A stretch of 40,259 nucleotides of DNA, taken from Flavobacteriales bacterium. GTDB lineage: Bacteria > Bacteroidota > Bacteroidia > Flavobacteriales > TMED113. The notes below the pieces were generated by a model that did no database searches, was not told the origin of the DNA, and saw only the letters and a program-made list of their open reading frames with translations. The DNA lies in assembly GCA_002718895.1 (NCBI GenBank), contig PBGD01000004.1, positions 1 to 40,259 of the forward strand, written 5' to 3'. Shown here piece after piece: positions 1 to 40,259 of this stretch. The position numbers and the translations under genes were made by a program. Numbering within the stretch: position 1 is the first letter of the stretch; each line of letters opens with the position of its first letter.

Positions 1-1085
1 GTGGAACCACAACATCTATCGTTGTAAGTATGAATTCAATACTTCCAGTCTTACAAGGCCCAGCAGAAGTAAGTTGTTTAGATAGCTTTGATCTTACCGC
101 TGAGGTTGCAGGTGACCCAGGATATTGGGAATTGGCTTCGGGACCAGGGGATGCCCTTTTCAGTAATTCTACTGGCCTGAATACTTCTGTAATTGTAGAC
201 GAGTATGGAGATTATGTATTTAATTACAATGGTTGTGGTCAGGTTGAAACAATGATGGTAAGTATGTTAGAAACTAATCCTATTATTCAAGATCCTGGTA
301 TTATTTACTGTAAACTAGAGGCAGAAGTTATTGTTGAATCACTATTTGATGGAGAGTGGTTAACCTTAAATCAAGACGTTAAGATTAATAATAATTCAAA
401 TTCAGTTTTGATAAGTGTTCCAGACTTTGGTAGTTATGATATTGTTTATATTGGATGTGGAGGTGCAGCAGATACCCTTACATTATTTTTTGAAAACCAA
501 AAGCCAAATTTAGTAGCACAAGGACATCAAAATTGCTATTTTAATATCAATTTATATGCAATCACTATTGATGAATTAGGTGGAACGTGGGAACAGGTTT
601 CTGGCCCATCAATAGCTAATATAACTTCACCTAATTCAACAAGTACTGAAGCTATTGTCTCAGAGTATGGATTATATCGCTTCAAATTTAATAGTTGTGG
701 AACTAGTGATATAGTAGAAGTTGGAGTTTCATGTCCATTAACAATTCCTAATAGTTTTTCGCCAAATGGAGATGGAATTAATGATGTTTTTGCAATTTAT
801 GATATTTCACCTGCAGTTTACAGCCAAAGTGTTTTATATGTCTACAACAAGTGGGGCAGAATTGTATATATGAATCCTTCTTATGGTTTAAATGGTGTAT
901 GGTGGGATGGTAGAAAGACAAATCATGCAAAAAGTATTTCATCTATTTTACCTAATAGATATCAAAGCAATTTAGATTTTGTTACAGATGGAATTTATTT
1001 TTATACCTTAGAAGTATATAATATGGGCTTAAATCAAAAAGAATTTTATTCAGGAGATATTACTATTTTTTCAAAAGAACACTAG
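1..1085 (+). CDS. T9SS type B sorting domain protein, 5' end outside window
   Basis: Surface or secreted protein of unknown substrate, exported by the type IX secretion system. The frame is open from base 3 with no stop before the first ATG at 30, so the gene begins outside the window. Counting from that ATG, residues about 10-235 hold three similar Ig/PKD-like repeats of 75-80 residues. Each has an early Cys (16, 94, 169), a G-x-W motif, and a late Y/F-G-x-Y strand leading to Cys 69, 143 or 223, which suggests one disulfide per repeat. Residues 236-351 are the gliding-motility-associated C-terminal domain: it starts NSFSPNGDGINDVF and continues with YNKWGRIVY, WWDG and DGIYFYTLEVY. The 3' end overlaps convergent ribE by 23 bases. 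The sorting domain is certain; the function of the repeats (adhesion or matrix) is inference. Confidence 0.9.
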   Translation, partial: GTTTSIVVSMNSILPVLQGPAEVSCLDSFDLTAEVAGDPGYWELASGPGDALFSNSTGLNTSVIVDEYGDYVFNYNGCGQVETMMVSMLETNPIIQDPGIIYCKLEAEVIVESLFDGEWLTLNQDVKINNNSNSVLISVPDFGSYDIVYIGCGGAADTLTLFFENQKPNLVAQGHQNCYFNINLYAITIDELGGTWEQVSGPSIANITSPNSTSTEAIVSEYGLYRFKFNSCGTSDIVEVGVSCPLTIPNSFSPNGDGINDVFAIYDISPAVYSQSVLYVYNKWGRIVYMNPSYGLNGVWWDGRKTNHAKSISSILPNRYQSNLDFVTDGIYFYTLEVYNMGLNQKEFYSGDITIFSKEH

Positions 1086-1683
1086 CAAAAGAATTCAAAT
1101 TAATTAATCTATTTATTTGTTTTGAAACAATATCGAACTCTAAATTTACTTTTGAGCCTATTTCTAGTTCATGAAAGTTCGTATTTTTAAATGTATATGG
1201 AATTATAGCAACTGAGAAGGTATTTGATTTATCTTTGATTTTAGCAATTGTTAAGCTTACACCATTTACTGATATTGATCCCTTTTCAATAAGATATTTT
1301 TGATAGATTTGAGGGTATTTAAAAGTAAATAACCAACTTCCACTAAAATTTTTGATATCTAAACAAACGGCTGTACAATCTACGTGTCCTTGAACTATAT
1401 GTCCATCCATTCTACTTCCAATTGCCATACATCTTTCTAAATTAATAGAGTCGTTTATTTTTAAATCTTTAATGTTAGATTTATTAATTGTTTCTTTAAT
1501 TGCACATACAGTGTAAGTTTGTCTCTTGACACTTTTGACACTAAGACATATGCCATTGTGAGCGATACTTTGGTTGACTTGTAGTTCGTTTGTAAAACTA
1601 CAATTAATTGTAATTAAAATATTTGTTTGATCCTTTTGTATTTTCTTTACCTTGCCAACATCTTCTATAATTCCGGTAAACAT
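1063..1683 (-). CDS. ribE: Riboflavin synthase alpha subunit
   Basis: Cytosolic enzyme that dismutates two 6,7-dimethyl-8-ribityllumazine molecules to riboflavin, the last step of riboflavin synthesis. At 206 residues it matches the family length and shows the two tandem lumazine-binding halves: the first opens with MFTGIIEDVG, the second follows MDGHIVQGHVD near residue 92. The NGICLSV motif of half one is matched by NGVSLTI in half two, as expected for the duplicated barrel. The ATG at 1683 gives the canonical N terminus. The gene is divergent from pepA, with a Bacteroidota-type -7 box about 35 bases upstream and a short palindrome in its leader. Its 3' end overlaps the convergent T9SS gene by 23 bases, so no terminator lies between them. 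Confidence 0.96.
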   Translation of the reverse strand: MFTGIIEDVGKVKKIQKDQTNILITINCSFTNELQVNQSIAHNGICLSVKSVKRQTYTVCAIKETINKSNIKDLKINDSINLERCMAIGSRMDGHIVQGHVDCTAVCLDIKNFSGSWLFTFKYPQIYQKYLIEKGSISVNGVSLTIAKIKDKSNTFSVAIIPYTFKNTNFHELEIGSKVNLEFDIVSKQINRLINLNSFASVLLKK

Positions 1684-1703
1684 CTTTTATTAAAATTTAT
1701 AAT

Positions 1704-1718
1704 TGTCTATTTTAGACA
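1704..1718. promoter_or_regulatory. TGTCTA-TTT-TAGACA palindrome at the ribE/pepA divergent promoter
   Basis: Perfect inverted repeat with 6-base arms and a 3-base centre, between ribE (start 1683) and pepA (start 1745). It lies just downstream of the predicted ribE -7 box, around the expected transcription start, so a bound protein could block ribE. Operator function is inference from position and symmetry; in such A+T-rich DNA a 6-base-arm palindrome can arise by chance. Confidence 0.3.
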
Positions 1719-1726
1719 CAAAAGTA
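1719..1726 (-). promoter_or_regulatory. Predicted ribE promoter -7 box (TACTTTTG)
   Basis: On the minus strand this reads TACTTTTG, an exact match to the Bacteroidota -7 consensus TAnnTTTG. It would start ribE mRNA near 1713, with a leader of about 30 bases. A TAATTTTA sequence on the plus strand (1725-1732) overlaps it and could serve pepA, so the two promoters may sit face to face. No clear -33 TTG is seen. Confidence 0.45.
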
Positions 1727-1744
1727 ATTTTAAAATACTACTAT

Positions 1745-3127
1745 ATGAAATTTAAGGTCATATTATACGAGTGTGTTAATTCTGCAAAAATTAATTGGTA
1801 TTTAGACGGTGAGTTTACATTGAAATTTGCTATTCCAATAAATTATATACGAGATTTGGAAAAAGGTTCTATAAAATATCATGATTTATTTCGAAGAGAG
1901 GGAGCCGCCATACATACATTTTTACTATGTTTAAATAAAAGCTATCACACAAGCAAAAAAATTAAAAGCATTTCTTTTGAGTATTATAAAAAATCTCACA
2001 ATATCTCTTTAATTATTCTGGATAATTTTCTTGAGGGTTTTATTCTTTCAAATTATCGCTTTAACAAGCATAAATCACATAGCAGTAATAATACTTTTGA
2101 AATTCACACTAATATTCAAAATAAAATAAATTCAGCAGCAATTTCTGGCACATATTTGGCTAGAGATTTGGTTAATCAACCTCTTTCCCACTTAAATGCA
2201 ACCATGCTTTCACGTGAGCTAAAAAAGCTTGCAAAAGAAGCTGGATTTTCTCTCAAAGTCCTAGATGAAAATCAAATTAAAAAGTTAAAAATGGGAGGTG
2301 TTTTAGGTGTTAATAAAGGATCTCTAGAAAAACCAACCTTTAATATTCTGACCTATAAATCTAAAAAATCAAAAAGTAAAAATCCAGTTGTTTTAGTTGG
2401 TAAAGGTGTCATGTATGATACCGGCGGTCTTAGTCTAAAACCTACTTTAAATTCTATGGATATAATGAAGTGTGATATGGGCGGCGCTGCAGCTGTTATT
2501 GGAGCAATTTATTCATTAGCTGTATCAAAAGCTAATTGTTATGTTATTGGTTTAATCCCTGCTGTTGAAAATAGACCTGGTGGTGCAGCATATGTTCCTG
2601 GTGACGTAATTACAATGATGAGTGGCAAGAGGGTTGAGGTTTTAAATACTGATGCTGAGGGTAGATTAATTATGGCAGATGCTCTTCATTATGCAAAGCG
2701 ATATTCCCCAGAATTGGTCATAGATGTAGCTACTCTTACAGGTGCTGCATCAAGGACAATCGGAAAATATGGAATTGTAGCTATGGAAAATCACTCAAAA
2801 GAATTTTTTGGTCATTTTAGTGAGAATATGCAAAGGTTATTAGATTCAGGTAATTTCGTTGGTGAAAGAATTGCGGTCCAACCATTTTGGGATGATTATC
2901 ATGAAGAGTTGGAATCCTCCATTGCTGATATTAAAAATATAGGCGGCCCAGAGGGAGGACATATTACCGCGGGTAAATTCTTGGAAAAATTTGTCGACTA
3001 CCCCTGGATTCATTTAGATATTGCTGGAGTAACTTTTTTTAAAAGTAAGTACTTGTACCATAGTCAAGGGGGTACGGGTGTAGGAGTTCGTTTATTAACT
3101 CATTTTATTGCAAGTTTAGGCGATTAA
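1745..3127 (+). CDS. pepA: Leucyl aminopeptidase, M17 family
   Basis: Cytosolic metallo-aminopeptidase that removes N-terminal residues from peptides using two metal ions. The catalytic C-terminal half carries the family signatures: GKGVMYDTGGLSLKP (about residues 219-233 from this start), KCDMGGAAAV, and the M17 signature NTDAEGRLIMADAL (about 301-314), which supply the metal-binding Asp and Glu and the catalytic Lys and Arg. The N-terminal half is the poorly conserved regulatory domain. The frame extends upstream to a TTG at 1703, but the ATG at 1745 is preferred: the upstream piece runs through the ribE promoter region and has no family resemblance. The product is about 460 residues. pdxA follows after 4 bases, so the two are probably cotranscribed. 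Confidence 0.93.
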   Translation: MKFKVILYECVNSAKINWYLDGEFTLKFAIPINYIRDLEKGSIKYHDLFRREGAAIHTFLLCLNKSYHTSKKIKSISFEYYKKSHNISLIILDNFLEGFILSNYRFNKHKSHSSNNTFEIHTNIQNKINSAAISGTYLARDLVNQPLSHLNATMLSRELKKLAKEAGFSLKVLDENQIKKLKMGGVLGVNKGSLEKPTFNILTYKSKKSKSKNPVVLVGKGVMYDTGGLSLKPTLNSMDIMKCDMGGAAAVIGAIYSLAVSKANCYVIGLIPAVENRPGGAAYVPGDVITMMSGKRVEVLNTDAEGRLIMADALHYAKRYSPELVIDVATLTGAASRTIGKYGIVAMENHSKEFFGHFSENMQRLLDSGNFVGERIAVQPFWDDYHEELESSIADIKNIGGPEGGHITAGKFLEKFVDYPWIHLDIAGVTFFKSKYLYHSQGGTGVGVRLLTHFIASLGD

Positions 3128-3131
3128 GTTT

Positions 3132-4133
3132 ATGAAAAAAAAAATATTTTTAGGAATAACTTGCGGCGATATAAATGGAATAGGTTTGGAAACTGTAATT
3201 AAGGTTTTTCAAAATTCAAAATTATTTAATTTTTGTATTCCTATTTTATATGTTCCGTTACAAGTTTTTAATTTCTATGTTCAACAATTTCAAGATGTAA
3301 ATTTTTCATTTAAATTAATTAACAATTCATTAGAAGCTGCTCCTAATCAACTTAACATCATTAGTTTTTTAAACACCAGTTTGACATTGAATCCAGGTTT
3401 AAGTACGAAAATTGCTAGTCAAATAGCTGTCAGGTCAATTAATCTAGTTATTAATGATTTTAAAAAACAACATATAGATTTTATAGTAACACTTCCAGTT
3501 AATAAAAAAAATATTTCAATTACTCTCAACAATTTTGTTGGACATACTGAATATTTTGCTGAATCATTTAATAACACCCCTAATATCATGCTTTTGTGCA
3601 ATGATCAATTTAAAATAGCCACCCTAACTAATCACGTGCCTATATCGGCAGTATCTTCTATGGTTACAAAAAATCTTCTTAAAGAAAAAATACAAATATT
3701 AAAGAAGGTGTGTCAAAGAGATTTTTTAATTAAAATTCCTAAAATTGCGGTTTTAAGTCTAAATCCTCATTCGGGGGATGAAGGTTTGATTGGCAAAGAA
3801 GATAATGAAATAATTTCTCCTGTTATTGATGAATTTAATATTTCAAGAAAATTTGTTTTTGGCCCCTTTTCTGCAGATGCTTTTTTTGGAACTAAAAATT
3901 ATACAAAATATGATATTGTTTTAGCAATGTATCATGATCAGGCACTGATCCCTTTTAAAACACTTTCATTTGGTACGGGTGTAAACTATACTGCTGGATT
4001 GCCTGTTGTTAGAGTTTCGCCTGATCACGGTGTTGCATATGATATAGCTGCCAAAGGCTTAGCAGATGAATCGTCATTGTTATCAACAATAAATTTTGGA
4101 ATTAGAGTTTTTCAAAACAGAATATCAAGATAA
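3132..4133 (+). CDS. pdxA: 4-hydroxythreonine-4-phosphate dehydrogenase
   Basis: Oxidises 4-phosphohydroxy-L-threonine in the DXP-dependent pathway to pyridoxal 5'-phosphate; the other precursor, deoxyxylulose phosphate, is made by Dxs, encoded at 7467-9356. The protein has 333 residues, the usual length. Visible motifs are [13 protein letters not shown] at the N terminus, [10 protein letters not shown] (substrate/metal site), [17 protein letters not shown], and [25 protein letters not shown] near the C terminus, whose His contributes to metal binding. The ATG at 3132 lies 4 bases after pepA. In many Bacteroidota a DUF177 (YceD-like) gene separates pdxA from rpmF; here only 77 bases separate the pdxA stop from the rpmF start and no such gene fits. 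Confidence 0.96.
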
Positions 4134-4181
4134 TTAATTATGAAAAAACGATAAGTAACTTTATCAGTTCTATTTTTTTTT

Positions 4182-4189
4182 TATATTTG
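4182..4189 (+). promoter_or_regulatory. Predicted rpmF promoter -7 box (TATATTTG)
   Basis: TATATTTG matches the Bacteroidota -7 consensus TAnnTTTG exactly and ends 21 bases before the rpmF ATG, predicting a leader of about 15 bases. The -33 TTG is not evident; a T-rich run precedes the box. It would let rpmF and the downstream fabH-acc genes be expressed independently of pdxA. Confidence 0.5.
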
Positions 4190-4210
4190 CAGACCAAATT
4201 ATATTTTACA

Positions 4211-4387
4211 ATGGCACACCCAAAAAGAAAAATATCTAAAACAAGACGAGATAAGAGAAGGACACATTATAAAGCTAACGAGCCTGTTGTAGCCATATGT
4301 CCAACTACTGGTGTTTCGCACGTTTTTCATCGCGCTTATACACATGAGGGTAAGTTATATTATAAAGGTAAGTTGATAGCAGAGTAG
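4211..4387 (+). CDS. rpmF: 50S ribosomal protein L32
   Basis: Small protein of the large ribosomal subunit, 58 residues. The N terminus [20 protein letters not shown] is the typical basic Bacteroidota L32 start. The C-terminal half keeps [15 protein letters not shown] but has only one Cys (residue 30), so this is the zinc-independent form lacking the four-Cys ribbon. The frame stays open upstream to 4187, but the ATG at 4211 gives the canonical start and lies just after a clear promoter box. fabH, accB and accC follow, the widespread ribosome/fatty-acid gene order, although the DUF177 gene normally found just upstream is absent. Confidence 0.97.
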
Positions 4388-4413
4388 TTTATTATTTTTT
4401 TGTACTCTTTTTT
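4381..4413 (+). terminator. Possible weak terminator after rpmF
   Basis: AGAGTA (4381-4386) pairs with TACTCT (4403-4408), followed by a run of T. The stem is only 6 base pairs with a 16-base loop, and it includes the rpmF stop codon. It might attenuate read-through into fabH rather than fully terminate. Confidence 0.25.
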
Positions 4414-4467
4414 CAACTAAATATCAATTTTCACATATTTTGCGATATATTTATTTTTTAAATTGTT

Positions 4468-5457
4468 ATGATGAAAGCTAATCATGTAAGTATATCAGCT
4501 GTAGCTGGTTGGGTTCCAAATGATGTGTTAACAAATTATGATTTATCAAAGATAGTTGATACATCAGATGAGTGGATTACTACTAGAACAGGTATAAAAG
4601 AAAGAAGAATATTAAAAGACCCAAAGCTAGCAACATCTGACATGGCTGTTGGTGCTATAAATAAACTTTTATCAAAGACAGGTGTTGATCCCAATGAAAT
4701 TGATTTGATTATTTGTGCAACTGTTACCCCAGATATGTTATTCCCTTCAACAGCATGTTTAATTGCAAATAAAGTTGGAGCAAAAAATGCCTTTGGTTTT
4801 GATTTGTCAGCAGCTTGTTCTGGTTTTTTATTTGCTCTAGATTGTGGCTCAAAATATATTTCATCAGGCATTTATAATAAGGTTATTGTTGTGGGAGCAG
4901 ATAAAATGTCATCTATTATCGATTACTCTGATAGACAAACTTGTGTGCTTTTTGGTGATGGAGCAGGAGCTGTTTTATTAGAACCATCTGATCAGCCAGG
5001 AATTCAAGATTCTGTATTAAAGATTGATGGATCTGGGGGAGATTATTTAAAAATGGTTGCAGGTGGATCGTTAAATCCAGCTAGCATAGAAACAATAAAA
5101 AACAAACAGCACTATGCCTATCAAGATGGTAAAACTGTTTTTAAGTTTGCAGTAACAAAAATGGCAGATGTATCAGAAGAAATTATGAAAAGAAATCATT
5201 TATGTGGCGAAGATGTTGACTGGTTGGTTCCCCATCAGGCTAATCTTCGCATAATTGATGCTACTGCTAAAAGAATGCAGATAGATTCTAGCAAAGTCAT
5301 GATAAATATTCAAAAATATGGCAACACCACTGCTGCAACGATTCCATTATGTTTGGCAGATTGGGAGAATAAATTAAAGAATGGAGATAATTTAATCCTT
5401 GCATCTTTTGGTGGCGGTTTTACGTGGGGTGCTATGTATTTAACTTGGAGAAAATAG
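4468..5457 (+). CDS. fabH: 3-oxoacyl-ACP synthase III (KAS III)
   Basis: Condenses acetyl-CoA (or another short acyl-CoA) with malonyl-ACP to start each fatty acid chain. It has 329 residues, the normal length. The thiolase-fold catalytic triad is complete: Cys117 in DLSAACSGF, His256 in VPHQANLRI, Asn286 in KYGNTTAA. SDEWITTRTGIKERRI near the N terminus is the CoA-binding signature. Two ATG codons lie in tandem (4468 and 4471); either could be used. It is followed by accB and accC, which supply malonyl-CoA, the second substrate. An 80-base spacer separates it from rpmF. Confidence 0.97.
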   Translation: MMKANHVSISAVAGWVPNDVLTNYDLSKIVDTSDEWITTRTGIKERRILKDPKLATSDMAVGAINKLLSKTGVDPNEIDLIICATVTPDMLFPSTACLIANKVGAKNAFGFDLSAACSGFLFALDCGSKYISSGIYNKVIVVGADKMSSIIDYSDRQTCVLFGDGAGAVLLEPSDQPGIQDSVLKIDGSGGDYLKMVAGGSLNPASIETIKNKQHYAYQDGKTVFKFAVTKMADVSEEIMKRNHLCGEDVDWLVPHQANLRIIDATAKRMQIDSSKVMINIQKYGNTTAATIPLCLADWENKLKNGDNLILASFGGGFTWGAMYLTWRK

Positions 5458-5611
5458 TTCTCGCTATATATGTGAAATTATTAATAGTATCCTTTTTATT
5501 ATTTTTTTTGATTTTTGATAAAAAACAGTCTTTTTTTTTTAATAAAACCTCAATTTTTCTGTATTTTTTTAAAAAAGTGACTATTTTTAGCTTTTTTAAT
5601 TTTTTACAACT
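5458..5611. other. T-rich spacer between fabH and accB
   Basis: This 154-base gap is the longest inside the rpmF-accC cluster and is strikingly rich in T on the plus strand, with several runs of 6 to 10 T and a T7A6 self-complementary stretch near 5563-5577. No exact TAnnTTTG box is seen; TATTTTTA near 5582 is the closest. Open frames crossing it on both strands are low-complexity and look non-coding. It may carry an accB promoter or an mRNA leader, but nothing more can be supported. Confidence 0.4.
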
Positions 5612-6124
5612 ATGAACTTTAAACAAATTCAAGAACTCATAAAATTTGTCGCTAAGTCAGGTGCTACTGAAGTGGACTTAGAAATGGGAGATGTTAAAAT
5701 TTGCATTAAATCTCCTCCAAAAGGCAAGATTAGTTCAGAATCACCTACAATAATTGCTTCACCTTCTGCAATTTCTCCGACTCACAACACATATATTCCT
5801 CCACCACAAATTTCTCCAGTTCCCACTGTTCAAGAAAAAGAAGTTGTAAATGAATCAAATAAACAAAAATCAAATGAAAATAATTATCTTGAGATTAAAT
5901 CTCCTATAATTGGAACCTTTTATCGTCGACCTAGCCCTGAAAAAGATCCATTTGTAAATGTAGGAGATAAAATCGAAACAGGATCTGTAGTAGGTATTGT
6001 TGAAGCAATGAAATTATTTAATGAAATTGAATCTGAAATTACAGGAACGGTGGTAAAAGTGTTAGTTGATGATATGTCTCCAGTTGAATACGATCAAACT
6101 CTTTTTATCGTTGATCCAAGCTAA
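5612..6124 (+). CDS. accB: Acetyl-CoA carboxylase biotin carboxyl carrier protein
   Basis: Carries the biotin that shuttles CO2 from AccC to the carboxyltransferase in malonyl-CoA synthesis. It has 170 residues. Residues 1-35 form the N-terminal helix region starting [10 protein letters not shown]. Residues about 40-90 are a flexible linker rich in Pro, Ser and Thr. Residues 92-170 are the biotinyl domain, with the modified Lys134 in the invariant EAMKLFNEI motif. accC begins 5 bases after the stop, so the two subunits are cotranscribed as in most bacteria. Confidence 0.96.
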
Positions 6125-6129
6125 ATTAT

Positions 6130-7464
6130 ATGTTTAAAAAAATCTTAATAGCAAACAGAGGTGAAATTGCTTTGCGTGTGATTAATACATGCAAAGAGAT
6201 GGGTATAAAAACTGTAGCAGTTTATTCTACTGCTGACGCAGAAAGTTTACATGTTAAATTTGCTGATGAAGCTGTATGTATTGGTCCGCCTCAAAGCTCA
6301 GATTCTTATCTCAGTATACCTAATATAATTGCAGCTGCAGAAATAACAAATTCGGATGCTATACATCCTGGATATGGTTTTCTTGCCGAAAACTCTCAGT
6401 TTTCACAAATTTGTCACGAACATGAAATTAAATTTATCGGTGCCTCTTCTGATATGATCAATAAAATGGGAGACAAAGCAGTAGCTAAAGAAACAATGAA
6501 AAAAGCAGGTGTACCTGTAATACCTGGATCAGATGGTATAATAGAAAACTTTGATGATGTTAAAAAACTTGCAAATAAAATGGGGTACCCTGTTATGTTA
6601 AAAGCTTCAGCAGGGGGCGGTGGCAAAGGAATGCGAGCAGTTTGGAATAAAAAAGATTTACAAAAATCTTGGAACGAGGCAAAAAAAGAAGCACTTGCAG
6701 GTTTTGGTAATGATGATATGTATTTAGAAAAACTCATTGAAGAACCACGTCATATTGAAATACAAGTAATTGGTGATCAATTTGGTAACGCTTGTCATTT
6801 ATCTGAACGAGATTGTTCTATACAAAGACGCCATCAGAAATTAGTTGAAGAAGCACCATCTCCATTCATGACGGATGATTTAAGAAATAATATGGGCAAA
6901 GCTGCAATTAAAGCTGTAAAAAGTATCAAATATGAGGGAGTTGGAACTGTTGAATTTTTGGTAGATAAGCATAGAAATTTTTATTTTATGGAAATGAATA
7001 CTAGGATTCAAGTAGAACATCCAGTAACTGAAGAAGTGATTAATTATGATCTAATAAGTGAGCAGATAAAAGTTGCTGCAGGAATTAAAATTTCAGGAAA
7101 AAATTATAAACCAGTTCTGCATGCAATTGAATGTAGAATTAATGCTGAAGATGCAGAAAATAATTTTATGCCTTGTCCAGGATTAATCACAAATGTGTAT
7201 AAACCTGGTGGTCATGGAATTCGTGTTGATACACATGTTTATACAGGTTATAGTATTCCTCCATATTATGATTCTATGATTGGAAAATTAATTACTGTTG
7301 CTCAAACAAGAGAAGAAGCAATTTCAAAAATGAAGAGGGCGCTGAGCGAGTTTATCATCGAAGGAATAAAAACAACCATTCCCTTTCACCAAAAACTCAT
7401 GGAACATAAAGATTTCATTAAGGGGGAGTATACAACTAAATTTATGGAAGAAAATAAGCTTTAA
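6130..7464 (+). CDS. accC: Acetyl-CoA carboxylase biotin carboxylase subunit
   Basis: ATP-dependent carboxylation of the biotin on AccB. It has 444 residues, the normal length. The N-terminal fold opens [18 protein letters not shown]; the ATP-grasp loop GGGGKGM is at 162-168; the catalytic [12 protein letters not shown] motif is at 289-300, followed by the biotin carboxylase C-terminal domain (ECRINAED). The gene ends two bases before the stop codon of convergent dxs, so transcription of the two genes must meet with no spacer between them. Confidence 0.97.
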
Positions 7465-7466
7465 AA

Positions 7467-9356
7467 TTATTTTTGTTCTATAAGTTTTTCTATACAATGT
7501 ATAATTGATTTTTTGTCAAAACCACATTCTTTACGTTGTTCTTCTTGAGATCCGTGTTCAATAAATTTGTCAGGAACTCCAAATCTAAAAGTTTTATTAA
7601 TATAATTATAATCACTTTTAAATTCCATTATAGCTGACCCCATACCACCATTTAAACAGCCATCTTCAATAGTGAAAATAGTTTTATATTTTTTTAATAT
7701 TCTATGAAGAAGCTCATAATCTAAGGGTTTTAAAAATCTAATGTCATAATGCCCAATATTAATGTTTTTAGATTTAAATTCATCCGTAATTTCTATAATC
7801 ATATTTCCAATATGTCCAATTGAAATAATAGCAATTTCATCTCCCTCATTAATTATTTGACCTTGACCCACTTTTAACTCTTTAAAGGGTGCTCTCCAAT
7901 TTTCTTTTATTCCTTTGCCACGAGGATATCTTATCGCAAATGGTTTTTTTGTTACTTGAGCAGTATACATTAAATTACGTAATTCTAATTCATTTAATGG
8001 TGCAGCAATAATCATATTTGGAATGCAACGCAAATAAGCTAAATCAAATACACCTTGATGTGTTGCTCCATCTTCACCAACAAGTCCTGCTCTATCTAAA
8101 CAAAAAATTACATGTAAATTTTGTATAGCTACATCATGAATTAATTGGTCATAACCTCTTTGTAAAAATGTAGAATAAATATTACAAAAGGGGATTAAAC
8201 CTTGGGCAGCTAATCCAGCAGCAAAAGTTACAGCATGTTGTTCCGCGATGCCTACATCAAATGCCCTTTCTGGCATCTCTTCCATCATATATTTTAAAGA
8301 AGAACCGGAGGGCATGGCTGGGGTAATGCCAACTATTTTTTTATTTTTTTTTGCTAATTCAATTATTGATAATCCAAATACATCCTGATATTTTGTGTAT
8401 TTATTTTGTGTATTTAGTGATATATTTATTTTGCCAGAATCTTTATCAAATAAACCAGGTGCGTGCCATTTAGTTTGATTTTTTTCCGCTAAATTATATC
8501 CTTTTCCCTTTGTGGTAAGACAATGTAAAATTTTTGGTCCAGGTATATTTTTTAAATCTCTTAGTGTTGATTCTAGTTGCTCGAGATTATGCCCATCTAT
8601 TGGGCCAAAATATCTAAAATTAAGTGACTCAAAGTAATTACTGTGTTTAAGCAAAATGCCCTTTAGTGCGTTTTCGACTTTTTTCACAATATTCTTTGTG
8701 CTATCACCAATCTTACTTAATTTACTTAATAAGTCCCAGATTTCATTTCGCATCTTATTATAAGTCTTGGAAGTACTAATTTTAAGCAAGTAATCTTTTA
8801 ATGCACCAACGTTTGGGTCAATCGACATACAATTATCATTAAGAATTACAATTAAATTAGAATTTTCAATTCCTGCATGATTAAGAGCTTCAAATGCTTG
8901 TCCCCCCGTTAAAGCACCATCGCCAATAACAGCTATATGTTGCTTGTCATTTTTATTTTGTAATCTTGATGCAATTGACATACCTAGACAAGCTCCAATT
9001 GATGTTGATGAATGTCCTACACCAAAAGTATCATATTCGCTTTCTTGTATTTTCGGAAATCCACTAATTCCATTTTTTTTTCTATTTGTATGAAATACAT
9101 CTCTTCGGCCTGTGAGTATCTTATGCCCATACGCTTGGTGACCCACATCCCAAACTATTAAATCTTTAGGTGTTTCAAAAACATAATGGAGAGCTACAGT
9201 TAGTTCTATTACCCCAAGACTGGCCCCAAAGTGTCCGCCATTTTTTGAAACAACATCAATGATAAATTCTCTAAGTTCCTTGCAGACTTGTGGAAGTTGT
9301 GTTTTGTTTAACAACTTTAAATCGGCAGGAGAATTAATGTTTTTAAGTAGAATCAT
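7467..9356 (-). CDS. dxs: 1-deoxy-D-xylulose-5-phosphate synthase
   Basis: Thiamine-diphosphate enzyme joining pyruvate and glyceraldehyde 3-phosphate to make DXP, the entry to MEP-pathway isoprenoids and a precursor for PLP (PdxA) and thiamine. It has 629 residues from the ATG at 9356. GGHFGASLG (His42), the ThDP motif starting GDGALTGG (145-152) and closing at LNDN, and the catalytic Glu in GIAEQHAVTFAAG are all present, followed by the transketolase C-terminal domain. The open frame extends 46 residues further upstream, but that piece is hydrophobic, overlaps asnS and is absent from the family, so the ATG at 9356 is chosen. It is divergent from asnS. Confidence 0.96.
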   Translation of the reverse strand: MILLKNINSPADLKLLNKTQLPQVCKELREFIIDVVSKNGGHFGASLGVIELTVALHYVFETPKDLIVWDVGHQAYGHKILTGRRDVFHTNRKKNGISGFPKIQESEYDTFGVGHSSTSIGACLGMSIASRLQNKNDKQHIAVIGDGALTGGQAFEALNHAGIENSNLIVILNDNCMSIDPNVGALKDYLLKISTSKTYNKMRNEIWDLLSKLSKIGDSTKNIVKKVENALKGILLKHSNYFESLNFRYFGPIDGHNLEQLESTLRDLKNIPGPKILHCLTTKGKGYNLAEKNQTKWHAPGLFDKDSGKINISLNTQNKYTKYQDVFGLSIIELAKKNKKIVGITPAMPSGSSLKYMMEEMPERAFDVGIAEQHAVTFAAGLAAQGLIPFCNIYSTFLQRGYDQLIHDVAIQNLHVIFCLDRAGLVGEDGATHQGVFDLAYLRCIPNMIIAAPLNELELRNLMYTAQVTKKPFAIRYPRGKGIKENWRAPFKELKVGQGQIINEGDEIAIISIGHIGNMIIEITDEFKSKNINIGHYDIRFLKPLDYELLHRILKKYKTIFTIEDGCLNGGMGSAIMEFKSDYNYINKTFRFGVPDKFIEHGSQEEQRKECGFDKKSIIHCIEKLIEQK

Positions 9357-9430
9357 CTCAAAATCTTTTTTATCAAAAAATAAAACCAATATAATTAAAT
9401 TTATATATACAATCTTTAGTTCTAAAAAAT

Positions 9431-9438
9431 TAACTTTG
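9431..9438 (+). promoter_or_regulatory. Predicted asnS promoter -7 box (TAACTTTG)
   Basis: TAACTTTG fits TAnnTTTG exactly, and its last base is only five bases before the asnS ATG at 9444. With Bacteroidota spacing the transcript would begin at or within a base or two of the start codon, giving a leaderless mRNA. No strong -33 TTG is visible in the A+T-rich sequence upstream. Confidence 0.45.
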
Positions 9439-9443
9439 TAATT

Positions 9444-10886
9444 ATGAATAGAATTGCCATAAAAGATATTTTGAATAGTACGTCTTTTAACCAAGAATTT
9501 TCGGTTTCAGGTTGGGTGCGTAATAAAAGAGGAAGTAAAAGTGTTTCTTTTGTTATTTTAAATGATGGATCGTGTATTCATGATTTACAAATAATTGTTG
9601 AGATAACAGATAAATTTGAAGATATTTTAAAAGAAATAAATACTGGTGCGAGTATTTCGGTTATAGGGACATTGATTAGGTCCGAGGGTAAGGGTCAAAG
9701 TGTTGAATTGATTGCTAAAAGCATTCGTGTCTTAGGTATCGCCGACCCTGAACACTATCCAATTCAGCCCAAAAAACATTCATTAGAATTCTTAAGACAA
9801 AATTCTCATTTAAGATTTAGAACAAAAACTTTTAGTTCAGTTTTTAGAATTAGACATGGCCTTAGCTTTGCTATTCATAAATTTTTCAACGAAAAAAATT
9901 TCTATTACATAAATACTCCAATTATTACAAGTGCAGATGCTGAAGGAGCAGGAGAAATGTTTAAGGTTACATCATTAAATATGAATAATTTATCATTTAA
10001 TTCGGATGGTGATGTTGATTATAAAGATGATTTTTTTGGACAACAAGCAAATTTAACAGTTTCTGGACAATTAGAAGCGGAACTTGCAGCATTAGGCTTG
10101 TCTCAAGTTTATACTTTTGGCCCAACATTTAGAGCTGAAAACTCCAACACTTCTCGACATCTCGCAGAATTTTGGATGGTAGAGCCAGAAGTTGCTTTTT
10201 ATGATTTAAATCAAAATATCAAACTTGCCAGTTCAATGCTAAAATATGTTTCTAATTATATTTTAGAAAATTATTTAGATGATATTAGTTTTTTATCAAA
10301 AAGAAAGGAAAATGAAGAGCAAACATTAAAAAAAGAAGATAGGTCACCAGAAAACCTACTTAAGACAATTGAAAATATAATTAATACAGATTTTCAAATT
10401 ATTTCATATACAGACGCATTTAATATTTTAAAGAATTCTAAAAAAAATAAAAAAAATAAATTTCAATATCCTGTGATTGATTGGGGGTTAGATTTACAAT
10501 CTGAACATGAAAGATTTTTGGTTGAGAAGGAATTTAAAAAACCAATTGTTATTATAGATTATCCAAAGAGCATAAAAGCTTTTTACATGAGACTAAATGA
10601 TGATAATAAAACAGTTGGAGCTATGGATGTTTTGTTTCCTGGTATTGGTGAAATTATTGGCGGATCACAACGTGAAGAACGTCTAAATATTTTGCAGTCA
10701 AGAATGTCAGAAATGTCAATTCCAGAAAAAGAACTTTGGTGGTATTTAGAAACAAGAAAATTTGGCACGGTTCCCCATAGTGGTTTTGGATTAGGTTTTG
10801 AGAGACTAGTCCAGTTTATAACAGGAATGAATAATATAAGAGACGTAATACCATTTCCTAGGTTTCCATCGCATATAGAATTTTAA
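9444..10886 (+). CDS. asnS: Asparaginyl-tRNA synthetase
   Basis: Class IIb synthetase charging tRNA-Asn. It has 480 residues, the usual length for Bacteroidota. The N-terminal OB-fold anticodon-binding domain carries VSGWVRNKRGSKSVSF. Class II motif 2 is FRAENSNTSRHLAEFWM with the Asn-type NTSRHLAEF, and motif 3 is GFGLGFERLVQFITG followed by the typical end RDVIPFPRFP. The region around residues 290-340, rich in Lys and Glu, is the charged insertion common in Bacteroidota enzymes. rpoN starts 5 bases downstream, the usual flavobacterial order asnS-rpoN. Confidence 0.97.
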   Translation: MNRIAIKDILNSTSFNQEFSVSGWVRNKRGSKSVSFVILNDGSCIHDLQIIVEITDKFEDILKEINTGASISVIGTLIRSEGKGQSVELIAKSIRVLGIADPEHYPIQPKKHSLEFLRQNSHLRFRTKTFSSVFRIRHGLSFAIHKFFNEKNFYYINTPIITSADAEGAGEMFKVTSLNMNNLSFNSDGDVDYKDDFFGQQANLTVSGQLEAELAALGLSQVYTFGPTFRAENSNTSRHLAEFWMVEPEVAFYDLNQNIKLASSMLKYVSNYILENYLDDISFLSKRKENEEQTLKKEDRSPENLLKTIENIINTDFQIISYTDAFNILKNSKKNKKNKFQYPVIDWGLDLQSEHERFLVEKEFKKPIVIIDYPKSIKAFYMRLNDDNKTVGAMDVLFPGIGEIIGGSQREERLNILQSRMSEMSIPEKELWWYLETRKFGTVPHSGFGLGFERLVQFITGMNNIRDVIPFPRFPSHIEF

Positions 10887-10891
10887 TTTTT

Positions 10892-12346
10892 ATGGTGAAA
10901 CAATCATTAGAACAATCTTTACAGCAAAAGCTTTCTCCTCAACAAATCCAGTTGATGAAGTTAATTGAATTATCTACTCTTGAACTAGAACAAAAGGTTA
11001 AAGATGAAATAGAAACCAATCCTGCCCTTGATAATGATACTTTATCATCAGAAACAATAGAAAACAATGATGTATCTAATTTTGATGAAAGTGATATCAA
11101 ATCTGAAAATGAGCGGGACTTTGATATAGATCAATATATTTCTGATGATGAAATACCTAGCTACAAACTATATACAAATAATTCATCTGATGAAGATAAA
11201 AATGAAAGTATTCCTATTGTTGGCGGTCACACACATTTTGACATGCTTAAAGAACAATTATCTGAAGTAAAGCTTGATGAGAAAGAAAAAATAATTGCAG
11301 AATATATTATTGGATGTATTGATGAAGATGGATATATTAGAAGAAGTACTGATGAAATTATAGATGATTTAGTTTTCAAGGAAAATCTTATTTGTGACAA
11401 TAAAGAAATTCAACATATTTTATCAATTGTCCAAAAATTTGATCCCCCGGGCATAGGTGCTCATGATTTACAAGAATGTTTATTATTACAACTTAATCGT
11501 AAGGAACAAACAGAGGACATAATTTTTGCTTCTAATATTATTAAGAATAGTTTTAAGCAGTTTGTTAATAAACACTATCAAAAAATTTGTGATAAATTTC
11601 AAATAAATAGCGATCGGTTAAAAAAATCTATTCTAGAAATAGAAAAACTAAATCCTAAACCTGCTTCTAATACTAATCAAACTAAGTATACTGAACAAAT
11701 AATACCAGATTTTACGATTTCAATTCACGATGATAAAATTGATTTTTCTCTTAATTCTAGAAACGCCCCCTCGCTTAATATAAGTAAAGATTATGCAAAT
11801 ATGCTAAATTTATATAAAGAAACAGGTGGTGAAGTTAATAAAGAAACAAAACAAGCTATATTATTTGTTAAACAGAAGATAGATACAGCACGTTGGTTTA
11901 TAAACGCTATTCAGAAAAGACAACAAACTTTAATATCAACAATGACAAGCATTATAAATTTGCAAAAAAAATATTTTCTAAGTGGTGATGAAAAAGACAT
12001 ATCCCCTATGATTTTAAAAGATGTTGCAGATCAAATTAATATGGACATCTCTACTATTTCAAGAGTTGTAAATAGTAAATATGTTGAAACTCCTTACGGT
12101 ATAAAATCATTAAGATATTATTTCTCAGAATCTATGTCAAAGGTTGATGGTGAAAGTGTTTCTGTAAAACAAATCAAAAGTATTATTAAAGATAAAATTA
12201 GTCAGGAGGCGAGCAATTTACCATTAAATGATCAAGCTCTAGTAGATTATTTAAATAATCAAGGATATCAAATAGCAAGAAGAACAGTTGCTAAATATAG
12301 AGAACAAATGAATATACCAGTTGCTCGATTAAGAAAAAAACTATGA
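10892..12346 (+). CDS. rpoN: RNA polymerase sigma-54 factor
   Basis: Alternative sigma factor that recognises -24/-12 (GG-N10-GC) promoters and needs an AAA+ enhancer-binding activator. It has 484 residues. Region I at the N terminus is Gln/Leu-rich (KQSLEQSLQQKLSPQQIQLM); an acidic region II covers about 45-105; the core-binding domain follows; the helix-turn-helix lies near 375-400 (ADQINMDISTISRVVNSKYV); the RpoN box ARRTVAKYRE is at 462-471. The gene is complete. It lies directly after asnS and its stop overlaps the start of an ArsR-type gene (ATGA). No enhancer-binding protein is encoded in this window, but a strong candidate -24/-12 site lies near 19236-19252. Confidence 0.97.
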   Translation: MVKQSLEQSLQQKLSPQQIQLMKLIELSTLELEQKVKDEIETNPALDNDTLSSETIENNDVSNFDESDIKSENERDFDIDQYISDDEIPSYKLYTNNSSDEDKNESIPIVGGHTHFDMLKEQLSEVKLDEKEKIIAEYIIGCIDEDGYIRRSTDEIIDDLVFKENLICDNKEIQHILSIVQKFDPPGIGAHDLQECLLLQLNRKEQTEDIIFASNIIKNSFKQFVNKHYQKICDKFQINSDRLKKSILEIEKLNPKPASNTNQTKYTEQIIPDFTISIHDDKIDFSLNSRNAPSLNISKDYANMLNLYKETGGEVNKETKQAILFVKQKIDTARWFINAIQKRQQTLISTMTSIINLQKKYFLSGDEKDISPMILKDVADQINMDISTISRVVNSKYVETPYGIKSLRYYFSESMSKVDGESVSVKQIKSIIKDKISQEASNLPLNDQALVDYLNNQGYQIARRTVAKYREQMNIPVARLRKKL

Positions 12347-12633
12347 CGATGAGCGATAATAAAATTAATCATATAGCAGTCCTATTAAAATCTATTGGAC
12401 ACCCTATTCGGATTAAAATTATTCGATTACTCTCTCATCATAGTTATATGTCCGTCAATGATATATCAATTGCATTATCAGTTGAACAACCAGTTATGTC
12501 ATTGCATTTGGCTGTTCTTAGAAAAATTAATGTAATCAAGGCTGAGAAAAGGGGTAAAAATGCATTTTATTCCCTTGTTAATGTTAACATTAAACAAATT
12601 GTTAGTATTGCTTATTATACAAATCTAGATTAG
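12343..12633 (+). CDS. ArsR-family winged-helix regulator, cysteine-free
   Basis: Small DNA-binding regulator of 96 residues. The winged-helix core is seen as LKSIGHPIRIKIIRLLSHH (ArsR helix 1), VNDISIALSVEQPVMSLHLAVLR (helix-turn-helix) and KAEKRGKNAFYSL (wing). The protein has no Cys at all, so it cannot use the thiolate metal site of classical ArsR/SmtB sensors; its signal is unknown. Its ATG overlaps the rpoN stop as ATGA, which indicates translational coupling; an alternative ATG lies at 12349. The stop codon interlocks with that of the convergent propeller gene in TTAG. Whether it modulates sigma-54 genes is speculation from position. Confidence 0.85.
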   Translation: MTMSDNKINHIAVLLKSIGHPIRIKIIRLLSHHSYMSVNDISIALSVEQPVMSLHLAVLRKINVIKAEKRGKNAFYSLVNVNIKQIVSIAYYTNLD

Positions 12634-13880
12634 AGTTTTATGATTTTTTGGGTAATTCTATATTTAGAACTCATTGTGTTCACAAGATAGAATCCTGGTG
12701 GGTATTTGCCCATGCTAATGTAATTGTTTCCAGGATTAAGTTTAATAGCTATTATTTTTTTGCTATTTGTATTATAAATTTCTAGTAATGATTCTTCAAC
12801 ACATTTTATATGTAGATCGCCATCAATTATTTTTGAATGAATAGCATGTGTGTTGATTTTGTTACTAGTGCTTAGAGTTGGATTAGTTATTTTTATTACC
12901 CCATTATTATCTGTTCCAAGCCATAAGTCATTGTTTTGGTCAAATAGCATACAATTGATTTTGTTTTCAGGAAGGTTAGAGTTGTCAGTAGTGAAGTGAT
13001 AAAATATACCATTTTTATAATGAATTAACCCTTCTTCAAGTGTAGATATCCATAAATTATTATTACTATCAACCACTATATTTTTAAGACTATTAGTAGG
13101 TATAGATGAGTTGATATAGTTAAACCATACCCAAGATCCTGACCAAGTTAAAACACCTAAGCCAGCTTGAGGAGTACAAACAATTATGTTGTTATTTTGA
13201 TCAAAATCAAGGTCTAGTATAGTATTATCTAAAATTGCTGAGTTTGAGGAGTAATAATTTGTAAATACTCCGTCAAATAAAGATAAACCCCCATTCATTG
13301 TTCCAATACCAATTATACCGTTATTTGGATTATATTTTATACTAGTTATATTATTAGATAATAGATTTGCCTGAGTGTTTTGAATCATCCATGTGTTTTT
13401 GGGTCCTAAATTTTCAATACATAACCCATCTAAAGAACCAGCCCATAAACCATTTGTATATAATAAAGCTTTAATTAAATTATCATTTGCTGGACTGCAT
13501 TCTGATGCATAGTTGCTTTCCCATATTAAATCTGATGTATTATCAATCCAAGATATTTTAGATACCCCTTGATTTGTTCCTATATATAAATCTTGTTGAG
13601 ATGATGCGGCAAGTGACTTAATCGAATTAGAAGGTAATCCCCCATCAGAATTACTTGCATCAAAATTGAACCAATTGTTAGTATTTTGATTAAATACAGA
13701 AAGTCCATTCTCGCTCCCAATCCATAGTCTTCCTTCTATATCAATTTCAAGGCAGTTTATTTTGTTATAAGGAAGATCAGAATTCCCAGTGTTATATATA
13801 GTAATATTATTCAGGTCTTGGGAAAAGATATGTAGACTTAATAAATATATTAAGTAATATATTTTATTAAATCTACACAT
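12630..13880 (-). CDS. Secreted seven-bladed Reg_prop beta-propeller with putative T9SS tail
   Basis: Exported protein of 416 residues with a signal peptide at 1-20 (IYLLSLHIFSQ). Seven repeats of the two-component-regulator-propeller type follow, each with a x-N-x-I core and a D/N-x-LWIG-T/S-x-GL strand. They are near residues 40-62, 86-108, 134-155, 177-202, 219-244, 264-288 and 307-331, enough for one closed propeller. Such blades are usually the periplasmic sensor of hybrid histidine kinases, but no kinase domain is attached. Residues about 340-416 resemble a T9SS type A sorting domain (LLEIYNTNSKKI, YPPGFYLVN, QKIIKL). It starts 9 bases after the lysyl-oxidase gene and is probably cotranscribed with it. 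Ligand unknown. Confidence 0.82.
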   Translation of the reverse strand: MCRFNKIYYLIYLLSLHIFSQDLNNITIYNTGNSDLPYNKINCLEIDIEGRLWIGSENGLSVFNQNTNNWFNFDASNSDGGLPSNSIKSLAASSQQDLYIGTNQGVSKISWIDNTSDLIWESNYASECSPANDNLIKALLYTNGLWAGSLDGLCIENLGPKNTWMIQNTQANLLSNNITSIKYNPNNGIIGIGTMNGGLSLFDGVFTNYYSSNSAILDNTILDLDFDQNNNIIVCTPQAGLGVLTWSGSWVWFNYINSSIPTNSLKNIVVDSNNNLWISTLEEGLIHYKNGIFYHFTTDNSNLPENKINCMLFDQNNDLWLGTDNNGVIKITNPTLSTSNKINTHAIHSKIIDGDLHIKCVEESLLEIYNTNSKKIIAIKLNPGNNYISMGKYPPGFYLVNTMSSKYRITQKIIKL

Positions 13881-13889
13881 ATATATGAA

Positions 13890-16754
13890 TTATTTATTTA
13901 TAGTAAATGCTTGTTTGATAGTGTTATTCTCATTTACACAGTGTATTATATAAACGCCTGATGTTAATTTTTTAGTTTCTACACTAATTATTTGATTGGA
14001 GTAAATCGCACCACTATAAATAACTTCTACTAATTCTCCTAAGTTATTAAATAGACTGATTTGCGTATTTTCAATATTTTCATTAAATGATATATTTACA
14101 ATGTCAGTTGCTGGATTTGGAAACACCGAAAACAAACTATTTGTAATCTCTTCAATTGAAAGAGGCATTGGATCGCACTCATCACCTAATCCATCGTTAT
14201 CTGTATCAATTTGATTAGGATTCCAAATATTTGGGCAGTTATCACAAGCGTTTCCGTAACTATCACCATCATCATCATACAAGACTAGGTTTACTCCATT
14301 TGAAGGCGTTGAACATCCATTCGCATCAGTAACAACAATTGAATATACTCCTGAAACTAAATTAGTTAAATCTTGCATATTAGCTTGTCCAGCAGGAATC
14401 ACGCCTCCGTTGGCAGTAGACCACTGATATGTATATGGAGCAGTTCCGCCTTGTACATACAAGTCTAATTCGCCATCATTATTGCATAATGGTAGAGTTT
14501 CAGTAATATCTATGCCAAGAATTTCAGGTGCAGTAATTATAAATGTTTGTGTATATGCTGGACAATTATTCGTATCAGTAATTGATATAGTATACTCACC
14601 AGCTTTTAAATTACTGAGGTCTTCATTATTTTCTTGTCCAGTTACATCCCCTCCATTTGCTGCTGTCCATAAATAAGTGTATCCTGGTGTTCCGCCATTT
14701 ACCTCTATATTGATAGACCCATTTGCTTGTCCATTACATTGAACATCCTGCACTAATGCGTTAGATAAATAAACTGTGCTTGAACAAGGATTAATAACAC
14801 TAACATTTACTTCAACAGGGCTACTATAGCACATTTTTCCATCAGTACTAATATCCCAATTGTAAAAATAATAGTAATATGATGTGGATGATCCACTTCC
14901 AGCTTGGTCTACTCCATCGTAATATCCTTCAGTTATCTCTAATATATCATCAACTGTGTATGGAAAGTTTGGTAGATTGTCAGTCGTTCTTCTGAAAAAC
15001 GGATTATTTTCACCTTCAAAGAGAATATTATTTTGTTCTGTATTAGTCGTAATTAAGTATTGATCTCCAGCCTCTATATACCAATTTAAATTTATTGTGT
15101 AAGTATCATCACCAGTTGCTGGAACATCAACATTAATTTGTTGTAAAACCTCACCATTGGTGCCTCTTAGTTCAATAATTCTTTCTCCTGGGTAGTCTGT
15201 ATAGACATCAACACTATTAAGGGTGAATGGTTCTAAGCAATCAAAGAGTAAACCCCCATTATATACCCCACTGCTATAATCACTTTCGCCTTCATGCTCT
15301 AATGCTCCAGTATTTTCATTTTCAATGCCAGCCACAAGCACCTCAGAATTAATTGCTATGAATGTAGTGTTTTCATACAAAGCTTCAGAAATAAATTCAT
15401 TTCCATAAGTAATAATTTCTCCATTAGAGTTTTGCCATATGATATCCCCTGAGCCAGTTGCATTTAAAACTGCACTCTCTCCCTCAAAGATTGTTAGGTC
15501 GTTTGATATGGGGTCATCAACGGACATTATATTAACTGAAACTACTTCAGATGTGCTTTCTCCACAAACGCTTGATGTAGTTAAGCTGTAATTCCCGCTT
15601 TCAGATACAGTAATTGATTGAGTAGTGGCATTGTTAGACCAAATATACTGATCAACAATACTGCTTTCAGCAGTTAATGTTACAACCTCTCCCTGGCAAA
15701 CATTTGTGTTATCAGCGATTATTTCAATATTGTAGCCATTTCCATCAATTTGTTTTGTTAATGAAACAGGTATAGCAGTCCAGTTATTGTCCTCGTTAGA
15801 TTCAAGGTAGTTATTATTTCGGTCTACTTCACCAACTATCCAATATGTTCCGTTACACAGACCTGGATCAAGGTTAATCCATTGTTCTGACAACCATTCG
15901 CCATAAAGATCTAAATAACCAGCAGAAATACCTTGCTCTATAGGACTACATCCATAATTTCCACCCCCTAAGCCAAAGTTGGGAAAATCGCTATTATATT
16001 TTACAGTCCCACCATTTGTTCCATCATTAAATTCTGGGAATGCTTCTAAGTAATCAGGACTATATCTGTTTTCGTCACGACAATGTCCATAATATGTTGA
16101 TTCAGTATTAGATCCACAAGTGCCGTAGTCCATAAGACAAAATCCTAGTTTCGCACCGTCGCTAACAATTGGCCAATTTAATGGATTAGGGTCGTTTTCA
16201 TCCATGGTTCTAAGAGTAAAAACACCCCAATCATCGCTATGATTATGCCCATGGTCAGCGTGATAAGTCATACTTCCTGCCATTCGATCGTAGTATGACA
16301 TTGTACCATCCGCATTTCTATGATATATTCTTTGGAAAGTAATTTGCCTAGGAGTTTCACCATTATCACAAGTAAAGCCAGAAAGATTATAATTAGGGCT
16401 TGTATTCACAATTGTATCACTACCACAAATAAAGTATGAATATCCATTTTCATCAACACCTCTTACAGTTAGTGGTCCATAGCCATCATTAGGTGTTGAT
16501 GCATCAATTCTTAATCTACCATTATTATCACCTTCACCTGATTGAGCATACTCAGTTGGCCCAGCTCCAGTCCCGTTTCCAGACTGGTACATTAAAGCAT
16601 ACCAAGATAAAGTTATGTCCGGTAATAAGTCGCAATCTACTTGACTAGGATCTAAGCACTGACAGTCTGTTGCATCATAAATTGTACATTGCGCTTTTAT
16701 TGTAAAGGGGCTTATGAAGAATAATAAGCTAATGGGAAGTATGTAGTTTTTCAT
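13890..16754 (-). CDS. T9SS-secreted lysyl-oxidase-like copper protein
   Basis: Secreted 954-residue protein. Signal peptide 1-21. Residues about 45-330 match the lysyl oxidase catalytic domain: YHADHGHNHSDDW (His165, 168, 170, 172) aligns with the copper motif WHSCHQHYH of animal LOX; GAKLGFCLMD (Lys202) aligns with the cofactor Lys and DLYG (Tyr284) with the cofactor Tyr of lysine tyrosylquinone; the domain ends in the expected QWINLD, GTYWI and ESNEDNN. Then come an Ig-like region (about 345-410), a jelly-roll-like module (about 485-640), two SprB-type repeats (655-826), thrombospondin type 3 calcium repeats (827-860) and a T9SS type A sorting domain (873-954). The family oxidises peptidyl lysine to allysine, which crosslinks proteins. 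Activity here is inferred from residues only. A propeller gene follows 9 bases downstream. Confidence 0.88.
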   Translation of the reverse strand: MKNYILPISLLFFISPFTIKAQCTIYDATDCQCLDPSQVDCDLLPDITLSWYALMYQSGNGTGAGPTEYAQSGEGDNNGRLRIDASTPNDGYGPLTVRGVDENGYSYFICGSDTIVNTSPNYNLSGFTCDNGETPRQITFQRIYHRNADGTMSYYDRMAGSMTYHADHGHNHSDDWGVFTLRTMDENDPNPLNWPIVSDGAKLGFCLMDYGTCGSNTESTYYGHCRDENRYSPDYLEAFPEFNDGTNGGTVKYNSDFPNFGLGGGNYGCSPIEQGISAGYLDLYGEWLSEQWINLDPGLCNGTYWIVGEVDRNNNYLESNEDNNWTAIPVSLTKQIDGNGYNIEIIADNTNVCQGEVVTLTAESSIVDQYIWSNNATTQSITVSESGNYSLTTSSVCGESTSEVVSVNIMSVDDPISNDLTIFEGESAVLNATGSGDIIWQNSNGEIITYGNEFISEALYENTTFIAINSEVLVAGIENENTGALEHEGESDYSSGVYNGGLLFDCLEPFTLNSVDVYTDYPGERIIELRGTNGEVLQQINVDVPATGDDTYTINLNWYIEAGDQYLITTNTEQNNILFEGENNPFFRRTTDNLPNFPYTVDDILEITEGYYDGVDQAGSGSSTSYYYYFYNWDISTDGKMCYSSPVEVNVSVINPCSSTVYLSNALVQDVQCNGQANGSINIEVNGGTPGYTYLWTAANGGDVTGQENNEDLSNLKAGEYTISITDTNNCPAYTQTFIITAPEILGIDITETLPLCNNDGELDLYVQGGTAPYTYQWSTANGGVIPAGQANMQDLTNLVSGVYSIVVTDANGCSTPSNGVNLVLYDDDGDSYGNACDNCPNIWNPNQIDTDNDGLGDECDPMPLSIEEITNSLFSVFPNPATDIVNISFNENIENTQISLFNNLGELVEVIYSGAIYSNQIISVETKKLTSGVYIIHCVNENNTIKQAFTINK

Positions 16755-16777
16755 AATAATAGAATAATTTATTACTA

Positions 16778-16807
16778 CAAAATTACACTTTTTTTATAAA
16801 CCAACAA
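16778..16807 (-). promoter_or_regulatory. Predicted promoter of the lysyl-oxidase/propeller operon
   Basis: On the minus strand, TTG (16805-16807) is followed after 19 bases by TAATTTTG (16785-16778), matching both halves of the Bacteroidota consensus TTG-N17-23-TAnnTTTG. The -7 box ends 23 bases before the ATG at 16754. This is the best complete vegetative promoter in the window. Confidence 0.6.
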
Positions 16808-16809
16808 TA

Positions 16810-16845
16810 TTTTGTATAATATTTTTATTATAAAATTATACAAAA
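16810..16845. repeat. 11-base inverted repeat upstream of the lysyl-oxidase promoter
   Basis: TTTTGTATAAT (16810-16820) and ATTATACAAAA (16835-16845) are perfect inverted arms with a 14-base spacer; nested inside are TATAATA (16815-16821) and TATTATA (16826-16832). The repeat lies immediately upstream of the -33 element of the minus-strand promoter, in the divergent region shared with the SH3 gene. It is not followed by a T tract suited to either neighbour, so a regulator site is more likely than a terminator. Confidence 0.4.
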
Positions 16846-16928
16846 AGGAATACTCATTCTACTATAATTAGAAATTCAATTTTGCAGATTATTATATAAC
16901 AATTTTATTATATTTATCTTTTTTTAAA

Positions 16929-17744
16929 ATGAATACAAAGTTTATTCTTATATTATTATTTATCGTTTGCTCTTTAAAATCACAAGAGTATATTCAAATC
17001 AATCGTCCGGATATTAATATTAGAATGTTACCAACTACTTCATCACCAATAGTTGGACACGCATTTAACAATGAAATATATATAATAAATGGTGAAAATG
17101 ACAAATGGTTTAGTGTAACTCTTCCCTCTGGTGAATCAAGATGGATTTATAAAAGACTTGCTAAAAGAGTGCCATTTAATAATGATGATTTTTCTGCACC
17201 AAATATTGCTGAAGTACAAAAAGAAATATCCATTGCTGAATATAAAGCCTTGAAGAATACAAATAATGAATCTATTGAAGATTTGAATAAAGATCAAATA
17301 AATAAATTATTATTTGATAGATATGTGTTGATTGTGCTACAAAAGTATAATATACAACCAGCCAGTTTTAATAGAATCAATTCAGAAGAATATAACAGCA
17401 AGTCTATTTTGAGTCAGCCAATTTCGGAATACTTGGTAAGTGTTACACATGTCGATTATGATCTATTTAAAATAGATTTTGCAAATTTTTATATTCAAAC
17501 TAAAAGATGTTTTAAATTGGGTAAAGCACTGGATGCTATGATATATATATACAAAGAAGATGATCAAATTTTTCAAAGGCTCTGCTTTGAACAAAGTTAT
17601 GGTAAAGGATTTGAAAATTGCTATACAATTAAAAACATATTTGAATCTGTTCTAGAAGAACCTAATTTAACAGCATTAACAAATGATGGAAAAATTAAGA
17701 AAACAGATCTTATTCTAAGAGAAACAATTTTAGATTTAGATTGA
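16929..17744 (+). CDS. Exported SH3-domain protein of unknown function
   Basis: Protein of 271 residues. Residues 1-18 form a signal peptide (ILILLFIVCSLKSQ). Residues about 20-80 are a bacterial SH3 (SH3b) domain, with NIRMLPTTSSPIVG, the KWFSV strand and SRWIYKRL. The remaining 190 residues, rich in Asp, Asn and Lys, match no family I recognise; they contain three Cys (in RCFKLG, RLCFEQ and ENCYTI) that could form a disulfide. SH3b domains often bind peptidoglycan or peptides, so a cell-wall role is possible but not shown. The gene is divergent from the lysyl-oxidase operon across a 174-base region and overlaps the convergent YwaF-type gene by 9 bases. CAATTTTG near 16878-16885 is a near match to a -7 box. 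Confidence 0.75.
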   Translation: MNTKFILILLFIVCSLKSQEYIQINRPDINIRMLPTTSSPIVGHAFNNEIYIINGENDKWFSVTLPSGESRWIYKRLAKRVPFNNDDFSAPNIAEVQKEISIAEYKALKNTNNESIEDLNKDQINKLLFDRYVLIVLQKYNIQPASFNRINSEEYNSKSILSQPISEYLVSVTHVDYDLFKIDFANFYIQTKRCFKLGKALDAMIYIYKEDDQIFQRLCFEQSYGKGFENCYTIKNIFESVLEEPNLTALTNDGKIKKTDLILRETILDLD

Positions 17745-18443
17745 TTTTTTGATTTTTGAACAAATAAAATTAATGCAAATCACATGAATCAAGATAGCGA
17801 TTTCAAAAATAAGAATATAATATGGCCAGTCAGCAAAAAAAGAATCACCCCTAGGTATTAGGGGATTATTTGCAATGGGTGGATAAGATAAATACATGTA
17901 GTTGGAATCAAATAAATAATTTGCAAAAAAAACACATAAGACTATAATTTGTAGTTTTAAAAAAGTTTTCCACCACCCATTTTTTTTGGGCCACATCTCA
18001 AAAGCATAAATACCATATAATGGTGCTAAAACTAATCCACCATGACCAATAAAAAAATCTATTTTATGCAATAGATCCCCTCCGTGAGTAAGCTCAGGAG
18101 TTAACAAAGAATGAACAGCTCCAGGCATACCAATAAACAATAACATTTCAAATGCCCATTGTTTTTTTAATAAAAAAAAGTAAATACTCAGAAACCACAT
18201 GATAGAACACAAGTGTAAGGGTAATGAGTCTTTTACAGTCCATATTCCATTAAACATATGTAGCCAATCCATAATAAAAAATTCAGAGATAAATATAATT
18301 GCTAGAGATTTTGTAAGTATGGCTTGACTCTTTTTAGATATTTGTTTCGCTGCAATTAATATAAAGTAAATTACTATAACATTGATAGTATTAAAAATCC
18401 ACCATTCAAGTGAAAAGGGAGTAATAATTTCGTGAGGAATCAT
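17736..18443 (-). CDS. YwaF/TIGR02206 family integral membrane protein
   Basis: Inner-membrane protein of 235 residues with about six to seven hydrophobic segments and no signal peptide cleavage site. Family hallmarks are LPLHLCSIMWFLS near residue 75, LTPELTHGGDLLHKIDFFIGHG near 113-134 (His-rich, in the membrane), and the end motif NYMYLSYPP followed by WPYYILIFE. The family function is not established. The start ATG at 18443 gives the expected short N terminus before the first helix. It overlaps the SH3 gene by 9 bases at the 3' end. Upstream, a strong hairpin at 18479-18506 insulates it from the WxxGxW pair, so it must have its own promoter, which I do not see clearly. Confidence 0.85.
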   Translation of the reverse strand: MIPHEIITPFSLEWWIFNTINVIVIYFILIAAKQISKKSQAILTKSLAIIFISEFFIMDWLHMFNGIWTVKDSLPLHLCSIMWFLSIYFFLLKKQWAFEMLLFIGMPGAVHSLLTPELTHGGDLLHKIDFFIGHGGLVLAPLYGIYAFEMWPKKNGWWKTFLKLQIIVLCVFFANYLFDSNYMYLSYPPIANNPLIPRGDSFFADWPYYILIFEIAILIHVICINFICSKIKKSI

Positions 18444-18478
18444 ACGAGTTTATTAAAATTAAAAAATATAAGATAAAA

Positions 18479-18506
18479 AAAAAGAGAGTGATGTCACTCT
18501 CTTTTT
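18479..18506 (-). terminator. Strong intrinsic terminator after the WxxGxW pair
   Basis: A 13-base perfect inverted repeat (AAAAAGAGAGTGA and TCACTCTCTTTTT) around a 2-base centre. Read on the minus strand it ends in a run of nine T, so it terminates transcription arriving from the gene at 18541-18819. It could work in both directions. Confidence 0.85.
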
Positions 18507-18540
18507 AATTAAATAAAAAAAAACTAATAATTGAACTAAT

Positions 18541-18819
18541 TTATGCTTTTTGACGTTTCATCATTTTTCTTCTAAAAATCTCAGATTTTTGTTGAAATGA
18601 TTTTTCTTCAAAACTCCAGTGGCCCTTTTTCCACATTCTTTTTCCATCTGTTGTAGTTTCCCAGTGGCCATTTACCCACATTTTAGTAGGTGTATTTAGT
18701 TTCTGTACTATTTGATTGTTAATTGTTGATTGATCATCTATTAATTTTTGACCAAATGTTATATTAGAGAACAATAGCAATGTTATTGTCATCAGTTTAA
18801 GTTGATTTATTTTTTTCAT
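18541..18819 (-). CDS. Small exported WxxGxW-repeat protein
   Basis: Protein of 92 residues with a signal peptide (residues 1-23, ending NITFGQ). The mature part carries two aromatic repeats, MWVNGHWE and MWKKGHWS, of the WxxGxW (YXWV) type, then a basic Lys/Arg/Gln-rich tail. Such repeats occur in short exported proteins of Bacteria whose role is unknown. It is the second gene of a pair: it starts 26 bases after the related gene at 18846-19184 and is closed by a strong terminator. The shared N-terminal pattern (MK-x-x-NQ) and repeats point to duplication. Confidence 0.78.
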   Translation of the reverse strand: MKKINQLKLMTITLLLFSNITFGQKLIDDQSTINNQIVQKLNTPTKMWVNGHWETTTDGKRMWKKGHWSFEEKSFQQKSEIFRRKMMKRQKA

Positions 18820-18845
18820 TTTTATTAAATTTTAGGTTTATATTT

Positions 18846-19184
18846 TTAAGCGTAAAGGTTCATCCATTTATTAAGGGCAATTTCTTTCCAGTATCCTTCA
18901 GTCCATACCCATCCTTTTGAGTTTTTAGTCCATTTGCCATTTATAAAGACGTATCCAATTTTTTTAGTTGCCCAATGACCACTTACCCATATATATTGAT
19001 TATTTTCAATTTTCCATTGCCCTTCGATCCACATTAGTGATCTTTTTTGAAGTGTTTGTTTAACAATTGTTTCAGGAGTTTCTAATTTTTCAGCCAAAAC
19101 AGGTCCTTGATTTTGTGCAGTAGAGATTGACATGGAGCATAGTACTATTATTCCTATAGCAACGATTTGGTTAAAATTTTTCAT
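18846..19184 (-). CDS. Small exported WxxGxW-repeat protein
   Basis: Protein of 112 residues with a signal peptide (residues 1-23, ending SMSISTAQ). Four aromatic repeats follow: LMWIEGQWK, YIWVSGHWA, YVFINGKWT and WVWTEGYWK, spaced about 15-18 residues apart, probably forming a beta sheet with stacked Trp. Function unknown; a periplasmic or outer-membrane location is inferred from the signal. It lies upstream of a two-repeat paralogue. The 5' region has a near-consensus sigma-54 promoter about 50-65 bases before the ATG, so expression may depend on RpoN and an activator responding to some condition. Confidence 0.8.
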   Translation of the reverse strand: MKNFNQIVAIGIIVLCSMSISTAQNQGPVLAEKLETPETIVKQTLQKRSLMWIEGQWKIENNQYIWVSGHWATKKIGYVFINGKWTKNSKGWVWTEGYWKEIALNKWMNLYA

Positions 19185-19235
19185 ATTCTTTTATTTTTCT
19201 AGTTAAACTTTTTTGTTCACATCCACCATGTATAA

Positions 19236-19252
19236 AACAAATGCCGTGCCAA
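19236..19252 (-). promoter_or_regulatory. Candidate sigma-54 (-24/-12) promoter of the WxxGxW pair
   Basis: On the minus strand the site reads TTGGCACGGCATTTGTT. Against the sigma-54 consensus TGGCACG-N4-TTGCW it matches all seven -24 positions and four of five -12 positions; the one deviation is GT instead of GC at -12. Transcription would start near 19225, about 40 bases before the ATG at 19184. It is a G+C island in very A+T-rich intergenic DNA, and a T7A8 tract (19262-19276) lies just upstream. Confidence 0.5.
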
Positions 19253-19297
19253 ACTTTAATATTTTTTTAAAAAAAACTTAATCAAATCTGTTAAATA

Positions 19298-19305
19298 TAA
19301 TTTTG
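19298..19305 (+). promoter_or_regulatory. Possible distal sucA -7 box (TAATTTTG)
   Basis: TAATTTTG matches TAnnTTTG, 85 bases before the sucA ATG. No -33 TTG lies at the proper distance. If used, transcription would pass through the inverted repeat at 19339-19364. Confidence 0.3.
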
Positions 19306-19338
19306 TTCAATTTGTTAGATATTGAAAATTTTCTTTTT

Positions 19339-19364
19339 TTTTTATGAATAGAAATTCATAAAAA
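19339..19364. repeat. 11-base inverted repeat in the sucA promoter
   Basis: TTTTTATGAAT (19339-19349) and ATTCATAAAAA (19354-19364) are perfect arms around AGAA. The repeat ends two bases before the proximal -7 box and covers the -33 region, a position suited to an operator for the 2-oxoglutarate dehydrogenase genes. It is not followed by a T run on either strand, which argues against a terminator. Confidence 0.45.
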
Positions 19365-19366
19365 CG

Positions 19367-19374
19367 TAATTTTG
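19367..19374 (+). promoter_or_regulatory. Predicted proximal sucA -7 box (TAATTTTG)
   Basis: TAATTTTG matches TAnnTTTG and ends 15 bases before the sucA ATG at 19390, giving a very short leader. The -33 region is occupied by one side of an inverted repeat instead of a clear TTG. Confidence 0.45.
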
Positions 19375-19389
19375 ATTAAAATAATATTA

Positions 19390-22110
19390 ATGGATAAGTA
19401 CTCGTTTTTAGGTAGTTTACATATTTCTTTTTATGACAAACTGTATAACCAGTATCAAAAAGATCCTGATTCAATTGACACTCATTGGCGTAGTTTCTTT
19501 CAAGGTTATGAATTTGCAAGTGAGCCATATGAGCCCCTAAAGAATGAACTTCCAATTAAGATTTCTAAAGAATTTCAAGTTATATCATTAATTGAAGATT
19601 TTCGTAAAAGAGGGCATTTATTTACTAAAACAAACCCAGTTCGTGAAAGAAGAGTTTATTCACCAAAATTAGATTTTAAAAATTTTGAATTAAATAATGA
19701 AGATCTTCAAACTATTTTCCAAGCAGGAAATGAAGTGGGCCTTGGTCCTACAACTCTTTCGCATATTCTTATTCATTTAGAGTCTGTTTATTGTCAGTCT
19801 ATCGGTGTAGAGTATATATATATAAGAGAAAAAAATGAAGTAGAGTGGATTAAAAAATTTATTCATAAAAATAATAATCAACCAGAATTCAACAATTTGC
19901 AAAAAAAAATCATTTTAGAAAAATTGACAGCATGTGTAAGTTTCGAAAAATTTTTACATAAAAAATACGTTGGTCAAAAACGTTTTTCTATTGAAGGCGC
20001 TGAATCTATTATTCCCTCAATTGATCATATGATAAATAAAGGAGCAGATCAAGGAGTTAAAGAATTTGTATTTGGAATGGCTCACAGAGGGAGACTTAGT
20101 GTATTAGCTAATATTTTTAACAAACCTTTCTCCAGAATGTTTAATGAGTTTGAAGGCGTAATATATGAGGATGATGAATTTGATGGGGATGTAAAATATC
20201 ATCTTGGATACAATTGTAAAAAACAAGTATTAAATGGGGGGCAAGTTGAAATTAGTTTGGCACCTAATCCATCTCATTTAGAAGCAGTTGGCCCTGTTGT
20301 CCAAGGGATAGCTAGATCCAAAATTGATAAAAAATATAGTGGCAATAGTTCGAAATTAATTCCCGTTTTAATTCATGGAGATGCAGCAATTGCTGGACAG
20401 GGTGTTGTGTATGAATTAATACAAATGTCCCAACTTGATGGCTATTCTACAGGCGGAACTATTCATATAGTTATAAATAATCAAGTAGGGTTTACCACAA
20501 ACTACCTTGATGGAAGATCAAGTACTTATTGTACTGATGTAGCAAAGACCATTTTATCTCCTGTATTACATGTTAATGGTGATGATGTGGAGGCGGTGAT
20601 GCATACAATAGATTTTGCTGTTGCCTATAGACAACAATTTAAAAAAGATGTATTTATTGATCTACTTTGCTATAGAAAATATGGTCATAATGAAGGAGAT
20701 GAACCAAAGTTTACTCAACCTAACTTATATAAGTTAATAGAAAAACATTTAAACCCACAAAAAATATATGTTCAAAAATTATTAAATGAAAAAAGTATTT
20801 CAGAGGGTGAAATTCAAAATATAGAAAATGAATTTTTAACAATTTTGGAAGACCATTACCAGAAAGCTAAAGAAAGAAAAAAAACTACTATTATATCCAT
20901 TGTTAAAGATAATTGGCAAGGCCTCAATAAGGCAAAGCCATTAGATTTTTTGTTAGAGGTCGATACTAAATTTAACAAATCCAATCTAATAGAAATTGGA
21001 AAAAAAATTTGTGAATTACCTAATGATCATAATTTTTATAAAAAAACTAAAAAATTATTTAATGATAGGCTAAAAATGCTTGAAGGAGAGGGTAGGCTAG
21101 ATTGGGGTATGGCTGAATTATTAGCATATGGCACACTATTAGCGGAGGGGGTTCCAATAAGAATTTCAGGTCAAGATGTTGAAAGGGGTACTTTTTCCCA
21201 TCGGCATGCAATTATTAAAAGTGAAAATAGTGAAACAAAGGTAAATATTTTCAATTCCTTAAATTCTCAGAACACTGAATTGAAAATTTACAACTCCTTT
21301 TTATCTGAGTATGCTGTACTGGGGTTTGAATATGGTTATTCAGCAGCTAAACCACATGGATTAACAATTTGGGAAGCGCAATTTGGCGATTTTTGTAATG
21401 GAGCTCAGATTATTATTGATCAATATATTTCTTCAGCTGAAGAAAAATGGAATTTACAAAATGGGTTAGTATTATATTTGCCTCATGGTTACGAAGGTCA
21501 AGGGGCAGAGCACTCAAGTGCTAGAATGGAAAGGTTTCTACAATTATGTGCTCAAAATAATATGCAAATTATAAACTGCACTACGCCATCTAATCTTTAT
21601 CACATGCTAAGACGACAAATGAAAAGAACATTTAGAAAACCTCTGGTCTTATTTTCACCTAAAAGTTTATTAAGGCATCCTAAATGTATTTCTACACTTT
21701 CTGATTTAAGTGAAGGTTCTTTTTTAGAAGTAATTGATGATAAAAAAACACATCATGAAAAAATAAAAACTTTGGTGTTTACAAGTGGAAAGCTTTATTA
21801 TGAATTAGATAAAAAGAGAGACTCTTTAAAAGATTGTTTAACTGCAATCATAAGGATTGAACAATTATATCCTTTTCCAAAAAGAAAACTTGATACAATA
21901 ATTAATAATTATAAAAAAGCAAATAAATATATTTGGGTACAAGAAGAACCAAAAAATATGGGCCCTTGGTTTCATGTAATGGATCATTTTAGATCACTTA
22001 AATTAAAAATAGAGTTAATTTCTCGAGAAGAAAGTGCTTCCCCTGCAAGTGGTTCTAGTAGTAGGTATCACGAAAGACAAGAGAAAATTATAAACAAAGT
22101 ATTTAAATAA
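19390..22110 (+). CDS. sucA: 2-oxoglutarate dehydrogenase E1 component
   Basis: Thiamine-diphosphate decarboxylase of the TCA cycle; it passes the succinyl group to the lipoyl arm of SucB. The product is 906 residues from the ATG at 19390; an in-frame TTG at 19372 is rejected because it falls in the promoter box. The N terminus has the E1o signature (FLGSLHISFYDKLYNQY, then DTHWRSFF), followed by FGMAHRGRLSVLANI, the ThDP/Mg region HGDAAIAGQGVVYE with INNQVGFTT, and the transketolase-like C-terminal half with GHGYEGQGAEHSSAR-type sequence (here PHGYEGQGAEHSSAR). sucB starts 10 bases later, forming an operon. No E3 (lpd) gene is in the window. Confidence 0.97.
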   Translation: MDKYSFLGSLHISFYDKLYNQYQKDPDSIDTHWRSFFQGYEFASEPYEPLKNELPIKISKEFQVISLIEDFRKRGHLFTKTNPVRERRVYSPKLDFKNFELNNEDLQTIFQAGNEVGLGPTTLSHILIHLESVYCQSIGVEYIYIREKNEVEWIKKFIHKNNNQPEFNNLQKKIILEKLTACVSFEKFLHKKYVGQKRFSIEGAESIIPSIDHMINKGADQGVKEFVFGMAHRGRLSVLANIFNKPFSRMFNEFEGVIYEDDEFDGDVKYHLGYNCKKQVLNGGQVEISLAPNPSHLEAVGPVVQGIARSKIDKKYSGNSSKLIPVLIHGDAAIAGQGVVYELIQMSQLDGYSTGGTIHIVINNQVGFTTNYLDGRSSTYCTDVAKTILSPVLHVNGDDVEAVMHTIDFAVAYRQQFKKDVFIDLLCYRKYGHNEGDEPKFTQPNLYKLIEKHLNPQKIYVQKLLNEKSISEGEIQNIENEFLTILEDHYQKAKERKKTTIISIVKDNWQGLNKAKPLDFLLEVDTKFNKSNLIEIGKKICELPNDHNFYKKTKKLFNDRLKMLEGEGRLDWGMAELLAYGTLLAEGVPIRISGQDVERGTFSHRHAIIKSENSETKVNIFNSLNSQNTELKIYNSFLSEYAVLGFEYGYSAAKPHGLTIWEAQFGDFCNGAQIIIDQYISSAEEKWNLQNGLVLYLPHGYEGQGAEHSSARMERFLQLCAQNNMQIINCTTPSNLYHMLRRQMKRTFRKPLVLFSPKSLLRHPKCISTLSDLSEGSFLEVIDDKKTHHEKIKTLVFTSGKLYYELDKKRDSLKDCLTAIIRIEQLYPFPKRKLDTIINNYKKANKYIWVQEEPKNMGPWFHVMDHFRSLKLKIELISREESASPASGSSSRYHERQEKIINKVFK

Positions 22111-22120
22111 ATAAAATGTT

Positions 22121-23293
22121 ATGATAGAAATAAAAGTTCCTAGTCCTGGCGAATCTATTACAGAAGTTGAAATTTCAGCGTGGTTAGTAAAAGATGGAGA
22201 TTATGTTGAGAAAGATCAAGAAATTTGTGAAATTGATTCAGATAAAGCCACTTTAACTATAAGTGCAGACGATAGTGGAAAAATTAAAATTCTTAAGGAA
22301 GCTGAAATCACGATTTCTGTCGGTGACGTCATTTGTAGTATCGATAATTCAGATAAAAAATCTAAAAATACTAATACAAAACCACGAACAAATACTACAC
22401 AATCTCCTAATAATTATAATCCGTCAAAGATTGCTTCTCCCGCGGCAAAAAAAATAATGAAAGAAAATAATATTGTTGATGTTTTTGGATCTGGAAAGCA
22501 TGGTAGAATAACTAAACAAGATGTGATACAAAGTAAACCAGCAATGGGAGGAGTTAAAAGAGAAAGAGGAGAAAGTAGAACAAGATTATCAACTTTAAGA
22601 CGAAAACTAGCTACCAGATTAGTAAGTGTTAAAAATGATACTGCGATGTTGACCACATTTAATGAAGTCAATATGTCTGAAATTAATTCAATTAGAAATA
22701 AATATAAAGAAGCATTTCAAAAGAAACACGATTGTAAGTTAGGTTATATGTCTTTTTTCACAAAAAGCGTTTCTAGGTCGCTTCAATTATTTCCAAATGT
22801 AAATTCTATGATTGATGGTGATGATTTAGTTAGCTTTGATTTTATAGACATTTCAATTGCAGTTAGTTCTCCTAAAGGATTAATGGTACCTGTTTTAAGA
22901 AACGTAAGTAAATTATCTTTCTACACAGTTGAACAAGAAATACAAAATTTAGCACAAAAAGCTAGAGAAGGGAGTATTTCTTTAAGTGAAATGACTGGAG
23001 GAACATTTACTATTACAAATGGTGGAGTATTTGGCTCTATGTTATCTACTCCTATTATCAATCCTCCTCAGTCCGCAATATTAGGGATGCATAATATTGT
23101 AGATAGAGCAATTGTCATTGATCAAGAAATTAAAATATGTCCAATGATGTATTTAGCTCTTTCGTATGACCACAGAGTAATTGATGGAAGAGAATCTGTT
23201 GGATTTTTAGTTGCAATTAAAGAAGCTTTAGAAAACCCTATTGAACACCTTTTGGGTGGATCAAAAGGAATTGAAAAGTCTTTAGGATTATAG
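22121..23293 (+). CDS. sucB: Dihydrolipoyllysine succinyltransferase (E2) of 2-oxoglutarate dehydrogenase
   Basis: Core of the 2-oxoglutarate dehydrogenase complex; transfers succinyl from its lipoyl arm to CoA. It has 390 residues. Domains in order: lipoyl domain 1-77 with lipoylated Lys42 in [10 protein letters not shown]; a short Asn/Lys/Pro/Thr-rich linker; the peripheral-subunit-binding domain about 101-137 ([13 protein letters not shown] to GRITKQDV); and the catalytic acyltransferase domain from about 155, with His351 and Asp355 in [11 protein letters not shown]. It directly follows sucA. Its stop codon lies one base from the stop of the convergent DUF4249 gene. Confidence 0.97.
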
Positions 23294-23294
23294 T

Positions 23295-24260
23295 CTATTC
23301 AGTAATATCAATTGATAAATTTTCAGGAATTTCCAGCTCATACCAACCCGAAGACATCCCTGAGAATACACCAAAACCTCCATTAATATTACTCTTTGCT
23401 TGTGATGGCGATCCAAATGGACTACCAGGATTATTAGTTAATAATGAAACCCAAAAGTCCCAACTATTTCTGTCAATGGACGAAAATTTAAGATTAAAAT
23501 TTTCACCAACACTCCAAAAAGCATCTGTCGCACCACTACAACCATCAACAACTGTTTCAAAACAATTTGATTCATCAGAATAGCTATTATCATCTTCATC
23601 ATCATATGAAGACCAATAACCAACTCCAGGATATACATCTATTTTTGTGTTCCACCCATTGATATATTCATCATTATATAAACCTCTTTCTCCACCAGCC
23701 ATTGGCGTATAAGAAACATCCCAACATCTTTTGGATGATATTTGCCAACAGTTACCAATTGAATCAGCATCTGCAATAGGTAATCTTAGAAAAGCGTAGC
23801 ATCCTTCAGCAGGATCCCCTTCTGATGTAGGGCGCATGATATATTGAATTTCTTCGGTAACTATTGGTGTGAATTCAGGTATTGTTGTGTTTGCCCAAAT
23901 ATAATCATCACCTCTTTTTATTTCTAATAAATAGCTACTCCCTTCTTCACCAGTTAATTTGCTTCCCGAATAATTGTATGCCCATGTATCAGTGAATCCA
24001 AAATCTAAATTCAATGTATCTATGATGTTATTTGAACTTATTGTCACTAAAGCATCATCTATTTTGGAATCTAATAATTCTTGCGTAGAGTATGGTTGAT
24101 TAATAGGCATATTTTTAGTTAAAAGAATTTTTGCTGTTTTACCATTCTCAATAAAACCTTGAACAACAATATCACTATTAGTACTGGTAATAGGTATATC
24201 TATTTCCTCAGTACATGAACTGAAAAGAATTATTAAGAGAATAAAGTTTATTTTTTTCAT
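23295..24260 (-). CDS. DUF4249 outer-membrane lipoprotein
   Basis: Protein of 321 residues with a lipoprotein signal: LLIILFSSC, with lipidated Cys16. The following region (IVVQGFIENGKTAKILLTKNMP and DALVTISSNN) is typical of the DUF4249 family, with a mostly beta, immunoglobulin-like start. Members are usually encoded right after a TonB-dependent receptor, as here (3-base gap), and are thought to act with it as a surface-exposed partner in uptake of an unknown substrate. The short, acidic stretch DEDDNSYSDESN near residues 222-233 may bind calcium. It ends one base from the sucB stop. Confidence 0.88.
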   Translation of the reverse strand: MKKINFILLIILFSSCTEEIDIPITSTNSDIVVQGFIENGKTAKILLTKNMPINQPYSTQELLDSKIDDALVTISSNNIIDTLNLDFGFTDTWAYNYSGSKLTGEEGSSYLLEIKRGDDYIWANTTIPEFTPIVTEEIQYIMRPTSEGDPAEGCYAFLRLPIADADSIGNCWQISSKRCWDVSYTPMAGGERGLYNDEYINGWNTKIDVYPGVGYWSSYDDEDDNSYSDESNCFETVVDGCSGATDAFWSVGENFNLKFSSIDRNSWDFWVSLLTNNPGSPFGSPSQAKSNINGGFGVFSGMSSGWYELEIPENLSIDITE

Positions 24261-24263
24261 AGT

Positions 24264-26648
24264 TTAAAATTTAAAATTCCAAGCAATTGAAGGAATAATA
24301 GGAAATAATGAAACTTGCTCAGCTTTAATCTGTACTGTTTCTTGTTCATTTGATCCAATTTGACTTGGAGTTCCTTCTTGGTTAAATTGAATAAAATATG
24401 GATTTTTTCTATTATATACATTGTATACAGATAATGTCCAGCTAGATTTAAATTTTTTATTTTCTTTGCTATTTAAAGTTAATGAAACGTCCATCCTATG
24501 ATATGGTTCCATTCTGTAGCTATTTCTTGAGCCCCATTCAAGTATTGGTTCTCCATTAATAAAATATATAGACTCGGGAAGAGTAGATGAATTACCTGTT
24601 GCATAAACAAAGACTGTGGAGAAATTAAGTCTTTTACTTAGTTGGTAATTCATAACTAAAGAAATATCATGGGTCCTATCATACTTTGCATAAAACCATT
24701 TACCGTTATTTAGCTCATCAAATTCTCTAGTTGTTTTAGATAATGTATATCCAATCCACCCATTTAAATTTCCAGTTCTTTTAGCAAAAAATAATTCTAA
24801 ACCATATGATTCACCGTTTCCAAAAGTTAAATAATTATCTGGATTATCTGAAGAGCTACCAGGTGTATAATTATCTTCATATTCAACTAAATTTTTCATT
24901 GACTTATAATAAAGCTCGGCAGATGTTTCATAATTATTTTCCTGGAAGTTTTTATAGTATCCAGCTGATATCTGTCTACCTAATTGAGGTTTTACAACAT
25001 CTGAGCTGGGTAACCATAAATCAGTTGGTAGATTAGATGATCCAAAGGAAGATAAATGAATATATTGATAATTTTGAGTGCAACCTATTTTAAACGATGA
25101 AGTAGAATTTATTAGATAACGCATTGAAAATCTAGGTTCAAATCCTCCATAATACTTAACAGGTTCCCCTTTTTTATAATTTATACTATCTACGATGGCA
25201 ACTTGGCCAATTAAACCGGAGTTGTTTCTAACATATCTTGTAAAAGGCCCGGTCTGTAGAAAACCAGAGTGACGTAAACCAGCATTAACTACTAATCTTT
25301 CAGATAATGAGTACTCATCGTTTATATAAAATGCATATTCGTGTGCATAATAATTGATAATATTTTCGGAAATACTATCATTGTATTGAACATAAAAACT
25401 TGTAGGGTTAAATTTATGGAAAGTATAGTTTGCTCCTATTTTAATTTTATGTTTTTCTGGAAAGTAGCTAATGTCACTTTTTATATTCCAATCCCTTATA
25501 CCAGAAAAAATTTCACTTTCGTAGTTAACACCATCCCCTTCATAAGAAGCATTAAGTTCAAATCTATAGTCAGTAAATATGATTGAAGTATTCATAAATA
25601 GTTGACTATTAAATAAATGATTCCATCTTAGTGATGCAGTTTTATTCCCCCACGGCATACTTAAATTAAATCCCCAATCCCTACTATTAAAAGAGAAAAC
25701 ATCCCTTCCAAAATAACCACTAAGATATAGCCTATCTTTTTTTGATAGGGTATAATTTGCTTTAGTAGTTAGGTCATAAAAAAAATAACCACTGCCAGCA
25801 AATGATGTAGTATCTATATATGGTTTTGCCAAGATATCAAAATATGTTCTTCGACCTGAAATAATAAAAGAGCTAGTATCTTTTTTAATCGGCCCCTCTA
25901 AGGTTAGTCGAGATGAAATTAAGCTAATACCCCCCTCTGCTCCAAATTTCTTATTATTTCCATTTTTCATATTAATATCTAAAACAGATGATAATCTACC
26001 GCCATAATTAGCTGGCATGGAACCTTTAATTAATTCAATATTATTAATGGCATCATTATTAAATACAGAAAAGAAACCAAATAAATGAGATGCATTATAG
26101 ACTACAGCTTCGTCTAATAATATTAAATTTTGGTCAGGTCCACCCCCCCTAACATAAAACCCTGCAGTGCCTTCTCCTCCTGATTGTATTCCCGGGAGCA
26201 ACTGTATGGTCTTAAGGATATCTTTTTCTCCTCCAATTACAGGTATTTGATTTATTTGTTTGACTTCTAGTTCTACTTTTCCTATGTCTGTACTTTTTAT
26301 ATTAACATCTTGTCTTTTGTCATTTAGTTCAATTTCTACTAAAATATTTTTATCTGATTGAAGTTCAATTGATAAATTTTCATAAGCTATCTCATTGTCA
26401 TAATTAATTATTTGAGTTATATAACCCACATATGAAATTTCAATTTTGTATTCTTCAAGTGGAACAGTAATTGAAAAAAAACCATAGCTATTAGATGTTG
26501 TTCCTTTTTGGATTTGTGGAATATATATTGTGGCACCAATTAATGTTTCTCCAGTTTCTTTGTCTCTAATGTCACCAGAAATGGTAATATTTTCTTGGGA
26601 AAAAACTAAAGAAAAACTGATAATAAATAAGTAAAATATTTTGTTCAT
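24264..26648 (-). CDS. TonB-dependent outer-membrane receptor
   Basis: Outer-membrane active transporter of 794 residues. Signal peptide 1-17 (FIISFSLVFSQ). Residues about 20-100 are the carboxypeptidase-like regulatory domain (ISGDIRDKETGETLIGATIYI). A plug follows at about 115-230 (VIGGEKDILKTIQLLPGIQ, then GFYVRGGGPDQNLILLDEA and YGGRLSSVLDI), then a 22-strand beta barrel ending in Phe (IAWNFKF), as outer-membrane proteins do. The substrate is not evident. It pairs with the DUF4249 lipoprotein 3 bases downstream. It starts 28 bases after the mfd stop with no terminator between, so it may be read from the fbp-mfd transcript. Confidence 0.93.
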   Translation of the reverse strand: MNKIFYLFIISFSLVFSQENITISGDIRDKETGETLIGATIYIPQIQKGTTSNSYGFFSITVPLEEYKIEISYVGYITQIINYDNEIAYENLSIELQSDKNILVEIELNDKRQDVNIKSTDIGKVELEVKQINQIPVIGGEKDILKTIQLLPGIQSGGEGTAGFYVRGGGPDQNLILLDEAVVYNASHLFGFFSVFNNDAINNIELIKGSMPANYGGRLSSVLDINMKNGNNKKFGAEGGISLISSRLTLEGPIKKDTSSFIISGRRTYFDILAKPYIDTTSFAGSGYFFYDLTTKANYTLSKKDRLYLSGYFGRDVFSFNSRDWGFNLSMPWGNKTASLRWNHLFNSQLFMNTSIIFTDYRFELNASYEGDGVNYESEIFSGIRDWNIKSDISYFPEKHKIKIGANYTFHKFNPTSFYVQYNDSISENIINYYAHEYAFYINDEYSLSERLVVNAGLRHSGFLQTGPFTRYVRNNSGLIGQVAIVDSINYKKGEPVKYYGGFEPRFSMRYLINSTSSFKIGCTQNYQYIHLSSFGSSNLPTDLWLPSSDVVKPQLGRQISAGYYKNFQENNYETSAELYYKSMKNLVEYEDNYTPGSSSDNPDNYLTFGNGESYGLELFFAKRTGNLNGWIGYTLSKTTREFDELNNGKWFYAKYDRTHDISLVMNYQLSKRLNFSTVFVYATGNSSTLPESIYFINGEPILEWGSRNSYRMEPYHRMDVSLTLNSKENKKFKSSWTLSVYNVYNRKNPYFIQFNQEGTPSQIGSNEQETVQIKAEQVSLFPIIPSIAWNFKF

Positions 26649-26676
26649 GTATGCAATTTTAAAACAATATTTTGAA

Positions 26677-29600
26677 TTATTTTTTTAAATCATTCATAAT
26701 ATTAATTGTCTCATCAAGATTTTTAATATTATTAGCATATAATTTTAATTTACCATCATTTTCTTTAATAGAATACTTGTTAAGAGTAGATTCTTGAATT
26801 ATTTTCATCATATTATTTATGATTATATCATTAATGCTTTTTTCCTTATTCATTCTAAATGAAGCAATCATTTTACTTTGTTTAAGTATTATTTTATCAC
26901 AGTTTAATTGTTGCGCAAGAATTCTTAGTTTAATAGATTTTAATAATTCAAAAGTTGCATGAGGCAATTTACCAAAACGATCAATTAATTCTTTCTCCAA
27001 ATTATCTACTTCATCATCTGATTTTAAATCACTTATTCTTTTATATAAATTCACGCGCTCTGTACTATTATAGATGTAATCACCAGGAATAAATAATTCT
27101 AAATCCGTTTCAATAGTACATTGAATACTATTTTTTGCTTTCGACTGTAAAGTAATAGACTTGAATTTTTTTTCCTTTAATTCACTAATTGCCTCGTCTA
27201 ATAGTTTTTGATAACTTGCAAATCCCATATCTTCAATAAAACCTGATTGTTCTGCTCCAAGCATATTACCAGCTCCTCTTATCTCTAAGTCTTTCATTGC
27301 AATATTAAAACCATCTCCTAAGCTTGAAAAATTGCATATTGCATTAAGTCTTTTTACTGCACTGTCTTTCATTTTATTAAAAGGCGGCGTCAGCAAATAG
27401 CAAAAGGCTTTTTTATTAGATCTTCCTACCCGTCCTCTCATTTGATGTAAGTCTGCCAATCCAAAATTTTGAGCATCGTTAATAATGATAGTATTTGCAT
27501 TTGGCACATCTAAACCATTTTCTATAATTGTAGTGGTTATTAGTACATCAAATTTTCCGTGAATAAAATCTAATATTGTTTCTTCTAACTTTTTTGCTTC
27601 CATTTGTCCATGCGAAAATCTCATACTTATATTTGGGCACAAATTAGACAATATTATATGCATTTCTTCTATATTTGCTACTCTGTTGTGAACAAAAAAT
27701 ACTTGTCCGTTTCTTCCAATTTCATTAGTAATTAATTCCTTGATTAGTTCTTGATTAAATGAGGAAATTACAGTTTCAATAGGATTTCTGTTTTTCGGAT
27801 ATGAAGTCATTATTGACAAATCCCTAGACCCCATTAAAGAAAATTCTAATGTTCTTGGTATTGGAGTAGCTGTAAGAGTTAAAGTATCTACATGTTCTTT
27901 TAAAGTTTTCAGTTTATCTTTAGTAGATACACCAAATTTTTGTTCTTCATCTACCACTAGTAGCCCTAAATCCTTAAATTTCACATCTTTGCTAATTAAT
28001 CTATGTGTTCCAATAATAACATCAACCCTACCACTTGATAATTCATCTAAAATATCCACCGCTTTTTTCTTTAAAGTAAACCTATTTAAGTATTGTATGT
28101 TACATGGAAAATTTTCAAGTCTTTTTTTAAAAGTTTTAAAATGTTGTAAAGCAAGTATAGTAGTTGGCACTAAAACTGCCACTTGTTTGTTATCTGCTAC
28201 TGCTTTAAAAGCTGCTCTAATTGCCAGCTCAGTTTTACCAAATCCCACGTCTCCACATACTAGTCGGTCCATCGGAGACACTGATTCCATATCATCTTTT
28301 ATTTCCCTTGTAATTTTAATTTGATCTTCAGTATCTTGAAAAATAAAAGATGCTTCAAGTTCATTTTGTAAATATGTGTCTGGCGAAAATGCAAATCCTT
28401 TTGTCATTTTTCTTTTCGCATAAAGTTGGATTAAATCAAAAGCTACTGTTTTAATTTTTCTTTTAACTTTTTCTTTTAACTTTTTCCACCTTGGAGAACC
28501 TAACTTATCTAAGTTAGTTTGTTGGTCATAATTTTTGTATTTAGCTATTTTGTGTAAAGCATGAATACTGATGTATAATACGTCTTTGTTTTTGTATATA
28601 ATTCTTATGGATTCTTGTGTATTGTTATTAACCTTTTTAACCCTTAAACCGTCAAACATTCCCACACCATAGTCAAAATGAGTAACATAGTCTCCCTTTT
28701 TTAAATCAGTTAAACTTTTTATACTTGTTGTGTTATTTGTTTTATATATTCTTTTTGATTTATATTGATGATGTCGCTCAAAAATTTGATGGTCAGTATA
28801 TAAAATGATTTTATTTTTATGATCCTTAAAACCAGATTTTAATGAATTTGGCAATTCAAGAATTTCAACTAAATTATTTTGATTGAGAAAAATATTTTCC
28901 AATCTATTCAATTGACTTTTAGAAGACGTGGTAATAAAGCATTTGTAACCCTTTGATTTGTATTCTGAAAGATGCTTTATTAAAAGCTCAAAACTTTTAT
29001 TAAATGATGGCTGTGTTTGAGATTGAAAATCAAATATTCTTGAATAGTTAATTTCATTTATATTGCCAGAATAAACCCTAGGATAATTATTTATTAATTT
29101 ATTTAAATTTTCACTACCAATATCGTTTATCCCTTCATCTCCATCATTTAATAACCTACCTACATTGTTTATCCAAAGAACACTTTTTTCTGATATATAT
29201 GAAAATAGTGTTGCATTGAGATTGTTTTTAGTTTCTTTTTGGATATTTGAGATAATGTCAAATTCTTGTGTCTCTTTAATAGAAAGCTGGTCACTAACTT
29301 TAAAGAAATGTATTTCTTCAATTATTTCATCATCAAACAATATTCGACATGGGTTCTCTTCTCCAAATGAAAACACATCAAGAATCAATCCTTTTCTACA
29401 AAATTCACCTGGCTCAAATACTGCATCTACACTTTCATAACCTAATTTTTCTAGCTTAATTATTAAGTTATCTTGATTGATTAAATCATTTTTTTTTAGT
29501 TTGTATTGACTTTTTGTAAAGTTTTTTTTTTCAATAATTAGTTCTCTTATTGCTTCGGGATATGTAACAATTGTATACTTTTTTTTGTTTGTGAGTGTTT

Positions 29601-29922
29601 TTAAAACCTCGATTCGTTCTAATAGAATATTATTATCTCCCATTTTAATTCTTTTAGAAGACGGAAATAAGAACGCTTGATGTTTTACTGTTGTATTATT
29701 AATATCATCAACAAAATATAATGCATCCTCTAAATTATCCATTATAAATAAATGATTATTTTTTGATTTATGAACAATGGATGATGCTACAATTGCTTTT
29801 AATGAGGAAGTAATATTTTTTAACAATATTTTTGTGGACGATGAATTTTTTTCTAGCTCATTAATAATCTGAAAAATTTTTTCATCTTCTTTAAATAAAG
29901 ATATTATTTTATGTTCTTTCAC
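26677..29922 (-). CDS. mfd: Transcription-repair coupling factor
   Basis: Translocase that removes RNA polymerase stalled at DNA damage and recruits UvrA. From the GTG at 29922 it has 1081 residues. Visible parts: the UvrB-like N-terminal domains; the CarD-like RNA polymerase interaction domain (LKKGDYVTHFDYGVGMFDGL, about 407-426); the Walker A motif GDVGFGKT at 557-564; DEEQ of motif II; TATPIPRTLEFSLMG; and the TRG/motif VI region QMRGRVGRSNKKAFCYL. The frame continues upstream to a TTG at 29973, but no ATG exists there; the GTG chosen leaves a 14-base overlap with fbp. The true start remains uncertain by up to 17 residues. It follows fbp on the minus strand. Confidence 0.94.
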   Translation of the reverse strand: MKEHKIISLFKEDEKIFQIINELEKNSSSTKILLKNITSSLKAIVASSIVHKSKNNHLFIMDNLEDALYFVDDINNTTVKHQAFLFPSSKRIKMGDNNILLERIEVLKTLTNKKKYTIVTYPEAIRELIIEKKNFTKSQYKLKKNDLINQDNLIIKLEKLGYESVDAVFEPGEFCRKGLILDVFSFGEENPCRILFDDEIIEEIHFFKVSDQLSIKETQEFDIISNIQKETKNNLNATLFSYISEKSVLWINNVGRLLNDGDEGINDIGSENLNKLINNYPRVYSGNINEINYSRIFDFQSQTQPSFNKSFELLIKHLSEYKSKGYKCFITTSSKSQLNRLENIFLNQNNLVEILELPNSLKSGFKDHKNKIILYTDHQIFERHHQYKSKRIYKTNNTTSIKSLTDLKKGDYVTHFDYGVGMFDGLRVKKVNNNTQESIRIIYKNKDVLYISIHALHKIAKYKNYDQQTNLDKLGSPRWKKLKEKVKRKIKTVAFDLIQLYAKRKMTKGFAFSPDTYLQNELEASFIFQDTEDQIKITREIKDDMESVSPMDRLVCGDVGFGKTELAIRAAFKAVADNKQVAVLVPTTILALQHFKTFKKRLENFPCNIQYLNRFTLKKKAVDILDELSSGRVDVIIGTHRLISKDVKFKDLGLLVVDEEQKFGVSTKDKLKTLKEHVDTLTLTATPIPRTLEFSLMGSRDLSIMTSYPKNRNPIETVISSFNQELIKELITNEIGRNGQVFFVHNRVANIEEMHIILSNLCPNISMRFSHGQMEAKKLEETILDFIHGKFDVLITTTIIENGLDVPNANTIIINDAQNFGLADLHQMRGRVGRSNKKAFCYLLTPPFNKMKDSAVKRLNAICNFSSLGDGFNIAMKDLEIRGAGNMLGAEQSGFIEDMGFASYQKLLDEAISELKEKKFKSITLQSKAKNSIQCTIETDLELFIPGDYIYNSTERVNLYKRISDLKSDDEVDNLEKELIDRFGKLPHATFELLKSIKLRILAQQLNCDKIILKQSKMIASFRMNKEKSINDIIINNMMKIIQESTLNKYSIKENDGKLKLYANNIKNLDETINIMNDLKK

Positions 29923-30853
29923 TAATTTGTAATGATAATATTTTTTGCACCATTTCACTAGAACCAACAACAAATGGAGTTCTTTGATGAATGTGTTCTG
30001 GTTTCACGTCTAATATCTCTTCTTTTAAATTTGATGATAATGAATTCGTTGCTTTGGCTATGAAAGCTATAGGATTACATTCATAAATTAATCTTAATTG
30101 TCCCTCAGGTTTATCATTAGTTTTAGAGTATATGAAAATGCCCCCCTTTAACATATTTCTGTGAAAATCTGCTACCAGAGAACCAATAAAACGCCCCGTA
30201 TGAGTTCTTTTGCCATTTGAGTTAAGTTCTTTACAGAATTTTACATAATTTACAACAGATTTAGTAAGTGAATTTAAGTTCCCTTCGTTTATAGAAAATA
30301 TAGAGCCTGTCTTTGGTGTTTGTATATTGGGGTGAGTCAATATATATTGGGATGTCTTTATATTAAGACTAAATCCATATGCTTCATTGTCTATTGCAAA
30401 AACTAGCATTGCAGCTGTTCCATATATGACATAGCAAGCTAATCTTTGCGACGACCCTTTTTGCAAAAAGCCTTCTTCATTATTCATCAAAACTGAAAAA
30501 ATACTTCCAACTGGTATATTAACATCAATATTAGAGGACCCATCTAACGGATCCATTGCAATTAAGTGGCTCCCTGAATTATTTAATATTCTAACTTCTT
30601 TCTCTTCTTCAGAAAGCACACTGTGAATACAATCGGTTTTTTTGAAATTATTTATAAAAATATCATTAGCGATCAAATCTAATTTTTGGACATCTTCATT
30701 TTGGATATTCTTTTGTCCCAAGGAACCAAATAAATCACTTTCTTGTTGATTCAATTTATTATATAAATCAATAGATCCAATTTGAATGGCAATTAGAATT
30801 TCTTTGATTTCATTATCATATTTTTTTGAATTTAAAAATGTAGCAAGATTCAT
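29909..30853 (-). CDS. fbp: Fructose-1,6-bisphosphatase, class I
   Basis: Hydrolyses fructose 1,6-bisphosphate to fructose 6-phosphate in gluconeogenesis. The product is 314 residues from the ATG at 30853; the in-frame TTG at 30889 lies inside the promoter box and is rejected. Metal and active-site motifs are SEEE (81-84) and DPLDGSSNIDVNIPVGSIFS (101-120), with GGIFIYS and the substrate-site PEGQLRLIYECNP toward the C terminus. It is divergent from the aspartokinase gene across 56 bases, a neighbourhood common in flavobacteria. mfd overlaps its 3' end, so the two are translated from one message. Confidence 0.96.
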   Translation of the reverse strand: MNLATFLNSKKYDNEIKEILIAIQIGSIDLYNKLNQQESDLFGSLGQKNIQNEDVQKLDLIANDIFINNFKKTDCIHSVLSEEEKEVRILNNSGSHLIAMDPLDGSSNIDVNIPVGSIFSVLMNNEEGFLQKGSSQRLACYVIYGTAAMLVFAIDNEAYGFSLNIKTSQYILTHPNIQTPKTGSIFSINEGNLNSLTKSVVNYVKFCKELNSNGKRTHTGRFIGSLVADFHRNMLKGGIFIYSKTNDKPEGQLRLIYECNPIAFIAKATNSLSSNLKEEILDVKPEHIHQRTPFVVGSSEMVQKILSLQISERT

Positions 30854-30886
30854 ATTAAATAGTAAAAAGAATAATATATTTAGTTG

Positions 30887-30894
30887 CAAAAATA
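30887..30894 (-). promoter_or_regulatory. Predicted fbp promoter -7 box (TATTTTTG)
   Basis: On the minus strand TATTTTTG matches TAnnTTTG and ends 33 bases before the fbp ATG. A TTTG lies 12 bases upstream, closer than the usual -33 spacing, so this half is weak. Confidence 0.4.
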
Positions 30895-30909
30895 AAATTA
30901 ATTATTCAA

Positions 30910-31830
30910 ATGAAGATATTAAAGTTTGGTGGAGGTTGTTTAAAAAGTTCCGAAGAAATAAAAAAAATACCTAAAATTATAGACTCATTTAAGGGTGAAA
31001 AAATTCTATTAGTATTATCTGCTTTTGGAAAATTAACTAATATGCTTGAACAAAAAAAATATGATGAAATTTATCAATTTTTATCATCTCTTATGAATGA
31101 CTTAGGATTTTCTACAGAACAAAAAGAAAAATTAATACAAATGCCAATTGCCCCCTCATTTGAGGGTCAATGTTTCAATTTAAATTTTATCCAATTTTTA
31201 AAGTCAAATGAGTTAGATTATCCTACTAGAATTTGTGTGGGTGAATATATTTCATGTATTATTATTCAACACTTTTTAAGTAAGCATTCTATAGATAGTA
31301 TTATTTTTGATGCTGCACTAAGTATTAAAACGCATAAATGGAATTTAAACTCACAATCAGCCAAGTTTGATTATTGTATTAAACCTAATAAAAGCACTTT
31401 TTCTTTTTATAACTCAAATGGTTTTAAAGAAAAAAAAATGTTTTCAGAAATTTCAAAAAATATTTTCATAACACAAGGATTTATTGCTAGTGAATCCTCT
31501 ACATTAGATGTAATTAAAACGAGCAACTTAAAGCGCTCAACTCTTGGTAGAGAAGGGTCCGATTACAGTGCTGCTATTTTTGGAAAAATGTTTAATGTTG
31601 ATCAAATTATTTTATTTAAAGATGTAGACGGAGTTTATGATTCGGATCCCAAAAAAAACTCACATGCTAAGTTATATAAAGAGTTATCATATCAGGATGC
31701 AATAAATATTTGTGATAATACAGCTACAATTATTCACCCTAATACAATAAGGTATTTAATGAAATTTAATATACCGATTCTAGTCAAGAATTATAATAAT
31801 ATGAAAAGTTCTGGAACATATATTTTTTAA
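30910..31830 (+). CDS. Aspartokinase, catalytic domain only (no ACT domains)
   Basis: Amino-acid kinase that most likely phosphorylates aspartate, the first step to lysine, threonine and methionine. It has 306 residues. The N-terminal nucleotide/aspartate motif is MKILKFGGGCLKSS, with Gly where most have Thr in KFGGTS. GREGSDYSA is at 213-221 and KDVDGVYDSDP at 237-247, as in Bacteroidota aspartokinases. The protein ends shortly after the HPNTIRYL helix with SSGTYIF; the usual ACT regulatory domains (about 100-150 residues) are missing, and there is no room for them because the stop codon interlocks with that of the convergent DUF6588 gene (TTAA). It may be insensitive to end-product inhibition. 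Confidence 0.87.
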   Translation: MKILKFGGGCLKSSEEIKKIPKIIDSFKGEKILLVLSAFGKLTNMLEQKKYDEIYQFLSSLMNDLGFSTEQKEKLIQMPIAPSFEGQCFNLNFIQFLKSNELDYPTRICVGEYISCIIIQHFLSKHSIDSIIFDAALSIKTHKWNLNSQSAKFDYCIKPNKSTFSFYNSNGFKEKKMFSEISKNIFITQGFIASESSTLDVIKTSNLKRSTLGREGSDYSAAIFGKMFNVDQIILFKDVDGVYDSDPKKNSHAKLYKELSYQDAINICDNTATIIHPNTIRYLMKFNIPILVKNYNNMKSSGTYIF

Positions 31831-32876
31831 TCAACTAACCCCCCAATTAATTTTGATCCTATATCAGAATTTAGTCCAATACCAATAGTAAACATATTAT
31901 ATTCAGCCACTGCCCATTCAGCATGAATTGTAAATAATAGTAGTTTTATTCTGATTCCGGCATTTGCTTTGAGTCCATTAACTCCACCAAACGAGATGTC
32001 AAAAGGATTGTTTACCTTTAAAGAAGTGCCACTTCCAGGTATAAGAGCTTCCCCATCCCAATCCAATATTGTATACTCTCCTTCAAGAGCCAAGTGTGAA
32101 GAAGAATACTGGTAGCCAAATCCTAAATATGGTGTTAAAAAAGCAATTTTCTTACTTAAAATAAAGTTGGCATTAAATGCTTTTACATCAAAAACTAAAT
32201 TTTGTCCTGGATAATCAAAATTCACACTACTATTTAAATTTGAATAACCTCCTAAAAATGAAAAATCAAAGGGCATGACATTTAATCCTGGAATCCATTG
32301 CTTGATGTCATGTTTTAGGCCAATTCCCCAAAATCCAGCTGTCAAATCCTCAATATTTATTTTTGGAGCTAAACGAAATAAAATTTCAGTTTTTTTAACT
32401 AAACCAATACTACCCTGAATAAAAGGCATTGGTAGAGGATATTCAGTGCCAATTTCAACTCCGCCAGGCGCATCAAATAGCGGCTCTAGTTCATTATTTA
32501 ATGGATTTGTGTACAATATAGATGTATTAGTTGCATCACCAATAAATGTAGGAAGTTTACCACTATCATTATTAATCACAAAATTTTGTAGTATTGGTTG
32601 AAAAGATGTTGCGTTTTGAGGAGCAGTTATAAAGTGGATACCTCCGGTTATATCAAAACCTGGAAATTGATGTGATTTTGCAGTATTATACCATCCAGCA
32701 TTTAAGCCCGTTCCAAACCATTTTCCAAATGGTGACATATATCCTTCAATTAATTGCTCAGTATCATTTTGAAAAGTTGCAGTACTACCAATTAAAAAAT
32801 CTGTTATTTCATTTTGCGATTTAGATTTTGTTGAATACATCAATATTATTATAATTAAAACACTTATTTTTTTCAT
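31827..32876 (-). CDS. DUF6588 family outer-membrane protein
   Basis: Exported protein of 349 residues with a signal peptide (residues 1-21, ending KSKSQ). GLNAGWYNTAKSHQFPGFDITGG-like sequence near residues 56-79 and the Gly/aromatic alternating strands that follow (LGFGYQYSSSHLALEGEY, GLKANAGIRIKLLLF) indicate a beta barrel, and the arrangement fits the DUF6588 family, which I assign with moderate confidence. Function unknown. It is the last gene of the serS-led run; its ATG overlaps the dehydrogenase stop as ATGA. Its stop shares TTAA with the aspartokinase stop on the other strand. Confidence 0.75.
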   Translation of the reverse strand: MKKISVLIIIILMYSTKSKSQNEITDFLIGSTATFQNDTEQLIEGYMSPFGKWFGTGLNAGWYNTAKSHQFPGFDITGGIHFITAPQNATSFQPILQNFVINNDSGKLPTFIGDATNTSILYTNPLNNELEPLFDAPGGVEIGTEYPLPMPFIQGSIGLVKKTEILFRLAPKINIEDLTAGFWGIGLKHDIKQWIPGLNVMPFDFSFLGGYSNLNSSVNFDYPGQNLVFDVKAFNANFILSKKIAFLTPYLGFGYQYSSSHLALEGEYTILDWDGEALIPGSGTSLKVNNPFDISFGGVNGLKANAGIRIKLLLFTIHAEWAVAEYNMFTIGIGLNSDIGSKLIGGLVD

Positions 32877-33799
32877 TTTTGCTTTAGAATTTTTTTAATT
32901 AGAGTCTTAGAAATTTTTTTATTAGCATTTATTGAAAGTCCAGCTATGTGTGGAGTTAAAATAACTTTTTCACAATTTACTAAATAATTTAAATTTTGAT
33001 TAATTTTTATATTTTTAAAATTGATGTTTTCATTTTCAATTACATCCAAGCCAGCTCCAAGAATTTTATTCATTTTCAAACCTTCAATCAAATCTGAGGT
33101 GTTTACAATAGCACCTCTTGAAGTGTTTAATAAATAAAATGGTTTATTCATTTTGTCAATAAATTGTTTTGAAAATATATACTTATTTTCTTTGTTTAAT
33201 GGAATATGAAAGCTAATTATGTTACAATTTCTATATATTGATTCTAGTTCATCTTCTCGGATTATATTATTTCCAAATCCACTTTTGTATTTATCGTATA
33301 CTATTATTTTGCAATTAAAATTCATCAATTTATCACAGAATGCTTTTCCAGTGTTACCATAGCCAATGACGCCAATTGTTGATCCTTCAATTTCAACACC
33401 TCTATTATTCTCTCTGTCCCAGATAAACTTGCTAACTTGTTTAGATGAAGAATGAATATTTTTCAACAACGATAGTAACATCCCTAAGTTATGTTCTGCT
33501 ACTGCATTCGCATTACCTTCACCACTATTGAAGCAATTAATATTTAATTGCTTAGCTGTTGTTAAATCAATTAGTTCCATACCAGAACCATATCTTCCAA
33601 TAAATTTGATTTTTTTTGCTTTATGTAAAAAATTCGCATCTATTGTTAATCTATTTCTAACAATTAGACCATCAAATTCATTTATTATTTCTAAAATTTT
33701 ACTTTTTGAATCATTTATGTTAATCTTATACTGTATATTGTTTTTTTTTAAAAGACTTAGTAATTCTGTACTAATTTTATCTGTTATTAAAATTTTCAT
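32873..33799 (-). CDS. D-2-hydroxyacid dehydrogenase, SerA-like
   Basis: NAD-dependent dehydrogenase of 308 residues. The nucleotide-binding motif GVIGYGNTG is at about 143-151. Catalytic residues are all present: Arg228 in NTSRGAIV, Glu255 in GLDVIENE, His284 in LTPHIAG. It has no ACT or intervening domain, as in the short phosphoglycerate dehydrogenases of flavobacteria; the substrate could be 3-phosphoglycerate (serine synthesis) or another 2-hydroxyacid. The frame reaches upstream to 33823, but the ATG at 33799 (MKILITDKIS) gives the normal start and lies just after the mgtE stop (4-base gap). Confidence 0.9.
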   Translation of the reverse strand: MKILITDKISTELLSLLKKNNIQYKININDSKSKILEIINEFDGLIVRNRLTIDANFLHKAKKIKFIGRYGSGMELIDLTTAKQLNINCFNSGEGNANAVAEHNLGMLLSLLKNIHSSSKQVSKFIWDRENNRGVEIEGSTIGVIGYGNTGKAFCDKLMNFNCKIIVYDKYKSGFGNNIIREDELESIYRNCNIISFHIPLNKENKYIFSKQFIDKMNKPFYLLNTSRGAIVNTSDLIEGLKMNKILGAGLDVIENENINFKNIKINQNLNYLVNCEKVILTPHIAGLSINANKKISKTLIKKILKQK

Positions 33800-33803
33800 T
33801 TTA

Positions 33804-35147
33804 TTACAATATAATTTTAGCAATTAAGAAATAAATAAATAGACCAATTACATCATTGATGGTTGTTATAAATGGGCCTGTAGCAAGGGCGGGATCTATT
33901 TTATATTTATTAAGAATTAATGGGATAAATGTTCCAAATAATGCTGCAAAAACCATGACAGATAATAAAGACAAGCTAATGGTTAATGCAAGTAATGGTA
34001 AATTATATAACACAATACAAACAATTAAAACAATGGTACAACAAATAAGACCATTAATTAAAGCCACATTAAATTCTTTAATTAGTCTTTTTGTCCATGA
34101 AGATATTCCCATTTTTTTGGAAGCAATACCTTGAACAATTATTGCAGATGATTGAACACCCACATTTCCGCCCATAGCTGTAATTAGCGGGATAAAAAAA
34201 GCTAAAATAGGATTTTCAACTAAATTAAATAATCCAATTATTTGAGCACCTAGCAACCCCCCGATCATACCTATAAATAACCAAGGAATTCTCGCTTTAG
34301 TTAATATAAGTACTCCATCTTTAGGTTCTATATTATCAATAATGCCAGATGCCATGTGATAATCTTTTTCAGCCTCTTCCTTAATAATATCAATCACATC
34401 ATCAATTGTAATGCGACCTAGTAATTCATTTTTGGTATTAACTACAGGAAGTACAATTAAATCGTATTTATTCATTATTCTTATCACTTCTTCTGCATTA
34501 GTGTGAGTGTTCACAGAAATAATACTTTGATTATATATGGATTTAATAAATGTTTTTTCTGGGCTAATTAATAACTTTTTTAATGAAACTGTGCCAATGA
34601 GTTGTTCAAATTTATTTACAACATATATGGTGTAAACATTATTAATATTTTGTGCTTGTTGTCTCATTTCAGAAACACATCTTAAGATACTCCAATCTTC
34701 TTTAACTTTAATCAACTCAGTAGCCATTAATGCACCTGCAGAATTTTTTTTATATGACAATAAATTGACTATGTCATTAGCTTGTTGTGGATCTAAAATG
34801 TTTGATAAAACTTCCTTCTGTCTTGACTCTGATAGCTCTTGAATGACATCAGCAGCATCATCAGAATCTAAATTGCTAATAATTTCTTTACTAATTTTTT
34901 TTGGTGAAAAATCTTCAATTATTTTTTCTCTTATATCTTCCTCTAGTTCAATTAAAATTTCTGCTACAATTTCTTGATTCAAAGTGGTTAAGATGAATTT
35001 TGCGTGTTGGATTTTAATTGACTTAATTATCTCAGCAATATCAGGGGGAAGCAAATTTAAACATAATTTTTGTACCCCTTGACAGTCATTTTTTTTAGCC
35101 AAGTTTTCTATTTTATTTAAATAATCTTTTGTTAACTTAAAGTTCAT
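33804..35147 (-). CDS. mgtE: Magnesium transporter MgtE
   Basis: Inner-membrane Mg2+ channel gated by cytosolic Mg2+. It has 447 residues. Domains in order: the N-terminal superhelical MgtE_N domain (about 1-130, with DSDDAADVIQEL and LLSYKKNSAGALM); a pair of CBS domains (about 135-258, with GRITIDDVIDII); and five transmembrane helices (about 280-447) with the conserved pore motif TAMGGNVGVQSSA and NDVIGLFIYF. Its ATG overlaps the rsmA stop as ATGA, suggesting coupled translation; the dehydrogenase follows after 4 bases. Confidence 0.96.
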   Translation of the reverse strand: MNFKLTKDYLNKIENLAKKNDCQGVQKLCLNLLPPDIAEIIKSIKIQHAKFILTTLNQEIVAEILIELEEDIREKIIEDFSPKKISKEIISNLDSDDAADVIQELSESRQKEVLSNILDPQQANDIVNLLSYKKNSAGALMATELIKVKEDWSILRCVSEMRQQAQNINNVYTIYVVNKFEQLIGTVSLKKLLISPEKTFIKSIYNQSIISVNTHTNAEEVIRIMNKYDLIVLPVVNTKNELLGRITIDDVIDIIKEEAEKDYHMASGIIDNIEPKDGVLILTKARIPWLFIGMIGGLLGAQIIGLFNLVENPILAFFIPLITAMGGNVGVQSSAIIVQGIASKKMGISSWTKRLIKEFNVALINGLICCTIVLIVCIVLYNLPLLALTISLSLLSVMVFAALFGTFIPLILNKYKIDPALATGPFITTINDVIGLFIYFLIAKIIL

Positions 35148-35902
35148 TGTGTGTAGATAACCTTTGTTATTTGAATAAAATTATTAACTGTTAATTCTTC
35201 AGCTCGTTTATTAGCAAAATTTTTAATACTACTTTGATCAAAGTTAGTTAAATTTTTCAATGAGTTTTTCATCTTCTTGCGTCTATGTAGAAATGAAGAC
35301 TTAACAACAAACATGAATTTTTTGTAATCACAATCAAAGTTACAATTTTGCTTTCTAGATAATTTTATAACTGTTGAATTCACCTTAGGGATTGGTCTGA
35401 AATTTTTTGGTTCCACATCAAACAATTCTTCACAATTATAGAACGCTTGCAATAGAACACTTGGTATACCGTATTTTTTTGAATTAGGTAAACTGCAAAT
35501 TCTTTCGGCAACTTCTTTTTGAAACATACCTACTAGTTCGGTTACCCTATTTCTGTTTTCTAGAACTTTAAATAAAATTTGTGTTGAAATATTATAAGGA
35601 AAGTTGCCGACTATAATGAATTTAAATAAATTCTTACTATTTAATTCATAAGTTAAAAAATCTTTATGAACAATATTTGCTTCAGGAAACCTAGATTTTA
35701 GATGTTCTACTGCTTCTTTATCAATTTCAATAATTTTTAGCAGTTTAGTCTTTGCCAATAAATACTTTGTTAAGGCTCCTTCACCAGGTCCAACTTCAAT
35801 AGTGTTAATTTGTTTAAAAGAACTAATACAATTCACAATCCTAATTGCAATTTCTTTGTTAATTAAAAAATTTTGCCCTAATTTTTTTTTAGGTTTTAAC
35901 AT
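35144..35902 (-). CDS. rsmA: 16S rRNA dimethyladenosine transferase
   Basis: Dimethylates two adjacent adenines near the 3' end of 16S rRNA (A1518/A1519 in E. coli numbering) during small-subunit assembly. It has 252 residues. KPKKKLGQNFLINKEIA at the N terminus, the SAM-binding VGPGEGALTKYL (38-49) and the catalytic NFPYNI (100-105, a variant of NLPYNI) are all present, followed by the helical C-terminal domain (PIPKVNSTVIKL, then SSFLHRRKKMKNSL). It sits in the serS-led run, 9 bases after the DUF4286 gene, and overlaps mgtE by four bases. Confidence 0.97.
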   Translation of the reverse strand: MLKPKKKLGQNFLINKEIAIRIVNCISSFKQINTIEVGPGEGALTKYLLAKTKLLKIIEIDKEAVEHLKSRFPEANIVHKDFLTYELNSKNLFKFIIVGNFPYNISTQILFKVLENRNRVTELVGMFQKEVAERICSLPNSKKYGIPSVLLQAFYNCEELFDVEPKNFRPIPKVNSTVIKLSRKQNCNFDCDYKKFMFVVKSSFLHRRKKMKNSLKNLTNFDQSSIKNFANKRAEELTVNNFIQITKVIYTQ

Positions 35903-35911
35903 TATTTAAAG

Positions 35912-36202
35912 TTAAATAATACTTAATAATTTTCTTTTTGCTTCATACAGATTTTGAAAAGCATTTTGATGTTTTTTTTGTAAAATAATTGAAAATTCCT
36001 TTTTGTAAATATTATAATCATCAATACTTTTTAAAGTATATTCAATATAAAACAAATTTTTGTTTTGTTGATCTTGCGAAAACCTATAGGTTGTAAATAG
36101 TTTGGTGTCCATCATTTCTGGTATGTGAATTTCTTGCATCCATTTTGTCCATTTTTCGCGAACTTCATTTTTTATTTTTATTTCAAGTGCATATATAATC
36201 AT
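35912..36202 (-). CDS. DUF4286 family protein
   Basis: Small cytosolic protein of 96 residues with no signal. The sequence MIIYALEIKIKNEVREKWTK, then EIHIPEMMDTKLFTTYRF and LFYIEYTLKS, is characteristic of the DUF4286 family of Bacteroidota, which has a ferredoxin-like (dimeric alpha-beta barrel) look. No function is established. Its ATG overlaps the stop of the TPR gene by one base (TAATG), so translation is probably coupled. The order TPR protein, DUF4286, rsmA, mgtE is one I recognise from flavobacteria. Confidence 0.88.
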   Translation of the reverse strand: MIIYALEIKIKNEVREKWTKWMQEIHIPEMMDTKLFTTYRFSQDQQNKNLFYIEYTLKSIDDYNIYKKEFSIILQKKHQNAFQNLYEAKRKLLSII

Positions 36203-38019
36203 TACAATTTTAATAATTTATTTGGCCTAAGTAAACGATATCTTTCTCTTGCCTTATTAGTATATATGCTATTAGAGTGTGTAAGTAAAAGTTCCTCATA
36301 TTTTATTACAGCTTGTTCATTGTTTCCTAAAAACTTTTCATAAACTTGTGCTTGATAAAAAAGAGCATCATCATGTAAAATATCAAAATAATATTGTGTA
36401 GTAATTTTTTCTAACTCTTTAATCGCATTTTCATAATTCTCAAGTTTCATGAATATCTCAAATTTCTTATATAATCCCTCATCAATTAATGAGTGATTTG
36501 GAAAGTTCTTTTCTATTTTATTTAATTCATCAATAGCTTGAAAATGTTTGTTTTGTTGATTTAATAGTTCTGCTTTAGCAAAGCTTGCCAGTGCAGTATT
36601 TGTGGTGTCTAAATTCAAGTTGTCAGAAATCAGTAGCGACAATTTCATTGCATCGTTAGCAATTAGTTTTGATGTAGATAGTTTTAATACGTCCAATTGT
36701 GTTTGTGCCCATTGAAAATCTCCTTGATAGAAGTTTATTTTGATTTTTTCAAATTTAGCTTGTTGCCCAATAATATCATTTTTAAATTTTTTTTCTACTT
36801 GTGAAAAAATTAAAATTGCCTCCCACATCTTATCGGATGATATAAGAATTCTCCCTAGCTCTAGTTTACATATAGCTTGATCTTGTTGATTTAAGTTAGA
36901 ATCATTAATAGTCTTATTTAACAATTCAACAGCTACGTGATTCTTTTCTAAATATGAGGATAAGATTCGGCAGTAATTAGTTAATGTGATGACGGTATTA
37001 GAGTTGATACCAATTTCTTCTATTAGTTTCTTATGATCATTGCTTAATTGTTCAATTTCTTTTCTACTTATGACTTTTGTAGTTGCAATTAAACTATATT
37101 TTATTTCTAAAGTTTTAACTCTTGCAAATTGATATTGAATAGAGTTGATTTTAGAGTGCTGTAAAATATAATCTAGTCCTTCGATTGCAATGTCATATTC
37201 TTGATTTTCATCAGCGAGCTCTATAATTGTGATGATATCATCTATATTATTTAGAATTTGTTTATCAATACTTATTTCATATTTCAAGGCGTCTTGAAAA
37301 TTTTTTTCTTGTAAAAAAAGCCATATAATCAATTTAGAAATTTCGTATGAATTGTTTTTTTGGATTTCTTTTAATAAAATTTTTTTTAGAATAATATTGT
37401 TATTATTTAGCTCATCATCATTAATAGTTCTTATTAACATGTTTTTGGCAGTACGAAGATAGTTTGGGTAAGAATGTAAAAGATCTGTAATTGTTTCATA
37501 CATAGATTTTAAATCATTTAAATATGCAAAACAATTTGCTATTTTTATATAATGAGATGGTTTCCTGTTGAATTTATTGGCATGTAAATAAGACTTTATA
37601 GCAAATGAGTATTTATTTTTCCTATAAAAACTATCTCCTGCTGAAGCAGAGTACTTCTTATTTTGTTTTATTTTATCTAAAACACTATTAAATATTTTAT
37701 TTTCTTCATTAAAATCACCTTTTTCTGCATAAAGAAAACCAAGCTCAATTAAATCAGTTGGGTTTTGAGATTTCTTATAGTGAGATTTAATAATTTTTTC
37801 AGCTTTTTTATATTCTTTTATTTTAATCAGACAATCTACATACTTTTTGTATATATTAATTCTTTCTTTTTTATAAATAACTTCAAATAATTCAGCTGCT
37901 TTATTAAATTGACCAGACTTATAATACTCGTTTGCTTTTTGAAAATTATTTTTTTCTTGTCCAGTTATATGACTGGAACAAATAAAAAAAAACAATAAAA
38001 TTAAAATTTTTTTAATCAT
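36202..38019 (-). CDS. Exported tetratricopeptide-repeat protein
   Basis: Protein of 605 residues with a signal peptide (residues 1-20, ILILLFFFICSSHITG). Nearly the whole mature part is helical TPR or TPR-like repeats; the clearest are residues 26-60 (ANEYYKSGQFNKAAELFEVI), about 90-125 (ELGFLYAEKGDFNEENKIF) and the C-terminal set (about 475-590, with ENYENAIKELEKI and EQAVIKYEELL). TPRs mediate protein contacts; the partner is unknown. Position between the coiled-coil lipoprotein gene (8-base overlap upstream) and DUF4286 suggests an envelope assembly role, but this is inference. Confidence 0.88.
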   Translation of the reverse strand: MIKKILILLFFFICSSHITGQEKNNFQKANEYYKSGQFNKAAELFEVIYKKERINIYKKYVDCLIKIKEYKKAEKIIKSHYKKSQNPTDLIELGFLYAEKGDFNEENKIFNSVLDKIKQNKKYSASAGDSFYRKNKYSFAIKSYLHANKFNRKPSHYIKIANCFAYLNDLKSMYETITDLLHSYPNYLRTAKNMLIRTINDDELNNNNIILKKILLKEIQKNNSYEISKLIIWLFLQEKNFQDALKYEISIDKQILNNIDDIITIIELADENQEYDIAIEGLDYILQHSKINSIQYQFARVKTLEIKYSLIATTKVISRKEIEQLSNDHKKLIEEIGINSNTVITLTNYCRILSSYLEKNHVAVELLNKTINDSNLNQQDQAICKLELGRILISSDKMWEAILIFSQVEKKFKNDIIGQQAKFEKIKINFYQGDFQWAQTQLDVLKLSTSKLIANDAMKLSLLISDNLNLDTTNTALASFAKAELLNQQNKHFQAIDELNKIEKNFPNHSLIDEGLYKKFEIFMKLENYENAIKELEKITTQYYFDILHDDALFYQAQVYEKFLGNNEQAVIKYEELLLTHSNSIYTNKARERYRLLRPNKLLKL

Positions 38020-38545
38020 GAATTATAGTTTTAATTTCTTGATTAAGGCTATCAAATCTATTTATAAATATATCAGTCAAATTATGAATTTTTAGCATTT
38101 TATTTATAGTATAATTGGTGATTATTTCTTCTGATTTTAAATATATATCTAAGTCTTTTCTTCTATTATTTGAATTTTTGTAATCAGATTTAAGATCTAT
38201 AAATTGTTGCTTGTTGATTTTTATATCTTTATTAATCTCTTTAGATTTTGCTTGAATTTCAAGTAATTTATTAATGGAATTCAGATATTCTCTATACTCA
38301 AAATAGATTAACTTAATAGTCATACTATCTAGTCGTTGTTTTTCTAGTTCATATAATGTTTGCTTTGATAGATTTAGAACATGATTTAGCCTTTTATTTT
38401 TTTGGGCTTCTAATTCTAATGTGTTTTCAATTTTTTCTTCTAACAAATTAATTTTATTTATTTGTTTTAAGTTATTTTTATTTTGACATGAAAATATACT
38501 AGCAGTAATTAAAATGAAAATAAATTTCTCAAAAAAAAAATGCAT
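38012..38545 (-). CDS. Coiled-coil lipoprotein of unknown function
   Basis: Protein of 177 residues. The N terminus is a lipoprotein-type signal, FILITASIFSC with Cys20, although Phe at -2 is not ideal. The rest is rich in Lys, Glu, Asn and Ile and predicted by eye to be coiled coil (NKINLLEEKIENTLELEAQ and many heptad-like Leu/Ile positions). No family is recognised. It starts with the ATG at 38545 overlapping the serS stop by one base (TAATG) and overlaps the TPR gene by 8 bases, so the three are translated together; a joint role with the TPR protein at the membrane is plausible. Confidence 0.75.
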   Translation of the reverse strand: MHFFFEKFIFILITASIFSCQNKNNLKQINKINLLEEKIENTLELEAQKNKRLNHVLNLSKQTLYELEKQRLDSMTIKLIYFEYREYLNSINKLLEIQAKSKEINKDIKINKQQFIDLKSDYKNSNNRRKDLDIYLKSEEIITNYTINKMLKIHNLTDIFINRFDSLNQEIKTIIHD

Positions 38546-39819
38546 TAAACAGTTATTTTATTAAAATTAATATAATCTTTTATAGCTTTCGGTATAATAA
38601 TTCCGTCATCAGTTTGGTTTTGTTCTAAAATGGCAGCCATAATTCTTGGCAAAGCAAGTGAGCTTCCATTTAAAGTATGACACAATTGAATTTCTTTTGT
38701 TTCATTGTTTATATATTTCATTTTAAGCCTATTAGCTTGAAAAGTTTCAAAATTTGAAACGGAGCTAACCTCTAACCATTTTTTTTGTGCAGGAGAATAT
38801 ACTTCAAAGTCATAAGTCATTGCTGCTGTGAATCCTAAATCCCCACCGCACAATTTCACAATTCTAAATTCCAGATTTAATTTTTTTAATAACTCACTCA
38901 CGTGACTAACCATTTCTTCAAGTATTTCATATGATTTTTCGGGTTGGCATATTTGTACAATTTCAACTTTATCAAATTGGTGAAGTCTATTCAGTCCTCT
39001 CACTTCCTTACCATATGAGCCCGCTTCTCTTCTAAAACAAGGTGAATATGCGGTACACTTTATTGGTAGTTCTTTATGAGTGAATCGTTTATTCTTGAAA
39101 ATATTTGTGATAGGTACTTCTGCAGTTGGTATTGCAAATAGATTATCTTCATTTATATGGTACATCATGCCTTCTTTGTCAGGAATTTGGCCTGTGTTAA
39201 AAGCAGATTTTTCATTAACAAAATAAGGGGGAATATACTCTGTGTAACCTTTTGTGTTATTATATTCTAAGAAAAAATTTATCAAGGCTCTTTGTAACTT
39301 AGCTCCCATCCCTTTATAGATTGGAAACCCAGAGCCAGTTATATGAGACCCATTCTCAAAATCAATTATATCGTATTTCTCTGCTAACTCCCAGTGGGGT
39401 TTAATTTGAGAACTTTTGTTAGATTTACCCCATCTATATATTTCTTGATTGTCATTAGCACTATTACCAATAGGAACACTTAAATCGGGAGTGTTTGGAA
39501 TACTAACTAATTTTTCCTCTAAATCTTTTATTGTTATGTTACTTAGATTGTTTAACTCTTTTGCTTTTGTTTTAATCTGAGTAGCTTTTTTTTTGAGAAC
39601 TTCTAATTTTTCAAAATTCCCAACTTTCGCAAGTTGCCCTATTAGTTGCCCAATTTTATTTGATTCCCTTAAAGCTTCGTCAAGAGCTTGTTGATTTTTG
39701 ATTCTTTTCTCATTTAAATCTAATATGTCATTTATTTTTTGAGAATAATCCCCCCCCCTTATAGCAAGTTTTTGAATAATTTCAGCGCTATTTTTTTTAA
39801 TTAAATTAAGTTCTAACAT
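38545..39819 (-). CDS. serS: Seryl-tRNA synthetase
   Basis: Class IIa synthetase charging tRNA-Ser (and tRNA-Sec in organisms that have it). It has 424 residues. The N-terminal long coiled-coil arm (about 1-110) contacts the tRNA variable arm. The catalytic domain has motif 2 (CFRREAGSYGKEVRGLNRLH) and motif 3 (NGSSLALPRIMAAILEQNQ, from residue 384). It heads a minus-strand run of eight genes down to 31827 in which every gap is 9 bases or less or an overlap. Upstream are the rpmA terminator and about 70 A+T-rich bases that must hold its promoter; TAAATTTA is the nearest -7-like match. Confidence 0.97.
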   Translation of the reverse strand: MLELNLIKKNSAEIIQKLAIRGGDYSQKINDILDLNEKRIKNQQALDEALRESNKIGQLIGQLAKVGNFEKLEVLKKKATQIKTKAKELNNLSNITIKDLEEKLVSIPNTPDLSVPIGNSANDNQEIYRWGKSNKSSQIKPHWELAEKYDIIDFENGSHITGSGFPIYKGMGAKLQRALINFFLEYNNTKGYTEYIPPYFVNEKSAFNTGQIPDKEGMMYHINEDNLFAIPTAEVPITNIFKNKRFTHKELPIKCTAYSPCFRREAGSYGKEVRGLNRLHQFDKVEIVQICQPEKSYEILEEMVSHVSELLKKLNLEFRIVKLCGGDLGFTAAMTYDFEVYSPAQKKWLEVSSVSNFETFQANRLKMKYINNETKEIQLCHTLNGSSLALPRIMAAILEQNQTDDGIIIPKAIKDYINFNKITV

Positions 39820-39889
39820 GACTTTCTAACTTACAATGAGATTTAAATTTAAGATTTATTTTAATTATTATTAATGGATTTAATGAAAT

Positions 39890-39913
39890 AAAAAAAGGCC
39901 ATGAAGGCCTTTT
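39890..39913 (-). terminator. Intrinsic terminator of rplU-rpmA
   Basis: AAAAGGCC (39893-39900) and GGCCTTTT (39906-39913) form an 8-base stem with a 5-base loop. Read on the minus strand it is followed by a T run (39896-39890) and lies 24 bases after the rpmA stop. Confidence 0.85.
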
Positions 39914-39937
39914 ATATTTTATAATAAAAGTGATTTA

Positions 39938-40192
39938 CTATTCTTCAACTATTGAAACAAATGATTTATTACCACTTTTTTTAACAAATTTAACTATGCC
40001 ATCGCTTAGTGCGAATAAAGTGTGGTCTTTTCCAATGCCTACATTTTCACCAGCATTATGGACAGTTCCTCTTTGGCGTACAATTATGTTACCAGCTATT
40101 GCTTTTTGTCCACCAAATATTTTTACTCCAAGTCGTTTAGAATGCGATTCTCTACCATTTTTAGAACTACCTGCTCCTTTTTTATGTGCCAT
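39938..40192 (-). CDS. rpmA: 50S ribosomal protein L27
   Basis: Large-subunit protein whose N terminus reaches the peptidyl transferase centre. It has 84 residues, the normal length. [20 protein letters not shown] is the canonical start, with no cleavable N-terminal extension as in Firmicutes; [24 protein letters not shown]-type sequence follows (residues about 38-61). It lies 22 bases after the rplU stop, the universal order, and is closed by a clear terminator. Confidence 0.98.
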
Positions 40193-40214
40193 TTTTCACT
40201 TAGTTTAAATTATG

Positions 40215-40259
40215 TTATTGTTTTTTAGCTGTTGTTTTTTTAGCTGTTGTTTTTTTAGC
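40215..40259 (-). CDS. rplU: 50S ribosomal protein L21, C-terminal tail only
   Basis: Only the last 14 codons and the stop lie in the window. They read AKKTTAKKTTAKKQ, a Lys/Thr repeat encoded by a 15-base direct repeat. The assignment rests on position directly upstream of rpmA on the same strand, where rplU is nearly always found, and on the basic tail that Bacteroidota L21 proteins often have. The conserved L21 body is outside the window, so identity cannot be confirmed here. Confidence 0.7.
   Translation of the reverse strand, partial: AKKTTAKKTTAKKQ

Follow-up and report, generated by a model that had tools for sequence, protein, structure and literature searches.

Promoters read by sigma-54 (RpoN) are canonically described by the Barrios consensus TGGCAC-N5-TTGCW, in which the G of the -12 element is followed by C. 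In enterobacteria, pspA and pspG are envelope-stress genes. Their promoters, such as pspA TGGCACGCAAATTGTATT, combine a near-perfect -24 element with TTGT at -12 (PMC3844500) and, together with that of hydN, are the T exceptions among the ChIP-mapped intergenic sites of Salmonella, in which C follows the -12 G in about 25 of 29 cases by our own count (PMC3844500). In the phylum and order of the DNA studied here, a sigma-54 envelope and chaperone regulon (the SM4 regulon) has been mapped in Flavobacterium psychrophilum by RNA-seq of 5' ends, and one of its promoters was mutagenised in a reporter (PMC9723704). As described in the main text of that report, its -24/-12 promoters serve chaperones (dnaK and groES among the targets with mapped transcription starts), exported proteins, a gliding operon and a regulatory RNA, and they form two main co-expression clusters, one of chaperones and one of gliding, exported and RNA targets. 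The published selection of targets does not name WxxGxW genes, and the main text does not discuss the -12 base, residue 378 of RpoN or enhancer classes (PMC9723704). An earlier note on the present DNA had held sigma-54 regulons to be little known in this phylum; given the F. psychrophilum regulon, the promoter described below is not the first evidence for RpoN there.

On the minus strand, positions 19253–19233 of the window (the whole stretch of 40,259 nucleotides that was analysed) read TTTGGCACGGCATTTGTTTTA, which contains the interval 19236–19252 singled out in the earlier note. We propose that this is, very probably, a functional and conserved sigma-54 promoter of a transcript carrying two WxxGxW genes (Table 1). 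The -24 GG lies at 19250–19249 and the -12 G at 19238, ten bases apart and in a TTGGCAC context, with T as the next base; the orientation, spacing and GT that had been ascribed to the site are all correct on this strand. The site is 51 nt from the ATG at 19184 of gene 1. It thus resembles the canonical promoter in its -24 TGGCAC, its GG-N10-G spacing, its TTG at -12, its distance from a start codon and the presence of rpoN in the genome, and it departs from it in the base after the -12 G, which is T here and T or A in relatives. The same combination occurs at pspA and pspG, but there the T is an exception within its own regulon and the downstream genes are unrelated.

Table 1. Features of the window that bear on the putative promoter, with the basis for each.
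Feature	Position	Strand	Basis or remark
rpoN, 484 aa	10892..12346	+	AID, CBD and DBD domains; RpoN box ARRTVAKYRE exact
Inverted repeat GAGAGTGA-TG-TCACTCTC between runs of A and T	18480..18508	-	read from sequence
Gene 2 (92 aa, exported, related to gene 1)	18541..18819	-	26 nt downstream of gene 1; orthologue in G001 has its own sigma-54 site
Gene 1 (112 aa, exported, WxxGxW repeats)	18846..19184	-	PF12779, E 6.6e-8; signal peptide-like N-terminus by eye
Predicted transcription start	19225	-	12 nt downstream of -12, leader ~41 nt; from sigma-54 promoter geometry
Putative sigma-54 promoter core TTTGGCACG-GCA-TTTGTTTTA	19233..19253	-	sequence, orthologue conservation, rank 4/713
Divergent sucA, 2-oxoglutarate dehydrogenase E1	19390..22110	+	bounds far side of promoter region

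Gene 1 belongs to the WXXGXW repeat family PF12779, scoring 32.9 bits against a curated cut-off of 18; gene 2 reaches only 10.6 bits. The two genes are probably on the same transcript, and the inverted repeat is likely to be its terminator. We know of no function for PF12779 proteins. At 17736–18443 on the minus strand, the window also encodes a 235-aa protein that matches TMEM164 (PF14808, E 1.7e-42), a family known mainly from eukaryotes. A second gene of the same genome (G000:C30:1354) shares the start MDKYSFLGSL with sucA (19390–22110), and both look like E1 of 2-oxoglutarate dehydrogenase.

Could such a site have arisen by chance, as an unused 17-mer that contains GC and happens to look like the consensus? 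Within the window, the site is the sole match to TGGCACGNNNNTTGCW when no more than one mismatch is allowed; loosened to three mismatches, the pattern gives 33 matches against 26.5 expected, which is the level of chance. The genome as searched comprises 1.34 Mb and is about 85% complete. It holds three exact TTGGCACGNNNTTTGYT sites, all with TTTGTT, and none with one mismatch, and the reversed-pattern control has no exact match; at two mismatches there are 14 sites against 6 in that control, a chance-like cloud, of which a few are intergenic and upstream of genes, groES among them. One further exact site stands 35 nt before a gene for a reprolysin-like metallopeptidase, which is secreted and carries a type IX sorting tail; the third directly precedes an assembly gap. 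Pattern matches can also mislead: ten in Flavobacterium, found in the scan of the order, were rejected as promoters because they are one coding stretch (YPLARDLFIIN), and what is conserved in them is protein code.

Ranking, by a genome scan of the kind proposed in the earlier note, places the site near the top. A matrix was built from the dnaK and groES sites of other genomes of the order, with the genome's own groES left out, and scored on its 713 upstream regions. The groES site ranks first (18.2 bits), the window site fourth (15.3), the metallopeptidase fifth and lon seventh; four regions score at least 15 bits, against 0.65 expected from a first-order Markov control. The score alone is no proof, because some sites inside genes are also scored high by this matrix.

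Further evidence comes from orthologues. Homologues of the WxxGxW genes were found in 10 of 12 genomes of the family, and a readable site precedes the gene-1 orthologue in eight genomes of six genera, our own included. The GG-N10-G core, and with it the -24/-12 spacing on whose conservation the earlier note had staked its proposal, is kept in 8 of the 9 genomes whose upstream region is readable, and again before the gene-2 orthologue. The site takes the form GTTTGGCACGGCATTTGTTTTA in our genome, ..CACAAGATTTGTTTTA in G008 and G001, ..CACGCAATTTGATTCT in G006 and ..CATGACTTTTGTTTAT in G011, and TTTGATTT forms are found in three species of one genus; the columns TTTGGCA, TTTG and then two T are invariant. 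With one sequence per genus, identity is 0.78 at the site versus 0.42 and 0.36 in the flanks. The gene neighbourhoods differ: in G001, gene 2 stands alone beside sucA with a site of its own, and gene 1 lies elsewhere with another. The site is absent before a WxxGxW homologue of 48% identity (L056) and before the paralogues L063 and L065; three paralogue loci whose upstream regions were not cleanly readable (L062, L064, L066) were left out, and one hit was cut by a contig end. Conservation of the core between diverged flanks, in six genera and varied neighbourhoods and also before the orthologue of gene 2, strongly disfavours a chance match, which we regard as most improbable. Together, rank and conservation support the earlier proposal of a sigma-54 promoter before the WxxGxW genes.

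The genes could instead be driven by a sigma-A promoter (TAnnTTTG) or an ECF promoter, with the -24/-12 elements coincidental or the site of another protein. Sigma-A is used by most genes of the phylum, and a second promoter may coexist with a sigma-54 promoter, as reported for remFG-sprCDBF in F. psychrophilum (PMC9723704). However, no TAnnTTTG box is present on the site's strand between the genes, nor in 8 of the 9 orthologous upstream regions; the nearest sigma-A-like box, TAAAGTTTG, is one base too long and overlaps the -24 element. We therefore grant this alternative only a small likelihood, and take RpoN-dependent transcription to be the better account.

The T after the -12 G had been named in the earlier note as the weak point of the site. 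Comparison with chaperone promoters overturns this assessment. In 45 genomes of the order, we anchored the dnaK and groES upstream regions on TGGYAY alone; TTG then lies at a fixed distance in 29 of 29 dnaK and about 90% of groES regions, and the base that follows is A in 76 and 58%, C in 14 and 29%, and T in 10 and 10% of dnaK and groES sites, respectively. Across the wider phylum, the TGGYAY anchor is present in 11 of 30 dnaK regions, ten of which have GG-N10-G, with T next in seven, A in two, G in one and C in none. The remaining 19 regions lack the anchor, so not every lineage uses such a promoter. At the WxxGxW orthologue sites the base is T in four and A in five. Pooled, C follows the -12 G in 13 of 79 Bacteroidota sites versus 25 of 29 in Salmonella (Fisher p 3e-11, a value that is descriptive only because the sequences are related). 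Judged from these sites, Bacteroidota have A or T after the -12 G and rarely C, and GT is a normal state of the phylum. With C in only 14–29% of chaperone promoters in the order and 0 of 10 in the phylum, we consider a GC criterion at -12 invalid here.

A possible cause of the lost preference for C lies in RpoN itself. The window's rpoN, whose presence the earlier note had pointed out, encodes all three sigma-54 domains. In E. coli RpoN, E378 of the helix-turn-helix is implicated by genetics in recognition of the -12 GC (PMC4496707), and crosslinks to promoter DNA form at both E378 and R383 (PMC5505868). The window's MDISTISR aligns to MHESTISR of E. coli, with Ile at the position of E378 and Arg383 kept. 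Members of the family have Ile at position 378, and other sampled Bacteroidota I, V, F or L; Fibrobacteres, Calditrichaeota and Balneolaceae have I, Zixibacteria and Planctomycetota V, and Proteobacteria and Nitrospirae E, a pattern that is a correlation over about 30 genomes. A literature search on residue 378 returned no paper for Bacteroidota. A point against RpoN control is that rpoN was not found in 5 of the 12 family assemblies, although several of these hold a WxxGxW gene with the site; all five, however, are incomplete (52–83%).

Promoters of this type extend well beyond the family. A search of 84,980 species with TTGGCACGNNRTTTGTTTTA gave 108 stretches, with about 60 from Bacteroidota among the 80 listed; most of the sites lie outside genes, 25–95 nt before dnaK, groES, clpB or genes of signal-peptide-like proteins. 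At 41 loci (within L071–L178, e.g. L085:6104-7375) the gene encodes a Flavobacteriaceae protein of about 400 aa, exported and marked by FIFxExGIEFSV, and almost always preceded by a near-identical putative sigma-54 promoter, TTGGCACGYTGTTTGTTTTA; the one member searched had no Pfam match. Other sites precede no gene. In four marine Bacteroidota genomes (L084:2163, L087:3240, and L103 and L115 on the minus strand), such a site is followed by a conserved stretch of about 80 nt that ends in a strong terminator, AAGCCCTGTA...TACAGGGCTT, and then a T run, and is a candidate sigma-54-driven small RNA. Our own genome has TTTGGCATGATACTTGTATTAT at G000:C18 ~8095–8203 (minus strand), followed by a gene-less stretch of about 88 nt whose terminator hairpin spans 20 bp (-27.8 kcal/mol), and genus g4 has such a site after a putative lipoprotein gene (L021/L022 near 1500), with a CCTCCCGG loop; these, too, look like sigma-54-driven small RNAs. 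Rfam holds no family for the candidates. In other Bacteroidota, gene-less sites share a downstream TAGGTTAGTTTTAGGGTTAT and a terminator (L077, L151, L157), or a downstream GCGACAGTTCATCC and a terminator (L114, L174).

The promoters differ in what lies upstream. Within 100 nt before the -24 element, TGNCA words occur in 55 of 56 chaperone promoters of the order (14 expected) and tandem TGNCA pairs in 26 of 56 (0.15 expected). Among the nine WxxGxW promoters, the words occur in one, the level of shuffled sequence, and tandem pairs in none. In the phylum scan, all 11 dnaK promoters carry TGNCA, at a mean of 3.2 copies, as against 4 of 41 promoters of the ~400-aa exported family (7.8 when shuffled). 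The sole word shared by WxxGxW upstream regions is AACAGA, in four of nine, and the signal is weak. A 20-bp palindrome at 19343–19362 was considered as an enhancer and rejected, as it is not conserved in G001. The absence of TGNCA repeats from the window promoter and from other envelope-gene promoters suggests another mode of activation.

The genome that holds this rpoN also encodes two clear activator ATPases, and both types recur across the family. One, near groESL, has GAFTGA, a Fis-type DNA-binding domain and no sensor domain, and is found in nearly all genomes of the family; we infer that the TGNCA words bind this protein. The other, a response-regulator ATPase adjacent to dnaJ (L023, G000:C31), has GSFTSA in place of GAFTGA and ends without a DNA-binding domain, as it does in every family genome examined (L316–L324). 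It may serve window-type promoters from solution, a suggestion to be taken with caution, as the altered loop makes its action on sigma-54 uncertain. Alternatively, the Fis-type ATPase may activate the window promoter from an enhancer that has degenerated, in which case the promoter would be part of the heat-shock response and would not represent a separate envelope class. Its intact GAFTGA, its DNA-binding domain and its near-universal presence in the family speak for this, whereas the near-confinement of TGNCA to chaperone promoters, in the order as in the phylum, speaks against it; we think it less likely than not, though by no means far-fetched. A division into two promoter classes would fit the two co-expression clusters described for F. 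psychrophilum (PMC9723704).

We thus propose that RpoN-RNA polymerase would form a closed complex on the -24 GG and the -12 G, where it would wait for an enhancer-binding ATPase. The T after the -12 G would be tolerated because the RpoN of this lineage lacks Glu378, so that C may no longer be needed. The promoter would belong to the class of envelope and exported proteins without enhancer-like TGNCA repeats, and its activator is for that reason probably one of the two ATPases: the dnaJ-linked response regulator, or the groESL-linked Fis-type protein via an unrecognised site. More broadly, and tentatively, since we rate the combination as plausible but a little short of probable, RpoN lineages with a hydrophobic residue 378, Bacteroidota included, would have shifted from GC to G plus A or T at -12 by co-evolution of sigma factor and promoter, and Bacteroidota would have two promoter classes: one of chaperones with TGNCA enhancers, and one of envelope proteins and small RNAs, enhancer-free and served by the response-regulator ATPase that lacks a DNA-binding domain.

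If this promoter functions as proposed, two small exported proteins can be named as conserved RpoN targets; such control of a PF12779 orthologue group was, to our knowledge, not previously known. Many sigma-54 promoters of Bacteroidota will escape standard matrices that require GC at -12, and residue 378 alone offers a simple possible reason for a -12 element without GC. The division into enhancer-bearing and enhancer-free promoters would also lend sequence support to separate activators for the two clusters, as suggested in the F. psychrophilum report (PMC9723704).
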